A DNA stretch of 64,000 nt from Runella sp. MFBS21 (GTDB lineage Bacteria > Bacteroidota > Bacteroidia > Cytophagales > Spirosomataceae): NCBI RefSeq assembly GCF_029433105.1, contig NZ_JARNTW010000007.1:124001-188000 (forward strand). Reading direction: 5' to 3'. Both the position numbers and the translations under genes were made by a program. Positions 1 through 64,000 of the stretch are shown in pieces; within the stretch, counting starts at the first letter, position 1, and every line of letters starts with the position of its first letter. The notes under the pieces are model-generated. The model did not search any database. It was not told the origin of the DNA and worked only from the letters and a program-made list of their open reading frames with translations.

Positions 1-435
1 TTCAAAAACCGACCCGTCGATAGCCCATTTGTTTTCGGGTGTTTTGAGTTCGCCTTTCATCGTCCATGTACCTTGCGTAGGGTCAGCAGCGGTATTTTCT
101 AAGACATAAAGACGGTGATTGCGGTTTCGGCCATCGTCAGCGGCAAAATAGATATACCATTTTCCCCTTAGAAAGTGAAGTTCAGGCGCCCAAATTTCTT
201 TTGAATAAGGCCCCGTGGCAGGAGGAGTCCATACCGTAACTTTTTGAGCAGTAGGAAGCTCAGATAGATCTTTGACTTTCCAGATGTTGAGGTCTCGGGT
301 GGTGGTATGCATATAATAGTAATAACCATCTTTATAAAAAGACCAAGGGTCAGCTCCAGCGGGTAGGAGAGGGTTTTTGAAAGTCTGGGCTTGTAATAAG
401 GTGGGGATAAGTAAGAGAAAAAGGAAATTTTTCAT
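1..435 (-). CDS. Glycoside hydrolase family 43 protein, N-terminal part (runs off the window)
   Basis: The reading frame starts at an ATG read from 435 and continues past base 1, giving about 145 residues. A Sec signal peptide (MKNFLFLLLIPTLLQAQ) is followed within a few residues by AGADPW, the Asp motif typical of the GH43 catalytic base. IWAPEL and IDGSVF follow, as in the first blades of a GH43 five-bladed propeller, the latter holding the usual second conserved Asp. The general-acid Glu lies outside the window. GH43 enzymes are mostly arabinosidases, xylosidases or galactosidases; the substrate cannot be told from this part. The protein is probably exported and acts on plant polysaccharide side chains. 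Confidence 0.85.
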   Translation of the reverse strand, partial: MKNFLFLLLIPTLLQAQTFKNPLLPAGADPWSFYKDGYYYYMHTTTRDLNIWKVKDLSELPTAQKVTVWTPPATGPYSKEIWAPELHFLRGKWYIYFAADDGRNRNHRLYVLENTAADPTQGTWTMKGELKTPENKWAIDGSVFE

Positions 436-748
436 TTGTGAACGGTGGTTAGTTTACTAAAAAATGCGTCGGGAACTTTAAGTATTACTAGCTGTAAAGA
501 CACAACAAAGGCAAAATTACTTTCTAGATAAGTTCATTGGGCAGCGCGCAAGAGGAAGCAAGCCAACTTAAAATACGCTTTTTAAAGCCTATTTTGACAT
601 AACAAACTTCACAGATTATGAGGGGGTTGACTAATCTGAAAACCGAAAAATAATCTAATAAGACTTTGTATAAAAGGCATGTAATAAATGATTACATTTG
701 GGCAGATAAAATTCTCAATCGTTAAGAAAACCTAAATCCTTTACCGCA
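436..748. other. Intergenic region between divergent genes
   Basis: This 313-bp AT-rich spacer separates the leftward GH43 gene from the rightward NTF2-like gene and should hold both promoters. I see no ORF, RNA gene or strong hairpin in it. The only recognisable signal is a weak promoter match for the rightward gene, listed separately. Confidence 0.6.
665..700 (+). promoter_or_regulatory. Possible Bacteroidota-type promoter upstream of the NTF2-like gene
   Basis: TACATTTG at 693-700 fits the Bacteroidota -7 consensus TAnnTTTG, and TTTG at 665-668 could be the -33 element. The 24-nt spacing is longer than usual, so the match is weak. Transcription would start some 40 nt before the ATG at 749. 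Confidence 0.3.
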
Positions 749-1177
749 ATGGCGACAGCCAACGTAGAACGCAACAAAGCTATCATGCGTAGCATTGTAG
801 AAAGCAATGATGCGCGTCAATTTGACGCCTATTTAGACGTAGTTTCCGAAGATTTTGTAGGACACAATCATTTTGTTCCGGGCGATTTGCGCGGCAACAA
901 AGCCTTGAGCTATTTCTTTTATCTGACCGAAGCTGTAGCGTTTCCTGATGGAGTGCATACGATTCACCACCTATATGGAGAAGATGACTTAGTTACGCTC
1001 GAGCTTTCTTATACGGGTACTTTCGTGGCACCTCTTCCTAATGGTACTCCCCCCAATGGCCAAGTGTGTGAGTTTAGATACAACATGATTTGCCGCTTTG
1101 AAAATGACAAAGTCGCCGAAATCTGGTGGTATCCTTATGATTCTTATAGTCTTATGAAACAACTCGGCATGATTTAA
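749..1177 (+). CDS. NTF2-like / SnoaL-like fold protein
   Basis: This small soluble protein of 142 residues has the length and pattern of a SnoaL-like (NTF2 superfamily) cone-shaped fold: an N-terminal helix pair (RSIVESNDARQFDAYLDVV), a DFVGHN strand start, and a C-terminal RFENDKVAEIWWYPYD segment. The family includes polyketide cyclases, isomerases and many uncharacterised ligand-binding proteins, so no reaction can be assigned. No signal peptide is visible, so it is probably cytoplasmic. It is 13 nt upstream of the HpcH/HpaI aldolase and probably cotranscribed with it, which suggests a role in handling a small carbon metabolite. Confidence 0.7.
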   Translation: MATANVERNKAIMRSIVESNDARQFDAYLDVVSEDFVGHNHFVPGDLRGNKALSYFFYLTEAVAFPDGVHTIHHLYGEDDLVTLELSYTGTFVAPLPNGTPPNGQVCEFRYNMICRFENDKVAEIWWYPYDSYSLMKQLGMI

Positions 1178-1190
1178 TCCTTCTCTTCTA

Positions 1191-1943
1191 ATGACTTTCA
1201 AAGAAAAACTTCAGGCGGGAGAGATACTCTATGGCCTTACGCTGACGCTTGGCTCTCCCAAAATTGCCGAAATCATCGCTCATTTAGGCTTTGATTGGAT
1301 ATGGATTGAAGCGGAGCATACTACCATGAGTTTGGAAGATATTTTGGCACAGTTGCAGGCGGTCAATGGTACCACTACTACCACCATAGTGAGAGTGGAT
1401 AACAACGACGCTACTACCATAAAGCGGGTGCTGGATACGGGACCGGGTGGCATTATTGTCCCTTCGGTCAATACTCCCGACGAAGCCAAGAAAGCGATCA
1501 AAGCCCTTAAATACCCTCCTCTCGGCGAACGAGGAATAGGACTAGGACGAGCGCAGGCCTATGGGCAGACTTTGGGTGAATACATCAAAACCGCTAATGA
1601 TAAGCTTGTGACGCTTTTTATGATTGAACACATCATGGCGGTTCAAAATATCGAAGAGATTTTAGCGGTGAAGGGCCTCGATGGAGTTATTGTCGGCTCA
1701 CTTGATTTGGCAGGAAGTATGAATCTCCAAAATGATCTGGGAAATCCTCTGCTCGAAATCGAAGTCCAAAAAGTATTGGCGGCTTGCCTGAAAGCGGGCG
1801 TGCCTTGTGGCATCTTTGTGGGGAATGCGCAGCAAGCCAAACTCCGTATCGACGAAGGTTTTCGGATTGTGACTTTGGGGGCGGATGTATTCTTAATAGC
1901 CGCTGCTGCCAAAAATGCCCTTGATTTGGTGAAAGCAACCTAA
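1191..1943 (+). CDS. HpcH/HpaI family class II aldolase (possible 5-keto-4-deoxyglucarate aldolase)
   Basis: The 250-residue TIM-barrel protein matches the metal-dependent pyruvate aldolases HpaI, GarL and RhmA in length. Family positions can be placed: His43 in IEAEHTTMS, Arg68 in TIVRVDN, the metal ligands Glu146 in MIEHIMAVQNIEEI and Asp172 in GSLDLAGSMN. The family cleaves 2-keto-3-deoxy sugar diacids to pyruvate plus an aldehyde. Glucarate dehydratase is encoded 2.4 kb away, and its product, 5-keto-4-deoxyglucarate, is the substrate of GarL. This enzyme is therefore a reasonable candidate for the following step, but the exact substrate is inference. It lies in a short plus-strand group with its two neighbours. 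Confidence 0.85.
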   Translation: MTFKEKLQAGEILYGLTLTLGSPKIAEIIAHLGFDWIWIEAEHTTMSLEDILAQLQAVNGTTTTTIVRVDNNDATTIKRVLDTGPGGIIVPSVNTPDEAKKAIKALKYPPLGERGIGLGRAQAYGQTLGEYIKTANDKLVTLFMIEHIMAVQNIEEILAVKGLDGVIVGSLDLAGSMNLQNDLGNPLLEIEVQKVLAACLKAGVPCGIFVGNAQQAKLRIDEGFRIVTLGADVFLIAAAAKNALDLVKAT

Positions 1944-1960
1944 ACTAAATTTTAAAAACC

Positions 1961-2452
1961 ATGAATGATGAACAAAACACCCGAGAAGCACTGTTGCGGC
2001 TGATTGACAAAGTACATCACCAATACGAAATTTGGTATGCTAAGGTTTCTAAACGAAACCACCGCGTGTGGTATAGTCTTCAGCTTGTATCATTATTGTG
2101 TGGATTTTTGACGTCTATTTTTGTAGCTTTCCAAACAAAAGCTACTTGGACACCCAATATCAAACTTATTTGTGCCATTATTCCTCTCATTGGCTCGTTG
2201 GCTTCGACGGTAGTATTGCAATTTAAAATCTTTGAAACGTGGCGTTTGCGCGAAGAAGGGCGTATTTCGTTTCACAATCTGGTCAATTATGCTAACAGTG
2301 AGCTGTTGAAATGTAAAATGCCTGAGGATTTTCAGCAACTGTTTGAGACGATTACGCAGAAGACCAACGAACTCGAAAACGAACAGTCTAATAAGTATTT
2401 TTCGCTGTATGGAAGTAATTTTATTGCCTCTTTTCCTACCAAAAAAACTTAA
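1961..2452 (+). CDS. SLATT/DUF4231-like two-TM membrane protein
   Basis: The 163-residue protein has an amphipathic N-terminal helix with KVHHQYEIWYAKVSKRNHR, then two TM helices (about residues 45-66 and 72-93) and a charged helical C-terminus. This layout fits the SLATT (SMODS and SLOG-associating 2TM effector) domain, often annotated DUF4231. SLATT proteins are proposed membrane effectors in nucleotide-signalling conflict systems. No nucleotide cyclase or SLOG gene is adjacent here. The gene instead starts 17 nt after the aldolase, so its role is uncertain. Its stop codon overlaps the stop of the convergent CBM9-like gene in a shared TTAA at 2449-2452. Confidence 0.6.
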   Translation: MNDEQNTREALLRLIDKVHHQYEIWYAKVSKRNHRVWYSLQLVSLLCGFLTSIFVAFQTKATWTPNIKLICAIIPLIGSLASTVVLQFKIFETWRLREEGRISFHNLVNYANSELLKCKMPEDFQQLFETITQKTNELENEQSNKYFSLYGSNFIASFPTKKT

Positions 2453-3255
2453 AAACTGACAAACTCTATTTTACTCCATTGGTCGGGCAGGTGCGTGTCA
2501 TAAACTCCGTGGCTATTCAAAGCCATCGCGGGGTGAGGTTGTACTTCTTTGCCTCCTACCATAAGTTTTTGAAACCTTCCCAAAAACATACGCCAAATAT
2601 CACCGTGGGTAGGAGGAAGGGTGCGGCCATGGGCAAGTAACTCCAAACTCTGCCAAGGAATGGCGATTTCGACACTCCAGCCTTGGTCAATATCGCTGTG
2701 GTCGTTGAGCGTACCATCCACTTGTACGGCTGTTTGGAGGCCAGGCATGTCAAAGTTCGTAAACGCCCAACGAATGCCCCTTGGATGAGTTCCTTTCCAA
2801 AAAGTAGCCCCGCTCCGGTCGTAGTCTCCGCCAAAAGTATAGGCCTGAGGCTGGTGAACATCAAACTGTGGGATATCAAATTTGCTTCCTTTGGTATAAG
2901 CATCTTTCCAAATAAAGAAGACTTCGTATAGGGTATTGGCGGCGTTAATTTCTAGTTCATAATAGCAATCTTCACCGTCGATAAACACTTCTAAATCGTT
3001 TTCAAGAAAGATAATGCTATCTCTTTGGGTGAGTTTTGCCTCTACAAAAGGCTCTTCGGCCACAAAAGCAATGTAAAGATAGGTGTCATTCCAGAGCAGA
3101 GCCGTTTGGGTATTGTACATACCAGCCTCACCAGTGGTCATGTCCACAAAACGCTTGCTCCAAGTGGCTTTTTCCCAAATATCTTTCTGGATATTGCCGT
3201 CGATTGTAATGGTTTCGGTTATTTTCTTTGCTTGATAATCTGCACAGGAAGCCAT
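2449..3255 (-). CDS. CBM9-like carbohydrate-binding protein
   Basis: The 268-residue protein resembles the carbohydrate-binding family 9-like proteins common in Bacteroidota. It has an N-terminal DGNIQKDIWEKATW strand typical of the start of a CBM9 sandwich. LLWNDTYLYIAFVAEEP, a NDLEVFIDGEDCYYELEINA stretch and WSVEIAIPWQSL follow, all of which match the CBM9 pattern of bound-metal and ligand strands. Such proteins usually bind reducing-end sugars and are exported, but the short N-terminus MASCADYQ gives no convincing signal peptide. It sits tail to tail with the SLATT-like gene. There is no catalytic module in this protein. Confidence 0.75.
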   Translation of the reverse strand: MASCADYQAKKITETITIDGNIQKDIWEKATWSKRFVDMTTGEAGMYNTQTALLWNDTYLYIAFVAEEPFVEAKLTQRDSIIFLENDLEVFIDGEDCYYELEINAANTLYEVFFIWKDAYTKGSKFDIPQFDVHQPQAYTFGGDYDRSGATFWKGTHPRGIRWAFTNFDMPGLQTAVQVDGTLNDHSDIDQGWSVEIAIPWQSLELLAHGRTLPPTHGDIWRMFLGRFQKLMVGGKEVQPHPAMALNSHGVYDTHLPDQWSKIEFVSF

Positions 3256-3413
3256 AAAAGTTGAGGAATGAGTTTGTTTGCTTAAAAAAACAAAACCTAG
3301 ATTGTAAATACAAACTTAGGGGCTGTGTTCTGCAAACTTTGTGAAATACAGAACTAAAAGATTGCCAAGTGTTGTTTCCTGATTGGGAAATCTATATTTT
3401 TAGCAAAAATATA

Positions 3414-3761
3414 ATGAAGCCAAATTTTGATGTAGCTTTCTTACCAGAAGCAGTAGAGTTTCTAGAAAGCCTTGACGAGAAAGCAAGAGAAAAAATCTAT
3501 TACAATATCAAAAAATCGCAATTTGTGAATGATCGCGAGCTTTTTAAAAAACTTAATGAACATATTTGGGAGTTTAGGACATTATTTCAAGGAAAGGCTT
3601 ACCGGCTTTTTTCATTTTGGGATAAAATAGACGGAAAGGAAACGTTAGTTGTAGCAACGCATGGTATTTTAAAAAAAACTCAAAAAACTCCCATTAAAGA
3701 GATTGATAAAGCAGAAGAACTGAGAAAACAATATGTGAGTAATAAAACCAAGAAAAAATGA
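3414..3761 (+). CDS. RelE/ParE/HigB-type toxin
   Basis: I chose the ATG at 3414 (MKPNFDVAFLPEAVEFLE), giving 115 residues, because the in-frame upstream codons do not look like coding sequence. The fold pattern is RelE-like: a helix with LPEAVEFLESLDEKAREKIYY, a central EFRTLFQGKAYRLFSFWDK strand pair with the Arg and Tyr usual in mRNA-cleaving RelE/HigB toxins, and VVATHGILKKTQKTP near the C-terminus. The family cleaves mRNA, often on the ribosome. The stop overlaps the antitoxin start by 4 bp (ATGA), giving the toxin-first order typical of HigBA systems. Confidence 0.85.
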   Translation: MKPNFDVAFLPEAVEFLESLDEKAREKIYYNIKKSQFVNDRELFKKLNEHIWEFRTLFQGKAYRLFSFWDKIDGKETLVVATHGILKKTQKTPIKEIDKAEELRKQYVSNKTKKK

Positions 3762-4084
3762 TTATGAAAGACCAACTCAAAACAGTCTCTTTAGATACAA
3801 TGCTTGATAAGCACATTGGAAAACTAGGTACAGAGAAGCGAGATGCGTTTGAAAATGAGTTAAGGATAGATTTGTTAGGGCATGCACTCAGGCAAGCTCG
3901 AAAAGAGCGAAATTTAACGCAGCAGCAATTAGGAGAGCTTGTGGGAGTCCAAAAGGCTCAAATTTCTAAAATTGAAAATAGTGTAAAAAATGCTAGACTT
4001 GAAACTATCTTGAAAGTGTTTGATGCACTAGGAGCAAAAGTAAATTTTAATGTAGAACTCAGTAACGAAAAATTTGCTTATTGA
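3758..4084 (+). CDS. HigA-type antitoxin with XRE helix-turn-helix
   Basis: This 108-residue protein carries a C-terminal Cro/CI-type helix-turn-helix at about residues 45-100 (RQARKERNLTQQQLGEL, then VQKAQISKIENSVKN). The N-terminal half has the extended helical part seen in HigA partners of RelE-like toxins. It should neutralise the upstream toxin and repress their shared promoter. The start overlaps the toxin stop; a second ATG at 3764 is also possible. It is followed by about 215 bp of AT-rich sequence without genes. Confidence 0.87.
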   Translation: MIMKDQLKTVSLDTMLDKHIGKLGTEKRDAFENELRIDLLGHALRQARKERNLTQQQLGELVGVQKAQISKIENSVKNARLETILKVFDALGAKVNFNVELSNEKFAY

Positions 4085-4300
4085 TAGGGGTATTAAGTAG
4101 TAAAGCAAAAGTTTTAGGGTGTTTTATTGGACGTAATTTGTTGATTTTTAACAAATAACAGTTGGGAAATAACGATTAACTTGTGCTTTAGCACTTAAGC
4201 ATCATTTAGGATACATATTGTTAATAGAGAGATAACCATTATCATAAAATAGCCATTTCAAAATTGCCAATACGTACCCATCTCTTTTGCAAAAAACAAA

Positions 4301-5605
4301 CTACCAACGAACGGATTGGAACTTCCAGCCCGGAACTACCTTTTGCATTTCGATTTCGTCGTCGCGCTTGGTGAGGCCACAGGCTAGGTAGTTTTGGTGC
4401 AATTTGGCAAGGGCTTCGCGGTCAAGTTCCACTCCTAGTCCAGGGCCTTGGGGTACTGCTACTGAGCCTTCTTCAAATTTTAAACGTCCTCCCATAATGA
4501 TTTCGTCTGATTGCCACGGATAATGGGTATCCAAAACATATTTCATACTCGGTAGTGCTGCTCCTAAATGAACCATAGCTGCCAATGAAATACCCAAATG
4601 ACTATTGGAGTGCATCGACAATCCCCTTCCAAAAGTCTCGCAGATGCCTGCTAAGGTCATAGAAGAGCGCAGCCCTCCCCAAAAATGGTGGTCGCTCAGG
4701 ATAATATCTTCCGAACCTACGGCAATGCTATTAGGAATATCATCAAAGGAGGTAGTACACATATTGGTAGCCAAGGGCGTTTTGAGGGCTTTTCTTACCA
4801 ATGCCATATTGGCTTGGCCACGTACGGGGTCTTCGAGGTATTCGAGGATAGGCTCCATTTCTTTCCCGTATTTGATGGCTGTTTCCACCGTCCAGAGGGC
4901 ATTAGGGTCAAGACGAAGCGGCACATCTGGACCAAATGCTTCGCGTAGGGCGATGATAGCATCTACTTCTTGACGAGGCTCGAAGGCTCCACCTTTGAGT
5001 TTAATCGACTGAAAGCCAAACTCTTTGCACATGGCTTTGGCTTGGGTTACGATTTCGGCGGGGTTGAGTGCACTTGCTTGGCGTGCCGCTGCCCATCCTG
5101 TAGCATTGGGGTCGATGTTGAAACCTAACTCTCCGCCAGCACCTTCAAATTTATAAAATAAGTAAGCCGAAAAAGGAACGTGGTCGCGCATTTTGCCACC
5201 TAATAAATCTACCACAGGGCGTTCGGTAATTTTGCCAATAATATCCATGCAAGCTACCTCAACCGCGCTAAAAATATGTACAAGTTTGCGTTGGTCCCAA
5301 GGAGCTTCGCCACGTTGGGCGGCGGTTTCGGTGCCAAAATGCCCTTCTAAAACGTGTCTGATTTGATTGAGCTGAAATACATCTTTCCCGATAAGCAATG
5401 CACGAGAAGCTTCTAAGGCGATGTCGATGTCTTTATTGCCCGGGATTTCGCTGATACCCGAGATGCCATCTTCGGTCACTAGCTCTACGACTGTCCGCAG
5501 AGCATAAGGAGCATGCAAACCAGCGGCATTGAGGAGAGGAGGGTCAACGATGGCAATCGGGGTAATGTACATTTCCTTGATGCGAGGGCCCGTTTTGTGA
5601 GTCAT
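4301..5605 (-). CDS. gudD: Glucarate dehydratase (enolase superfamily)
   Basis: The 434-residue enzyme belongs to the glucarate dehydratase branch of the enolase superfamily and would convert D-glucarate (or idarate) to 5-keto-4-deoxyglucarate in the cytoplasm. The active-site pattern is complete: KLKGG with Lys202/Lys204, RLDPNA with metal ligand Asp233 and Asn235, YLEDP with metal ligand Glu258, TNMCTTSFDD with Asn281, and MHSNSHLGIS with His332. It is the last gene of a minus-strand run with the GntP permease and the mannonate-dehydratase-like gene upstream, consistent with sugar-acid catabolism. A 131-nt gap separates it from the previous gene, so it might also have its own promoter. Confidence 0.93.
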   Translation of the reverse strand: MTHKTGPRIKEMYITPIAIVDPPLLNAAGLHAPYALRTVVELVTEDGISGISEIPGNKDIDIALEASRALLIGKDVFQLNQIRHVLEGHFGTETAAQRGEAPWDQRKLVHIFSAVEVACMDIIGKITERPVVDLLGGKMRDHVPFSAYLFYKFEGAGGELGFNIDPNATGWAAARQASALNPAEIVTQAKAMCKEFGFQSIKLKGGAFEPRQEVDAIIALREAFGPDVPLRLDPNALWTVETAIKYGKEMEPILEYLEDPVRGQANMALVRKALKTPLATNMCTTSFDDIPNSIAVGSEDIILSDHHFWGGLRSSMTLAGICETFGRGLSMHSNSHLGISLAAMVHLGAALPSMKYVLDTHYPWQSDEIIMGGRLKFEEGSVAVPQGPGLGVELDREALAKLHQNYLACGLTKRDDEIEMQKVVPGWKFQSVRW

Positions 5606-5736
5606 AAGAGTAAACTTTGTAAATGAAAAAATAAACGCTAACCATAGAAGCCGGCAGTCCCGATATTCTAATAGTTAGCGTTCAAAACCAGTTTTAATTT
5701 TATGTAATAAGTCCGTGTTTTTAGGGAAAAATAATT

Positions 5737-6840
5737 TTAGACGTCAGCCGAGACCGTTTGGAGCAATCCTTTGATATAACCATAACAAAAAGAAAATGCT
5801 TGTAAGCCGCTATTGGGGTCGGGGTGAGTGGGTACGTGGTCGGGCATCACCATTCCCGAATAACCCACATCTCGCAAAGCCCGAATGACCTGTACGAAGT
5901 TCATGTCGCCGTTGTCGGGATATACTTCTTGAAAATTGTTCCAACCGCCTTTGATGTTACGTAAATGCACATTGAAGATTTGATTGCGTTCACCCACCCA
6001 TTTGATGATAGGAAGTATTTCAGTTTTAGGGTCTTTGAGGCCTTCCGCGATTGAGCCTATACACAGGTTAAAGCCATGATATTCAGTGTCGTAAAGTTTG
6101 GCAAATCTCTGGATGCCTTTGAAGACATCAGGGCTATTCCAGCGGGTAATACCTCGGTATCCTACGGGTGTGGGAGGGTCGGCGATATGGTTGGCGAGTT
6201 TTACTTTGTATTCTCTGGCAACGGGTAAAATACGGTCGAGCAAGTAAGTGATTCGCTCAAACATCTGATCGATAGATACATCTCCCGCTCTGGTTTTGGG
6301 ATCGTTACGTTTAATGGCTTCTTCATAATTCCACGTGCTGTAGGCGGCATTGCCACGTTTGGGGTCAATAGTTTTGCCAGTACGTAGTACGGGCAAAATC
6401 GTAGTATTATAATTTAATACTTTGATGCCGCTTTTGCCCGCTACTTGAATCATTTGTTGTAAAATTTCAATTTCGCGGTCTCTTTCAGGGCTTTTGCCAA
6501 GCATGATATTGGGATATTCGACGCGGTCAATACCCGCCGAACTCAGCGGGAAGTGATAAGCATCAAGACTGATGCCGTATTTTTCGCAAGCTTCCTTTTT
6601 GGCTAGCGAATCTTCCAAATCCCAACCTTTGCCCGGAATCGTCTTAGGGGCACCGCCGTCAAGGTTATATACGCCGTGGCGTGCTTTAAATTCGAGATTC
6701 TCGATTGAAGTTCCACCTGATTGGCAGCCCACTTTCATCAGTACTTTTTTAGGAGGGGTGGCTTGGGCAGGTTTGGATTCTAAGACAGCCGCTCCTACCG
6801 AACCCGCCGTTATGACTTTTAGAAAATTGTTACGATTCAT
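5737..6840 (-). CDS. Mannonate-dehydratase-like TIM-barrel protein with export signal
   Basis: I use the ATG read from 6840 (MNRNNFLKVITAGSVGAAV), which gives 367 residues and a Tat-like or Sec signal ending near PAQA. The rest resembles UxuA-type mannonate dehydratases and xylose-isomerase-like barrels: a LANHIADPPTPVGYRGITRW segment, GFNLCIGS, HLRNIKGG, YPDNGDMN and MPDHVP near the C-terminus. UxuA converts D-mannonate to 2-keto-3-deoxygluconate, but UxuA itself is cytoplasmic and lacks a leader, so this may be a periplasmic relative acting on another sugar acid. The signal has only one of the two Tat arginines. It lies between the GntP permease and gudD genes on the same strand. Confidence 0.8.
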   Translation of the reverse strand: MNRNNFLKVITAGSVGAAVLESKPAQATPPKKVLMKVGCQSGGTSIENLEFKARHGVYNLDGGAPKTIPGKGWDLEDSLAKKEACEKYGISLDAYHFPLSSAGIDRVEYPNIMLGKSPERDREIEILQQMIQVAGKSGIKVLNYNTTILPVLRTGKTIDPKRGNAAYSTWNYEEAIKRNDPKTRAGDVSIDQMFERITYLLDRILPVAREYKVKLANHIADPPTPVGYRGITRWNSPDVFKGIQRFAKLYDTEYHGFNLCIGSIAEGLKDPKTEILPIIKWVGERNQIFNVHLRNIKGGWNNFQEVYPDNGDMNFVQVIRALRDVGYSGMVMPDHVPTHPDPNSGLQAFSFCYGYIKGLLQTVSADV

Positions 6841-6920
6841 AAGTATGATAGGTTGAAAGGTTCCGAAATTTGTTTTCAATTTTAGAGAAATGTAGTTTGA
6901 AAAAAGAGGGAGATTAGTTG

Positions 6921-8366
6921 TTAGATCAGAGGAAACAATTTAGCCCCAATTATAATCACTACCAGACCCGTAAGTCCCATTACAACCAACAAGGGTGAGA
7001 TAGTTTTAAGAGCTTCTTTTTCGGTAAGATTACTGAGTTTGCAAATAATCCAAAAGCCAGCGTCGTTCATCCAAGGCACAAGCTTTGAGCCACACCCAAT
7101 CGCTAATCCTAGATATACAGGGTGAAACTCTAAGTTGGCATTGCTAGCCATTCCTGATAGTATCCCCGAAGCCGTAATAAGTGCTACCGTGGCCGAACCT
7201 TGTGCCGTGCGTACCACTGCCGCAATCAAAAATGCCAACGGAATAAGCGCCATTTGGTATTCTTTGGTCATATCGGCAATGCGAGAACTGATGCCTGTTT
7301 GTTGGAGCATTCCGCCAAAAGCTCCTCCAGCGGCGGTGATTAATATAATCCCCCCTCCGCTCATAAGGGCGGCTTGCACAAAAGGTGTCAGGCCGTCTTT
7401 GTTGTTTTTTTTCTGCTGGGCCAAAATCAATAGAGCCACAATTCCCCCCGTAACAATCGCGATGTTTTTATCGCCAAAAAATTTAACTAACGCGATGAAA
7501 TTTTGTACCAAGGGAGAAAACGCTTGAATATCAGCCGCTTTATAGAGCGCGTTGATAGCAGTATCAGCACAAATAAAAACCAATGGAATCATGACAGGCA
7601 GCAACGACACTCCTAATGCAGGCAAATGCTTATCTTCTTTGGCCGCAATAGATTTAATATCTTCGAGCTTGGCATCTAAAGAATCACGAAGTTCGATAGG
7701 CCATTTTTTGTTGGCCCAAAGAGCAAAGAAATAGCCAGAAGTAATCGTAAAAAGTCCCACAACCGTTCCGGCAATCATCATCAAGCCAATGGGAATGTGC
7801 ATTTCGCCAATCAAAAACAAAGGCCCAGGTGCAGGGGGAACAAGGGAGTTGGCCATGGCTGCACCCGCCATGATACAAAGTACCAATAAAAGGTAGTTTT
7901 TCCCGATGCGGAGAGTCATGGCTTTGGCGAGAGGCATCATCAGAAAGATAACCGTATCAAAAAAAACAGGAATGCCCAAGAAAAAGCTACTCACCAGAAA
8001 CGCAATTGGCGCTTTTTCGATGCCTGTCAAGCGAAGCATCGAACGGATGATTCGCTCGGCGGCGCCGCTTTCAAGCATACATTTGCCTATGATTGCGGCC
8101 ATTGCAATCAAAATACCGATTTTGGCGCAAGTATTTCCAAACTCAGTGGCAATACGCTCGCCAATACTTTTTTTAGACAGCGCCAGCGCAGCCGCAGGAG
8201 TGGTACCTTTGGCTAGGGCGTATTGCTCAATCACGGAGGCAGGAGTGAGTAGTGCTACTACAAATGCCCCTAACAATAAAGCTAAAAAAGGATGTAATTT
8301 GAGGCCAATAATACCGCCAACCACAATAACTACACCAACGGATAAAATAAACAGAGGGTCTGACAT
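6921..8366 (-). CDS. GntP family gluconate/sugar-acid:H+ symporter
   Basis: The 481-residue integral membrane protein starts at the ATG read from 8366 (MSDPLFILSVG); the in-frame TTG one codon earlier is less likely. It has about 12-14 hydrophobic segments and GntP features such as GGIIGLKLHPFLALLLGA, VPPAPGPLF, FLGIPVFFDTVIFL and a late PWMNDAGFW. GntP permeases import gluconate and related hexonates with protons through the inner membrane. The gene lies between SusD and the mannonate-dehydratase-like gene, so it would carry the sugar acid captured by the SusCD complex into the cell. Confidence 0.92.
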   Translation of the reverse strand: MSDPLFILSVGVVIVVGGIIGLKLHPFLALLLGAFVVALLTPASVIEQYALAKGTTPAAALALSKKSIGERIATEFGNTCAKIGILIAMAAIIGKCMLESGAAERIIRSMLRLTGIEKAPIAFLVSSFFLGIPVFFDTVIFLMMPLAKAMTLRIGKNYLLLVLCIMAGAAMANSLVPPAPGPLFLIGEMHIPIGLMMIAGTVVGLFTITSGYFFALWANKKWPIELRDSLDAKLEDIKSIAAKEDKHLPALGVSLLPVMIPLVFICADTAINALYKAADIQAFSPLVQNFIALVKFFGDKNIAIVTGGIVALLILAQQKKNNKDGLTPFVQAALMSGGGIILITAAGGAFGGMLQQTGISSRIADMTKEYQMALIPLAFLIAAVVRTAQGSATVALITASGILSGMASNANLEFHPVYLGLAIGCGSKLVPWMNDAGFWIICKLSNLTEKEALKTISPLLVVMGLTGLVVIIIGAKLFPLI

Positions 8367-8456
8367 CAAAAAAATAGGTTTAGGATTTATGTAAAAGGGC
8401 TACTTGGAGGCAGCTCTTTGGGGCGGGGTTTGTATGATAAATATTAAATAAAGGTG

Positions 8457-9983
8457 TTACTTTTTGTCCCACCATATTCGGGTATCGAGGAGATTAGGGC
8501 CTTGGCGACTTATGGCTTGCTCCACATTTACCTTATTGACATTCAGCTCGGCATCCGTATAGGTCAGACGACGAATAAAAGGCTCCGTTTTGAGATCGCT
8601 ACCCGGAAAAGGATTGGGAGTAAGAATCGGAAACCCACTGCGACGAAAATTGGCCCACGATTCGGGACCATTTAAAAAAGTAGCTACCCAATATTGGGTG
8701 TTGATTTGCTCTAATTCTTTACCCGTAGCAAGTGGATTGGCTTGTACATAAGTGATAATCGCGGCGTCGGCAATAGCGGTATTGGTTCCATAGCTCGCAA
8801 ACTGTTGCATGTTGGCTCTGATACCGTTACTATAAAAAGTAGCGGGGTCGCCAGTTGTCCATTTTCTAAAGGCAGCTTCGGCGAGTAGGAGCTGGGTTTG
8901 GGCATAAGTAATCAAAAAACTCGGCGCCGTCAGACTTGCCATGCGTGTACGGTCCAATTGACTATAATCCCATAGGCTCGCCAATTTTTGGGCAGCTACC
9001 GCCGAACTGATAGTGGTATTGTCGTACCCAAGAGGAGCACCAATCTGAACTGCAGGCGTACGATTGGCGCGGGCTTCTACTTGCTGCGCTCCACTTGTAG
9101 CTCCTACATAACGCACGGCAATCGAAGCTAGGCGTGGGTCGTTGTTTTTGCTTAAATAACTCACAAAATCTTCCGCCAAATAGAAGAAAGCCGATTGTCC
9201 ACCGTTGAGCTGAGAACCTATTGGATTGGTAAAGCTTGCATTATGTCGAATGATGGCATTGTCGGCGTTGGATTGCATTACCCCTCCTGCCACGGCTTTG
9301 GCTACGTATTCGGCGGCTTTGGTGGGGTTGACTTTTGAAAGGCGCATGGCCGCTCTCAACAACAAAGAATAGCCCAAGCGTTTCCATTTGACGACATCCC
9401 CATCATAAAGCAAATCGCTTGCTACTTTGGCTTTGGCGGCATCTAGTCCCGCCGAACCTGCGTCCAATTCGCTCAAAATAGCATTATAAACCGATTCTTG
9501 ACTGTCGTAAGCGGGAGTGGCAATGCCTTCTAAGTAGCTTCTTCCTGCTTGCGTATAAGGAATGTCTCCGTAAGTATCAGTAAGAATCATAAAACTATAG
9601 GCTTGCCAAATCCGAGCCATATTGTAGAGGTTGGAGCGAGCAGGTACATCTTTGGTTTTGGCAATGACATCCGTTAGCTCTTTGATATTGGTCTGATAAA
9701 ATGTATTCCAATTGCCGGCTGCTACAGAACGATTGTCTTGGTTGAAATTGGCGGCCGAACCTTGACCACTAAAAGGCGTAATCATTTGTTTTACGATAGT
9801 TGTCTCATAACTCAAATTACCGTAAGCAGGAGCGGTATTTACAATGGCCGTATTGAGTTGATAACTTGGCTCTACCGCCGTAAGGGCAATGGGGTTGACA
9901 TTCATTTCGTCAAATCCTTTGTCGCACCCAAATAGAAACAAACTAGTTAGGGTCGCACCAATATATTTGTTTAATGTCTTCAT
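8457..9983 (-). CDS. SusD/RagB family outer-membrane lipoprotein (SusD-like_2 type)
   Basis: This 508-residue surface lipoprotein has a signal peptide with a lipobox ending LFLFGCDKG. The DTYGDIPYTQA motif and the TPR-like helical pattern are typical of the SusD/RagB family, and its overall pattern resembles the SusD-like_2 group rather than classic starch SusD. SusD proteins cap the SusC channel and bind the substrate. It follows its SusC partner by 19 nt on the same strand. The genes downstream suggest that the ligand is an oligosaccharide or sugar acid rich in glucarate, gluconate or uronates; this is inference from context. Confidence 0.92.
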   Translation of the reverse strand: MKTLNKYIGATLTSLFLFGCDKGFDEMNVNPIALTAVEPSYQLNTAIVNTAPAYGNLSYETTIVKQMITPFSGQGSAANFNQDNRSVAAGNWNTFYQTNIKELTDVIAKTKDVPARSNLYNMARIWQAYSFMILTDTYGDIPYTQAGRSYLEGIATPAYDSQESVYNAILSELDAGSAGLDAAKAKVASDLLYDGDVVKWKRLGYSLLLRAAMRLSKVNPTKAAEYVAKAVAGGVMQSNADNAIIRHNASFTNPIGSQLNGGQSAFFYLAEDFVSYLSKNNDPRLASIAVRYVGATSGAQQVEARANRTPAVQIGAPLGYDNTTISSAVAAQKLASLWDYSQLDRTRMASLTAPSFLITYAQTQLLLAEAAFRKWTTGDPATFYSNGIRANMQQFASYGTNTAIADAAIITYVQANPLATGKELEQINTQYWVATFLNGPESWANFRRSGFPILTPNPFPGSDLKTEPFIRRLTYTDAELNVNKVNVEQAISRQGPNLLDTRIWWDKK

Positions 9984-10002
9984 TTTGAGTCGTTTTTATG
10001 AA

Positions 10003-13000
10003 TTAAAATTTAACATTAAGGTTAAATCCAATATTGCGAGTAATAGGCAAACCTGTCGCTTCGAGGCCAATCAGGTTGTCGGAAGGAAATCCAAATTGCT
10101 CGGGGTGAATATTAGGGACCCATTTTTTGAGAACTGCCACGTTGTTGGCAACGGCATTCAGTCTGATGCCTTTTACAAAGCGTGACGAACTAGGCAAGAA
10201 TTTTGAAAAATCATACCCTAGCGTGATTTGGCGAAGCTGCCAAAGGCCCGCGTTGTACACAAACTCCTCGGCGATGTTTTGAGAACGTACCGTTTCGTAA
10301 TAAGCTTGTACTCCCGATTTGGTTTGATTAACTTCCCCGTTGGGGTTTACACCATTGCCAATCACAAAGTTTTCGGCACGCCCTACGAGGGTTGCTTTGT
10401 GTAAACCGTGGCGCCAAGCGTTGTGATTGGTACCCGAAATCATCTTGTGACCTAGTTTGAAATCAATCAAAAACGAAAGATTGATGCCTTTATAAGTGAA
10501 ACTATTGGTGATACCACCTACCCACAAAGGAAGTGCGCTGCCAAATGCGATTTGGGTAGGAGTACGCAATGGGCGACCATTACCAGCGTCAAACACCTGA
10601 CGGCCTTGGGCATCTCTTAAATACCCAAATCCGTACAATTGCCCCATCGGCTGACCTACCACTTGGCGAAGCTCTCCCGTGAAATCGCCAGTACCTACCG
10701 TAATCATGTTGTCGCTTACTCCTTCTCCAAGATTTAGCACTTTGGTTTTATTGTAAGCGGCGTTGAAAATAGCGTTCCAGCTGAAATCATCTCGTCTGAT
10801 GGGGTTTAAATTGAAAAGCATTTCAATTCCTTGGTTACGGCTTTGACCTACGTTGATGAGTTGGGTTAAATAGCCACCTGCATTGGAAGTCTGTGCGCGT
10901 AGTATTTGGTCAGATGAAAGCTTGTCGTAATACGTAAAATCGATTCCTAAGAAGTTGTTGAACAATTTGAGTTCAAAACCAAACTCTTTTTCCGAGACTC
11001 GCATGGGGCGCAAGTTGGCGTTGGGCACTGTTGAGCCATTGATACTAGCGAGTGGTTGAGCTACACCAGTTGGTGAAGGAAATTGCTGGGGATTGATGTT
11101 GTAAAATAAGTTGTTGGCATAAGGCGAAACGTCGGTATCGCTACCCACTTCAGCGTAAGCAGCTCTGATTTTACCGAAACTAATCCAAGTGGGTAAAGAA
11201 GTAGCAAAAGCTTGTGAGAAGACAAAACTTCCCGTAACTGACGGATATAAAATACTGCGATTGGCAGGAGATAGGGTTGAAAACCAGTCGTTTCTGACGG
11301 TTCCGTTCAAGAAGATATAATCCTTGTAAGACACCTCTGCCGAAGCGTATAATGAATTAACTTGTCTTTCTGAAAAATCATAAACGGCATCTCGTTGACG
11401 GCTGTTGCCAATCGTATACAGGCCTCTTGTATAAAAATCTTGGACAAACACGTTGTGCCGGCTAATGCGGCGGTACATTTGGTTGCCACCTACGTTGGCA
11501 TTGATTCCAATCGCCCCAAAAGTACGATTGGCACCCAACAAAAAGTCAGCATTGAGCTCGCGTACATTGCGAGCATCTTGTACATATTGCCCATTCACGA
11601 AGCCCGCAGGTGCGGCAGGCTGGCGTTGGGTACCCGTTGGGAGATTGTAATCTTGCTCACGTGAGTAATAATCCTGTCCAATACGACCTTGCAAAAACAA
11701 CCAAGGCGTAAAATTGTACCGGGCTGTGAGGTTTCCAAAGATACGGTCGTTGTGGATATTGTCGAAACGCTTAAGGGCAAAATAAGGATTGGTACGGTTG
11801 GTAAATCTCGACCAAACAGTTTCGTTTCCGTTGGCATCTTCGGCGTATTTTTCCAACAAATCTAGCGGCATAGAATTAGCCATGTTGAAAATCACCACGG
11901 GACTATAATCTTGCTCGGCGATGTTGGGTGGATTTTTACGAAATTCGTTTGAGTAATTGACGTTGCCCGATACGGTCAATTTCTTGGCCAATGTTTGTGT
12001 AAAGCCTAGGTTGACAGTACGGCGGTCGTAGCCTGAGCCTCTCAAAATGGTGCGGTTGTCGAGGTTTGAAATCGAAAGGCTAAAGCCGCCATTAGCTCCA
12101 CCCGACGAAAGAGAGAGAGTATTAGTCCAAGTATATCCTTTTTGATAATATTTCGTGATTTGGTTACGCTGTGGCTCGTAAGGTACTTGCACCCCATCAA
12201 ATAGAATTTGGGTCATGCCAGGTTGGAATTTTTCGCCAAAACTCCATTGTCCAGAGGTAGGAAAAGGAGCGGTAGGCCTAGCACCATTTTCACCCTGCCC
12301 GTATTCGTATTGATAATCAGTATAATCGAGCGGAGTTTCGGAAGTAAAGTTGGAATTGTAACTGAGCGAAACCCCTGAGCCAGCGCCACGGCTTTTGGTC
12401 GTAATCATGATTACGCCATCTTTTGCGCGTGAGCCATAAAGCGCCGAAGCTGCCGCGCCTTTCAAAACGGTCATGGCTTCGATATCGTCGGGATTGATAC
12501 TACTCAGGCCGTCGCCGCCGTCGGAGGTACGGTTGCTTCCTCTTTCCGACACGTCTCCGCGCGCTCCGTTGTTGGTGTTATCAATTGGCACCCCATTTAC
12601 TACGATAAGAGGGGAGTTGTTGCCTCCAAAAGAAGATTGACCCCGAATCCTGATTTTGCTCGTACCCGCAGGACCAGAGCCTAGCGAAGTGATATTGACA
12701 CCTGCCATTTTGCCTTGAAGGGCATTCATGAAATTGGCGGTACGGTTTATCGTCATTTCATCGGTACCTACAGTGGCGGTGGCGTAGCCTATGCTTTTGG
12801 CTTGTTTTTTGATACCGAGCGCCGTCACTACTACCTCACCGAGCGATTTGCTTTCGGGGGCTAAAGCAAGGCTGATATTGGTCTGATTGCCAACGGTTAT
12901 TTCTTTGCTTTCATAACCTACATAGCTAAATACCAATATGGAAGAGGAACTAGGGACTTCCAACTGAAACCCGCCTTCGGCATTGGTAGTGGTGCCTCTT

Positions 13001-13560
13001 TGAGTACCTTTGATAAGAACACTCACGCCAGGCAAAGCTTGCCCTTTTTCATCCACTATTTTACCCTTGACTGCTTGCTCTATGACTTCGATGCGAGTCG
13101 ACGTTTTTAGAAGCGGAATATCTGCAATTTGGGGCTTTTCGGTAGAGATTTCGGGGCTGATACTCTCCTGAAATCGGGCTTCGGCAGCAGCCGTTTTTTT
13201 TGCTTTTTTGGCTTCTAAAATCACGTATGAGCCATCTTTGACTTTTTTGTAACCCAATCCCGTGGCTTTTAAGACCTGCTCTAAATTTTGCTCAAGTTGA
13301 GCATTGGGATTGATTAAATCAGAAGAAACGGTGATACCTTCAATCAGCCCTCCCTCAAACAAAATATCGACGTGGTATCTGCTTTTTAAATCTTTGAGTA
13401 CATCGCGTAATTTGAGCGTAGTGGGAGCGGAGAGGGTTTCCGCTTTTTTGGGTAGTTGATGAGCTCTGGCGTAGGTTTGAGCCCAGCTAGGTCGTCCGCA
13501 TAAGAGCAGCGAAAGGAGAAATATCCCCATCCAGCATGATTTGTGTAGGTTTTCCTTCAT
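10003..13560 (-). CDS. SusC/RagA TonB-dependent transporter with N-terminal STN domain
   Basis: The 1185-residue protein has, in order, a signal peptide (to about residue 27), an STN secretin/TonB signalling domain (about 45-118), a carboxypeptidase-regulatory-like beta-sandwich (VKGKIVDEKGQALPGVSVLI, about 165-230), the EVVVTALG TonB-plug boundary, a plug with SSINPDDIEAMTVLKGAAAS, and a large beta-barrel ending in Phe. The STN domain marks it as a transducer that signals to a FecR-type anti-sigma factor, matching the FecR gene 14 nt upstream. It imports the substrate across the outer membrane using TonB energy and reports occupancy inward. Confidence 0.95.
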   Translation of the reverse strand: MKENLHKSCWMGIFLLSLLLCGRPSWAQTYARAHQLPKKAETLSAPTTLKLRDVLKDLKSRYHVDILFEGGLIEGITVSSDLINPNAQLEQNLEQVLKATGLGYKKVKDGSYVILEAKKAKKTAAAEARFQESISPEISTEKPQIADIPLLKTSTRIEVIEQAVKGKIVDEKGQALPGVSVLIKGTQRGTTTNAEGGFQLEVPSSSSILVFSYVGYESKEITVGNQTNISLALAPESKSLGEVVVTALGIKKQAKSIGYATATVGTDEMTINRTANFMNALQGKMAGVNITSLGSGPAGTSKIRIRGQSSFGGNNSPLIVVNGVPIDNTNNGARGDVSERGSNRTSDGGDGLSSINPDDIEAMTVLKGAAASALYGSRAKDGVIMITTKSRGAGSGVSLSYNSNFTSETPLDYTDYQYEYGQGENGARPTAPFPTSGQWSFGEKFQPGMTQILFDGVQVPYEPQRNQITKYYQKGYTWTNTLSLSSGGANGGFSLSISNLDNRTILRGSGYDRRTVNLGFTQTLAKKLTVSGNVNYSNEFRKNPPNIAEQDYSPVVIFNMANSMPLDLLEKYAEDANGNETVWSRFTNRTNPYFALKRFDNIHNDRIFGNLTARYNFTPWLFLQGRIGQDYYSREQDYNLPTGTQRQPAAPAGFVNGQYVQDARNVRELNADFLLGANRTFGAIGINANVGGNQMYRRISRHNVFVQDFYTRGLYTIGNSRQRDAVYDFSERQVNSLYASAEVSYKDYIFLNGTVRNDWFSTLSPANRSILYPSVTGSFVFSQAFATSLPTWISFGKIRAAYAEVGSDTDVSPYANNLFYNINPQQFPSPTGVAQPLASINGSTVPNANLRPMRVSEKEFGFELKLFNNFLGIDFTYYDKLSSDQILRAQTSNAGGYLTQLINVGQSRNQGIEMLFNLNPIRRDDFSWNAIFNAAYNKTKVLNLGEGVSDNMITVGTGDFTGELRQVVGQPMGQLYGFGYLRDAQGRQVFDAGNGRPLRTPTQIAFGSALPLWVGGITNSFTYKGINLSFLIDFKLGHKMISGTNHNAWRHGLHKATLVGRAENFVIGNGVNPNGEVNQTKSGVQAYYETVRSQNIAEEFVYNAGLWQLRQITLGYDFSKFLPSSSRFVKGIRLNAVANNVAVLKKWVPNIHPEQFGFPSDNLIGLEATGLPITRNIGFNLNVKF

Positions 13561-13574
13561 TTTACAAAAAGGGT

Positions 13575-14594
13575 TTAAGGGGCAGTTGAATGATCGGTAA
13601 GTATTACTGAGTCGCCATTTCTGACGATATTGATATTGAAGATTTGAGAAATGATTTCGAGAAGTTCGTCGGCATTTTCAGCCCTGAAAGAGCCTACTAG
13701 AGTGCGTTTGGCCAATGCTTGGTCTTCAATCTTGACTTTGAGACCGTAGTTTTCTTCCATGATTTTGCCCAATTCTTCTAGGGTAGTATCATCAAACACA
13801 AATCGATGGTCTTTCCAAGCGGCGTATTTTTCGGGTTGTGAGGTTACGATTTGTTGTAAATGATTGCGTTGGTCGAGGGTTACTAGATCGCCAGGTTTCA
13901 TCATGACCTGCTTTTGAGCTTGGCCTTCTTGGTAGCGTAGCTGTACTTTGCCTTTGTTGAGGACTACTTTGGCGCGTTGTTGGCGAGAATAGACCGTAAA
14001 TTCCGTCCCCAATACCACTACTTCAAAATCTTTATCTGTTTTAACCACAAATTTTTGATTGTTGGTTTGGTGTGTGACAGCAAAATTTGCTTCCCCTTTT
14101 AGGAATACTTCGCGGGTTTTTGCTCCAAATCCAAACCTTGGCACCCGAAGCGAAGAGTTGGCATTGAGCGTAACTTGGGTCTTGTCCGAAAGCAAAATAG
14201 AGCGCGTTTCTCCAAACGTAGTCGAGTGGGTTTGATACACTATATGGTCCTCAAAAAACCACCCTAATGCTATCAAAGTGAGGCTTAAAGAGGCAGCTAT
14301 CATGAGTGTATTCCAAAACCTCGGTGAAGACTTTAATGAGGCCTTTGTTTCTTTGAAGATTTCATAAGTGGGATCGGCTTCAAACTTGTCGGCATAGGCA
14401 TGAAACTGTTTGAGAGCCTCGGGGAGTTGGGTGAGGTATTGCGGATGCTGATATTCGTATTCGACGAGCCACTTATAGAACAACTCCTCGTTGGCGGGCT
14501 GTTTTACCCACTCATCCACCATTTGTTTTTGTAAAGCCGATGTCTTACCTGACAAATAGCTAAATATGAATTCTTTGTTGATTTCTGCCTTCAT
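13575..14594 (-). CDS. FecR family anti-sigma factor
   Basis: The 339-residue protein has a cytoplasmic N-terminal helical part, a single TM helix (TLMIAASLSLTLIALGWFF, about residues 96-114), a periplasmic FecR beta-helix region with ETRSILLSDKTQVTLNANS, and a C-terminal DUF4974-like domain containing TTLEELGKIMEENYGLKV, which resembles an STN fold. FecR holds its ECF sigma factor inactive until contacted by the STN domain of the matching transporter. The order sigma, FecR, SusC, SusD on one strand is the standard cell-surface signalling layout in Bacteroidota, so this protein should control the SusCD genes behind it. Confidence 0.93.
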   Translation of the reverse strand: MKAEINKEFIFSYLSGKTSALQKQMVDEWVKQPANEELFYKWLVEYEYQHPQYLTQLPEALKQFHAYADKFEADPTYEIFKETKASLKSSPRFWNTLMIAASLSLTLIALGWFFEDHIVYQTHSTTFGETRSILLSDKTQVTLNANSSLRVPRFGFGAKTREVFLKGEANFAVTHQTNNQKFVVKTDKDFEVVVLGTEFTVYSRQQRAKVVLNKGKVQLRYQEGQAQKQVMMKPGDLVTLDQRNHLQQIVTSQPEKYAAWKDHRFVFDDTTLEELGKIMEENYGLKVKIEDQALAKRTLVGSFRAENADELLEIISQIFNINIVRNGDSVILTDHSTAP

Positions 14595-14653
14595 TGATGC
14601 ACTAGAGTAATAGTTCTTAAAAACCGGTCAAAGCATAGAGACGCTACCAAATC

Positions 14654-15337
14654 TTAAAAGAAAAGACTTGAAAGCAAGCTGATAAGGGAGAGCATCCACT
14701 TGTCTTTGAGGAGGCTGCGGATATACTGACTGGCGCGGTTGAGTTGGACATCTACCGTCTTGACAGAGAGGTTGAGTTCGTCGGCGATTTCTTGGTACTT
14801 CTTTCCTTCAAATTTGCGCATGAGGTAGATTCGACGGCGTTCAAGAGGAAGTTTGTTGACGGCTTCTTCCACGTCATGATACAATTCTTCAAACTGACTG
14901 ATTTGGTCAGGTTGGGATTCGTCCAAAATGGGTTTTTGGGATGCTTCGAGTAGGTCGGCTTTGCGGCCCAAATCCCAACGAAGATAATTGTAGGCGCGAT
15001 TGCGTACGGTTCGAAATAAGTAAAGACGATAAGAGGTGTCGATTTCGAGGAAGGTCTGTTTGGTATAAAATTGAAAAAAAATCTCTGATACCAAGTCTTC
15101 GGCTGTTGCCCTTGAACCTACAAATTTGACGGCATGAGTACACATCGGCTGATAGTACCTCTTGTAGAGCAACTCTACACCTAAACGAAGATTTTTTTCG
15201 AGTGTTTTTCGAATAAACAGCTCATCATCAGTCTCAAAATGAGAACTATAATTCTCGGAAGCGGCATGAGGAGGAAGAGATTCTCCAAAAGGGGTAGAGC
15301 CTTTGTTGTCGCTGTGGTCGGGATAGACTTGCTCCAT
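14654..15337 (-). CDS. ECF RNA polymerase sigma factor (FecI-like, Bacteroidota type)
   Basis: The 227-residue sigma-70 family protein shows a sigma-2 region (LYKRYYQPMCTHAVKF, then SEIFFQFYTK and RLYLFRTVRNRAYNYLRW) and a sigma-4 region with LPLERRRIYLMRKFEGKK and the helix-turn-helix YQEIADELNLSVKTVDVQLN. It ends in a short hydrophobic tail, common in this family. It should direct transcription of the downstream FecR/SusC/SusD and possibly the sugar-acid catabolic genes. The N-terminal 40 residues are a low-complexity acidic extension. The gene is the first of the minus-strand run. Confidence 0.93.
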   Translation of the reverse strand: MEQVYPDHSDNKGSTPFGESLPPHAASENYSSHFETDDELFIRKTLEKNLRLGVELLYKRYYQPMCTHAVKFVGSRATAEDLVSEIFFQFYTKQTFLEIDTSYRLYLFRTVRNRAYNYLRWDLGRKADLLEASQKPILDESQPDQISQFEELYHDVEEAVNKLPLERRRIYLMRKFEGKKYQEIADELNLSVKTVDVQLNRASQYIRSLLKDKWMLSLISLLSSLFF

Positions 15338-15557
15338 GTTTCTTTCTTTATGACAACTTCCTGTGGGAATTGTTAAACTTTGAGTAACTTATCATAAAGA
15401 CAAACAGTGTACACAAAACTCCTTACAGCAATAGGAAAATATTTTTATTTTTTTGAACGATATTTATTTGTGTATTGAAATAAAAAAGAGAAATGTTCAT
15501 TTATATGCGTGTGAATGAATGATATGTTGTTGATAATGAGGGTATTGGATGTGTAAA

Positions 15558-15600
15558 ATAGCAAACGCCTCCAGAATTCACTTCTGGAGGCGTTTGCTAT
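15558..15600 (-). terminator. Rho-independent terminator after the cold-shock gene
   Basis: A perfect 19-bp stem (15558-15576 with 15582-15600) encloses a 5-nt loop. Read on the minus strand it is followed by TTTTACAC. It begins 18 nt after the stop of the cold-shock-domain gene. Confidence 0.85.
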
Positions 15601-15617
15601 GAGAGTATCAACGAATG

Positions 15618-16073
15618 CTAACTGATTTTTTTGACCGAAACGGCACTGGGCCCTTTTTGGCGTATTTCTACTTCAAAAGTGACTTTATCGTTTTCTTTGA
15701 TAGGGCCAGACAGTTCATGAACGTGTACAAAAATACTTTCTTGGGTTTTGAGGTCTCTAATAAAACCAAACCCTTTTTGTTCGTTGAAAAAACTTACCAC
15801 TCCTTCTCTGACAGTTTCTACAGGATCGATGTCTTCTTGTTTTGAGATTCCGACTGGAATGTCTTCGGTATTGATAGTTTTCTTTTTGCGGGGGTCAGGA
15901 GGAGTATTTGTAAGGTTGCCGTTTTCGTCAACATACGCAATCATATCATCCAACGACATACCTTTTTTGGCATTGGCTTGCCGTTCTTCTTTTTTTTCCT
16001 CCTTGTCTTTCTTCTTTTTTAGTTTTTTCTTTTCGCGTTCTTTTTTACTGAAAGTTTCTTGTGAACTGGCCAT
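15618..16073 (-). CDS. Cold-shock domain protein with charged N-terminal extension
   Basis: The 151-residue protein has a C-terminal cold-shock OB-fold domain (about residues 88-150). Both RNA-binding motifs are present: KGFGFI (RNP1) and IFVHVHEL (RNP2). The N-terminal 40 residues are almost all Lys/Glu (KKEREKKKLKKKKDKEEKK), probably a long charged helix, followed by an acidic linker. It is likely a nucleic-acid chaperone acting on mRNA; the extension distinguishes it from the usual 65-70-residue CspA proteins and might bind RNA or ribosomes. It is transcribed alone and ends at a strong hairpin terminator. Confidence 0.88.
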   Translation of the reverse strand: MASSQETFSKKEREKKKLKKKKDKEEKKEERQANAKKGMSLDDMIAYVDENGNLTNTPPDPRKKKTINTEDIPVGISKQEDIDPVETVREGVVSFFNEQKGFGFIRDLKTQESIFVHVHELSGPIKENDKVTFEVEIRQKGPSAVSVKKIS

Positions 16074-16518
16074 ATTTTTCTTTTGCTTGGGTGTTTGTAT
16101 CTGCTTTTTTGGGAAGTAACAAAAAAAGCAGATGAGTGAAGAGATATACCAAATAACTAAAGTGGGTCGGCTTAGTGACTTGCTTAATTGCCTATAAGAG
16201 TTGTAGAACTACAAGTTTACAAAGGAAAATAGGGCTTTGGTAGTCTATATAGTACAAATAACGTGATTTTTGGATTAATAATTTCGCTTTTTCAAATATT
16301 ATATCAAAAAAACTCACTCAGGGAGTGAACACCAAGCAAGTAGATAGATATCCCTATAAGAGGTAGCAGACAGTAGCTATTTCGGTGAGCTACCTCATGA
16401 ATTTGAAGGGTTATTTTTTAGTTTTGGGCTTTTGTTATTATTTGCATAGTTTTTTGAAACCGAGCTAGTAAGATTGACTCGATTCATTCTTTATCATTAC
16501 TAAACCACCCGAAAAAAC
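16074..16518. other. Intergenic region between divergent genes
   Basis: This 445-bp AT-rich stretch separates the cold-shock gene from the plus-strand dehydrogenase pair. I see no ORF of note. An inverted repeat with 8-bp arms (GAGGTAGC at 16360-16367 and GCTACCTC at 16389-16396, 21-nt loop) could be a regulatory site or an RNA hairpin in the leader of the downstream gene. No convincing promoter match was found. Confidence 0.4.
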
Positions 16519-17049
16519 ATGAACCGTAGAGATGCTATTCAGCAGGTTGCCCTCCTTTTGGGGACTATGATTTCTGCTCCAACCATGGCCGGTGTATTGG
16601 GCCAAAAAACTAATTTAGGGGAAAGTGTACTCGTCTCCGCCGAACAAGAGGCTTTGTTGGCCGAAGTAGCTGATGTGATTATCCCCACTACTTCTACTCC
16701 AGGAGCTAAGGCTGCGGGCGTTGAGAAGTTTATCGTCAGAGTAATGCGCGACTGCTATCCCAAAGAAGACCAAGAGGCGTTTTATACGGGTCTTACAAAG
16801 CTCAATTCTGAAAGTAAATCGAAGTTTGGGAAAGGATTTAGTGAACTTAATGGTACCCAAAAAATCGAAATGGTAAAGCATACAACGTCCAATGATAAGC
16901 CTTTCTTTTTACGAATGAAAGAATTGACCGTAACAGGCTATTTTACGTCTGAAATCGGAGCTAAGCAAGCGCTAGAATATCTACCGATTCCGGGCAGATT
17001 TGAAGGATGTGTACCGCTTAAGCCTGGTCAAAAAGCTTGGGCTTTATAA
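16519..17049 (+). CDS. Gluconate 2-dehydrogenase subunit 3 family protein
   Basis: The 176-residue protein starts with a Tat-type leader (MNRRDAIQQVALLLGTM) and contains the family hallmark near EVADVIIPTTSTPGAKAAGV, then VEKFIVRVMRDCY and LEYLPIPGRFEGC. Subunit 3 is the small partner of membrane or periplasmic FAD-dependent sugar dehydrogenases and usually provides the Tat signal for export of the large subunit. The GMC oxidoreductase that follows after 89 nt lacks its own leader, which fits piggyback export. No cytochrome c subunit gene is adjacent, so the electron acceptor is not evident. Confidence 0.88.
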   Translation: MNRRDAIQQVALLLGTMISAPTMAGVLGQKTNLGESVLVSAEQEALLAEVADVIIPTTSTPGAKAAGVEKFIVRVMRDCYPKEDQEAFYTGLTKLNSESKSKFGKGFSELNGTQKIEMVKHTTSNDKPFFLRMKELTVTGYFTSEIGAKQALEYLPIPGRFEGCVPLKPGQKAWAL

Positions 17050-17138
17050 GCTAGTAGAAGTTCTGTATTCATGTGTCACGTGTGGGAGTGTTTGAAGAGA
17101 AGCTACACAACACAAACCACAAATTCCCTTAAACCGAA

Positions 17139-18851
17139 ATGTATTTAAATATAGATTCCCAAAAAGAAATGACCTACGATGCCATCGTGATTGGCTCGGG
17201 GGTAAGTGGTGGCTGGGCTGCCAAAGAGTTGACAGAGAAAGGATTGCGAGTGTTGATGCTCGAAAAAGGGCATAAACTCGAACATGTAAGCGGCTACGAA
17301 AACGCCATGAAAGACCCTTGGCAGACCCAATATAATGGCCGCCTGACCATGGAACAAAAAGAAACCCATCCAAAGTTGAGTCGAGATTATCCCTACAATG
17401 AGATGACCGAAAAGTACTGGATGAATGACTCTGATTCACTTTATAAAGAAGTAAAACGATTTGACTGGTATCGCCCTAATATCGTAGGTGGAAAATCAAT
17501 CATGTGGGGACGTCAGTCGTATCGATTGAGTGACATCGATTTTGAAGCCAACTTGAAGGACGGCGTTGCAGTAGATTGGCCTATTCGCTACAAAGACATT
17601 GCTCCTTGGTATAGCTATGTGGAGAAAATCGCGGGGATTTCGGGCGAAAAACTAGGACTTCCTCAACTTCCCGATAGTGAGTTTTTGCCACCTATGGATA
17701 TGTATTGCGTGGAGAAGGAAGTACGTAAACGCATTGAGAAGAATTTTCCTGGCCGTACAATGACGATTGGGCGGGTGGCCAATTTGTCAAAACCTACCAC
17801 TGTTCAAATCAACAACGGGCGGGCTGCTTGTCAGTTTCGTAACAAATGCTCTTTGGGCTGTCCTTTCGGGGCTTATTTTAGTACGCAATCTTGTACGTTG
17901 CCTCCTGCCGTAAAAACAGGACGTCTTACTTTGCGTCCTGAGTCGGTAGTGACCAATTTGATTTATGACGAAAACAAGAAAAAAGCTACGGGGGTGCGTG
18001 TTATTGATGCCGTAACTTTGGAGGAAAAAATCTATAATGCGGGCTTGATTTTTGTATGTGGTTCGGCTTTGGGTACTACTGCTATCTTGTTGAATTCTAC
18101 TTCTAATCGTTTTCCTAATGGTTTTGGTAATGATAGTGGCGAACTTGGTCACAATCTCATGGATCATCACTTCCGTGTCGGAGCAAGTGGTACTTGGGAA
18201 GGCGACGAAGATAAATACTACTTTGGTCGTCGGGCCAATGGTATTTATATTCCACGTTATCGCAATATCGGCAATGATAAGCGCGATTATCTCCGTGGAT
18301 TTGGATACCAAGGTGGCGGAAGCCGTTCGGGATGGCAGCGCAATGTAGCCGAATTGAGTTTTGGGGCTGATTTCAAAGAAGAACTCACCAAACCAGGGCC
18401 TTGGTCGATGGGCTTGGGTGGATTTGGCGAAACCCTCCCATACCACGAAAACAAAATGTATCTCGACTTCAAAGAAAAAGACAAATGGGGAATGCCATTG
18501 GTGGTATTTGATGCTGAACTGAAAGAAAACGAGCGTAAAATGCGCGTTGATATGGGCAACGACGCCGCTGAGATGCTCGAAAAAGCAGGTGTAAAAAATG
18601 TGAAAATCAACGACCGTGGTTCATGGCTTGGAATGGCGATTCACGAAATGGGAACGGCACGTATGGGTCGCGATCCTAAAACTTCGGTCTTAAATGGCAA
18701 CAACCAAGTGCATGCTTGCAAAAACGTATTTGTGACCGACGGCGCTTGTATGACTTCGGCCTCATGCGTAAATCCTTCGCTTACTTATATGGCTCTTACG
18801 GCTCGTGCGGCTGATTTTGCCGTAAAAGAAAAGAAAAAAGGGAATATTTAA
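17139..18851 (+). CDS. GMC family FAD-dependent oxidoreductase (sugar/alcohol dehydrogenase)
   Basis: The 570-residue enzyme has the N-terminal Rossmann FAD motif IGSGVSGG (residues 18-25) after YDAIVIG, a GGKSIMWGRQSYR substrate-domain loop, a Cys-rich segment CQFRNKCSLGCPFGAY, and the C-terminal GMC active-site region with IHEMGTARMG and CVNPSLTYMALT, which hold the catalytic His and Asn. It is the large-subunit type that pairs with gluconate 2-dehydrogenase subunit 3. It probably oxidises an aldose or polyol to an acid or ketose in the periplasm. It could feed the nearby sugar-acid uptake genes, but this is contextual inference. A second in-frame ATG at 17169 is possible. Confidence 0.9.
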   Translation: MYLNIDSQKEMTYDAIVIGSGVSGGWAAKELTEKGLRVLMLEKGHKLEHVSGYENAMKDPWQTQYNGRLTMEQKETHPKLSRDYPYNEMTEKYWMNDSDSLYKEVKRFDWYRPNIVGGKSIMWGRQSYRLSDIDFEANLKDGVAVDWPIRYKDIAPWYSYVEKIAGISGEKLGLPQLPDSEFLPPMDMYCVEKEVRKRIEKNFPGRTMTIGRVANLSKPTTVQINNGRAACQFRNKCSLGCPFGAYFSTQSCTLPPAVKTGRLTLRPESVVTNLIYDENKKKATGVRVIDAVTLEEKIYNAGLIFVCGSALGTTAILLNSTSNRFPNGFGNDSGELGHNLMDHHFRVGASGTWEGDEDKYYFGRRANGIYIPRYRNIGNDKRDYLRGFGYQGGGSRSGWQRNVAELSFGADFKEELTKPGPWSMGLGGFGETLPYHENKMYLDFKEKDKWGMPLVVFDAELKENERKMRVDMGNDAAEMLEKAGVKNVKINDRGSWLGMAIHEMGTARMGRDPKTSVLNGNNQVHACKNVFVTDGACMTSASCVNPSLTYMALTARAADFAVKEKKKGNI

Positions 18852-18872
18852 TTTTTAGAATATCCTTAACTG

Positions 18873-18912
18873 AGGCGTTGACAAAGCGGAAGTTTGGTCA
18901 ACGCCTTTTTAA
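18873..18912 (+). terminator. Rho-independent terminator after the GMC oxidoreductase
   Basis: A 10-bp stem (AGGCGTTGAC at 18873-18882 with GTCAACGCCT at 18897-18906) is followed by a T-run on the plus strand, 21 nt past the stop codon. Confidence 0.85.
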
Positions 18913-18928
18913 TTTATTAGCAAGCTGA

Positions 18929-19720
18929 TTAGGGATTTTTGTTGAACATCTGACTTCCAAATGCTTGTGTATTGAATAAGCCGATGGTGTAGTCAAGCAA
19001 TTTCTTGTTTCCATACTTTCCATGTCCCGGGACTACAATTTGAACATTCGGATATTGCTTTTTTATTTTTTCGACGGTGCCTGACCACTCTGCCACGTTA
19101 GCATCCCCTAAATATCCTTTGCTAGCACCTATTTCTTTGATTAAACATCCTCCAAACATTACATTTTCGCTTGAGAAATAACCTATCACATTGTCTTTTG
19201 TATGACCTTCACCAAATGATTTTGCTACAATAGTTTCATTTCCTACTTTTAAAATAAGTGAATCTATAAAGCTATTTTTAGGAACTTCAAGTCCATCTTC
19301 TTTAGCAAGTTCGATGGTTCTAAAATAGGCATAAGATGGGATATTTTGGTTATGAAAAGCTTTTAGTCCACCTAAGCAATCGTCGTGAAAATGGGTCGGG
19401 ATAATGGCATTTATCTTGCAATGAAGTGATTCATTGACCCATTTAATCAATTTTTCGGCGCTTTGGTCGTTGGTGGGCGTATCAAAAATAATAGCTTCAT
19501 TGCTGTTTCTCACAATAAGGCCATTACAAGGAACATACCCAAAATCATTGGTTTGTTTAAAGGATGTATGTTCAAAAGTATTTTCAGAAATCTGAGTTAT
19601 TATTAAATCTTCTGATTTATAAATTTTTTTGGATTTGAATCCATACTTCTTCGGAGAACTACAATTAAAAATTGTTATAGATACTATAAGTGTCAAAAAA
19701 ACTTTGAAGAAAATTTTCAT
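18929..19720 (-). CDS. Subclass B1 metallo-beta-lactamase, predicted lipoprotein
   Basis: The 263-residue protein has the full set of B1 zinc ligands: His110, His112 and Asp114 in THFHDDCLGG, His173 in GEGHTKDN, Cys192 in GGCLIK and His233 in VPGHGKYG. The substrate-binding Lys201 and Asn208 positions of CcrA-like enzymes are also present (SKGYLGDANVAEW). The signal peptide ends in a lipobox, TIFNC (Cys20), so it is probably anchored in a membrane as NDM is. It is expected to hydrolyse beta-lactams, possibly carbapenems; activity is inferred from motifs. The gene is AT-rich compared with the sugar loci and lies next to a serine-type beta-lactamase-fold gene on the same strand. Confidence 0.88.
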   Translation of the reverse strand: MKIFFKVFLTLIVSITIFNCSSPKKYGFKSKKIYKSEDLIITQISENTFEHTSFKQTNDFGYVPCNGLIVRNSNEAIIFDTPTNDQSAEKLIKWVNESLHCKINAIIPTHFHDDCLGGLKAFHNQNIPSYAYFRTIELAKEDGLEVPKNSFIDSLILKVGNETIVAKSFGEGHTKDNVIGYFSSENVMFGGCLIKEIGASKGYLGDANVAEWSGTVEKIKKQYPNVQIVVPGHGKYGNKKLLDYTIGLFNTQAFGSQMFNKNP

Positions 19721-19773
19721 GTGATTGTTTTGTATGCTTGTTTAATAATAGGTTGTTATACATTTTAAAAAAA

Positions 19774-20853
19774 TTATCCTCCATAATTTGCTTTAAGTCT
19801 TCGCATCAAAAGCCTTACACCTTGCTGAGTATTCGGACTGAATGAGTTAGTGAAAATAATATAAGCTTTATGGTTGAGTCTATCTATATGCACAAGGGTG
19901 TAGTAGGTACCTGCGGTCCCAGAATGTGTAGAAAGCTCTTTTCCGTTTTCATAAATATTATACCAGCCCATTGAATAGTTTTTAATACCCTTATGAATAA
20001 AATAATATGTTTCGGATTTAAGATAATTGTTATGACTTTTAAGTCCTTCCAAATTAAGTTGAACAAATTTGATGTAATCTTTGAGCTTAATGTTTAGGTC
20101 GCCTGCTGGCTCCGTAAAATCTAAATGATAATCAACGGTTGAAGGTATAGGAGTGAGTTTTTCATTGTCAAAGCTATGTCCCCATGTATCTTTTTGTTTT
20201 TGGTTTTCGGGCCAAGAAAATTTTACATCCAATTTTAAATCTCTATTAAATACAATTTCTACTAATTCTTCCCAACTCTTAGCCGTTGCTTTTTCTACCA
20301 TTAATGTGGCCAAAGTATATCCTGCATTTGAATAAACAAATGGATGCTGTTCGTCGAGCTTTAGGGGGTCTAAGGTTAGCACAAATCGCCCAAATTGCTT
20401 CCTTTTTTCTTGCTTTGTGCCTTTGAAATCGGGAATTTGTGGATCGTTTTCTCCTTGGAAAGGCTGTATACCTGCTTTGTGAGAGAGTAAATCTTGAAGT
20501 GTGATGTTCGCGTACTCGGCTTTACTTTCTGTTTTCCATTCTGGGAATAAGTCAAAAAGTTTGGTAGTCCATGTTAAATTTCCCTTTTCCACATATTTTG
20601 CAATGATAAAAGCGGTCATGGCTTTGGTATTTGAGCCAATGTGAAATCGGTCGTTTAGGGTGGCTGTATCTGGAAGCGCAACAGAGTGTTTGCCTAAAGC
20701 GGCAATTTCCAATGTGGTTTTACTATCGATAACGGCATAGCTAATTTCGGGAATAAGGTGCGCTTTACGAATGGAGTCGGCAAATGAAAGGGTTTTTTGT
20801 CCAAGACATAGATGGGTAATAAATACAAATAGAACAGTTGTTAATTTGCTCAT
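19774..20853 (-). CDS. Serine hydrolase of the beta-lactamase/AmpC-like family
   Basis: I start at the ATG read from 20853 (MSKLTTVLFVFITHLCLGQK), which gives a clean signal peptide and 359 residues; a longer frame would run through the hairpin at 20890-20924. Class C-type motifs are in place: SxxK as SNTK (Ser74/Lys77), YxN as YSNAGY (Tyr174/Asn176) and HSG as HSGTAG (310-312). Proteins of this type include esterases, D-amino-acid peptidases and penicillin-binding proteins as well as AmpC enzymes, so beta-lactamase activity is not assured. It is periplasmic or surface-exposed by its leader. It lies 53 nt upstream of the metallo-beta-lactamase and may share a transcript with it. Confidence 0.85.
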   Translation of the reverse strand: MSKLTTVLFVFITHLCLGQKTLSFADSIRKAHLIPEISYAVIDSKTTLEIAALGKHSVALPDTATLNDRFHIGSNTKAMTAFIIAKYVEKGNLTWTTKLFDLFPEWKTESKAEYANITLQDLLSHKAGIQPFQGENDPQIPDFKGTKQEKRKQFGRFVLTLDPLKLDEQHPFVYSNAGYTLATLMVEKATAKSWEELVEIVFNRDLKLDVKFSWPENQKQKDTWGHSFDNEKLTPIPSTVDYHLDFTEPAGDLNIKLKDYIKFVQLNLEGLKSHNNYLKSETYYFIHKGIKNYSMGWYNIYENGKELSTHSGTAGTYYTLVHIDRLNHKAYIIFTNSFSPNTQQGVRLLMRRLKANYGG

Positions 20854-20889
20854 TTTAAATGTTTTTTTAATATGACTGTTAATAAGAGA

Positions 20890-20924
20890 AGGGAAAACCC
20901 CCACTTATGTCAGATAAGTGGGGG
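20890..20924 (-). terminator. Hairpin terminator between the MuiA-like and serine hydrolase genes
   Basis: CCCCCACTTAT (20898-20908) pairs with ATAAGTGGGGG (20914-20924) around a 5-nt loop. On the minus strand the hairpin is followed by TTTTCCCT. It would end transcripts coming from the MuiA-like gene and the Crp fragment. Confidence 0.75.
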
Positions 20925-21008
20925 AGGTATTACCAACCAAAAATAGAGAAAATTATAATAACCATAGTTCTGCCTGAGCTAATATATAAATTGCTGAGCT
21001 GAAAACTC

Positions 21009-21125
21009 CTAATCCACAATGAAATCGTTTTTTTTGAAATGGCGTAATTCAAAAGCGCTTAGTATTTTTTCAAGGTCATCTCCTTCAAAACCAAGTCTCT
21101 CAAAATAGGTTTTTATTTTTAGCAT
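21009..21125 (-). pseudogene. N-terminal fragment of a Crp/Fnr family regulator gene
   Basis: An uninterrupted 38-codon frame begins MLKIKTYFERLGFEGDD and continues EKILSAFELRHFKKNDFIVD before a stop. This matches the first helix and strand of the cyclic-nucleotide-binding domain in Bacteroidota Crp/Fnr regulators, which normally run to about 190 residues. The rest of the domain and the HTH are absent from the following 150 bp. It therefore looks like a remnant left by deletion, although a small expressed peptide cannot be excluded. Confidence 0.55.
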
Positions 21126-21200
21126 AAGTAGTTATGATACTTTAGCGGTCCCGAAGAGTGAATTAAGCGGCGTTGGTTGATTTATTAGCGTTGATATAGC

Positions 21201-23072
21201 TTAATCAATTACAACTATTTGATTTTTAGGATACTTGACGCGGTATTTGAACGTGTGTTTTTTTTCTTCTTTGGGCGAGAGTTCGTATTTCCAAGTAAGG
21301 AGTTTAGTATCTTTTTCAAACATGGCCTCTTTATAATCCTCTTCTTCAATGCTTATCTCTTTGGTAGTAGAAATGGGAAGTTGATCTTGTACAACCACCT
21401 GGATGCTTTGTGATTTATTGTTTCTTACCGAAATCTCATAGGCTCTATTTTCGGTCTTATAACTACTCAAAAACTGTTTGCTTGAAAACTCTTTCAGTTT
21501 TTTTCGATCCACAACAATACTTTTGTCTTTTCCCAAAGAAATATTAAGTGTGTCGCTTGCCTGGTGTACATCCAAAATGGATTTTCCTAAAAATGCACCT
21601 TCAAAAAATAAATTTATTTCGCCGTCTAAAAGGTTGAGTTCTTGCCAATCCGTAATTTTTGCGGTCAAATAAGCCGCTTTTTCTAATTTAGGAACTAAAA
21701 AATATTCGTACAGAGCCGGTACCGTCTGGTTTTTAATATCAACCGTATAAACCTTTCCATCGCTCAAAATCGTATAAGGTATTTCGATATCAAAATTTAG
21801 AGTAGTAGCTTGGTATTTTTCGGTAGTTTCTAGTGGAATGGGGCTATTGCTTCGCGTTTTTGGTTTTGCACTTTTTGTACCACCGTATCCTACCACCACT
21901 ACTTCTTGGAGGGCTTGCTGATCGGGAACTAATGCCATATTTATCAAATTTGAATTGATAGGAACTTCTTCATTTATATAACCAATGAACGAAAAAACTA
22001 AGTTTTGGGCCTTTTCGGGGAGCCTTAATGAATAGTTGCCATTGGCATCAGTCACGGTCCCGATGCTAGTCCCTTTTACTGTTATATTCACACCTGCAAG
22101 CGTTGTTCCGTCAGATTTATCAGTTACCTTACCTGCTACCTCTTTCCCTTTTTCACCCAAAGGTATTCCTGAGACGCGACTTTGCAATAGTTTTAGATTG
22201 TCATTTGAGGGATAACCAAAGCGCAAATACCACGGTTGTAAAGAAGGTGCGACGCCACTTTCTGTGGGATTTCCATTTGAAATAGTGAGTTTAACATCTT
22301 TCCAATCTTCGCCCGAATTTTGAAAAATATTGGCTTTTAAAGTTAAATCAATTGGGTTTGTAATATCTTTTACTCTTAAATCGTAATTGGCAAACCAACC
22401 TGCATCTTTGACAAAATAGGTTAGTTCAAAGTTAGCATTTATGTTTTCTTTGGCCGAAACCGTCACTAACACCTCGCTTGTTGCAAAGTCTTTGGGTTGG
22501 TTGAGGGCTTTTAGCTGTTGGTCAATTTTATGAATACTACTGTCTAATTTCTGGATATTGGCTTCAATTTCTATTTGTTTTAAAAATACCTCACTCAGTC
22601 GGTTTCGGTGGAAATCTACCGCCTCTTTCAGGTCAGCTGTTTTAATGCCTGTATTGTAGCTTTTAATTTCTTGGTTTTTGAGGAGCATGGTTTCCTCATT
22701 TTTGAAAACGGCCAAAGTGCTTTTTTCTATCTTCGCCTTTTTTTTAAGGGTTTCTTTTTGATTTTCTAAAACTTTGGTTTCTTCACGCCTTTTTTGCTCA
22801 TTTAAATAGTTGTTTTGATGAACAACAGATAGAATAGTGAAGTTGCCTTCGCCTTTTATTTGAACACTTTGTTTGTCAATGTTGGGTGAAATCCCTGAAA
22901 AGACTAATACAATTTTGCCCGGAGAAATACTTGTTTTTGCCTTTCTTGTCACTTGCCCACCGCTTGAGAAAATGGTTACTTTTTCAATGGTTGAAGCAAC
23001 GATTTGTTGTTTTGTTTGAGCTAATAAATGGTGCGTAAGGGCTGTTAACAAAAAAAATAAAATGATTTTCAT
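21201..23072 (-). CDS. MuiA/DUF4139 family protein with inserted SusC-type carboxypeptidase-regulatory module
   Basis: The 623-residue protein begins with a signal peptide (MKIILFFLLTALTHHLLAQ). An N-terminal DUF4140-like part follows (STIEKVTIFSSGGQVTRKAK), then a long coiled coil (about 95-200) and the DUF4139 beta domain of mucoidy-inhibitor MuiA-like proteins. Between about residues 312 and 400 a foreign-looking module is inserted: VAGKVTDKSDGTTLAGVNIT and TDANGNYSLRLP, then QALQEVVVVGYG. This is the carboxypeptidase-regulatory-like domain with the plug-boundary motif otherwise found at the start of SusC transporters. The function of the family is unknown; it is probably periplasmic or surface-attached. 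Confidence 0.82.
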   Translation of the reverse strand: MKIILFFLLTALTHHLLAQTKQQIVASTIEKVTIFSSGGQVTRKAKTSISPGKIVLVFSGISPNIDKQSVQIKGEGNFTILSVVHQNNYLNEQKRREETKVLENQKETLKKKAKIEKSTLAVFKNEETMLLKNQEIKSYNTGIKTADLKEAVDFHRNRLSEVFLKQIEIEANIQKLDSSIHKIDQQLKALNQPKDFATSEVLVTVSAKENINANFELTYFVKDAGWFANYDLRVKDITNPIDLTLKANIFQNSGEDWKDVKLTISNGNPTESGVAPSLQPWYLRFGYPSNDNLKLLQSRVSGIPLGEKGKEVAGKVTDKSDGTTLAGVNITVKGTSIGTVTDANGNYSLRLPEKAQNLVFSFIGYINEEVPINSNLINMALVPDQQALQEVVVVGYGGTKSAKPKTRSNSPIPLETTEKYQATTLNFDIEIPYTILSDGKVYTVDIKNQTVPALYEYFLVPKLEKAAYLTAKITDWQELNLLDGEINLFFEGAFLGKSILDVHQASDTLNISLGKDKSIVVDRKKLKEFSSKQFLSSYKTENRAYEISVRNNKSQSIQVVVQDQLPISTTKEISIEEEDYKEAMFEKDTKLLTWKYELSPKEEKKHTFKYRVKYPKNQIVVID

Positions 23073-23121
23073 TTTATATACATATTATAGAATCAATAGA
23101 AATAATACTTTTGTGTTCATA

Positions 23122-23487
23122 TTAAATTGTGCGTAAAATTTTGTCCATTTTTCGGCCTTTTGCCAACTCATCTACCAACTTGTCTAAGTACCTCGTTTTT
23201 TGGGTTAATGGGTTTTTGATTTCTTCGATGCGATAGCCACAAATCACACCTGTTATCAAATGTGCGTTTTGGTTTAGAGTTGCCTCCTGAAAAAATTGTT
23301 CAAATGTTGCTTTCTCATCTATGAGTTTTTGTAAGGCTTTTTGATCAAAGCCTGTAAGCCATTGGATTACTTTATGGAGCTCGTCTATGGTTCGGCCTTT
23401 TTTCTCAACTTTTGTCACATAATGTGGATAGACAGAAGCAAAAGTCATTTTTGCGATTCGTTCATCATGCAGAATGGTATCGTTCAT
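23122..23487 (-). CDS. DUF2200 family protein
   Basis: Starting at the ATG read from 23487 ([21 protein letters not shown]) gives 121 residues, which matches the usual length of DUF2200 proteins; the in-frame extension upstream is not conserved-looking. Family features include [28 protein letters not shown] and the C-terminal [12 protein letters not shown] and [17 protein letters not shown]. Its function is unknown. It is small and soluble with no signal peptide. It lies 62 nt after the RibD-C/DHFR-like gene on the same strand, and the two may be cotranscribed. Confidence 0.8.
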
Positions 23488-23549
23488 AGTTCTGTTATGG
23501 GTTGATTTTAATGAATTCGATGTAGCTACATAGCCCTTGTTGGGGGGCA

Positions 23550-24122
23550 TTATTGGTTGTCTAGTACGTAGTTGAGTTCGGTTACTCCGGAAGTAAATTG
23601 ACGGGTACTTATTAGTTTTAGTTTTATTTGGTCTTTGATGTCTACAAACAAAGGAATACCTTGTCCCAGAATAATGGGATTAACAAATAGCCAATAACCG
23701 TCGATTAAATTTTGCTGAATCAGTGAATGTGTGGCGGTGGGACTGCCAAAAAGTAAGATATCTCCACCTTCTTGTTGTTTTATGTCATTTATCCTGTCCG
23801 CAAGGTTGTCATTAATAATTGTAGTGTTAGTCAAATCAGCGTCTTTTAGGGTATTGGATAAAACAACTTTGTGGACGCTGTTATACCACCGTGAATGCTC
23901 AATGTCATGTTTGGTGGCATCAGGTTTGTCGCCCGCCGAAGGCCAGTAACTCTCCATCATCTGGTAAGTGGCTCTTCCATATAATGCAGTGTTGCCTTGG
24001 CTAATGCGTTGACCAACATAATCAAAAATTTCTTGGTCAACGACAATCCAATTCATTTCACCGTTGGGGCCTGCTACGAAACCGTCGAGCGATATGTGCA
24101 TAAATGAAATAATTTTTCTCAT
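23550..24122 (-). CDS. RibD C-terminal/dihydrofolate-reductase-like family protein
   Basis: The 190-residue protein resembles the stand-alone RibD C-terminal (DHFR fold) proteins of the YyaP/YwjB type: it starts [21 protein letters not shown], has [18 protein letters not shown] and a phosphate-binding [18 protein letters not shown], and ends with a LNYVLDN strand. These are NADPH-binding reductases of unknown substrate. They are widespread in accessory regions and are not the housekeeping folate enzyme. It is probably cotranscribed with the downstream DUF2200 gene. Confidence 0.87.
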
Positions 24123-24283
24123 ACAAGGTTTATTTAGAGGGCTTATCTACAATATTTGACAAAGATAGGTTTCTGACGAACAAAGTTGTTATATTCTAAT
24201 CACCAAAAGTCGTTTTTGTCTTTTGGGATAGTTTCAACACTACACTTAGCGTATCTTAGAGCATTAGGGGAATTTTGCAATTC

Positions 24284-24391
24284 ATGGCAATTTCTGTAGA
24301 TACACAACGGCGATTTGGGAGAGGCGGTATGTTTTTAGGCAATACTTGGTCAAGTATCGTGATTAGACCAAAATGGGGAGTGTTGGTGTAA
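24284..24391 (+). pseudogene. Possible 3' remnant of a decayed gene
   Basis: A 35-codon frame, MAISVDTQRRFGRGGMFLGN then IRPKWGVLV and a stop, ends 9 nt before a good plus-strand terminator. A gene end with its own terminator but no body suggests the remnant of a lost gene. I do not recognise the family. The rest of the 24123-24464 spacer (342 bp) shows nothing else. Confidence 0.25.
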
Positions 24392-24400
24392 GATTTCAGA

Positions 24401-24432
24401 AATGTCTCGCTAGTAATAGCGGGGCATTTTTT
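24401..24432 (+). terminator. Rho-independent terminator upstream of the Septu-like pair
   Basis: A 12-bp stem with two G-U pairs (24401-24412 with 24417-24428), a GTAA loop and a run of T on the plus strand. It would stop transcription coming from the left and insulate the defence pair that starts at 24465. Confidence 0.75.
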
Positions 24433-24464
24433 GTTATTTTGAAACAGAATTAACCACAAATCCA

Positions 24465-25748
24465 ATGGAAAACTTTCGGATTGAGAGATTACAAGTCGCA
24501 CAGATTGGGCCTTTTAGAGATATAGATATAAGTTTTAACCCAAAGAAGGAAGTTGATAAAGCTGAAATTCACATTCTTACAGGTGAGAATGGAACAGGGA
24601 AAAGTACCATTTTGCAGTGTTTGTCTTTTCCTAAATTTTCCAGTGGAGAAGTAATTGTCAATAAATTTTGGACGACAAAACCTTTGAGTTCTTTTACTAT
24701 CCAATATTCTGTCTCCTCACCACCTATGAAGTGGTACTTAAACCAAGGACAACTTCGTAGTGACCATTGGGGGCCGATACTTAATGAATACAATAGTAAG
24801 ATAGGAGCAGAATCAAATATGGTTGAGTTTGAATTTATCATTTTAGCTTATTCGGGATATCGTCAAATTAATGATTTTAAAGTGACAGGGATTCAGGAAA
24901 TTAATGATAAACCTCTGTATAGAGCAAACGACTTTACAAACTCAATTAATCCGCAAAACCTTTTTCAATGGCTAGTCAATATCCAAACACGTGAACTCAT
25001 AGCCAAAGGAAAAGGGGACAGTCAGAAAGCAAGGCAATACCGAAATACTATTGAAATCATTGAAAATGCCTTAGGCGAAATCATTGAATCTGAGGTGAAA
25101 TTTGACTTAGAAGAAGATCCTTTAGGGGTAAAAATCAAGGTTGATGGACAATTGCTAAACTTTGCTCAGCTTGCCGACGGCTTGAAATCCATGGTGAGCT
25201 GGATGGGGGACTTATTGATGAGAATGGATAGACTGAAATGGGTGAATGATACGCCTATTTTGGAACGGAATTTTATTTTGTTATTGGACGAAATCGAAGT
25301 GCATCTGCATCCTGCATGGCAGCGAAAAATCTTGCCCGTTGTTCAAAAGTTGTTCAAAAACGCACAAATCTTTATTTCAACTCATTCTCCTTTTGTGGTG
25401 GGTTCGGTAGATGGTGCTTGGGTGCATCGGTTTGAGAAAAAAGATGGTTACAGCGTTTTGGCAGGTCCTCCAATCTTGTCAGAAGATGCGAACAGTTATG
25501 ACTACATTTTGGAAGAGATATTTGGAATCAAGAAGCGTTTTGGAGTAGAGGTAGAGAAGAAATTGTCTGATTTTCAAAAGATTAAAGAGGAGTTTATTTC
25601 TATTCAAAATGAAGAAAATAGTCAAAAGTTGCGCAGCATTATAAGTGAGCTTTCTGGACAAAGTACCGAATTAGACAGTATTCTTGGCATGGAGCTACGC
25701 CAATTGAAAAGACTTACAAATCATGATTTTTCATTGACGAGTGTATGA
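24465..25748 (+). CDS. AAA/ABC-type ATPase of a Septu-like defence system (PtuA-like)
   Basis: The 427-residue SMC/ABC-like ATPase has Walker A GENGTGKST (residues 40-48) right after the first strand, a signature-like LADGLKS near residue 234, Walker B FILLLDEIEVHLHPAW near 270-285 and the switch His in ISTHSPF near 304. There is no nuclease (TOPRIM) domain behind the ATPase. The downstream gene overlaps by 4 bp and encodes an HNH nuclease, the pairing that defines type I Septu (PtuA/PtuB). In Septu the ATPase is thought to control the nuclease and respond to infection; the trigger is unknown here. Cytoplasmic. Confidence 0.85.
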   Translation: MENFRIERLQVAQIGPFRDIDISFNPKKEVDKAEIHILTGENGTGKSTILQCLSFPKFSSGEVIVNKFWTTKPLSSFTIQYSVSSPPMKWYLNQGQLRSDHWGPILNEYNSKIGAESNMVEFEFIILAYSGYRQINDFKVTGIQEINDKPLYRANDFTNSINPQNLFQWLVNIQTRELIAKGKGDSQKARQYRNTIEIIENALGEIIESEVKFDLEEDPLGVKIKVDGQLLNFAQLADGLKSMVSWMGDLLMRMDRLKWVNDTPILERNFILLLDEIEVHLHPAWQRKILPVVQKLFKNAQIFISTHSPFVVGSVDGAWVHRFEKKDGYSVLAGPPILSEDANSYDYILEEIFGIKKRFGVEVEKKLSDFQKIKEEFISIQNEENSQKLRSIISELSGQSTELDSILGMELRQLKRLTNHDFSLTSV

Positions 25749-26362
25749 GAAGATTTTATCGGAGCGAAGCCCCTGAAATTTTAACAGTAATAAAAGATGG
25801 TAAACCCCTTTGGCAGGTCTATGGCGAGGAATATGCTCAAAAACGTTTAGCCAAAGCCAAACCTTTGTTCAAGTTTCAATGGCCGCAAGTAAAAGGCAAA
25901 ACACTAAACCAACATCTTTTACCTGATTTGAAGGCAATGACTGATGACCATTGCTCATACTGTGACGGGTTTCCCCTGAAAAGAGGAGATGATACCATTG
26001 ACCATTTTCATCCAAAAACAAATCCAGCGTTTTATGAAGAAGTTTGTAAATGGGAGAATTTGTACATTGCTTGTAAGCATTGCCAAGAAGCAAAAGATGA
26101 CGATTTTGAGGAAAAACTATTAAGGCCAGATGGCGCTGATTATCAATACAATCGTTATTTTGTATATGACTATATACAGCATAAAATTTTACCGAATCCC
26201 TTAGCTTCATTCCTAGAACGAGAGAGTGCAGAAAAGACCATTGAAATCCTTGATTTAAACCATATTAGCCTTTGCATAAGTAGGAGGCATTCATTCCAAC
26301 GTCATGATAAAGATGACAACCCCGTATTGTCGGATTACGATTTTAGGTTTATGTTTGAATAA
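25745..26362 (+). CDS. HNH endonuclease of a Septu-like system (PtuB-like)
   Basis: The 205-residue protein contains a zinc-ribbon HNH nuclease: Cys70 and Cys73 in HCSYCDGFPL, the catalytic Asp-His at 86-87 in TIDHFHPK, Asn105 in WENLYIAC, and the second zinc pair Cys110/Cys113 in CKHC. LLRPDGADYQYNRYF behind it is typical of the TIGR02646-type HNH proteins paired with AAA ATPases in Septu and some retron systems. It starts inside the last codons of the ATPase gene (ATGA overlap), indicating translational coupling. It probably cleaves nucleic acid when activated by the ATPase partner. Confidence 0.85.
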   Translation: MRRFYRSEAPEILTVIKDGKPLWQVYGEEYAQKRLAKAKPLFKFQWPQVKGKTLNQHLLPDLKAMTDDHCSYCDGFPLKRGDDTIDHFHPKTNPAFYEEVCKWENLYIACKHCQEAKDDDFEEKLLRPDGADYQYNRYFVYDYIQHKILPNPLASFLERESAEKTIEILDLNHISLCISRRHSFQRHDKDDNPVLSDYDFRFMFE

Positions 26363-26386
26363 AAATTAGATTTTAGAAATTTTTTC

Positions 26387-27181
26387 ATGCAACAATATCA
26401 CGACTTACTTCGCCATATTTTAAACCACGGTACTCGCAAAACTGACCGTACGGGTACGGGTACTATTAGTGTTTTTGGGTATCAAATGCGCTTCAATTTA
26501 CAAGACGGTTTTCCGCTGGTTACTACCAAAAAAGTGCATACCAAATCCATTATTCATGAGCTTTTGTGGTTTTTGAAGGGAGATACCAATATCAAATACC
26601 TCAAAGACAATGGCGTGAGTATTTGGGACGAATGGGCCGATGCCGACGGAAACTTGGGCCCCGTATATGGCAAACAATGGCGTAGCTGGGAAGCTCCCGA
26701 CGGGCGAGTGATTGACCAATTTCAGGATGTATTGAAACAACTCAAAAACAATCCTGACTCGCGCCGAATCATTGTATCTGCTTGGAATCCAGTAGATTTG
26801 CCTAAGATGGCTTTAAGCCCTTGCCATGCTTTGTTTCAGTTTTATGTGGCAGACAACAAGCTCTCTTGTCAGCTCTATCAGCGTAGTGCTGATGTGTTTT
26901 TAGGAGTGCCGTTCAACATAGCAAGTTATGCTTTATTGACGATGATGATTGCCCAAGAGTGTGGTTTTGAGTACGGCGATTTTGTCTGGACAGGCGGTGA
27001 TACGCATATTTATCTCAATCATTTGGAGCAAGTAGAATTGCAATTATCGCGTGAACCGAGAGTGTTGCCCGTGATGAAATTAAATCCAGAGATAAAAAGT
27101 GTATTTGATTTTTCATTTGAAGACTTTACGCTTGAAAACTACAACCCTTGGCCTGCCATCAAAGCACCAGTGGCTGTGTAA
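26387..27181 (+). CDS. thyA: Thymidylate synthase
   Basis: The protein is 264 residues, exactly the E. coli ThyA length, with the catalytic Cys146 in [11 protein letters not shown]. Other conserved elements are [11 protein letters not shown] at the N-terminus, [32 protein letters not shown] and [13 protein letters not shown]. It methylates dUMP to dTMP using methylenetetrahydrofolate. It follows the Septu-like pair by 24 nt, probably by chance of insertion since it is a housekeeping gene. The starch-locus regulator begins 12 nt after its stop, so read-through transcription into that gene is possible. Confidence 0.97.
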
Positions 27182-27193
27182 AAATTGATAAAA

Positions 27194-29080
27194 ATGAGGT
27201 ATATCGTTGGGTTGGTGCTGTGTTGGCTTGTACCTTTTTGGGGGAAATCCCAAATCAGGATGGAAGTAATCCAACACGCGCCTTTCAAAACGGGAAACCA
27301 CCGCCTTTTTCTGGCTTCGGATTTCAACAATTGGCAGCCTGGCGACCTCAAATATGAATTTAAGCGTCAAGAAGATGGTACTTATTTCTTGAATTTACCT
27401 GATACACTTCGTCACTTTAAGTATAAAATTACGCAAGGAAGCTGGGGATTAGCAGAAGGAGATGCCCACGGAAATAGCCGACCTGACCGTACTTATGAGC
27501 AATCAGCAGAGGCCAATCCCAAACTTATCCAAATAAAACTTGACGGTTGGGAGTCACATTCTACGTATCGGTTTGTAGTGACCGAAATCCCTCCCAATAC
27601 TCCCAAGGATGCCACCCTTTATATTACAGGAAACTTCAACAAATGGGATCCTGGCGACGAATACCACCGCCTTAGCCCACAAGTTGATGGCACTTATCGG
27701 GTTACGATTGTATCTGATTTAGAGCGTATTGAATATAAATTTACGCGAGGTGATTGGGACACAGTAGAAGGTCGAGAAAATGGGAAAACCCTTCCCAATA
27801 GGCTGTTATATCGCGAAGAAGTAACTAATAATGACAACATTGAAGTAAAAATCATCAGTTGGGAAGACCTTTCAGGTACTTTTCGTTCTATTTCAGTCTA
27901 TGATTTGTTGTTGTTGTTTTCGGCATTTCAGAGTTTGCTATTGATTATTGCCATTACTTCTATGCAAGATTACAACCGTCCAGCCAATCGGTGGCTGGTG
28001 GTAGCGCTCGGCTTTAGTGCGTTGATTGTGTTTATTAGGGTCGTAAGTGCTTATAAAGAAGTGGCTCAAAATTATACCAAATTGCTGCTAGTGCCTGATT
28101 TTGTTTTGTTTCTCTACGCGCCTCTCTTTTACTTTTATATTCAAAAATTACTTTTCAAGACCTCCAAACTTCCCGCCAAATGGTGGGGGCATTTTGTACT
28201 GCCGGGCGTTCAGTTGATGTTATATCTTCCGTATTTTTTTATGGAAGAGAAAAGCCTTCAACTCAAGATTGTAAACCGCGAAGCTGATTTGGTATGGCTT
28301 TTTTGGGGTATGGGGAGTATCGCATGGATTGTCAACGTTTATTATTGGTTATCGTGTCGTAGGGTGATTCGCAGCTACCGGGTGCTTTATACTACCCAAT
28401 CCTCTTACGAACAAAACCTCCAATACCTATCTACGGTGCTTGTGCTACAGGCTGTGTGTTTAGCATTATGGCTGTTTTCGGGGGTCATTTTTTGTATTGG
28501 TTATTTCTTGGGCATTGATACAGGGTTTATTGTGCTCAAAAGTATCGATACTATTTGGCTTGCTTTCTCTACGATTCCCTATTTCTTAGGGTATTTTGCT
28601 ATTCACCAACCTGAGATTTTCAAACTCCCCAATCAACCTATTCCATTCTTAAATCCCAACGAATCGCCTTCGGTAGTGATTCAGGATGCAATGACTCCCC
28701 TGATTGAAAAAGAACCTGAGCTTCTGGAAAATCTCAACAGCTACAAAGAAAAAATTGAGGGTTTTATGAATAAACAAAAACCCTATACCAATGCTGGCCT
28801 AACCCTCAATGAACTCGCCTCTAAACTAAAGATGTCGCCGCATCTTCTCTCTAAAGTCATCAATGAAGGGTACGACAAAAATTTCTTTGATTTTATCAAC
28901 GAATACCGGATCGAAGAATTTAAGCAGCGTTTTGAAGACCCTCGAAACCGGCAATATACCATGTTGGCTATTGCATTTGAGGTGGGTTTTAACTCCAAGA
29001 CGGCTTTTAATCGTGCCTTCAAAAAAATGACACAACAAACTCCCCGTGAATACTTCTTCGAATCTCGCGTAGAAGATTAG
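27194..29080 (+). CDS. Transmembrane AraC-type regulator with two extracytoplasmic starch-binding-like domains
   Basis: I use the ATG at 27194 (MRYIVGLVLCWLVPFWGKSQ), giving 628 residues; the in-frame TTG three codons earlier is less likely. After a signal sequence come two CBM48/CBM20-like modules, each with the glycogen-binding-type motif (LASDFNNWQPGD near 38, ITGNFNKWDPGD near 142). Seven hydrophobic helices follow (about 235-472), then a linker and a C-terminal AraC double HTH (about 525-622) with LNELASKLKMSPHLLSKVIN and AIAFEVGFNSKTAFNRAFK. An odd TM number places the sugar-binding part outside the inner membrane and the HTH inside. It probably senses alpha-glucan in the periplasm and controls the susC operon that follows. 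Confidence 0.87.
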   Translation: MRYIVGLVLCWLVPFWGKSQIRMEVIQHAPFKTGNHRLFLASDFNNWQPGDLKYEFKRQEDGTYFLNLPDTLRHFKYKITQGSWGLAEGDAHGNSRPDRTYEQSAEANPKLIQIKLDGWESHSTYRFVVTEIPPNTPKDATLYITGNFNKWDPGDEYHRLSPQVDGTYRVTIVSDLERIEYKFTRGDWDTVEGRENGKTLPNRLLYREEVTNNDNIEVKIISWEDLSGTFRSISVYDLLLLFSAFQSLLLIIAITSMQDYNRPANRWLVVALGFSALIVFIRVVSAYKEVAQNYTKLLLVPDFVLFLYAPLFYFYIQKLLFKTSKLPAKWWGHFVLPGVQLMLYLPYFFMEEKSLQLKIVNREADLVWLFWGMGSIAWIVNVYYWLSCRRVIRSYRVLYTTQSSYEQNLQYLSTVLVLQAVCLALWLFSGVIFCIGYFLGIDTGFIVLKSIDTIWLAFSTIPYFLGYFAIHQPEIFKLPNQPIPFLNPNESPSVVIQDAMTPLIEKEPELLENLNSYKEKIEGFMNKQKPYTNAGLTLNELASKLKMSPHLLSKVINEGYDKNFFDFINEYRIEEFKQRFEDPRNRQYTMLAIAFEVGFNSKTAFNRAFKKMTQQTPREYFFESRVED

Positions 29081-29124
29081 ATATTGCCTCTTCATTCAAG
29101 CCATTTATTTCTTCTTTTTCTGCT

Positions 29125-29153
29125 AAAATAGGTGCCACCTTATAAAGTGGTAC
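29125..29153 (+). promoter_or_regulatory. Candidate operator, copy 1
   Basis: The stretch holds AAAATAGG followed by a 22-bp dyad, GTGCCAC (29132-29138) to GTGGTAC (29147-29153), with one mismatch in the arms. It recurs 81 bp downstream with the same geometry. It probably binds the AraC-type regulator encoded just upstream. Confidence 0.5.
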
Positions 29154-29205
29154 ACACTTATTTGTTGTAATGTACTCATTGTCAATTTGTTGTACGTATT
29201 TCTGA

Positions 29206-29234
29206 AAAATAGGTTCCATCTCAAAAAGTGGAAC
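29206..29234 (+). promoter_or_regulatory. Candidate operator, copy 2
   Basis: AAAATAGG is followed by the perfect 6-bp arms GTTCCA (29213-29218) and TGGAAC (29229-29234), a 22-bp dyad like that of copy 1. The right edge lies about 21 bp before the presumed -7 element, where a class II activator would sit in place of a -33 box. Confidence 0.5.
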
Positions 29235-29255
29235 GACGATGGGGTATATCTATGG

Positions 29256-29263
29256 TACTTTTG
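29256..29263 (+). promoter_or_regulatory. Candidate -7 promoter element of the susC operon
   Basis: TACTTTTG matches the Bacteroidota -7 consensus TAnnTTTG. No good -33 TTTG is visible at the usual distance, consistent with activator-dependent expression from the adjacent dyads. The leader to the ATG at 29341 would be about 70 nt. Confidence 0.45.
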
Positions 29264-29340
29264 CAAGAACAATTTGACTATTAGTTTATTCAAAGTCAAT
29301 TTTCTGCTTCTTAACTACTAATTTTTTTTAATTCAAACCT

Positions 29341-32313
29341 ATGATTATTCAATTCTATCAGTTGGGAAATCGGTCAAATGTACGTTTGAGACGATTAGGA
29401 TACTTGATGATGGTATGGGTTTTGGCGAGTATGTCGCTAATGGCCCAAGACCGCGCAGTGTCGGGAAAAGTAACCGAGAGCAACGGAGCCATATTGCCGG
29501 GCGTGAGTGTGTTGGTAAAGGGTACTGTAAGAGGAACCCAAACCGATGGCAATGGAAATTACAAATTGGAGGTTCCGGCCAATGCCACTTTGGTTTTTAG
29601 TTTTGTGGGAATGCTTACGCAAGAGGTTCCAGTAGCCACACGCACCACTATTGACGTGGTTTTGGAAAACGACAACAAGCAACTTGCTGAGGTGGTTGTG
29701 ATAGGTTATGGCTCACAACGTAAAAAAGACCTTACGGGTTCTATTGCCGCTATCAATTCTGCTGACTTCAACAAAGGCAACATCGCAACTCCTGACCAAC
29801 TTGTGGCAGGTAAAGTAGCGGGGGTGCAAATCACACCCAACGGCGGGGCGCCTGGAGCAGGTAGCACTATTCGGATTAGAGGCGGAGCTTCTTTGAATGC
29901 TAGCAACGACCCTCTTATTGTGATAGACGGTGTGCCACTCGACAATGGCGAAGTGAGAGGCGCGGCCAATCCCCTGAGTTTGATTAATCCCAACGACATC
30001 GAATCATTCAACATCCTGAAAGATGCCTCAGCTACGGCCATTTATGGGTCTAGGGCTTCTAATGGGGTAATTATGATTACGACCAAAAAAGGCAGAAAAG
30101 GGGATGTAATGCGTGTCAATCTCAGCACGCAAGCATCGGTAGCCCAGCGTAATGGTCAAATCGATGTACTGAGTGCAGACGAGTTTCGGACTTTGGTAAA
30201 TACCTACGGAACATCTACTCAAAAATCTCTCCTTGGCGCTGCTAATACCAATTGGCAAGACCAAATCTACCGCACCGCTATCAGTACCGACAACAACCTG
30301 AGCGTAACAGGCTCACTGAAAAGTACTCCTTATCGGGTTTCGGTAGGATATACCAATCAAAACGGTATTTTGAAAACTTCAAACATGGGGCGTACGTCAG
30401 CTTCTATTGGCTTAACACCCATGCTACTCAATAACCATTTAAAGGTTGACATCAACCTAAAAGGCTCTTCTATCAACAATACTTTTGCCAATCAAGGAGC
30501 GATTGGGGCGGCAGTAGCTTTTGACCCTACGCAGCCTGTTTTTTCAGGAAATGAAGCCTATGGCGGCTATTACGAATGGGTCAATGCTGATGGCAAACCC
30601 AACACTATCGCCACCCGAAACCCGCTAGGTCTATTGAACTTGACCAATGATAAAAGTAAGGTGCTGCGCAGTATCGGAAATATGCAGTTGGATTATAAAT
30701 TCCATTTCCTACCCGAACTCCATGCCAACTTAAACCTGGGGTACGACCTTTCAAAAAGCGATGGTAACAAACTTATTCCAGCTTCGGCGGCTTCCAATTT
30801 TAGCAATGGGGGCGAAAAAACAGTCTATACTCAAGACCGTAGCAACAAACTCCTTGATTTTTATCTCAATTACGTCAAAGACATCGCCAAAGACATTCGC
30901 CTTGATTTGATGGCAGGCTATTCGTACCAAGATTTTATCAATACGACTACGAGCATTACGAAAGATGCCGCCGAAACAAAAATCATTAATGATAGTCCTT
31001 ATAAAACCCAAAATACGTTGGTTTCCTTTTTTGGGCGTGCCAATCTGAATCTGCAAGACCGCTATTTACTCACGTTTACATTGCGTCGTGATGGTTCCTC
31101 ACGTTTTGCCAAAGAAAACCGCTGGGGTACTTTTCCGTCGGCAGCCTTTGCTTGGAAAATCAACGAAATGGATTTCTTGAAAGGCTCTAATGTGTTGTCT
31201 GATTTGAAGTTACGTCTGGGATATGGTGTTACGGGTCAGCAAGATGTAGGTCAAAACTTCGCTTATTTGGCGCGTTATACGCCAAGTACAGCTACCGCAC
31301 AACAACAACTTGGTAATACTTTCTATACCACACTGCGTGCCGAAGGCTACAACGCCAACATCAAGTGGGAGCAAACCACGACCCAAAATGTAGGCTTGGA
31401 TTTTGCTTTCAAAAAAGCACGCCTTTCGGGAAGTGTCGATTATTACATCAAAAAAACCATTGATCTTCTCAATGTAGTGCCTATCGCCGCAGGCACCAAC
31501 CTGACCAACGAAATCTTGTCGAATGTAGGTTCGATTGAAAACCAAGGCGTTGAGTTACTATTAAATTACAATGCCATCAATACCGAAGATTTTACGTTGG
31601 ATTTGGGCTTCAATGCGACTTACAACCAAAACAAAATCACCAAACTCACCTCTGCCAATGACCCGAATTATAAAGGAGTACTCGTAGGAGGTATCGCTGG
31701 AGGGGTTGGAAGTACAATTCAGATTCATTCGGTGGGCTACCCTGCGTCTTCGTTTTTTGTCGCACAGCAAGTATACGACGAAGCTGGCAAGCCCATTGAA
31801 GGGGTGTATGTAGATCGTAACAAAGACGGCAAAATTACCATCGACGACTACTATCATTATCAGTCTCCCGCCCCAAGGGTATTCTTAGGATTCAATGCCC
31901 AAGCTACTTATAAACAGTGGAGCGGTGGTTTTGTGATGAGAGGCAATTTTGGAAACTATGTGTACAACAACGTCGTCTCGGCCAATGGTGTGTTGCAGGC
32001 TTTTCAAGGTGCCAACAACTCCCTTGCCAACGTAGTGCCTAATGTCAACGTGACTCAGTTTGCTACGCCTCAGTACTTCTCTGATTATTATATGCAAAAC
32101 GGCTCATTCCTGCGTATGGACAATCTTTTTGCGGGCTATAATTTGGGTAATGTTTTTGGTGGAAAAACCACCGCTCGCATTGCGGCTACGGTTCAAAACT
32201 TATTTGTCATTACGAAATACACTGGCTTAAACCCCGAAGTAAGCGGCGGTATCGACAACAATATTTATCCCATTCCGCGTACTTACACCCTTGGTCTCAA
32301 CATCGGTTTCTAA
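29341..32313 (+). CDS. SusC-like TonB-dependent transporter of the alpha-glucan locus
   Basis: The 990-residue outer-membrane protein has a signal peptide ending near SLMAQ, a carboxypeptidase-regulatory-like domain (VSGKVTESNGAILPGVSVLV), the EVVVIGYGSQRKKDLTGS plug boundary, a plug with GAPGAGSTIRIRGGASLN and SLINPNDIESFNILKDASA, and a barrel ending LGLNIGF. It has no STN domain, so unlike the transporter at 10-13.5 kb it should not signal to a FecR protein; the AraC-type regulator upstream takes that role. With SusD and SusE behind it, it should import malto-oligosaccharides across the outer membrane. Confidence 0.95.
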   Translation: MIIQFYQLGNRSNVRLRRLGYLMMVWVLASMSLMAQDRAVSGKVTESNGAILPGVSVLVKGTVRGTQTDGNGNYKLEVPANATLVFSFVGMLTQEVPVATRTTIDVVLENDNKQLAEVVVIGYGSQRKKDLTGSIAAINSADFNKGNIATPDQLVAGKVAGVQITPNGGAPGAGSTIRIRGGASLNASNDPLIVIDGVPLDNGEVRGAANPLSLINPNDIESFNILKDASATAIYGSRASNGVIMITTKKGRKGDVMRVNLSTQASVAQRNGQIDVLSADEFRTLVNTYGTSTQKSLLGAANTNWQDQIYRTAISTDNNLSVTGSLKSTPYRVSVGYTNQNGILKTSNMGRTSASIGLTPMLLNNHLKVDINLKGSSINNTFANQGAIGAAVAFDPTQPVFSGNEAYGGYYEWVNADGKPNTIATRNPLGLLNLTNDKSKVLRSIGNMQLDYKFHFLPELHANLNLGYDLSKSDGNKLIPASAASNFSNGGEKTVYTQDRSNKLLDFYLNYVKDIAKDIRLDLMAGYSYQDFINTTTSITKDAAETKIINDSPYKTQNTLVSFFGRANLNLQDRYLLTFTLRRDGSSRFAKENRWGTFPSAAFAWKINEMDFLKGSNVLSDLKLRLGYGVTGQQDVGQNFAYLARYTPSTATAQQQLGNTFYTTLRAEGYNANIKWEQTTTQNVGLDFAFKKARLSGSVDYYIKKTIDLLNVVPIAAGTNLTNEILSNVGSIENQGVELLLNYNAINTEDFTLDLGFNATYNQNKITKLTSANDPNYKGVLVGGIAGGVGSTIQIHSVGYPASSFFVAQQVYDEAGKPIEGVYVDRNKDGKITIDDYYHYQSPAPRVFLGFNAQATYKQWSGGFVMRGNFGNYVYNNVVSANGVLQAFQGANNSLANVVPNVNVTQFATPQYFSDYYMQNGSFLRMDNLFAGYNLGNVFGGKTTARIAATVQNLFVITKYTGLNPEVSGGIDNNIYPIPRTYTLGLNIGF

Positions 32314-32367
32314 GCACAAAAACGAATGGATTTGAGTTTGATAAAACTGTTTCTCAAAAACAATACA

Positions 32368-33963
32368 ATGAAGAATTTCATCAATAAAAATATAGCTTTA
32401 GGAGGAATTGCCTTATCGTTGGCGGTATCCTCTTGTATCAAAGACCTGGATCGTCAGCCTTTCAATGAAGTCACTTCCGCTACGGTCTATAACGACCCCG
32501 CCGCTTACAAACAAGTAGGCGCAAAACTATACGCTGGCTTGATGCTTACAGGGCAGCAAGGCCCTGCTGGCGACGACCGCACCAAAGATATCAAAGGCCA
32601 AGATGAAGGCTTTTCGAGCTATTTACGAAACTATTGGTATCTGCAAGTACTCACTACCGATGAGGCCGTCATCGCTTGGAACGATGCTGGTTTGCCAGAA
32701 TTGCACCAAATGAAATGGTCTTCCAACAATGCTTTCGTGAGAGGTTTCTACAATCGAGTATTTTATCAAATCGCTTCTTGTAATGAATTTATTCGCGAAA
32801 CAAGCGATGCTAAACTTTCGGAAAGAGGAGTGACAGGGGCGGTGTTGGCCGATGCCAAAGCCTTACGCGCCGAAGCTCGATTCTTGCGGGTATTGAGCTA
32901 CTGGCACGCGCTTGACTTATTTGGTGGAAATGTACCTTTTGTGACCGAAAGCGACCTAGTAGGCTCTGCCCCTCCTAAACAAACCAATGCCAAAGATTTG
33001 TTTGCTTACATTGAGTCGGAGTTAAAAGCCATTGATGGTGAGTTGGTTGATGCGCGCAAAAACGAATACGCTCGCGCAGACAAAGCCGCCGCTTGGATGC
33101 TTTTGGCAAAACTATACCTTAATGCGGAAGCGCAGGGTCAAGGCAATCGCTACGCTGATGCCGCCACTTACGCCAAAAAGGTAATTGATGCGGGCTATAA
33201 TTTACAAGCCAAATACGAGGATTTGTTCAAAGCCGACAACCACAATTCGCCAGAAGTGATTTGGGCACTGGCCGCTGATGGCAATCGCAGCCAAACTTGG
33301 GGTGGGATGACTTTTCTTTGCCATGCGCCAGTGGGTGGTTCGATGCCTGCTTCTAGCTACGGTCTTGACGGAGGCTGGGGCGGTGTACGCGTAACGCCTT
33401 CTTTTGTCAAACTGTTTGCTGACCCTACGGGCAAGACCGACAAAAGAGCGATGTTTTATACGGACGGCCAAAAGTTAGAAATCAACGAAATACCGACTTT
33501 TACCGACGGCTATGCCATGCCTAAATACAAAAACATCACCTCTACGGGAGCCGTTGGGAGCAATCTCACGCATCCTGATACCGATTTTCCGATGTTTAGA
33601 TTGGCCGATGCGTACTTGATGTATGCCGAAGCTGCTGCACGCGGTGCAGGAGATAAGGCCTTAGCGGTGGAGTATGTCAATAAACTCCGCGTGAGAGCCT
33701 ATGGCAATGCTACTGGCAACATCACTTCCAGTGAGCTTACGCCAGATTTTGTACTGGCCGAGCGTGCTCGCGAACTGTCGTGGGAAGGAAGCCGCCGTAC
33801 CGATTTGATTCGCTTTGCCAAATACACAGGTTCATCGTACTTATGGTCGTGGAAAGGTGGCGTAAAAGACGGCGCTTCGGTGCAAGATTACCTCAAAATC
33901 TTTCCGCTTCCTTCAACCGACCTTACCGCCAATCCTAATCTGATTCAGAATACAGGCTACTAA
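32368..33963 (+). CDS. SusD family starch-binding outer-membrane lipoprotein
   Basis: The ATG at 32368 (MKNFINKNIALGGIALSLAV) gives 531 residues and a lipoprotein signal ending SSCIKDLDRQP; the earlier in-frame ATG would spoil the signal peptide. SusD family features are the N-terminal SCIKDLDRQPFNEVTSATVY, the helical LRAEARFLRVLSYWHALDLFGG and the C-terminal LAERARELSWEGSRRTDLIRFAK with a final LKIFPLPSTDLTANPNL. It forms the lid of the SusC channel and binds the glucan on the cell surface. It starts 54 nt after SusC and is followed by the SusE-like gene. Confidence 0.95.
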   Translation: MKNFINKNIALGGIALSLAVSSCIKDLDRQPFNEVTSATVYNDPAAYKQVGAKLYAGLMLTGQQGPAGDDRTKDIKGQDEGFSSYLRNYWYLQVLTTDEAVIAWNDAGLPELHQMKWSSNNAFVRGFYNRVFYQIASCNEFIRETSDAKLSERGVTGAVLADAKALRAEARFLRVLSYWHALDLFGGNVPFVTESDLVGSAPPKQTNAKDLFAYIESELKAIDGELVDARKNEYARADKAAAWMLLAKLYLNAEAQGQGNRYADAATYAKKVIDAGYNLQAKYEDLFKADNHNSPEVIWALAADGNRSQTWGGMTFLCHAPVGGSMPASSYGLDGGWGGVRVTPSFVKLFADPTGKTDKRAMFYTDGQKLEINEIPTFTDGYAMPKYKNITSTGAVGSNLTHPDTDFPMFRLADAYLMYAEAAARGAGDKALAVEYVNKLRVRAYGNATGNITSSELTPDFVLAERARELSWEGSRRTDLIRFAKYTGSSYLWSWKGGVKDGASVQDYLKIFPLPSTDLTANPNLIQNTGY

Positions 33964-34006
33964 TAGGCTAGAAATGAGTTGTTTCTCTAATTAATTGAGC
34001 ACAAAA

Positions 34007-35317
34007 ATGAAAAATTGGTTCCATAAATTCATATATGCAGCGACTGTAGTCACAGTATTGTGGTCGTGCGAAAAAGACGAAATTAAGGCTGTCATGAAAA
34101 CGGGCACAGTGCCTATGCCTACCTTATCGTCGCAAACGGTGGTGTTGATCAAAGAAAATGCCGATAAAGACGCCTTGACTGTCTCTTGGCCTCAGCCCGA
34201 CTATGGGTTTGATGCGCCCGCTGCTTACACGGTTTTGATTGATAAAAAAGGTGGAGATTTCTCCAATGCAACGGCTATCACTACAGGTACCGAATTGAAG
34301 AAAGTATTCAAAACGTCGGAGTTGAATCCAATTTTATTGAAAATGGGTTTAAAACCGGCTACGGTAGGCGACATTGACATCAAAGTGCAGTCTTTTTTGG
34401 GTGGAAGTACCACACTCAATTCGGCTGTAATGTCAGTAAAAGTGACTCCTTATCTCGACAAGCTTGATTTGAGTACCAACTGGGGTGTAGTAGGAAGTGC
34501 TACGCCCAATGGCTGGAATGGCCTAGATGTACCTTTTTACAAAACTGATAAAGCAAATGTGTTTGTAGCTTATGTAGGACTGCTAGAAGGCGAAATCAAA
34601 TTCCGCCAAGACAATAAATGGGACGTAAACTATGGCGATACGGGAGCCAACGGAACCCTTGAAGCAGGAGGCGACAACATCAAAGTAAAAGCCGGAACTT
34701 ACAAAATTACGTTTGATGCAGCGGCCTTTACATATAGCATCGACAAACTCTCATGGGGCCTTGTAGGAAGTGCTACTCCCAATGGCTGGAATGCTCCTGA
34801 TGTGGCATTGAACTACGACCCTTCCTCTGACCAGTGGCGCGCTATTGCTACCCTCAAAGACGGTGAAATCAAAATCCGCCAAAATGAAGCTTGGGATCTC
34901 AATTATGGCGACAAAGGCGCTGATGGTACGCTCGAAGCTGGGGGTGACAACATCGCCGTGAAAGCCGGAATCTATCTCATAACCGTCGATTTTAAATCCT
35001 TAAAATATACCATCGAGCCTTATAAAGTATGGGGACTTGTAGGAAGTGGCGCACCCAATGGTTGGGATGGTCCTGATGCTTTTTTTATGCCCGATTTTGG
35101 ATCAGAAGGAATTTGGAAACTCAACAACATCACGCTCAAAGATGGAGAAATCAAATTTCGTCAAAACAATGATTGGGGCGTAAATATGGGTGACGACAAA
35201 GCCGACGGGGTACTCGAAGCTGGTGGAGCTAATATTGTAGTCAAAGCAGGTACTTATGATATTGTACTCGACTTCTCGGTGGCAAGCAAGCCCATTTATA
35301 AGCTCACCAAAAAGTAA
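34007..35317 (+). CDS. SusE-like surface lipoprotein with three tandem starch-binding repeats
   Basis: The ATG at 34007 (MKNWFHKFIYAATVVTVLWS) gives 436 residues with a lipobox at WSCEKD. A SusE-type N-terminal Fn3-like domain (about 35-150) is followed by three repeats of about 91 residues starting near 159, 250 and 342, each opening with a WGLVGSATPNGWN-like motif and containing GEIKFRQNNDW-type and GTLEAGGDNI-type segments. The repeats are very alike at DNA level too (spacing 273 and 276 bp), so they arose by recent duplication. These are SusE/SusF-like starch-binding domains on the cell surface. It is the third gene of the sus operon. Confidence 0.9.
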   Translation: MKNWFHKFIYAATVVTVLWSCEKDEIKAVMKTGTVPMPTLSSQTVVLIKENADKDALTVSWPQPDYGFDAPAAYTVLIDKKGGDFSNATAITTGTELKKVFKTSELNPILLKMGLKPATVGDIDIKVQSFLGGSTTLNSAVMSVKVTPYLDKLDLSTNWGVVGSATPNGWNGLDVPFYKTDKANVFVAYVGLLEGEIKFRQDNKWDVNYGDTGANGTLEAGGDNIKVKAGTYKITFDAAAFTYSIDKLSWGLVGSATPNGWNAPDVALNYDPSSDQWRAIATLKDGEIKIRQNEAWDLNYGDKGADGTLEAGGDNIAVKAGIYLITVDFKSLKYTIEPYKVWGLVGSGAPNGWDGPDAFFMPDFGSEGIWKLNNITLKDGEIKFRQNNDWGVNMGDDKADGVLEAGGANIVVKAGTYDIVLDFSVASKPIYKLTKK

Positions 35318-35403
35318 TGTTTTTTCAAAAAGTAGATGAATCCACTTAGTGTTGCATTTCACTTCTAACTTATTAAAAACTGATAGAATCTCGTGACTCA
35401 GAT

Positions 35404-35437
35404 AAGCACCGATGAAGTTTTGTCGGTGCTTTTTTTA
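35404..35437 (+). terminator. Terminator after the SusE-like gene
   Basis: AAGCACCGA (35404-35412) pairs with TCGGTGCTT (35423-35431) and is followed by a run of T. It separates the susCDE genes from the amylase genes, which may be transcribed from read-through or a separate promoter. Confidence 0.85.
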
Positions 35438-35487
35438 TATCACTCACATAAAATCAGAAGCTTATACCTTGAAAAACGGCTTATCCT

Positions 35488-37335
35488 ATGCTTTCTAAAC
35501 TTACTTCTTTTTTTGTCATTTTTTCATGGATTTCATTCATAGGGCTTGCAAATCCCTCACGTGTTGAACCCTCTTTTTGGTGGGTAGGAATGAAGGATAC
35601 CAAACTCCAATTGTTGGTATATGAAAAAAACATTGGTGAGACCCAACCCCAATTAAATTTTGCAGGCGTAAAACTCCAAAAAGTAATCCGGGTCAAAAGC
35701 CCTAATTACCTTTTTATTGATTTGATAATCAGTCCGCAAGCTAAAGCGGGGAAATTTCCTATAAAGTTTAATAAAAACGGAAAAACGGTTTTTTCTTACG
35801 ATTATGAACTCAAAAACCGAGCGCCTAATTCCGCGCTTCGTCAGGGTTTTACATCAGCCGATGCCATGTATCTCATTGCTCCCGACCGCTTTGCCAATGC
35901 CAACCCTGCCAACGACAATGTATCAGGTATGCTTGACCCAGTAGACAGAAACGGAAAAGATAGGCGACATGGCGGTGATATTCAGGGTATTACTGAACAC
36001 CTAGACTATATTCGAGATTTAGGGTTTTCGTCTTTATGGATTTGCCCTCTTCAAGAAAACAATCAAAAAATGGGCTCGTATCACGGCTATGCTATGACGG
36101 ATTTGTACAAAATTGACCCTCGTTTTGGCTCCAACGAAGACTATCGAAACTTATCTAAAGAAGCCCAAAAACGAGGGATTAAATTGGTGATTGATTTGGT
36201 GCCTAATCATTGCGGCTCCGAACACTGGTGGATGAGTGACCTCCCTACCGACGATTGGCTCAATTTCCAACAAAATATTCAAATCACGCACCACGCCCGC
36301 GAGAGTGTTCAAGACCCTCATGCCAGCGAATACGATAAAGAACTGCACGCAAGTGGGTGGTTTGTACCAACTATGCCCGACCTCAATCAACGTAACCCTT
36401 TGATGGCAAATTACTTGATTCAAAATTCGATTTGGTGGATTGAATACGCTGATTTGCATGGTATTAGAGTGGATACGTACCCTTATTCTGATAAAGATTT
36501 CATGGCAAGATGGTCGCAAAGAGTGATGAGCGAGTACCCCAATTTCAACATGGTGGGTGAAGAATGGTCGGCCAATCCTGCGATTGTGGCGTTTTGGCAA
36601 CGCGGCAAAAAAAATGCCAATGGCTACGTTTCATCCATGCCAAGTATGTTTGATTTTCCGCTGCAAATGGCCTTGATTGAAGCCCTCAACGACGACGATA
36701 AAATCTATAACACAGGTTTGACGAAATTATATCAAACTCTTTCTCAAGATTTTGTGTATCCTAATCCTGCCGAACTCGTCGTTATGGCTGACAATCACGA
36801 CATTACCCGTTTTTATTCCCAAATTCACGAAAATTTTGATTTATGGAAAATGGGTATGGCTTTCATTTGTACCTCCAGAGGATTGCCCCAAATTTACTAC
36901 GGAACCGAAGTCCTCATGACTAGCCCTCTGGCCAAAAGCGATGATTTGATTCGGAAAGAAATGCCCGGCGGCTGGTCCGACCACACGGCAAGTGCTTTTA
37001 CCGAAAAAGGTCTAACTCCTCAGCAAGTAGAAGCCAAACATTTTTTGACAAAACTTCTTCAATGGAGAAAAACCACCTCTGCTGTTCAGACAGGCCAACT
37101 GAAACATTTCGCGGCACGTGATGGGCTTTATGTATATTTTCGTTACAATGACAAACAAAAAGTGATGGTAGTGATGAATAAAAACAAAGAACCCTTGAAG
37201 CTCGATTTGAATAAATACGCCGAAATGCTTAAAAGTGCCAACTCCGCCAAAAATGTGTTTACGGGCGAAACGACATCGCTTGCAGATGGACTGACCGTAG
37301 CGGCAACCACAGCGATGATTTTAGAAATAAAATAA
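35488..37335 (+). CDS. GH13 alpha-amylase family enzyme (neopullulanase/cyclomaltodextrinase type)
   Basis: The 615-residue protein begins with a signal peptide (to about GLA) and an N-terminal beta-sandwich resembling the cyclomaltodextrinase N domain (about 25-110). The GH13 barrel follows with all four conserved regions: DLVPNH near 236, GIRVDTYPYS near 325 with the nucleophile Asp, GEEW near 357 with the acid/base Glu, and ADNHD near 434. A C-terminal beta domain closes the protein. It resembles SusA-type periplasmic neopullulanases that cut imported malto-oligosaccharides. The second amylase starts 2 nt after its stop, so both form one transcription unit. Confidence 0.93.
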   Translation: MLSKLTSFFVIFSWISFIGLANPSRVEPSFWWVGMKDTKLQLLVYEKNIGETQPQLNFAGVKLQKVIRVKSPNYLFIDLIISPQAKAGKFPIKFNKNGKTVFSYDYELKNRAPNSALRQGFTSADAMYLIAPDRFANANPANDNVSGMLDPVDRNGKDRRHGGDIQGITEHLDYIRDLGFSSLWICPLQENNQKMGSYHGYAMTDLYKIDPRFGSNEDYRNLSKEAQKRGIKLVIDLVPNHCGSEHWWMSDLPTDDWLNFQQNIQITHHARESVQDPHASEYDKELHASGWFVPTMPDLNQRNPLMANYLIQNSIWWIEYADLHGIRVDTYPYSDKDFMARWSQRVMSEYPNFNMVGEEWSANPAIVAFWQRGKKNANGYVSSMPSMFDFPLQMALIEALNDDDKIYNTGLTKLYQTLSQDFVYPNPAELVVMADNHDITRFYSQIHENFDLWKMGMAFICTSRGLPQIYYGTEVLMTSPLAKSDDLIRKEMPGGWSDHTASAFTEKGLTPQQVEAKHFLTKLLQWRKTTSAVQTGQLKHFAARDGLYVYFRYNDKQKVMVVMNKNKEPLKLDLNKYAEMLKSANSAKNVFTGETTSLADGLTVAATTAMILEIK

Positions 37336-37337
37336 CC

Positions 37338-40112
37338 ATGAAAAAAATCTTTAGTTTTTGGTTACTTGCACAGCAAGTAGCTTGGTCACAAGCATTGGTA
37401 GTGAAGCCCGATTTCCCAACAGCCGATGGGGAAATCACCCTCACTTTTGACCTAAGCCAAGCAAAAGACAGTCGCAAAGCAGGCTTGCTCAACCAAGCAA
37501 GCGGGTTGTATATTTGGGCGTGGGGAGGAAGTAATCCTGACAATAAAACGGCTGAGTTTAGCCCCTCAGGCCAAAGCAACTTTGGGCAAGCCTTTGCTCC
37601 AGGCCTATTGACGCGCGTGGGAGACAATCGCTGGAGTATCAAACTCACTCCTTCCAAATATTTAAGTATTTCGGCCGGAAAAACGTTACGTTGGATGGGA
37701 GTTTTAGTCAAAAATGCTAGCGGCTCTGCCCAAACCGAAGATTTTTTATTTGACTTATATTCTGCCAATCAGTTGTTTGTACGTTTCAAAACTCCAACGC
37801 AAAAAAACTTCTTTGTAGATGCCAATACGCCATTGCCCATTCAGGTGAGTACTTCTTCCAAAGCTCAATTGACCCTAACTTTGGATGGAAAAGTGGTAGC
37901 TTCGGCCAATGATACGACCTTATCCACCACGATTTCGACGGGAAATAGCACGAGTCAAAAGCATATTGTGAGGGTAACCGCCACGGCCAATAACCAAGAA
38001 GTGACTGACGAATTTAGTTTTACCGTCAACCCTGCACCCTTGGTAGTACCGCTGCCGTCGGGCTTGCGGACAGGTATCAATTATACTTCGGCCTCGTCAG
38101 CTACGTTGGTGTTTTTTGCCCCAGAAAAAAAGTTTATATACGTATTAGGTGATTTCAATGATTGGCAAAGTAAGCCTGAATTTTTGATGAATCGGACTTC
38201 CGATGGTCAGACTTATTGGCTCGAAATCAAAAACTTAGCATCCCAAAAAGAATATGCTTTTCAATATTTAGTAGATGGCACAGTAGGTGTGGCTGAGCCT
38301 TATGCCGAAAAGATTTTGGATCGAAACAATGACAAATTCATCCCTCAAAGCACTTATCCTAATCTGATGCCTTTCCCTACCAAAGCGCAAGGAAATACGG
38401 TGTCGGTGTTGCAAACCAATCAAACGCCTTATGATTGGAAAGTGAAGGATTTCAAACGTCCTGCTTCTGAAGATTTGGTCATTTATGAACTGCTAGTGCG
38501 TGATTTTGTGGGAAGTCGTTGGTATAAAACCGTAGCCGATACGCTTCCGTATCTAAAAAAAATGGGTATCAACGCCATTGAGCTAATGCCCATTATGGAG
38601 TTTACAGGTAATGAATCTTGGGGTTATAATCCTACGTTTCACCTTGCCCCTGATAAAGCCTACGGTACTTCGCACGACTTAAAAGCATTGATTGACAAGT
38701 GTCACGAAAACGGGATGGCGGTGATTTTGGATATGGTACTCAATCAGGCCGATTATGAGTTTCCATACGTGAAAATGTATTGGGACGGCTCGCAGCCATC
38801 GGCCAATAGCCCCATGTTTAATCAGCAAGCAACGCACCCCTTTAGCGTATTTTTTGATTTTAATCACGAAGCTCCCGCCACCAAAGCCTATGTAGAACGC
38901 GTCAATGAGTTTTGGTTGAAAGAATACCATTTTGATGGTTATCGTTTTGACCTTTCCAAAGGTTTTACCCAAACCAATTCTGGAACGGATGTGGCGCGGT
39001 GGGGGCGTTATGACGCAAGCCGAATTGCGATTTGGAAGCGCATTTATGACCAAATCCGGAAAACTGACCCTACCGCTTACGTGATTTTGGAGCACTTTGC
39101 CGACGACCAAGAAGAAGCCGAACTTACGAATTATGGTATGATGGTCTGGGACAATCAAAATGGTGCTTTTCGAGAAACAATCAAAACAGGAAAGGGGAAT
39201 TTCAACAGGATTTCTTGGCGAAATCACGCTGGGTTCCAACGCCCTGCCGTGATTGGTTTTATGGAAAGTCACGACGAAGAGCGAGTCATGTATGATGCTA
39301 TCATGAACGGTAGCCCTGAAGTCAAAAATGTAGCCACGGCACTTGAACGTATCAAGGCTGCCGCAGCTTTGCTTTTTTTGACCCCCGGCCCTAAGCTGCT
39401 ATGGCAATTTGGTGAATTGGGCTATGATGTATCTATTGATGAAAACGGTCGAACTGGCAATAAACCCATTCGGTGGGAATATTTTAGGGATGCCAATCGA
39501 CTCAAATTGTACAAGGTTTTTTCGGAGCTGATTCGTTTCAAAACTACCCAAGCAAGCACCAAAACCAATGATTTCTCGCTCGAAACTTCCGAAACCCTCA
39601 AACGCCTCACACTTGTACATCCTAGTATGGAAGTACGGGTGATTGCCAATTTTGGTTTGTCAATGCAAACTACAACACTGCCTGTAGGACGGTGGTACGA
39701 CTATTTTACGGGTGCAGAAATAGACGTCACTTCTTCCAACTTCCCCTTTAATTTTCAGGCGGGGCAATTTCATATTTTGACTTCGGTGAAGCTTCCTACT
39801 CCCGAGGCAAACCTAGTACCGTGGCGGCTGGAGACCGTAACTTCTATCTTACCCCAAGTAATTGAAGAGATAGCTTTATTTCCCAATCCCACCCAAGAAT
39901 GGCTACATTTGGAATGGGAAAGCAAATACGAGGGTGAAGTAAAAATTGAAATTGTGGAAATAAGTGGAGGGCGGATTCAACATTTTTTACCCCAAAAAAC
40001 AACTCACTCTATTCGACAACAGATTTCTGTAAAAGGACTACCGACTGGTACCTACCTCCTCCGAATTGTGGAAGGAGATTCTTTGCAAGTAAAACGTTTT
40101 GTTAAACAATAA
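37338..40112 (+). CDS. Multidomain GH13 amylase with CBM48 and type IX secretion sorting domain
   Basis: The 924-residue enzyme has a signal peptide (MKKIFSFWLLAQQVAWSQ), two N-terminal beta domains (to about 235), a CBM48-like domain near 245-330 with YVLGDFNDWQ, and a GH13 barrel. GYRFDLSKGF near 535 holds the nucleophile, VILEHFAD near 581 the acid/base, and ESHDEER near 641 the transition-state Asp. Region I reads LDMVLNQ, so the usual His is Gln. The last 80 residues (IALFPNPTQEWLHLEW to VKRFVKQ) are a T9SS type A sorting domain, so it is secreted or surface-anchored and should attack polymeric starch outside the cell. Confidence 0.93.
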   Translation: MKKIFSFWLLAQQVAWSQALVVKPDFPTADGEITLTFDLSQAKDSRKAGLLNQASGLYIWAWGGSNPDNKTAEFSPSGQSNFGQAFAPGLLTRVGDNRWSIKLTPSKYLSISAGKTLRWMGVLVKNASGSAQTEDFLFDLYSANQLFVRFKTPTQKNFFVDANTPLPIQVSTSSKAQLTLTLDGKVVASANDTTLSTTISTGNSTSQKHIVRVTATANNQEVTDEFSFTVNPAPLVVPLPSGLRTGINYTSASSATLVFFAPEKKFIYVLGDFNDWQSKPEFLMNRTSDGQTYWLEIKNLASQKEYAFQYLVDGTVGVAEPYAEKILDRNNDKFIPQSTYPNLMPFPTKAQGNTVSVLQTNQTPYDWKVKDFKRPASEDLVIYELLVRDFVGSRWYKTVADTLPYLKKMGINAIELMPIMEFTGNESWGYNPTFHLAPDKAYGTSHDLKALIDKCHENGMAVILDMVLNQADYEFPYVKMYWDGSQPSANSPMFNQQATHPFSVFFDFNHEAPATKAYVERVNEFWLKEYHFDGYRFDLSKGFTQTNSGTDVARWGRYDASRIAIWKRIYDQIRKTDPTAYVILEHFADDQEEAELTNYGMMVWDNQNGAFRETIKTGKGNFNRISWRNHAGFQRPAVIGFMESHDEERVMYDAIMNGSPEVKNVATALERIKAAAALLFLTPGPKLLWQFGELGYDVSIDENGRTGNKPIRWEYFRDANRLKLYKVFSELIRFKTTQASTKTNDFSLETSETLKRLTLVHPSMEVRVIANFGLSMQTTTLPVGRWYDYFTGAEIDVTSSNFPFNFQAGQFHILTSVKLPTPEANLVPWRLETVTSILPQVIEEIALFPNPTQEWLHLEWESKYEGEVKIEIVEISGGRIQHFLPQKTTHSIRQQISVKGLPTGTYLLRIVEGDSLQVKRFVKQ

Positions 40113-40115
40113 CAC

Positions 40116-40145
40116 CCTTGGCGGCGTTGAAAAACGCTGCCAAGG
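40116..40145. terminator. Bidirectional hairpin terminator between convergent genes
   Basis: A 13-bp stem with one G-U pair (40116-40128 with 40133-40145) and a GAAA tetraloop lies exactly between the amylase stop and the stop of the convergent 665-residue gene. The flanking T-runs are poor, so its efficiency is uncertain. Confidence 0.65.
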
Positions 40146-40146
40146 C

Positions 40147-42144
40147 TTAATCTAATGCTTCTATATAAAGGGCATTACCTTCAGCGGTACGTTGTATCTT
40201 TTTACCATTGATTATAGTCGTAAAGGTTACTTTTTCAAAAGCTTCTGCAAAATTGTCTTGAAACAGCAGAAGGCTTTTGCCTGTTTTTGGGTTTTTCCAC
40301 ACTTGGAGCCAAGGCTGGTTGTACTTAAACGCCCGTGCAAATTCGCCAGTATCGTTGTTCCAAATGGCTTGGGTGCTTTTCTGGTTACTACGTTGGTATT
40401 CAAATCCATAGCTTTCTCTTAGCTGAGTGCCATCCAAAATTCCTTGATACTTGGCAAATAACTCGTGGGCTTGTACCATAACAGCTACGCCAAGGGCATC
40501 TTTTCCGATATAATCTTCGTTGAGACTAGGACAAGGGGGTTGGTCGGGGCCTTGGTATTCATACACAAAATACCCGCCCGTATTTTGGGAAATACACGAG
40601 AGAGTCCCGTTGATTTTGGCGTACCGCAGGGCTTGGTAAGGATGGTAGGATTGTCCAAAAATCCAATAATTACTATAAAAAACGCGCGGGTTGCAGAGAT
40701 GAACAAACACCGCATCTCTTACGAGATTCATGGGGTACATCACCCGATTATCAATTTGTCGAATAAAACCTTTGGTACCATTCCCTACCGAAAAACGGCG
40801 TGTGAGGCTACGGCGAGCGTCGGCGGGTTTGTCTTCATAAGGCCAAAAGAAATTCATAAGCTTAAGATTGGGCGGAGCTGTCAATGCCTTGAGATTCAAT
40901 ATATCTAAAGTTCGTAAATACCAGTTGATAGGTGCTTTCCATACTTGGGCGGGCTGGTCGGTGGCATCGGCTGTATTGATAGTAGAGGAAGTATAGCCAA
41001 AACCCGTCATCAATATCACGGGCGAAGGCAGTTGAATATTTTGGATTGCTTTCGGGTTTTGGTGTACTGCAAGATAATCGTCAATGTTTTTTTTGTCAGC
41101 ACTCCAGTTGTCGTTGGCGTAGCCATCCAATTTGAAATGTTTGCCTTGAAAATCAAAAGTTAATGGCTCTCCAATCCATGAATAAAACAATTTTCCGTGT
41201 TTTTTATAAATACGTTCAGAAAGTCGGTACATGGTTTTTCGGAAATTGGGATCAGACATATCCCAAAGCCATTTTTCAGAAGCATTCCCAGGTTCAAAAT
41301 CAACCGATACGATGTCGGAGGGGCTATTGTGAGCCAGCCAATCAGCTGCTTTGTCGAGTTGTGCGTCATCAAATTGAGTTACACCTCGTCTACCAGTGGG
41401 TTTTACGTGCTGCACCATCGAAGATACTTCGTTGGTATAGTAAAGCTTAAAACGATTGTGGCCCATGTTCCAACTTACTTTTTGGAGATTGGCAACAGGC
41501 TCGTCGAGGGGCAGGGATTCTGAGCCATATCTTTTGGAAGGAGGAAGTTTAAAGGCGGGCGTTTGTTTAAAAATCTTAATATCGCCTACCGCTTTATTGT
41601 TGGGCCACAGAGGTTGGGTGTAGGCAAGTGGAGATGAGGTTTTTGAGAGAGAATCGCGTACCCAAAAAATGACTTCATAGGAGGCGGCAAATTTGGCTTG
41701 TCCGGCGGCTACATTTAAGGCCGAAGTGAGCCAACTTTCTGAGTTGACATTGCTTACTTCAGTTACGTATTTGACCAAATGAATCCAACGATTGGGTAAG
41801 ATAGGCCGTTGGCTAAGCTGACGAGCATCCACTCGATTGACGCTCCCATTAAGCGCATAATAAGTCTGACGGCCTTGCTCGCGTGGAGATGCATCTACGA
41901 GGTAGAGTTGATTGTCAGTACGGCGTTCGAGGCGTAGATTGATTTGTTGGTCTTCGTAGCGGTTGGGATCGGGCTCAAATTCAAAATGAACGATAGCTGC
42001 CTGAGTTTTAGGAAGGGCTTTGAGGGCGGGAGGTGGTGTTTCGGCTACCCATGTTGCTTGAGGCTCTTTGTGGGTGTGCCACCAAAAAAAAATGCTTAAA
42101 ACAATTCCCGCACTGACGGCTATCTTCATGATGTTTTTTTTCAC
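40147..42144 (-). CDS. 665-residue membrane-anchored protein of unknown family
   Basis: I do not recognise this family. The GTG read from 42144 overlaps the MerR gene's stop (GTGA); an ATG at 42129 is an alternative. One N-terminal hydrophobic segment (IAVSAGIVLSIFFWW) suggests a signal anchor with the rest outside the membrane. The first 200 residues look beta-rich; the remainder alternates strands and helices like a TIM barrel, with SDIVSVDFEPGNASEKWLW and KLFYSWIGEPLTF resembling strand ends where glycosidases carry acidic catalytic residues. Several Trp-rich segments (QVWKAPINWYLR, MNFFWPYED) fit sugar binding. A glycan-active role is only a guess. Confidence 0.7.
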   Translation of the reverse strand: MKKNIMKIAVSAGIVLSIFFWWHTHKEPQATWVAETPPPALKALPKTQAAIVHFEFEPDPNRYEDQQINLRLERRTDNQLYLVDASPREQGRQTYYALNGSVNRVDARQLSQRPILPNRWIHLVKYVTEVSNVNSESWLTSALNVAAGQAKFAASYEVIFWVRDSLSKTSSPLAYTQPLWPNNKAVGDIKIFKQTPAFKLPPSKRYGSESLPLDEPVANLQKVSWNMGHNRFKLYYTNEVSSMVQHVKPTGRRGVTQFDDAQLDKAADWLAHNSPSDIVSVDFEPGNASEKWLWDMSDPNFRKTMYRLSERIYKKHGKLFYSWIGEPLTFDFQGKHFKLDGYANDNWSADKKNIDDYLAVHQNPKAIQNIQLPSPVILMTGFGYTSSTINTADATDQPAQVWKAPINWYLRTLDILNLKALTAPPNLKLMNFFWPYEDKPADARRSLTRRFSVGNGTKGFIRQIDNRVMYPMNLVRDAVFVHLCNPRVFYSNYWIFGQSYHPYQALRYAKINGTLSCISQNTGGYFVYEYQGPDQPPCPSLNEDYIGKDALGVAVMVQAHELFAKYQGILDGTQLRESYGFEYQRSNQKSTQAIWNNDTGEFARAFKYNQPWLQVWKNPKTGKSLLLFQDNFAEAFEKVTFTTIINGKKIQRTAEGNALYIEALD

Positions 42145-42470
42145 TTATAAAGTTCTTTTATGTCTTCCAGATAACGTTTGACGGTTTCGAGCTGTTGTAT
42201 TACACGATTGATATTGTTGCGTTGGCTTTTACCAGATTCGATGATTTTGCGAGCCACCGATAGCTTTTGTTTCTTATCCTCCACAAGATACACAATCTCG
42301 TCAAGTAGCTCAATATCAGCAGGTGTATAAATTCTGTCCCCGCTTCGTTTTTCGGGCTGAAGCATCGGAAATACAGTTTCCCAGTAGCGTAATTTAGAGG
42401 CTTCAAAACCATAACGAGCGGCCACTTCGTTGATGTTGTAGTAGAGTTTATGAGGATCAAGTGGTTTCAT
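42141..42470 (-). CDS. MerR family transcriptional regulator
   Basis: The 109-residue protein has a MerR winged HTH (about residues 10-80) with INEVAARYGFEASKLRYWE, GDRIYTPADIELLDEIVYLV and KLSVARKIIES, followed by a short dimerisation helix and no separate effector domain. This minimal form is common next to envelope genes in Bacteroidota. Its start overlaps the end of the lipocalin-like gene by 4 bp, and its stop overlaps the start of the 665-residue gene, so the three form one translationally coupled operon that it may regulate. Confidence 0.9.
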   Translation of the reverse strand: MKPLDPHKLYYNINEVAARYGFEASKLRYWETVFPMLQPEKRSGDRIYTPADIELLDEIVYLVEDKKQKLSVARKIIESGKSQRNNINRVIQQLETVKRYLEDIKELYK

Positions 42471-42922
42471 AATTGGATTAGAGTATGAACATGCTTTTTG
42501 AGAACCGAATCTTGTAACATTTGATTTTTGATGTGGTTAAAAGTATCGGCATCAAGGCGAGGGGGGCGACAAATGACATCAACGCCTTCGGGAGTGAAAA
42601 GAGTTTTGGAAAACCAGATTACGGCCCATTGCCCGTCTTTATCCAGTAATTTGACTTGCCATTTGCTTTTCAACACTCGCAGCATCCCTTGACCACGCCA
42701 TACAAAGGTGCTTGGGACTTGATTGTCTTGATAATCAATGCCTCTAATGCTTTTTTCTTTTCCTTTTTTTAAGAATTTTACTTCATCGAGGAGTTGGTTC
42801 TCTTTTCCTTTAATGATAGAATAATTAAAAGTAGGATTGGTTTTGTTGCCTTTGAGCCACATCGGAAAATTGGTAAAGCAAATAAACCAAGTTCCGACCA
42901 AAGTAGGAATGATTGAATTCAT
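42467..42922 (-). CDS. Lipocalin-like small protein
   Basis: The 151-residue protein starts MNSIIPTLVGTWFICFTNFP; the GTW near the start, alternating strands, and a late WAVIWFSKTLFTPEGVDV segment resemble lipocalins of the bacterial Blc type or related beta-barrels, in which GTWY opens the first strand. There is no clear signal peptide or lipobox, so its location is unsure. It is the first gene of a minus-strand operon overlapping the MerR regulator by 4 bp and may bind a small hydrophobic ligand. Confidence 0.55.
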   Translation of the reverse strand: MNSIIPTLVGTWFICFTNFPMWLKGNKTNPTFNYSIIKGKENQLLDEVKFLKKGKEKSIRGIDYQDNQVPSTFVWRGQGMLRVLKSKWQVKLLDKDGQWAVIWFSKTLFTPEGVDVICRPPRLDADTFNHIKNQMLQDSVLKKHVHTLIQL

Positions 42923-42972
42923 AAAAAAATAAATAAGCTATCTTCGTTGGAGATTTTATTGATTCAAACCAC

Positions 42973-45900
42973 ATGGAAAATACTATTGTCAAACCTTATC
43001 AACCCAAAAATCACGTCAGAATTGTAACGGCTGCGAGCCTTTTTGATGGCCATGATGCAGCTATCAATATCATGCGGCGCATCATGCAGGCTTCGGGGGC
43101 AGAAGTGATTCACTTGGGGCACAATCGCTCGGTGCAAGAAATCGTTGAATGTGCCATTCAAGAAGATGTTCAAGGCATTGCAATTACGAGTTATCAGGGA
43201 GGACATGTTGAGTTTTTTAAATACATGTACGATTTGCTTAACGAAAAAGACGCTGGGCATATCAAAATCTTCGGTGGAGGTGGTGGGACTATTTTACCTG
43301 CCGAAATCGCCGAATTGCACGCCTATGGTATCACTCGCTTGTATTCACCAGACGACGGTCGGGAGATGGGCTTGCAAGGAATGATTAATGATTTACTTGA
43401 AAAGTGTGATTTTCCCACAAAGTTAGGGGAACTAAATGGCCAATTAAAAAAACTTCCCCTGTCAAAATCTTCCAAACTCATTGCGCGTCTAATTAGCGAA
43501 GCCGAAAACAATCCCGAGGCTTTTGCCAAAAATGACTTATCTCTTTTGCCCCAAAGCCATGCACCTGTGTTGGGGATTACGGGCACGGGAGGAGCGGGAA
43601 AATCGTCATTAGTTGATGAATTGATTAGACGTTTTTTGCTTGATTTTCAGGATAAAACATTGGCTGTTATTTCTATTGACCCTTCAAAGCGCAGAACGGG
43701 AGGCGCGCTGCTTGGCGACCGCATTCGCATGAACTCTCTGCATCCCGACATAGCCCGTGGACGTGTATACATGCGCTCCCTTGCGACTCGACAATCCAAT
43801 CTAGCGTTGAGTAAACATATCTCTGAGGCCATTAATATCTGTAAAGCGGCTCATTTTGATTTAATTATTGTAGAAACATCGGGTATTGGCCAGTCAGATA
43901 CCGAAATCATCGAGCATTCGGATGTCTCACTTTACGTAATGACTTCCGAATATGGTGCTGCTACGCAACTCGAAAAAATTGATATGCTTGACTATGCCGA
44001 CCTTATCGCCATCAATAAGTTTGATAAGCGTGGCTCACTTGATGCGTTGCGCGATGTAAAAAAACAATATCGTCGCAATCACCAACTTTGGGACGTGGCC
44101 GAAGAAGCCTTGCCAGTTTTTGGGACGATTGCGAGTCAATTCAACGATGCAGGCATGAATGCGCTCTATCTCAGATTGTTGGAGGTGCTGGAGCAAAAGC
44201 AAGCAAACCAAGAATACTGGACAAAGGGGCAATTGTTTAATAAGCTTTCGGCCAAAAAAAGGAATTCACAATTAGGCCCGACAAACAGTATAATGCCTCC
44301 GGATAGAGTACGGTATTTGGCCGAAATTGTCGAAAATGCGCGGAATTATGAGCAATTTGTCAATGACCAAGCCGCCATCGCGCGTCAGTTGTATCAGCTT
44401 GAGGGTACAATTAAGACATTGACTCAACTTCAGCTTGTAGACAAAGCGGAAAACCTTCGGGATATTTACCGAGAAATAGAAAGTCGTCTGCATTTTGATT
44501 GTAAAAAATTGCTCGAAACTTGGCCTGAAACTGTCAAAAAATACCGTGCCGATAAGTATCAGTTCAAGGTGAGGGATAAAATCATTGAGCAAGATTTGTG
44601 GACGGAGACATTGTCGCACCTCAAAATTCCGAAGATTGCACTGCCTAAGTACAACGATTGGGGAGATATTTTAAAGTGGGTGCTGACCGAAAATGTACCC
44701 GGTGAGTTTCCTTTTACGGCGGGTGTTTTTCCGCTAAAGAGAGAAGGTGAAGACCCGACGCGTATGTTTGCAGGAGAAGGTGGCCCAGAGCGCACCAACC
44801 GTCGCTTTCATTATTTATCCAAGCAAATGCCCGCCAAAAGGCTTTCGACGGCCTTCGATTCGGTAACACTCTATGGCGAAGACCCGGACTTTCGGCCAGA
44901 TATTTATGGTAAAGTGGGTAACTCGGGCGTTAGTATTTGCAATCTCGATGATGCCAAAAAGCTCTATAGCGGTTTTGATTTGTGCGACCCTTCTACCTCC
45001 GTTTCGATGACTATCAACGGCCCAGCGCCTATTGTGTTGGGTTTCTTTTTGAATGCGGCTATCGACCAGCAATGCGAAAAATGGCTACAAGCACAAAGCG
45101 ATATTTGTTTTGAACCCAAAGTGACTTACAATGGAACCTTGCCAGAAGGACACAATGGGCTAGGATTAGGGCTGTTGGGTACTACGGGTGACCAAGTATT
45201 GCCTCTCGAAGTTTACCAAAAAATCAAAGCAGAGACGCTTCGTCAAGTAAGAGGTACGGTACAGGCTGATATTCTAAAAGAAGACCAAGCGCAAAATACC
45301 TGTATTTTTTCAACTGAATTTGCGCTCAAACTCATGGGCGATATTCAGCAGTATTTTATTGATAATCAGGTGCGTAATTTTTATTCTGTTTCGATTTCGG
45401 GTTATCATATTGCCGAAGCGGGCGCCAATCCTATTTCTCAATTAGCCTTTACGCTTTCTAATGGATTTACGTTTGTAGAATATTACCTCAGCCGAGGAAT
45501 GCACATTGATGACTTTGCGCCAAATCTCTCGTTTTTCTTTTCCAATGGTATGGACCCTGAATACACCGTGTTGGGAAGAGTGGCAAGGCGTATTTGGGGC
45601 AAAGCCCTGAAAAACAAGTATAAAGGCAATGAGCGTAGTCAGAAACTAAAGTATCATATTCAGACTTCGGGACGGAGCTTGCACGCCCAAGAGATTGCTT
45701 TTAACGATATCCGTACTACATTACAAGCCTTGTTGGCGATTTATGACAATTGCAATTCGCTCCATACCAACGCCTACGATGAAGCAATTACGACCCCGAC
45801 AGAAGAGAGTGTCAGGCGTGCGATGGCCATACAGTTGATTATCAATCGAGAATTTGGCCTTGCCAAGAACGAAAACCCTTTGCAAGGAGCTTTTATCGTA

Positions 45901-46350
45901 GAAGAATTAACAGATTTGGTAGAAGAGGCTGTTTATCAGGAATTTTTGAGTATTAGTGAGCGTGGGGGCGTCTTGGGCGCGATGGAGCGTATGTATCAAC
46001 GTAGCAAGATTCAGGAAGAATCAATGCATTATGAAATGCAAAAACACACGGGGGCATTGCCTATCATCGGTGTCAATACATTTTTGGATGAGCGAGGTTC
46101 GCCCACGATTTTACCGGCGGAGGTCATTCGCTCTACCGAAGAAGAAAAACAATATGCGGTATCGTATCGACAAGATTTTCAGACTCGCCACAAGGCCGAA
46201 GCTACCGAAGCTCTCAACCAACTCAAGGAAGCGGCGCTTCAGAACGCCAATCTTTTTGAATCGCTCATGGAAGCTACTAAAGTATGTACCTTAGGACAAA
46301 TCTCGGCGGCATTGTATGAGGTAGGAGGGCAGTATCGGAGAAATATGTAG
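42973..46350 (+). CDS. icmF: Fused isobutyryl-CoA mutase/GTPase (IcmF)
   Basis: The 1125-residue protein has the IcmF domain order. A B12-binding domain comes first (about 15-140, [14 protein letters not shown] with the axial His), then a MeaB-like chaperone GTPase (Walker [10 protein letters not shown] near 205; RLISEAE and [13 protein letters not shown]). The mutase catalytic barrel follows (about 560-1100, including [11 protein letters not shown] and [20 protein letters not shown]). It interconverts isobutyryl-CoA and n-butyryl-CoA (or longer branched acyl-CoAs) with adenosylcobalamin, and the GTPase part guards cofactor loading. It is convergent with metH, the other B12 enzyme here. Confidence 0.94.
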
Positions 46351-46387
46351 TAAAAATGCAAGCAGGCAGAAAAACAAACCGCAACAA

Positions 46388-46545
46388 ACCGCGGGCAGGG
46401 TTCAAAACCCTGCCTGCGGTGGCATTGGCCTTCTCTCAATCATCTCAAAAAAGGCTGCTTTAGCATGTCAATCTTTTGAAAGAAAAACGCAGTCAGGGTG
46501 CGAAACCCTGCCTGCGGTAGCCTTAGAACCCTGCCTGCGTTGGCA
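46388..46545. repeat. Repeated palindromic GCAGGGTT element between icmF and metH
   Basis: An imperfect palindrome at 46388-46420 (ACCGCGGGCAGGGTT with AACCCTGCCTGCGGT) is followed by a degenerate second copy at about 46489-46520 and a half-copy near 46528-46540 (ACCCTGCCTGCG). It lies between two convergent genes and may act as a bidirectional terminator, but the several copies suggest a dispersed REP-like repeat family different from the one at 53 kb. Confidence 0.55.
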
Positions 46546-46547
46546 TT

Positions 46548-49500
46548 TTAATCATAATTCAACACAGGAGCTAGCCAGCGTTCGGTGTCTTCGAGGCTCA
46601 TGTTTTTGCGGAGTGCATAGTCTTCGACTTGGTCTTTAGCGATTTTGCCAAGGGCAAAGTACCGAGAAGCAGGGTGCGCAAAATACCAACCACTCACCGA
46701 ACTAGCAGGATACATCGCAAAGCTTTCTGTCAATTGAATGCCTACTTGAGCTTCCGCATCTAGGAGGTCGAACAACGTACGTTTTTCGGTATGGTCGGGG
46801 CAAGCAGGGTAGCCTGGTGCTGGACGAATACCTTGGTATTTTTCGGAAATCAATTCTTCATTGCTGAATGTTTCTTCTTGAGCATACCCCCAAAACTCTT
46901 TACGGACACGTTCGTGCATAAGTTCTGTAAAAGCTTCGGCCAAACGGTCGGCGACGGCTTTGAGCATGATACTGTTGTAATCGTCGTGGTCGGCTTCGTA
47001 TTTTTCCAACAACGCCTCAATCCCAATGCCTGCTGTAACGGCAAAAGCCCCAATGTAATCGGTACGTTTGGCCGAGGCTGGCATGATATAGTCAGAAAGG
47101 CACAAATTGGGAAGGTTGGCCGCTTTTTGGTTTTGTTGACGGAGGTTATGTAATACTGTTTGCGTAAGGCTAGAAGCCTCCAAGTCAAGATTTTTGACTC
47201 TAAAATCTTTTCGTTTGGCTTGGCCCTGTCCTGCAAAACTTACTTCCAATTCTTCAAACTCATGCAAAACAATATCATCTTCTACCGAATTGGCAGGATA
47301 AAAACCAATGACTGCGTTGGCTTTCAGAGATTTGTTTTTGATGATTTCGGCTAACATTGCTTTGGCATCATCGTATAATTTCTTAGCTTCTACTCCTACT
47401 GTCGCATCTTCAAAAATCTTGGGATATTTACCATGCAGCTGCCAAGTTTGGAAGAAAGGCGTCCAATCTATGTATTTGGCAATGTCTTCGAGCGGATAAT
47501 CGTGGAAGTACTTGTTACCCAAAAACTTCGGTTTGGTAGGCTCAAAATTTTCCCAATCAATTTTAGTTTTGTTGGCTCTTGCGACTTCCAATGTTACGGC
47601 TTCTTTCGCTTGTTGGCGTTTGGCGTGGTCTTCGCGGAGTTTAGTGTATTCTTTTTTGATGTCAGCCAAGGTGTCGGCGTAAGTTTGCTCATTTTGGGTC
47701 AATTTTCCAGCTACAGGCACCGCACGACTCGCATCCAATACATGGATAACGGGGCCGCTATAATGAGGGTCGATTTTTACGGCCGTATGAATCCGTGAGG
47801 TAGTAGCTCCTCCGATAAGCAATGGTAATTTAAAACCTTGACGTTCCATTTCTTTGGCTACACCTACCATTTCATCAAGCGAAGGCGTAATCAAACCCGA
47901 CAGACCGATGATGTCCACGTTGTGTTCTTTGGCCGCAGCCAAGATTTTATCGGTAGGGACCATTACTCCTAAGTCAATGATTTCGTAGTTGTTGCAGCCC
48001 AATACAACCCCTACAATATTTTTGCCGATGTCGTGTACGTCTCCTTTTACCGTAGCCATCAAGATTTTACCAGCGGCGGCAGCGCCGCCAGCTTTTTCAG
48101 CTTCGATGAAAGGAGTAAGATAAGCCACCGCTTTTTTCATGACTCGGGCTGATTTTACTACTTGGGGCAAAAACATTTTTCCTTCCCCAAATAAGTCACC
48201 AACCACGTTCATACCATCCATAAGCGGGCCTTCAATCACATCAAGTGGGCGGCTCGACTGAGCACGGGCTTCTTCTACGTCTTCATCTATAAACTCAGTC
48301 AGTCCTTTGATGAGGGCGTGTTCGAGGCGTTTGGAGACGGGTTGAGCGCGCCAAGCATTATCTATGACTTGTTCTTTACCTTTAGATTTTACGGTTTCGG
48401 CAAAGGCCAACATCCTTTCGGTAGCATCAGGGCGGCGGTTGAGAATCAGGTCTTCGCAATGTTCGAGCATGTCTTTGGGTAGGTCGTCATAGACTCCCAA
48501 CTGCCCTGCATTGACGATACCCATATCCATACCTGCTTTGATAGCATAATATAAAAATACCGTATGGATTGCTTCCCGAACAGGCTCATTTCCTCTAAAT
48601 GAAAAGGATACGTTTGAGACTCCACCACTTACTTTGGCATAAGGCAAGTGCTCTTTAATCCAACGAGTAGCGTTGATAAAATCAACGGCGTAGTTGTTGT
48701 GCTCTTCCATACCTGTACCTACGGTCAGGATATTGGGGTCAAAGATGATGTCTTGTGGAGGGAATCCTACTTTATTGACCAAAATCCAATAGGCGCGTTC
48801 GCAGATTTCGATGCGGCGCTCGTAATTGTCGGCTTGACCTACTTCGTCAAAAGCCATCACCACCACTGATGCACCGTAGCGTTTTACTTTTTCGGCTTGT
48901 TGGATAAATTTTTCCTCTCCTTCTTTCAGTGAGATAGAATTGACGATGGCTTTGCCTTGCAAACATTTTAGTCCCGCCTCAATCACTTCCCACTTAGACG
49001 AATCGACCATGAAAGGAACACGGGCAATGTCGGGCTCGGCCATCAATAAATTGCAAAACTTAGTCATGGCTTGCACACCGTCAATCATCCCTTCATCCAT
49101 GTTGATGTCGAGGACTTGCGCCCCTGAATCTACCTGCTCACGTGCCACTGCAATAGCGGCATCATAGTTGCCTTCGCGGACGAGGCGTGCAAATTTTTTG
49201 GAACCCGTTACATTACACCGCTCCCCGATATTGACAAAGTTGGTTTCCTTCGTGATTTTGAGCGGCTCTAGCCCAGATAGTTTTTGGACATGGTCGTTTT
49301 CAGGAATATCACGAGGCTCGTATTTGGCTGCTACTTCGGCAATGGCTTTGATATGGGGTGGGGTAGTACCGCAGCATCCGCCGATGATATTGATAAAACG
49401 ATTTTTTAAGAAGTCGTCAATAATCACCGCCATTTGTTCGGGGCTTTGGTCATATTCACCCATTTCGTTGGGTAAGCCTGCGTTGGGGTGAGCTGAGGTA

Positions 49501-50357
49501 TAAAAAGGCGCTTGATTGGCGAGGGTTTGGACATAAGGGCGCATTAAGTCAGCACCAAGGGCGCAGTTGAGACCCACGGAGAGCAGGGGCATATGCGATA
49601 CTGACGTCAAGAAAGCTTCCGTAGTCTGTCCTGAAAGCGTACGGCCGGAGGCATCCGTAATCGTTCCCGACACCATGATAGGCAATTGCGTTTTCGTAGT
49701 ATTTATAGCTTGAGGCGTAAATGCTCCATTGATAGCACGAATCGTTCCTTTTTTGACGTCATCAAAGTACAAATCAATCGCGTACAAAGCGGCTTTGGCA
49801 TTCAAAGTATCAAAAATGGTTTCGACCAATAATATGTCCGAACCACCATCTACCAAGGCTTGCACTTGTTCATAATAAGCATCTACCAATTCATCAAAAG
49901 TAACGGCACGGTAGCCAGGGTCGTTTACATCGGGAGAAAGCGACGCGGTACGGTTGGTAGGCCCAATAGACCCCGCTACAAAGCGTGGTTTGTTGGGATT
50001 GACGGCATTATATTTGTCACAAGCTTGACGGGCAAGTTGAGCTGATTCAAAATTAAGCTCATATACCAAGTCTTCCATGTGATAATCGGCCATAGCGATA
50101 GTGGTACCACTAAAAGTATTGGTTTCGATAATATCCGCACCTGCTTCTAGGTAAGCTTCGTGAATTTCCTGAATCACATCGGGGCGCGTCAACGACAGTA
50201 GGTCATTGTTGCCTTTGAGTTCGTGGGGGAAATCTTTAAAACGTTCGCCTCTATAATCGGCATCGGTCAATTTATAACGCTGAATCATCGAACCCATCGC
50301 ACCATCGAGTACGAGGATTCGTGATTTAAGGATTTCTTGAATGTCTGGGTTTTGCAT
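46548..50357 (-). CDS. metH: Cobalamin-dependent methionine synthase
   Basis: The 1269-residue protein is the full four-module MetH. A homocysteine-binding barrel comes first (zinc ligands in [10 protein letters not shown] and [12 protein letters not shown]), then a pterin-binding barrel near 355-610 ([17 protein letters not shown]), a cobalamin domain near 640-880 with the axial-His motif [11 protein letters not shown], and a C-terminal activation domain with [12 protein letters not shown] for S-adenosylmethionine. It transfers a methyl group from methyltetrahydrofolate to homocysteine in the cytoplasm. I see no cobalamin riboswitch pattern upstream. Confidence 0.96.
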
Positions 50358-50666
50358 TTTTACAAATTATAATTTATTCAGGAACGAGGCCTATAATACA
50401 AACTTAAAAGTAGGTTTGTAGCATGCACTTTAACAAGCTACAAATTTACACAGAAAGATACGGATAGCTTTTTTTTTAGATGAATATTCTATATATGAAT
50501 ATAAAAATAGATAATTTGTGTAAATAAATACGTATAAGAAGAAGGGTTAAACAAATGTGAGAGGTGACAATCAAAGAATATAGATATTTTGTCTAATGCA
50601 GTGGCGCATAAAAAATCCCATTTGACTTACGCCAAACGGGATTGTATAGAGTAGGTGTAATGGATG
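50358..50666. other. Intergenic region upstream of metH
   Basis: This 309-bp stretch contains the metH leader and the 3' region of the outer-membrane protein gene. An 8-bp hairpin (TTTGTAGC at 50415-50422 with GCTACAAA at 50437-50444) lies about 60 nt before the metH start and could be a regulatory leader structure. It does not match the cobalamin or SAM riboswitch consensus. Nothing else was seen. Confidence 0.4.
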
Positions 50667-51305
50667 TTAAAATGTATATCCTATGCTTAGCTGAGCGGCA
50701 GAATTTTTGGCATTGTCTAGGAATACTTTGGCTGCGGTACTTGACGCTACAGGGCGTAGGCCGTAATTGTAGCGAGTACCTACCATTATTTTTCCAAAAT
50801 AGATGCTTAAACCAGCGACAAGACCATAGTCAAAATTGTTGAAATTGTCGCGGTTGAGGACGGTAGCGTTAAAACCTGCATCACTTTTACTTTCAGTGGA
50901 AGCATTTACCAAAAAACCCCCATAAAGCCCACCGTGAATATCAACAAAGTTGCCCACCTTAAGCGTTGCTAATACAGGAATCTCAAAATAATCCATTTTG
51001 AAGGTATTTTGTCCTCTGAAGGTGCCATTGAGTAAATTGTATTGAGCCGTGACGCCTTTGGTAGAATATCCCACCTCAGGTTGTAAATAAAGCATACCTT
51101 TGATAAGGGGAACTTGCGTAAAAAGACCCACATGAAACCCATAACGGGGATTACGGTCGGTTACGTCTTTGATATAAAGATTGGATACATTGAGTCCCCC
51201 TCTTATACCTGTACGGGCCGAGGCATCTTGAGCATAAGTCTTAAGATTTGCTTGAAAAAGTAAAATACTCAATCCTGAAATAAGGGCTATTGATTTGAAT
51301 TTCAT
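50667..51305 (-). CDS. PorT-like outer-membrane beta-barrel protein
   Basis: The 212-residue protein begins with a signal peptide (SIALISGLSILLFQANLKTYAQ) and continues with alternating amphipathic strands: GIRGGLNVSNLYI, YGFHVGLFTQVPL, LYLQPEVGYSTKG, YFEIPVLATLKVG and a terminal LSIGYTF. This is the pattern of the outer-membrane beta-barrel (OMP_b-brl_2) proteins related to PorT. A barrel of about eight strands is likely; its function is unknown. It is one of three envelope genes on the minus strand, each separated by 40-60 nt. Confidence 0.88.
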   Translation of the reverse strand: MKFKSIALISGLSILLFQANLKTYAQDASARTGIRGGLNVSNLYIKDVTDRNPRYGFHVGLFTQVPLIKGMLYLQPEVGYSTKGVTAQYNLLNGTFRGQNTFKMDYFEIPVLATLKVGNFVDIHGGLYGGFLVNASTESKSDAGFNATVLNRDNFNNFDYGLVAGLSIYFGKIMVGTRYNYGLRPVASSTAAKVFLDNAKNSAAQLSIGYTF

Positions 51306-51345
51306 GGCTCTATGATATTTTTAGCGAGTGGTTAGAAAAATTGTA

Positions 51346-51822
51346 TTAAAATATATAGCGAATAGAAAGGGCGGCATCATCACCCCAAAAATTGTCAGCT
51401 ACGTTGAAATTGAAGGTAGGTTTCCAGTCAATACTCAAATTGATAGGGATTTCGCGGAAGTTATATTCTAGCCCTAAGATACCATCAAGTCCCACTACGC
51501 TATTACGTTCTGGAAAAGGTGATGAGCCGCGTCTTCCTTCACCCCAAAAGTAAATATGAGCACCTGCACCGTAGTAAAAATTAAGGCGATTTACATCAAA
51601 AGCGCGGGTATGTCCTTCAATTAAACCCGTGAATCCAAGTCCTCTCCAGCGCGAGGAAATAATACCCTCGACAGCTACGCGAGGCTTGGTATAGTGCTTG
51701 ATAGTGAGGCCATTGGTGCTCCCTGCTCTAAGACCAATACCTGTACGGTAATCTTGCGAGTATGCAGCAGAAATAGATAAGAAAGAGACTAATGTGATGA
51801 GGAATACGTTTAACTTTTTCAT
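51346..51822 (-). CDS. Small outer-membrane beta-barrel protein of unknown function
   Basis: The 158-residue protein has a signal peptide ending AAYSQ and strands such as RTGIGLRAGSTNGLTIKHY, AVEGIISSRWRG, LNFYYGAGAHIYFWGE, VVGLDGILGLEY and a final LSIRYIF ending in Phe. Its spacing and C-terminal Phe fit a barrel of about eight strands. The DNGIxxRxGxxxGxTxKxY-like opening is common in Bacteroidota surface proteins but no function is known. It lies between the PorT-like and OmpA genes. Confidence 0.8.
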   Translation of the reverse strand: MKKLNVFLITLVSFLSISAAYSQDYRTGIGLRAGSTNGLTIKHYTKPRVAVEGIISSRWRGLGFTGLIEGHTRAFDVNRLNFYYGAGAHIYFWGEGRRGSSPFPERNSVVGLDGILGLEYNFREIPINLSIDWKPTFNFNVADNFWGDDAALSIRYIF

Positions 51823-51883
51823 TGTTGTGGGGAATTAGAGTGCTACAAAAATTATTAGTTTTCGTAGCACTGTTGATGATTGA

Positions 51884-52624
51884 TTATCTAAGACTGATAG
51901 CGCCGTTTTGGGCGGCTTTTTTCATTTCTTCACTGGCATAAAGTCCAATTTCTACCCGGCGATTTTGTTGACGTCCGCTTTCGGTATTGTTGGAAGCAAC
52001 AGGATTGGCTTCGCCTTGGCCAATGACTTTGAAACGACTAGTGGAAACTCCTTCTCCAATCAAAAAATTGGCAACTGCTTGAGCGCGTTTGTTGGACAAG
52101 TCTCTGTTAAAAGTTTCAGAACCTACATTATCAGTGTGTCCTTCTACAAGAAGCTCAGTCTTTTGTTCTTGTTTGAGGGTATTAGCCATCTTTCGGAGAC
52201 TTTCTTGGGTTTCAGGACGTAGTGATGAAGAACCAAAATCAAACAATAGGGCGTTGTCGAAAGTAAGCTTTACACCTTCACCTACGCGTTCTACTTTTGC
52301 AGTTTTACCTAAATCTTCTTTCAGCCTTTCAGCTTGCTTGTCCATGTGCTGCCCAATCACCGCCCCTGCGGCACCTCCTACGGTAGCTCCAATGATGGCT
52401 CCAATGGCAGTGTTTTGATTGTTTTTTCCAATAATTCCTCCAACAATAGCTCCAGCACCTGCCCCAATCAAAGCGCCCTTTTGAGATCTTTTGAGCTTTG
52501 TCTTATTGGTTTTGGTCGTTGTATTTTTTTTCTTAGTAGACTGTTGGGAAAATGCAACCTCGGGTACAGAGGTGGCTATCAAAGTGACATAACCTAAAAC
52601 TATATACTTGGTTAGCGTCTTCAT
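51884..52624 (-). CDS. OmpA-family peptidoglycan-binding protein with glycine zipper
   Basis: The 246-residue protein has a signal peptide, a Lys/Thr-rich linker, a glycine-zipper segment (GALIGAGAGAIVGGIIGK and AIIGATVGGAAGAVIG, about 50-90) that can insert in a membrane, and a C-terminal OmpA domain (about 115-230) with LLVEGHTDNVGSETFN, LSNKRAQAVANFL and RRVEIGLY. The OmpA domain binds diaminopimelate in peptidoglycan and tethers the outer membrane to the wall. It is the first of three minus-strand envelope genes and lies divergent to lrp across a 285-bp spacer. Confidence 0.92.
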   Translation of the reverse strand: MKTLTKYIVLGYVTLIATSVPEVAFSQQSTKKKNTTTKTNKTKLKRSQKGALIGAGAGAIVGGIIGKNNQNTAIGAIIGATVGGAAGAVIGQHMDKQAERLKEDLGKTAKVERVGEGVKLTFDNALLFDFGSSSLRPETQESLRKMANTLKQEQKTELLVEGHTDNVGSETFNRDLSNKRAQAVANFLIGEGVSTSRFKVIGQGEANPVASNNTESGRQQNRRVEIGLYASEEMKKAAQNGAISLR

Positions 52625-52909
52625 GTTTTTTGAAATTTGATTTAATGTTAGACACTAAAAAAGCATACCTTATGTATTTGAATGTTTTGTAATTTGTTGA
52701 TAATTAGTTTGTTGTGTTTTGTTTGGCTGCCACTTGAGTGAGGTGGAAAATATTTTGTGTAGAAAATTTTGCTCAAACTGGGGTGGTAATATTAAGTTGA
52801 GAAGGGGTTTTGTTGATTTGTTTAATATTTTGACATTTTTTAGATAAAAATTTAAATATTATTACCTTTATTAAGATTTTATATCTTATAAACCATACAA
52901 TAAGCCTAT

Positions 52910-53371
52910 ATGATAAAGTTGGATATTACAGATAAAGGGATTTTACGCTATCTGCAACAAAACGCACTTTTAACGACTAAAGAACTTGCAGCCCAATTGA
53001 ATTTGTCATACACTCCTGTATATGAGAGGGTTCGTAAGTTGGAGCGGGAAGGAGTTATAAAGAAATATGTTGCTTTGGTTGATAGGGAAGGCATTGGCAA
53101 AAATTTAGTAGCCTTTTGTAATGTTTCTTTGAAAGAGCATAGTCGGGCCAACGGTGAAAAATTTGTATCGGCTGTTATGACATTTGAAGAGGTAATGGAA
53201 TGCTATAATATCTCGGGAGAATATGATTTTATGCTAAAAGTAGTGGTAAATGATATGCCCGAATATCAACGATTTTTAATGGAAAAATTAGGGGCTTTGG
53301 ATAGTATTGGGAATACGCATAGCATTTTTGTGATGAGCGAAATCAAACACGAGACAGCCCTTAAAGTATAA
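52910..53371 (+). CDS. Lrp/AsnC family transcriptional regulator
   Basis: The 153-residue protein has an N-terminal HTH (LDITDKGILRYLQQNALLTT, then LAAQLNLSYTPVYERVRKLE) and a C-terminal RAM ligand-binding domain with ISGEYDFMLKVVVNDM. It matches Lrp/AsnC feast-famine regulators, which bind amino acids and form octamers on DNA. The last codons (VMSEIKHETALKV) and the stop are repeated in the array that follows. The coding sequence thus ends inside the first repeat unit. It appears intact and is not obviously truncated. Confidence 0.93.
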   Translation: MIKLDITDKGILRYLQQNALLTTKELAAQLNLSYTPVYERVRKLEREGVIKKYVALVDREGIGKNLVAFCNVSLKEHSRANGEKFVSAVMTFEEVMECYNISGEYDFMLKVVVNDMPEYQRFLMEKLGALDSIGNTHSIFVMSEIKHETALKV

Positions 53372-54060
53372 TCCTTGTGGCACGGACGTCCCCCGTCCGT
53401 CTTTCTAATACCATAGTTTTGTCTATTATTACGGAGGTGACGTCCGTGCCACAGGGTCATTCAAATTTGTGATGAGCGAGATTTAAAGTATAATCCTTGT
53501 ATCACGGACGTCCCCCGTCCGTCTTTCTAATACCATAGTTTTGTCTATTATTACGGAGGTGACGTCCGTGCCACAGGGTCATTCAAATTTGTGATGAGCG
53601 AGATTTAAAGTATAATCCTTGTATCACGGACGTCCCCCGTCCGTCTTTCTAATACCATAGTTTTGTCTATTATTACGGACGTGACGTCCGTGCCACAGGG
53701 TCATTCAAATTTGTGATGAGCGAAATCAAACACGAGACAGTCCTTAAAGTATAATCCTTGTATCACGGACGTCCCCCGTCCGTCTCTCTAATACTATAGT
53801 TTTGTCTATTATTACGGACGTGACGTCTGTGCCACAGGGTCATTCAAATTTGTGATGAGCGAAATCAAACACGAAACAGCCCTTAAAGTATAATCCTTGT
53901 ATCACGGACGTCCCCCGTCCGTCTCTCTAATACTATAGTTTTGTCTATTATTACGGACGTGACGTCCGTGCCACAGGGTCATTCAAATTTGTGATGAGCG
54001 AGATTTAAAGTATAATCCTTGTATCACGGACGTCACGTCCGTGATACAGGGTTATTCAAG
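53327..54060. repeat. Tandem array of six REP-containing units between lrp and the RAYT gene
   Basis: Units begin at TTTGTGATGAGCGA at 53327, 53466, 53588, 53710, 53849 and 53988. Their lengths are 139, 122, 122, 139, 139 and about 73 (truncated). The long form carries 17 bp more, the lrp-derived AATCAAACACGAGACAGCCC part. Each full unit holds two palindromes built on ACGGACGTC and GACGTCCGT, separated by about 30 bp of CTTTCTAATA-type spacer. The last unit has only one perfect palindrome (54021-54047), and its end supplies the RAYT stop codon. Confidence 0.9.
53376..53453. repeat. First REP pair, MITE-like 78-bp element with 15-bp inverted ends
   Basis: TGTGGCACGGACGTC (53376-53390) is the exact inverse of GACGTCCGTGCCACA (53439-53453). 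It starts 5 bp after the lrp stop codon. In later units the left end reads TGTATCACGG, so the perfect match is lost; this copy may be the ancestral form. Confidence 0.75.
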
Positions 54061-54687
54061 GTATTTGGGGTTTAAATAAGAAAAAGGGTAATCTTCCCAG
54101 TTGTTGATAAGGCCTGCTTTGACGGGGTTGTCTAAAATATACTTATTGATATTATACAATTCTTGACCATTACGTACGACGTGGTCATAACTTTCTTCTT
54201 GCCAAAAAGCCCCTGTTCGATTCAATAGTTTGTTGGCTAACTTAGCAGTATAACTTTTTAGACTGTGCATGATTCTATAGAGGGGTTTTGGGTACTCATA
54301 AGTGTCAATAACCAAATGAAAGTGATTGGGCATTAGGGTATAACAAACGAGTTCATAAGATTTCTTATCCCAAAAATGCAATGCTTCTACAACAATTTGA
54401 GCAATTTCCGGCTGTTTGAGCCATTGTGGATCATTTTGATTTTGGTCTAAGTATTTATCCCAATTGGCAAAATGGCGTTTGTGTAGATTTCGTATCGCTA
54501 TTTTCCTTTCTTCTTCGCTTGTAGAAGTAGCTAAAATATGTCTATAAGCTTGTTGTTTTTCTTCTTTTAATCGTTCCAGTACTTCTTTAGGAAGACTGTG
54601 ATGCAACCGTGCGGTCACAAAAAAAGTGCCGTCTTTGGGTTGGAAGTGAGGGAGGTACCGGTAGTATTCGGGTTTGAATTGTTTCAT
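54052..54687 (-). CDS. REP-associated tyrosine transposase (RAYT, IS200/IS605-like Y1 HUH)
   Basis: The 211-residue protein has the HUH metal motif as MPNHFHLVI (near 117-125), with the two His separated by one bulky residue. The catalytic-Tyr region is ESYDHVVRNGQELYNINKYI, and GTFFVTARL opens the first strand, as in the RAYT/TnpA_REP clade. RAYTs are single-copy domesticated transposases thought to cut and spread REP palindromes. Here the gene's 3' end abuts a tandem array of such palindromes, and its stop codon lies inside the last repeat. There are no flanking IS ends, so it does not look like an autonomous insertion sequence. Confidence 0.92.
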   Translation of the reverse strand: MKQFKPEYYRYLPHFQPKDGTFFVTARLHHSLPKEVLERLKEEKQQAYRHILATSTSEEERKIAIRNLHKRHFANWDKYLDQNQNDPQWLKQPEIAQIVVEALHFWDKKSYELVCYTLMPNHFHLVIDTYEYPKPLYRIMHSLKSYTAKLANKLLNRTGAFWQEESYDHVVRNGQELYNINKYILDNPVKAGLINNWEDYPFSYLNPKYLE

Positions 54688-54822
54688 GTCTTCAGGATGT
54701 TAATCTACTGATTACAAGACGGAGTAGGTGTGAGTAAGTCACTTTTGTGAAAAATTTTCAAAAGGAAATTTTAAATTAGGTTGCTTACAGTGGGAGGTTA
54801 GGGTACTCATAGAGGAGGGGTA

Positions 54823-54881
54823 GATGAGTTATTCACGGAGAAGAGATTAGATGAATTATTCACGGACGGGCCGTCCGTGCT
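54823..54881. repeat. Solo REP palindrome with flanking direct repeat
   Basis: CACGGACGG (54861-54869) and CCGTCCGTG (54871-54879) form a perfect 9-bp palindrome with one central base. It is the core of the array repeats. A GATGAGTTATTCACGGA-like sequence occurs near 54824 and again, with one change, near 54850, so the site seems to have duplicated partly. It lies in the 271-bp gap before the next gene. Confidence 0.6.
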
Positions 54882-54958
54882 ACAGAATGTCGCAATTTTA
54901 CAATCTTGAGAAGTGGAAGGAAAGTAGTTTTGAATCGTAAATCAAAACTTTTACGAAG

Positions 54959-55735
54959 ATGCAAAAACTACTTTTTTTACTGATATTAATTGGGTCATTT
55001 GGGTTTGTAAGTGATGAATCAGTAAACAGTATCAATGGTGCTTTTAGATTGAGTCAACTGAAATATCAGAATGATAAAGATTGGGTGGTGGCCGACGAAC
55101 GATTCAGTATTAAAGTATTTAAGGATGGATATTGGATGGTCGCAAAACTTAAAAAAGGAAATAAAGAGTTTGGAGGCATGGGTGGTGGACCTTATACTCT
55201 CAAAGATGGTAAGTATAACGAACACAAAGATTTTTATTCTTGGGATTCTACTGGTGTGGGAAATACGGTGGCATATGATTACAAAATGTCTGTAAATGAA
55301 TTTAAACAGTCGGGTAAAATAAATACAGCTAAATATCCAAACTATGAAATAAATGAAATTTTTGAGCGAGTAAAGGTAGATGAACCTCTGAAAAATGAGG
55401 GCTTAGAGGGAGTTTGGCTAATGCAAGAGGGATATTGGGGAGGAACAAGCCGCTTTGGAGAAGGTAAATATCAAGGTTTTGTGATGATGAAAATATACGC
55501 ATATCCTTATACAGTTTATGCTTATTATGATCGTGTTAATAAAAAATTTGATGGAGGTGGAGTTTGCCGTTATCAATTTGACGGTAAAACCTTAACTGAA
55601 ACTAATGAATTGTGGTCTTGGGATATGAGTCGTCGTGGTAAGAGTGAAACTCATAAGATTACATTCAAAAATGGAAAACTTATCCAAGAAGGGTGGGAGG
55701 GTAAGTTGAGAGAGGTTTTTGTTAAAGCAAAGTAG
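54959..55735 (+). CDS. Exported protein of unknown function with two similar halves
   Basis: The 258-residue protein starts with a signal peptide (MQKLLFLLILIGSFGFVS). The sequence falls in two similar parts, one opening INGAFRLSQLKYQNDKDW and the other LEGVWLMQEGYWGGTSRFG, each followed by similar beta-strand patterns (FKDGYWMVAKLKKG and MKIYAYPYTVYAYYD) and a WSWD or YSWDS segment. This suggests two lipocalin-like beta-barrel lobes from an internal duplication. The function is unknown. No operon partner is obvious; the DinB-like gene begins 117 nt later. Confidence 0.7.
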   Translation: MQKLLFLLILIGSFGFVSDESVNSINGAFRLSQLKYQNDKDWVVADERFSIKVFKDGYWMVAKLKKGNKEFGGMGGGPYTLKDGKYNEHKDFYSWDSTGVGNTVAYDYKMSVNEFKQSGKINTAKYPNYEINEIFERVKVDEPLKNEGLEGVWLMQEGYWGGTSRFGEGKYQGFVMMKIYAYPYTVYAYYDRVNKKFDGGGVCRYQFDGKTLTETNELWSWDMSRRGKSETHKITFKNGKLIQEGWEGKLREVFVKAK

Positions 55736-55852
55736 TGAAACTTTATCATTTTTGAGATTTTAATCTTGATTGGGTAGGACTAAAATGCCGCATTTTTACA
55801 ATAATTTTCTTCAATATGAGAATAATTTTGTCATAACAAACTGTGATATTCC

Positions 55853-56452
55853 ATGAAACCTAAGTTATTATTTTTCTTGTATTTGGCATTGCTGTGGAAA
55901 GGAGGGAATGCCCAAAAGACATGGTCTACTGAGGAAAAGGCCTCATTGGTGAAACAATATATACGTACAAAAACGGAAGTTAATTCTGAAACAGCTAGTT
56001 TGACTCCTGCTCAGTGGAATTTTAAAGAAGGCCCTGCTCAATGGAATATTGCGCAAGTGATTGAACACTTAAATATGTGGTCACTTCTGACTCAGCATGA
56101 TGCTCGGTATGTGGTTATGTTGGGCGAAAATCCAGAGTTGTCGAATATGGTTGCTTCTGATAGTGTAAATACTTCTTTTATTTATGAAACAAATCCACAT
56201 GTGTCTCCTGACCATACAATCCCAATGGGGCTAGTTAAAGATGAGGCTAATCTGAAAATTTTCAATAGCAAATATGACGAAATTATTATGGCGATTGAAA
56301 AATCAAAGCTGAACTTTAGAATGTTTGTTAGACCGGGCGTTAACGATAGACATAGGGACTTGGCTCAGATTTATATCGTCCATTATGGGCATGTGGATAG
56401 GCATTTGAGACAGATTAGAAGGATTAAGGCTAATCCTAATTTTCCTCAATGA
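55853..56452 (+). CDS. DinB-like four-helix protein with signal peptide
   Basis: The 199-residue protein has a signal peptide (MKPKLLFFLYLALLWKGGNAQ) and a DinB/YfiT-like helical bundle. Two of the three metal-binding His positions can be seen, in QWNIAQVIEHLNMW and in QIYIVHYGHVDRHLRQIRRI. DinB superfamily proteins include metal-dependent hydrolases and thiol transferases, but most are uncharacterised. The exported location is unusual for the group and suggests a periplasmic role. Confidence 0.8.
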   Translation: MKPKLLFFLYLALLWKGGNAQKTWSTEEKASLVKQYIRTKTEVNSETASLTPAQWNFKEGPAQWNIAQVIEHLNMWSLLTQHDARYVVMLGENPELSNMVASDSVNTSFIYETNPHVSPDHTIPMGLVKDEANLKIFNSKYDEIIMAIEKSKLNFRMFVRPGVNDRHRDLAQIYIVHYGHVDRHLRQIRRIKANPNFPQ

Positions 56453-56487
56453 TTCATTCATTTCTATAAATATGGGGTGCTTTTTAT

Positions 56488-56597
56488 TTTATCCTTACGG
56501 ACGGGGCTTTTATTTGACTTATACTACTTTATCCTTACGGACGGGAGTTTTATTTGATTTAACTACTTTATCCTTACGGACGGGACGTCCGTACCAC
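56488..56597. repeat. Three short direct repeats ending in a REP palindrome, next to the following start codon
   Basis: TTTATCCTTACGGACGGG occurs at 56488, 56528 and 56567 with a 39-40 bp period. The last copy closes into a perfect palindrome, TACGGACG (56575-56582) with CGTCCGTA (56586-56593), and ends 10 nt before the ATG at 56603. It shares the ACGGACG core with the RAYT array. Confidence 0.65.
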
Positions 56598-56602
56598 AAA
56601 CA

Positions 56603-57049
56603 ATGGAAACTACAAAAATATCATCGTCGATTGCTGAATTGACCAGAAAAGGTACGTGTGTGGAGTTTTTCTCTGCTTATCAAGAACTTGATACAAATCG
56701 CATGATTAGTCTTGCTACCCCTGACGCTACTGTATGGTTCGAACCACTGGGAGAAGGCGGAAAAGGCTTATTTAAAGAGTTTGGTAAGGCTGTTTGGGAA
56801 TTGTTGATGGATTGTTTTCCTGATATCGACAATACCATAGATAGTATGTATGCCGAAGGAGACTCAATCATTTGTAAGGTTGTGATTTTCGGAACCCAAG
56901 AAAAAGAGTTTATGGGGCTTCCAAGCAAAGGATTGAAGTTTAATAGTGAGCATATTTTTGTGTTCAAATTTGACGAAAATGACAAAATTACATCTCTTAC
57001 TATCAATTGGAATCACGAGAGTTTTGTAGCTCAACTTAGTGGTAATTAA
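56603..57049 (+). CDS. NTF2-like / SnoaL-like fold protein
   Basis: The 148-residue protein has the SnoaL-like pattern: a helical start (VEFFSAYQELDTNRMISLA), then TPDATVWFEPLGEGGKG, MYAEGDSIICKVVIFGTQ and a final FKFDENDKITSLTINWNHES. There is no signal peptide. The function is unknown; the family contains isomerases and epoxide hydrolases. The AraC-type gene 84 nt downstream could be its regulator. A REP palindrome ends just before its start and covers the usual ribosome-binding position, which may affect its translation. Confidence 0.72.
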   Translation: METTKISSSIAELTRKGTCVEFFSAYQELDTNRMISLATPDATVWFEPLGEGGKGLFKEFGKAVWELLMDCFPDIDNTIDSMYAEGDSIICKVVIFGTQEKEFMGLPSKGLKFNSEHIFVFKFDENDKITSLTINWNHESFVAQLSGN

Positions 57050-57133
57050 TTATCCCAAACCGTTTGCTAAATTTAATTAGGGATATTTTGTATGTTTTTT
57101 TATAAATAAGTACTTTCGGTAAAATTGAAATGT

Positions 57134-57949
57134 ATGTTTTACCGAAAGTACGTCCCTGCGCTTCACTTGAGGCCGTATGTTGAATGTTTTTATGTGTGGG
57201 AGTGTAGTGAAATTCTCACCACACAGCTACCTATAGAATCCCCACCCAATGGATTTGCTTCTATGGTTTTTAATTATGGAAATCCCTACCGAGTAGTTTC
57301 ACAAAAACTTAATGGAGGCATTGCTCCTAAAACCTTTCTGACTGGGCAGGCCACTAAAAGTTATCACCTTCATTTATCAGGTAAGATAGGTATGGTTGGG
57401 ATTGTATTTCGGCCTGCGGGTTTATGTAGTTTATTTGGCTTGCCTATGTACGAATTTTCGGATGAGCGTATCAATCTACGGGACGTGTTGGGGAAGAATA
57501 TTGATGAATTGTATGATAAAATAGAAGAAGCGGCTTCCTGCGACGAACGTATAGTATTGCTCGAACAATTTTTAAATTTTCAGTTTCTTCGTAAAATCCC
57601 TACTCCTGATGCTATAGATTATGCAGCAAATTTGATTGTGGATGAAAAAGGAATCTTCAACATTAATGAACTGATAGATGAAGTGTGTATGAGTAGGAGA
57701 CAACTTGAGCGTAAATTCTTGCAAAAAGTAGGAGTAAGCCCTAAATATTATGCTCGTATTCGTCGTGTCGGCTTCTTGTGCAACGTATTGGCGCAACAAG
57801 GATGGCAGATTAAAGATTGGCAAGATTTGATTTATCAAAGTGGCTACTATGATCAATCTCACTTCATCAAAGAGTTTACGGAGTTTATGGGTAAAAATCC
57901 TTCTTTTTACGTAAAAAATAACAGTGAATTGGCGAGGTATTTGAAATAG
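57134..57949 (+). CDS. AraC family transcriptional regulator
   Basis: Using the ATG at 57134 (MFYRKYVPALHLRPYVECFY), the protein has 271 residues. The N-terminal part (DUF6597-like, with LRPYVECFYVWE and GIVFRPAGLCSLFGLP) precedes a C-terminal AraC HTH with NELIDEVCMSRRQLERKFLQ and a late YYDQSHFIKEFTEFMG. It is a soluble one-component regulator of unknown signal. It lies between an NTF2-like gene and an FAD dehydrogenase on the same strand and could regulate either. Confidence 0.88.
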   Translation: MFYRKYVPALHLRPYVECFYVWECSEILTTQLPIESPPNGFASMVFNYGNPYRVVSQKLNGGIAPKTFLTGQATKSYHLHLSGKIGMVGIVFRPAGLCSLFGLPMYEFSDERINLRDVLGKNIDELYDKIEEAASCDERIVLLEQFLNFQFLRKIPTPDAIDYAANLIVDEKGIFNINELIDEVCMSRRQLERKFLQKVGVSPKYYARIRRVGFLCNVLAQQGWQIKDWQDLIYQSGYYDQSHFIKEFTEFMGKNPSFYVKNNSELARYLK

Positions 57950-58030
57950 TGCTTTATTTTTCTTCTAAAGCGGCTATTTGACTTCTATTTTGACGTATTT
58001 TTGCGCTATTAAAGGCTAAATCCCTTTCTG

Positions 58031-59629
58031 ATGCACCAAATACTCCAACTTACTCTGCCGCCCCAAACGGCACTAGATGATGTCGCTTTGCGGCATTACA
58101 TAATCCAGCACCTCCGTATCACTGATGACCACGAACTGGTGGTTCGGAAAATAAAACAGTCGATAGACGCTCGTTCTAAACAGGTAAAAGTGAGCCTTCA
58201 GGCGGAGATTTTTGTGGGAGAGCCGCCTACTCCTGTGATTTCTTATCAAAAAGATTATCCTAATGTTTCGCAAAAACCGGCAGTCGTTATAGTAGGGGCT
58301 GGCCCTGCGGGTTTGTTTGCGGCTCTACGTGCGGTGGAGTTGGGCTACAAGCCCCTTGTTTTAGAACGTGGTAAAGATGTGCGTAAACGCCGTCGTGACT
58401 TGGCGGCTATCAACAAAGACCATCTCGTAGACCCTGATTCAAATTATTGTTTTGGAGAAGGAGGCGCAGGTACTTATTCGGACGGGAAGCTTTATACACG
58501 CTCTAGCAAAAGAGGAGATGTAAGACGTATTCTTGAAATTATGGTAGCCCACGGTGCTACTGAGCAAATTTTGTATGATGCTCATCCCCATATCGGTACC
58601 AACAGACTTCCTCCGCTCATTGCAGATATGCGGGCGAGCATATTGAATGCAGGGGGAGAAATACATTTTGAAACCAGAGTTCAGGATTTTATTTTTAGTA
58701 ACCAAAAAATATTGGAACCACCTTTCGAAAAAGAAATAAGAGGAGTGGTGACTTCCGACGGACGTGAGTTTATAGGGATAGGGGTAATTTTGGCAACGGG
58801 GCATTCGGCACGTGATATCTTTGAATTGTGTCAGTTGAGAGGAGTTTTGATTGAAAACAAACCTTTTGCCATAGGGGTAAGGATTGAGCACCAACAACAG
58901 CTGATAGATTCACTTCAGTACCATTGTAGTGATAGAGGTGCTTATTTGCCCGCCGCATCTTATAGCTTGGTTACCCAGACCTATCATCAAAATGTACAAA
59001 GAGGGGTGTTTTCGTTTTGTATGTGTCCGGGAGGTTTTATTGTACCTGCCGCAACCGCCCCTGGAGAGTTGGTTGTCAATGGTATGTCGCCTTCAAGGCG
59101 CGATTCTCGCTTTGCCAATTCTGGTATGGTGGTTAGTATTGAGGCCATTGATACGAAGCCATTTGCGAAATTTGGAGCTTTAGCAGGCTTAGAACTTCAG
59201 AAAAAAATTGAGCAGCGCGCAAGTATGTTGGTAAGAGGGCGTCAAACAGCACCCGCCCAACGAGTACTGGATTTTGTAAAAAAGAAAAACTCACCTGAAT
59301 TATTGGAAACGTCTTATCAACCAGGGCTTCAATCAATGGATTTGCGGGAATACTTGCCTGACCACATAGCCGAACCTCTTCGTCAAGGCTTACAGGACTT
59401 TGGCAAAAAGATGCACGGGTATGTTTCAAACGAGGCACAGTTGATTGGAGTGGAGAGTCGTACGTCTTCTCCAGTCCGTATTCCTCGCGATAAGAATACT
59501 GCGGAGCATTTGACCGTCAGACGATTGTATCCGTGTGGTGAAGGAGCGGGATATGCAGGGGGGATTATGTCGGCGGCTTTGGATGGTACTTTTGTAGTGG
59601 AGCAGCTTTTGAAGCAATATCAAAGTTAG
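58031..59629 (+). CDS. FAD-dependent dehydrogenase (COG2509 family)
   Basis: The 532-residue protein has a short N-terminal ferredoxin-like extension (about 1-80) and an FAD-binding Rossmann motif VIVGAGPAGLFAALRA near 86-101. Then come CFGEGGAGTYSDGKLYTR, GVRIEHQQ and the C-terminal FAD site LYPCGEGAGYAGGIMSAALD. This pattern is the COG2509 group of uncharacterised FAD-dependent dehydrogenases. The redox substrate is unknown. It is cytoplasmic by its lack of a leader. Confidence 0.88.
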   Translation: MHQILQLTLPPQTALDDVALRHYIIQHLRITDDHELVVRKIKQSIDARSKQVKVSLQAEIFVGEPPTPVISYQKDYPNVSQKPAVVIVGAGPAGLFAALRAVELGYKPLVLERGKDVRKRRRDLAAINKDHLVDPDSNYCFGEGGAGTYSDGKLYTRSSKRGDVRRILEIMVAHGATEQILYDAHPHIGTNRLPPLIADMRASILNAGGEIHFETRVQDFIFSNQKILEPPFEKEIRGVVTSDGREFIGIGVILATGHSARDIFELCQLRGVLIENKPFAIGVRIEHQQQLIDSLQYHCSDRGAYLPAASYSLVTQTYHQNVQRGVFSFCMCPGGFIVPAATAPGELVVNGMSPSRRDSRFANSGMVVSIEAIDTKPFAKFGALAGLELQKKIEQRASMLVRGRQTAPAQRVLDFVKKKNSPELLETSYQPGLQSMDLREYLPDHIAEPLRQGLQDFGKKMHGYVSNEAQLIGVESRTSSPVRIPRDKNTAEHLTVRRLYPCGEGAGYAGGIMSAALDGTFVVEQLLKQYQS

Positions 59630-59754
59630 GCATATAGACGCCCCTCATTGCTGTGTGCGGAAATATGGGTAGAGTTGAGACCATGAGTTAAGGACTTTGT
59701 GATAAATAGATCTTTTTTACAAACTAAGTTTAGTGCGTCTAAAGCCTATAGGCT

Positions 59755-59851
59755 ACAGCTAAATAACTCAAAATTTGAGTTGTTTAGCTGTATGATAATA
59801 GCAAACGTTAGATAAATTGTTGTAAAAAAAATGGTTAGTTTAGAAACTAAC
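59755..59851. repeat. Two strong hairpins in the spacer before the CoA pyrophosphatase gene
   Basis: The first is an 18-bp inverted repeat (59755-59772 with 59774-59791) with one mismatch and almost no loop. The second is a perfect 8-bp pair, GTTAGTTT (59834-59841) with AAACTAAC (59844-59851). No T-run follows the first, so it is not a classical terminator. The 272-bp spacer holds no gene. Confidence 0.5.
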
Positions 59852-59901
59852 AGCTACTTTAGCTTCAAAGACCCTTAACAATTAGTTCATATACCAGACG
59901 G

Positions 59902-60522
59902 ATGCTTTTTAGCGAATTTATTGATATTGTCCAAGTCCAACTCCAGAAGCCACTTCCCGGGCTAGACGCCCATCTTAAAATGGCTTCAGCGTCGAGGTTG
60001 CGCTTAAAAATGCAACCAAATGAAAAAACACGCCGCTCAGCAGTTTTGATTTTGTTTTATCCTTTCCGGCAAGAAATATACCTTCCCCTCATATTACGTC
60101 CTAAATACGACGGTGTTCATGCTGGACAGATGGCATTTCCGGGAGGGCGTTATGAGAAAACCGACGAAAATCTTATTCGTACGGCGCTTCGTGAAGCTCA
60201 AGAAGAAATAGGTATCAAAGCGGCGGATGTTAAAGTATTGGGAACTTTAACGGAGCTTTTTATTCCTCCTAGCAATTTTTTTGTTTTACCAGTCATAGGC
60301 AAATTAGCCTACAAACCTGATTTTTATCCAGACCCGCGAGAAGTAGAGGCGATAGTTGAGGTGTCGCTAGAGGAGTTGAAGGATGAAAGTATCATTGGAG
60401 CGACGCAGCTGGAAGTCCGTGGAGTGACGGTCGATGCTCCTTTTTATGATATTCAAGGTCACAAAGTATGGGGTGCTACTGCCATGATGATAAGCGAATT
60501 GCTGACAGTTCTTCGAAATTAA
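59902..60522 (+). CDS. NUDIX family CoA pyrophosphatase
   Basis: The 206-residue enzyme has the Nudix box at about 81-105 (GGRYEKTDENLIRTALREAQ, then EEIG). It is preceded by the NuCoA motif LILRPKYDGVHAGQMAFPGG, which marks CoA pyrophosphatases of the NudL/YeaB type. These hydrolyse CoA or acyl-CoA to 3',5'-ADP and acyl-phosphopantetheine with a divalent metal, in the cytoplasm. The length matches the family. It is followed by a 217-nt gap before the DUF2723 gene. Confidence 0.93.
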   Translation: MLFSEFIDIVQVQLQKPLPGLDAHLKMASASRLRLKMQPNEKTRRSAVLILFYPFRQEIYLPLILRPKYDGVHAGQMAFPGGRYEKTDENLIRTALREAQEEIGIKAADVKVLGTLTELFIPPSNFFVLPVIGKLAYKPDFYPDPREVEAIVEVSLEELKDESIIGATQLEVRGVTVDAPFYDIQGHKVWGATAMMISELLTVLRN

Positions 60523-60739
60523 AATCTGTTTTAACAACTTTTAAGAGCTTTCTTCCTTACCCTTTAGGTCGAATTTGCTATTTTTGGCACGCCTTTGGTT
60601 ACGTTGGATTGTTGAATATAGATTGTAGCCAATGTTTTAGTGACAGCATTGGGGCATTTTCACTTCTGTCGTTTGCAATTTTATATTTCACAATTTAGGA
60701 ACAACACCAACCCAAAATCGAAAATATATCATCTCTAAA

Positions 60740-63694
60740 ATGTCAAAATTCAATCGAATTAACAACATCACCGGCTGGCTCGTATTTGCAGTAGCGCTGG
60801 TAACTTATGTGCTTACTGTGGAGCGTACCGCTAGTTTTTGGGACTGTGGCGAATTTATCGCCTGCGCTTACAAACTACAAGTGCCCCACCCACCTGGTGC
60901 TCCTTTATTTCTTTTGATAGGTCGGATGTTTTCGTTGCTCTCCTTTGGAGATGTGACCAAAGTGGCCTATTGGATTAATATGGTTTCGGTAGTATCAAGT
61001 GCTTTTACTATCTTGTTTCTATTCTGGACAATCTCCCTTTTAGCCCGCAAAGTCATTGGTAAAAAAGACGATGAACTTACGCAAGGAGAGACTTTTGCGG
61101 TATTAGGTGCTGGTATGGTAGGTGCTTTGGCATATACTTTCTCTGATTCTTTTTGGTTTTCGGCAGTTGAAGCAGAAGTATATGGACTTTCGTCGTTTTT
61201 TACTGCCATTGTGATTTGGGCGGTATTCAAATGGGAGCGCATCGAAGACGAAGCAGCCGCCAATCGTTGGCTTATTTTTACTTTCTATTTGGTAGGGCTT
61301 TCGATAGGTGTTCACTTGCTCAATCTTGTGACGATACCTGCTTTGGCACTGGTTTATTATTTCAAAAAATACAAACAACCTACACTTTGGGGCGGGGTTG
61401 CTGCTTTCTTGGGAGGATTGGTAGTATTAGTAATTATCAATTCGGGGGTAATTGTATGGCTCCCTTCCATGGCTGGTAAGTTTGAAATCTTTTTTGTAAA
61501 TACTTTAGGTGCGCCCTATTCGATGGGTATTTTATTTTTCCTAGTTTTATTTATTGGGGCGCTAGTATGGGGAATCATATATACTGCTAAAAAAGAAAAA
61601 GTACTGTGGAACACGGCACTTTTGGCTTTTGCTTTTGTAGTGATAGGTTATTCTTCTTATTTCTTAGTATTGGTGCGTTCAAACTTCAATCCTCCTATCA
61701 ACGAAAATGACCCTAGTGATGTCATTAGCTATGTGTCTTACCTCAAACGGGAGCAATATGGTAGTCGTCCGTTGTTGTTTGGGCCTGTGTTTACGGCACG
61801 TCCTGTAAGTTCAGAAAAAGGAGAGCCGATGTATCGCAAAGCCAATGGGCGTTATGTGATTGCAGATTATCGCCCTGAGTATGTCTACGAGAAAAACCAA
61901 CAAATGCTATTTCCACGGGTGCACAGCAATCAGATGAATCACCCTCAGTTGTACCGTGAAAAACTAGGTTTAGCAGAAGGACAAAAACCCTCTATGGGCG
62001 ATAACCTTTCGTTTTTCTTTTCTCATCAATTAGGCCATATGTATTGGCGCTATTTCTTGTGGAATTTTGTGGGCCGTGAAAGTGATGAAGAAGGTGCAGG
62101 CGGTTTGCGCCCTTGGGAGACTTCTGCTGGGTTGCCTGCCCCAATGGCCAACAATCCCGGACGTGACAATTATTATATGATTCCATTTTTATTGGGTCTT
62201 TTGGGTATACTTGGTCAAGCTTTCCGTCGTAAAAATGATTTACTCGTTACGGGGTTACTGTTTATGATGATGGGTATAGCGCTGGTAGTTTACCTCAACT
62301 CCCCTCCTGTAGAGCCTCGTGAGCGAGATTATATTTATGTAGGTTCGTTTTACATCTTTGCTTTCTGGATTGGATTAGGAGTAGTATTTATCTATGATTT
62401 CTTATCAAAGGTCCTTCCTTCGGCTAGTACGCGTGCAGGTTTGGCTACAGTACTTGGTTTGGCGGCGCCTATCCTGATGGGAGCCAAAGGGTGGGACAAT
62501 CACGATAGAAGTAATCGATATCACTCGGTTGATTTTGCCAAAAACCTCTTAAATTCTTGTGCTCCAAACGCCATTTTGTTTACGGGTGGAGATAACGACA
62601 CCTTCCCTTTATGGTATGTGCAGGAGGTAGAAGGCTTCCGTACAGATGTACGAGTATGTAACTTAAGTTTATTAGGAACGGATTGGTACATTGGCCAGAT
62701 GAAACGTAAAACATATGAGTCTGATCCACTGCCAATTTCGTTGGATTATGCAAATTTTGCCGCTGGCAAAAATGACATTGTACCTTTTTATGAAATGCCT
62801 GCTGTAAAAAATGGTATTAATCTTAAAGAGTATATTGCATTGGTAAAACAAAACAATGCCGCGATTCAAGTCCCACTTACCAGCGGCGAAATGACCAGTA
62901 TTTTGCCTTCTTCGGTGCTAGTATTGGGGATTAACTCAGATGAAGTGAAGAAAATGAAAATTCTTAAACCTGAGCTAGCTTCGTTTGTAAAAGATACTAT
63001 GCAGTGGACCATGGGTAAGCGTGACCTTTATAAGTCAGATTTAATCATGCTTGATATGATTGCAACTAATGACTGGAAACGCCCGATTTACTTCTCAGGA
63101 ACCCTTACCAACGACAATTACTTGAACCTGAAAGAGTTTATGCAGCTCGAAGGTTATGCGTATCGATTGCTTCCTGTACGTGTACCAGGTGCTACAGATG
63201 GCTATGTCAATACGGATGTAATGGCTAACAACCTCATGAAGAAAACCTTCTGGCGCGAGTTGGATAATCCAAATACATACTACGATGGTACTTACAAAGG
63301 CTCGCCTGCGTTTTCGGCTCGTATTGCTTTTATGAGACTGGTGGATCAGCTCATTCGGGAAGGTAAAAATGACAAAGCCAAAGAAGCCTTGAATTTTATA
63401 TTGGCAAAAATGCCTGATAAGACTATCCCTTATGACCAGATATCGGCAAACTATGTCAATTATCTTTTCATTTTGGGAGAAAACAAAAAAGCGATTGAGA
63501 TTGCGACGGTGATGGGCGCACGTGCCGAAGAAATGTTGAAATACAATGTTCAGCATCATGTAAATAATGATACTAACATTCAGCTTTATATCTTGCAAAC
63601 TATCGCCAATGCGTGTAGGGAAGGTAAGCAAGAAGCAATGGCGAAAAAATACGAAACACTTCTACAGCAGTATATGACTGTGTTGGGGGGATAG
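60740..63694 (+). CDS. DUF2723/GT117 family polytopic membrane protein
   Basis: The 984-residue protein has about 12 TM helices in its first 590 residues, with the DUF2723 opening VERTASFWDCGEFIACAYKL and PHPPGAPLFLLIGR that places catalytic-type Asp and Glu on the first periplasmic loop, as in GT-C glycosyltransferases such as protein O-mannosyltransferases. The C-terminal 300 residues are soluble (GGDNDTFPLWYVQEVEGFRT and following) with TPR-like helices at the end. The family is restricted largely to Bacteroidota and is proposed to glycosylate exported proteins. It ends at a bidirectional terminator. Confidence 0.92.
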   Translation: MSKFNRINNITGWLVFAVALVTYVLTVERTASFWDCGEFIACAYKLQVPHPPGAPLFLLIGRMFSLLSFGDVTKVAYWINMVSVVSSAFTILFLFWTISLLARKVIGKKDDELTQGETFAVLGAGMVGALAYTFSDSFWFSAVEAEVYGLSSFFTAIVIWAVFKWERIEDEAAANRWLIFTFYLVGLSIGVHLLNLVTIPALALVYYFKKYKQPTLWGGVAAFLGGLVVLVIINSGVIVWLPSMAGKFEIFFVNTLGAPYSMGILFFLVLFIGALVWGIIYTAKKEKVLWNTALLAFAFVVIGYSSYFLVLVRSNFNPPINENDPSDVISYVSYLKREQYGSRPLLFGPVFTARPVSSEKGEPMYRKANGRYVIADYRPEYVYEKNQQMLFPRVHSNQMNHPQLYREKLGLAEGQKPSMGDNLSFFFSHQLGHMYWRYFLWNFVGRESDEEGAGGLRPWETSAGLPAPMANNPGRDNYYMIPFLLGLLGILGQAFRRKNDLLVTGLLFMMMGIALVVYLNSPPVEPRERDYIYVGSFYIFAFWIGLGVVFIYDFLSKVLPSASTRAGLATVLGLAAPILMGAKGWDNHDRSNRYHSVDFAKNLLNSCAPNAILFTGGDNDTFPLWYVQEVEGFRTDVRVCNLSLLGTDWYIGQMKRKTYESDPLPISLDYANFAAGKNDIVPFYEMPAVKNGINLKEYIALVKQNNAAIQVPLTSGEMTSILPSSVLVLGINSDEVKKMKILKPELASFVKDTMQWTMGKRDLYKSDLIMLDMIATNDWKRPIYFSGTLTNDNYLNLKEFMQLEGYAYRLLPVRVPGATDGYVNTDVMANNLMKKTFWRELDNPNTYYDGTYKGSPAFSARIAFMRLVDQLIREGKNDKAKEALNFILAKMPDKTIPYDQISANYVNYLFILGENKKAIEIATVMGARAEEMLKYNVQHHVNNDTNIQLYILQTIANACREGKQEAMAKKYETLLQQYMTVLGG

Positions 63695-63712
63695 TCTTTC
63701 AGAAAGAAAAAT

Positions 63713-63751
63713 AAAAAAGGGTAGTGAGATTCTCTCGCTACCCTTTTTTTT
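63713..63751. terminator. Bidirectional terminator between the DUF2723 and DUF423 genes
   Basis: GGGTAGTGAGA (63719-63729) pairs with TCTCGCTACCC (63733-63743) with one G-U pair and a 3-nt loop. Runs of A on the left and T on the right give a U-tail on either strand. It serves the two convergent genes. Confidence 0.9.
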
Positions 63752-63765
63752 ATGCACAGCTAAAT

Positions 63766-64000
63766 TTATGATTTCGTAGCCCCCAAGAAAAGCAATAGCC
63801 AGCCTACAATCATCAATGTACCTCCGATAGGAGCCACTGCTCCAAACGCTTTGATACCCGTAAAACAAATGGTATATAAAGCACCCGAAAAAATAATAAC
63901 ACCTCCGAGCGTGGCATAGCCGGCCCAATTGTACCACTTGGCTGCGGACACAGAAGCATTTTGCAGTAAAATGCTAATCAGAATCAAAGCTAAGGCGTGA
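63766..64000 (-). CDS. DUF423 family small membrane protein, C-terminal part (runs off the window)
   Basis: The frame reads leftward from the window edge to a stop at 63766, giving about 78 residues; the N-terminus is outside. HALALILISILL at the edge, TLGGVIIFSGALYTICFTG, AFGAVAPIGGTLMIVGWL and LLLFLGATKS are the second half of a DUF423 protein, a family of about 120-130 residues with four TM helices (YgdD-like). The function of the family is unknown. The apparent internal start at 63987 is a TTG within the longer frame and should not be used. Confidence 0.87.
   Translation of the reverse strand, partial: HALALILISILLQNASVSAAKWYNWAGYATLGGVIIFSGALYTICFTGIKAFGAVAPIGGTLMIVGWLLLFLGATKS

Follow-up and report, generated by a model that had tools for sequence, protein, structure and literature searches.

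We analysed a 64,000-nt window of the 7.88-Mb genome of Runella sp. MFBS21, a draft of 72 contigs whose closest relative among the genomes compared is Runella zeae DSM 19591, a member of the same genus. Two convergent genes lie here: one for a 153-aa Lrp/AsnC-family regulator (lrp) at 52910–53371 on the forward strand (Pfam AsnC_trans_reg, 1.8e-23), and one for a 211-aa transposase at 54052–54687 on the reverse strand. A preliminary description made from the sequence alone had named the latter a REP-associated tyrosine transposase (RAYT), and profile searches bear this out: the protein scores 80.1 bits against NCBIfam REP_Tyr_transpos (NF047646), barely above the cut-off of 80, and 31 bits against Pfam Y1_Tnp (cut-off 23), and its sole PDB match at E ≤ 0.1 is TnpArep 4er8 (E 1.8e-4). 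NHFH and YILDNP motifs can be read off the protein sequence; compared with the subclass 2.4 TnpA-REP motifs NH[IFV]H, WQ and YIxNNP, as listed in passages of PMC6006769, NHFH and WQ agree and YILDNP is off at one position. Matches to a model of the local REP hairpin flank the gene on both sides (54015–54053 and 54858–54889). Judged by these features, the product is a predicted RAYT with a Y1/HUH transposase domain related to TnpA-REP. At E ≤ 1e-20, RAYT was found in 2 of 13 Runella genomes and in 5 of all 39 genomes searched; a weak second match in the MFBS21 genome (40% over 94 residues, one internal stop) looks like a fragment. Between the window and R. zeae, the Lrp protein is 100% and RAYT 91% identical.

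The space between the two genes is occupied by a tandem array of five full units and one truncated unit, its copy number being that of a draft assembly. The six head-to-tail units of the preliminary description are thus a real array, although not one of six equal members. Tandem Repeats Finder (TRF) calls it at 53361–54034 with a period of 122 and 5.2 copies (score 902), together with an overlapping 139-bp call. The lrp-derived tails start at 53330, 53469, 53591, 53713, 53852 and 53991, so that the full units measure 139, 122, 122, 139 and 139 bp, all on the forward strand. Each unit opens with the terminal 45 nt of lrp, reduced to 28 nt where the unit is 122 bp long, followed by 5 nt, a left REP with its tag, an AT-rich spacer, a right REP ending in CCAC, a few nucleotides, 8 nt from the RAYT 3′ end and one A, after which the next lrp tail begins. 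In unit 1 (53330–53468) the lrp tail is that of the native gene, whose last 45 nt (53327–53371) open the repeat unit, and the paired REPs, a REPIN, carry GTGG tags at both ends before the RAYT-end joint. Unit 2 (53469–53590) has a 17-nt deletion in the lrp tail and the left tag GTAT, which replaces GTGG throughout units 2–6. It is followed by unit 3 (53591–53712), unit 4 (53713–53851) and unit 5 (53852–53990), the last two of which have spacer changes in common. Truncated unit 6 (53991–54059, forward strand) consists of a shortened lrp tail, a single fused palindrome and the RAYT gene end; the two palindromes have merged into one perfect 29-nt palindrome (54020–54048) whose arms match (GTAT/ATAC; GTAG/CTAC in the R. 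zeae counterpart). The earlier claim that the units carry the lrp end stands insofar as lrp-derived sequence is present in every one, but the tail is full-length in only three of the six copies (the native gene and two with one substitution each), 17 nt of it being missing from the other three, and the RAYT 3′ end had been missed.

The window contains 10 palindromes of the form ACGGACN{0,20}GTCCGT where shuffles predict 0.02, which upholds the reported REP-type palindromes in the units, and an opposed REP pair is present in all five full units. Folded as single-stranded DNA, the REPIN of unit 1 forms an outer stem of 14 bp (z −8.1 for the forward and −7.5 for the reverse strand). By their sequence, the full units are best described as REPINs, that is, two REPs in inverted orientation, repeated head to tail with their flanks. 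A GTRG-type foot (GTGG or GTAG) is present in unit 1, at 54862 and in R. zeae. With a covariance model (R1) built from 17 hairpins, at least 22 matches were obtained in the MFBS21 genome at E ≤ 0.01, 14 of them at 53371–56603 (a figure that counts the fused palindrome twice) and 8 at seven other loci, and at least 12 in R. zeae, four of them near its RAYT; all these counts are lower bounds, the best 150 of more than 1,000 first candidates having been scored per genome (116 in one run). On these numbers we do not count the Runella REPs among the high-copy families. In 11 scanned loci, Rfam matched nothing at E ≤ 1. Two smaller structures accompany the array: a REP 5′ of RAYT (54821–54889, forward strand), preceded by about two 27-bp copies of its flank plus half a palindrome (seen by eye; TRF calls none), and a second REP-anchored array (56488–56603, forward strand) with a 40-bp unit in 2.5 copies (TRF, 56488–56586) that ends in a full REP immediately ahead of an ATG.

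The joints between units define what was amplified. All five read TCATTCAA-A-TTTGTGATGAGCG (in full, CAGGGTCATTCAAATTTGTGATGAGCG), and the first TCATTCAA, at 53457–53464 on the forward strand, is a copied RAYT 3′ end with the next lrp tail after it. Up to CAA the joint is the native RAYT end (CAGGGTTATTCAA, 54047–54059) with one T-to-C change, the gene itself ending in TTATTCAA (54052–54059); from TTTGTGATG onward it is lrp from 53327. Because every joint passes from the RAYT end into the lrp tail, the amplified segment spans both gene ends: it is the whole lrp–RAYT spacer plus both gene tails. Its left breakpoint precedes the lrp end by 45 nt, its right one lies 8 nt inside the RAYT gene, and neither coincides with a REP foot. 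The T-to-C change is common to all five joints and absent from the native RAYT end, and the identity of these novel joint letters in 5/5 cases argues for one founding tandem duplication that was later expanded. As it stands, the founding joint shows 0–1 nt of microhomology plus one extra A; 4–5 nt would be obtained only by assuming a later 3-nt deletion, which is unproven.

We therefore favour, at a probability of roughly 0.75, a single tandem duplication of the REPIN-containing spacer followed by replication slippage or unequal exchange. In this reading a RAYT with its REPIN lies beside lrp, the REPIN being 4–5 nt away from the stop codon of either convergent gene. A tandem duplication whose breakpoints fell among the final 45 nt of lrp and the final 8 nt of RAYT would have doubled the entire spacer head to tail. 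Slippage or unequal exchange would then have raised the copy number and mixed the unit types, probably with the assistance of the hairpins that the REPs form. We infer both the process, slippage or exchange, and the triggering role of the hairpins. The unit order 139/122/122/139/139 would fit repeated local exchange. So, roughly, would the substitutions between units, which number 3, 1, 4 and 3 for the successive neighbours of units 1–5 and 3 to 7 for the six non-neighbour pairs, although unit 3 differs from unit 5 at 3 sites and from unit 4, its neighbour, at 4, which counts against local exchange. The matching arms of the fused palindrome are what hairpin-templated copying would give. Since the same interval in R. 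zeae holds a different, 42-bp array, the site has been amplified more than once, with differing boundaries. The native Lrp protein is unchanged, and the copied gene tails probably have no role, in coding or otherwise; the hairpins could possibly serve as bidirectional terminators.

A different view of such arrays comes from PMC2817692, whose authors, in the passages concerned, hold slippage or recombination alone to be unlikely for length differences among BIMEs and propose RAYT as the driver of BIME dynamics. Applied here, RAYT, as an HUH enzyme, would nick the REPs and rejoin the segment or roll it into tandem copies. We scanned 44 RAYT loci (L052–L095) for arrays within 1.5 kb and, by table reading, found REP or half-REP arrays in 10 (L055, L058, L060–L064, L069, L081 and L087), seven of them among L055–L064; the count is rough, since flanks are short or genes cut at many of these loci and L066 and L083 have implausibly long frames. 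Dispersed REPs were also accompanied by arrays, at 4 of 14 loci in the two RAYT-bearing species and at 1 of 22 in RAYT-less Runella. This difference is not significant (P = 0.064), however, and the orthologous loci are not independent; roughly collapsing orthologues, with approximate denominators, gives P = 0.28. A RAYT-less species (G009) has such an array too, and L052 and L053 show none despite being about as close to the window RAYT as several array-bearing loci; L056, L057 and L059 also show none. No REP-hairpin array was found within 1.5 kb of RAYT in L052–L054, and only arrays without a hairpin in L054, L066, L078, L083 and L094. RAYTs are expected to cut at REP feet. The unit boundaries lie instead in lrp and RAYT coding DNA, away from the REP tags, so that catalysis by RAYT, although possible, would not readily account for the breakpoints, and we consider it unlikely. 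A broader proposal, that REPs act in Runella as local amplification seeds at which a flank and a half or whole palindrome are reiterated at a rate set by RAYT nicking, is quite doubtful; if true, gene tails and leader DNA beside REPs would be copied routinely, and repeats at REPs just before start codons could tune expression.

That a shorter array was expanded, or its copies misjoined, during assembly is very unlikely: the genome is a draft and the R. zeae assembly has two contigs that share 9,240 nt, one of them starting inside lrp near the array, but the units are set apart by distinctive substitutions and the 17-nt deletion, and R. zeae has an array at the same place. The preliminary description had suggested that amplification began at the lrp stop codon, by capture or slippage. 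In favour of this, lrp-derived sequence opens every unit, but the joint sequence contradicts it and leaves it barely tenable: the lrp breakpoint precedes the gene's end by 45 nt and the second one falls 8 nt into RAYT, so that the stop codon is internal to the unit.

The accompanying idea of local seeding, by contrast, is borne out. A DNA search of the MFBS21 genome with 53400–54100 at E ≤ 0.001 returned only the array site (three rows, the other two inside the array) and no second site of the unit, and the lrp–RAYT interval of R. zeae holds no lrp-tail copies but six copies of a 42-bp unit that combines spacer with most of one REP. The sister species thus amplified the same RAYT–REPIN spacer in two different ways, and they differ in copy number or unit at all five places compared: the array at 54821 has about 2 copies (by eye) against 7.9 in R. 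zeae, that at 56488 has 2.5 against 3.5, and an array at a crtI-like gene has a 35-bp unit in 3.3 copies against 42- and 78-bp units in 4.1 and 2.2 copies; the other two places are the lrp–RAYT array itself and the array before an enolase-family gene described below. An apparent second lrp copy in R. zeae was rejected, being the contig overlap already mentioned (9,240 nt, 100% identical; L178 3367–12606, L179 1–9240).

Among the 11 RAYT-less Runella genomes, four (G012, G002, G009 and G011) have AAATGTCGCATTTTTACAATC, the right flank seen in the window, no more than about 30 nt from the lrp stop, and the other seven have different DNA after lrp; the cassette was therefore either gained in the lineage of the two species or lost elsewhere. 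We considered insertion of the RAYT cassette beside a pre-existing GTRG target. Three of the four right-flank genomes have GCYACA or ACCACA at the presumed target and G012 has GCCATA, but a clean target cannot be claimed because small GTGG/TGGC hairpins in G002 and G012 could be remnants. The REP at thyA in R. zeae, tried as a second test, offered no clean empty site, as the DNA upstream of it does not resemble that of the 11 other thyA-bearing genomes. At the more distant loci L058, L060, L061 and L062 (L060 from a bin labelled Chloroflexi, L062 from one labelled Anaerolineae), a 3′ array with units of 33–81 bp overlaps the RAYT stop by 4–6 nt; the TRF unit opens with GTAG or TTGTAG in L060, L061 and L062 and with GTAA in L058. 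From these sequences the REP tag appears to supply the RAYT stop codon in L060, L061 and L062, and GTAG termini are described in a passage of PMC3733652 as frequently yielding stop codons.

A literature search, by title or the start of the abstract, found no publication describing the present locus, yet the array is a fairly ordinary case of the known REPIN arrays beside RAYTs and no new kind of element. Parts of PMC3116915 and PMC3733652 already describe tandem REP or REPIN clusters whose copies take in flanking DNA and some of which lie next to RAYTs; this runs counter to the earlier view that a host gene end inside the unit is unusual. In Pseudomonas fluorescens SBW25, according to sections of PMC3116915, three REPIN clusters adjoin RAYTs, the largest exceeding 700 bp, as tandem arrays like the one in Runella; they belong, however, to a background of about a thousand REP sequences genome-wide, unlike the small Runella family, and the Runella flanks differ in taking in both convergent gene ends. 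For two REP families charted in PMC3733652, the relevant passages state that REPs situated between convergent genes mostly keep within 20 bp of both 3′ ends; with REPs so near, a longer flank will take in the gene ends, and a unit such as the present one is to be expected. The Runella palindrome shares the GTRG foot of the GTAG-type families treated in that source, in the form GTGG or GTAG, with decay to GTAT in units 2–6, but differs in its low copy number and in the many copies 5′ of start codons; high, genome-wide copy number is usual for GTAG-type families, as far as the published descriptions at hand go, although not strictly defining. The array likewise resembles E. coli BIME-2, characterized in the pertinent part of PMC2817692 as several tandem BIME-1-like units, with coding 3′ ends added in Runella. 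The pair of sister species offers a simple natural system for asking whether RAYTs or plain replication slippage lie behind REPIN arrays.

REP hairpins immediately upstream of start codons may be of more interest than the array itself. For 30 of 38 REP matches from 36 fetched loci, the window's own matches being left out, the ATG of a frame of at least 60 codons lies within 18 nt past the tail; of 20,000 positions drawn at random from these loci, 6.1% qualify. The count is to be read with the REP model having been built partly from sequences that include the ATG, with orthologues that repeat (about ten gene families), and with two of the 30 being second members of inverted REP pairs, at which the frame may be due to chance. 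Hairpins with CCACA-like tails stand a few nucleotides before starts at 56572–56603 in the window and in L142, L143, L146, L147, L148, L153, L157, L160, L163 and L168; by their sequence, we take the genes behind such hairpins to include dapA, a crtI-like gene, thyA and a glycosyltransferase gene. A conserved functional leader or riboregulator before the starts is unsupported, although conceivable, as the hairpins turn over between species: the crtI-like gene has one in 6 of 13 Runella genomes, two of them decayed (G001 and G004), and none in 7, and a gene that we take to be of the enolase family has none in 4 of the 6 genomes with the gene. Four Runella genomes with no REP upstream of the crtI-like gene (L219, L220, L221 and L223) have other short inverted repeats of the GGTTT-ctca-AAACC type there (seen by eye). 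A tandem flank with the first palindrome half precedes the REP in 5 of the 36 loci (L142, L147, L149, L155 and L176). Before the presumed enolase-family gene (L147 648–1029; L155 1033–1110), a 39-bp array of flank plus half REP has 9.5 copies against 2.0 in R. zeae. In RAYT-less G009, a 24-bp array with half a REP hairpin (L176 1141–1236) precedes a gene that reads like a glycosyltransferase. In both sister species, a REP palindrome also lies inside an apparent open frame (L145 and L151) that we take, from a motif, to be a TatD-type gene.
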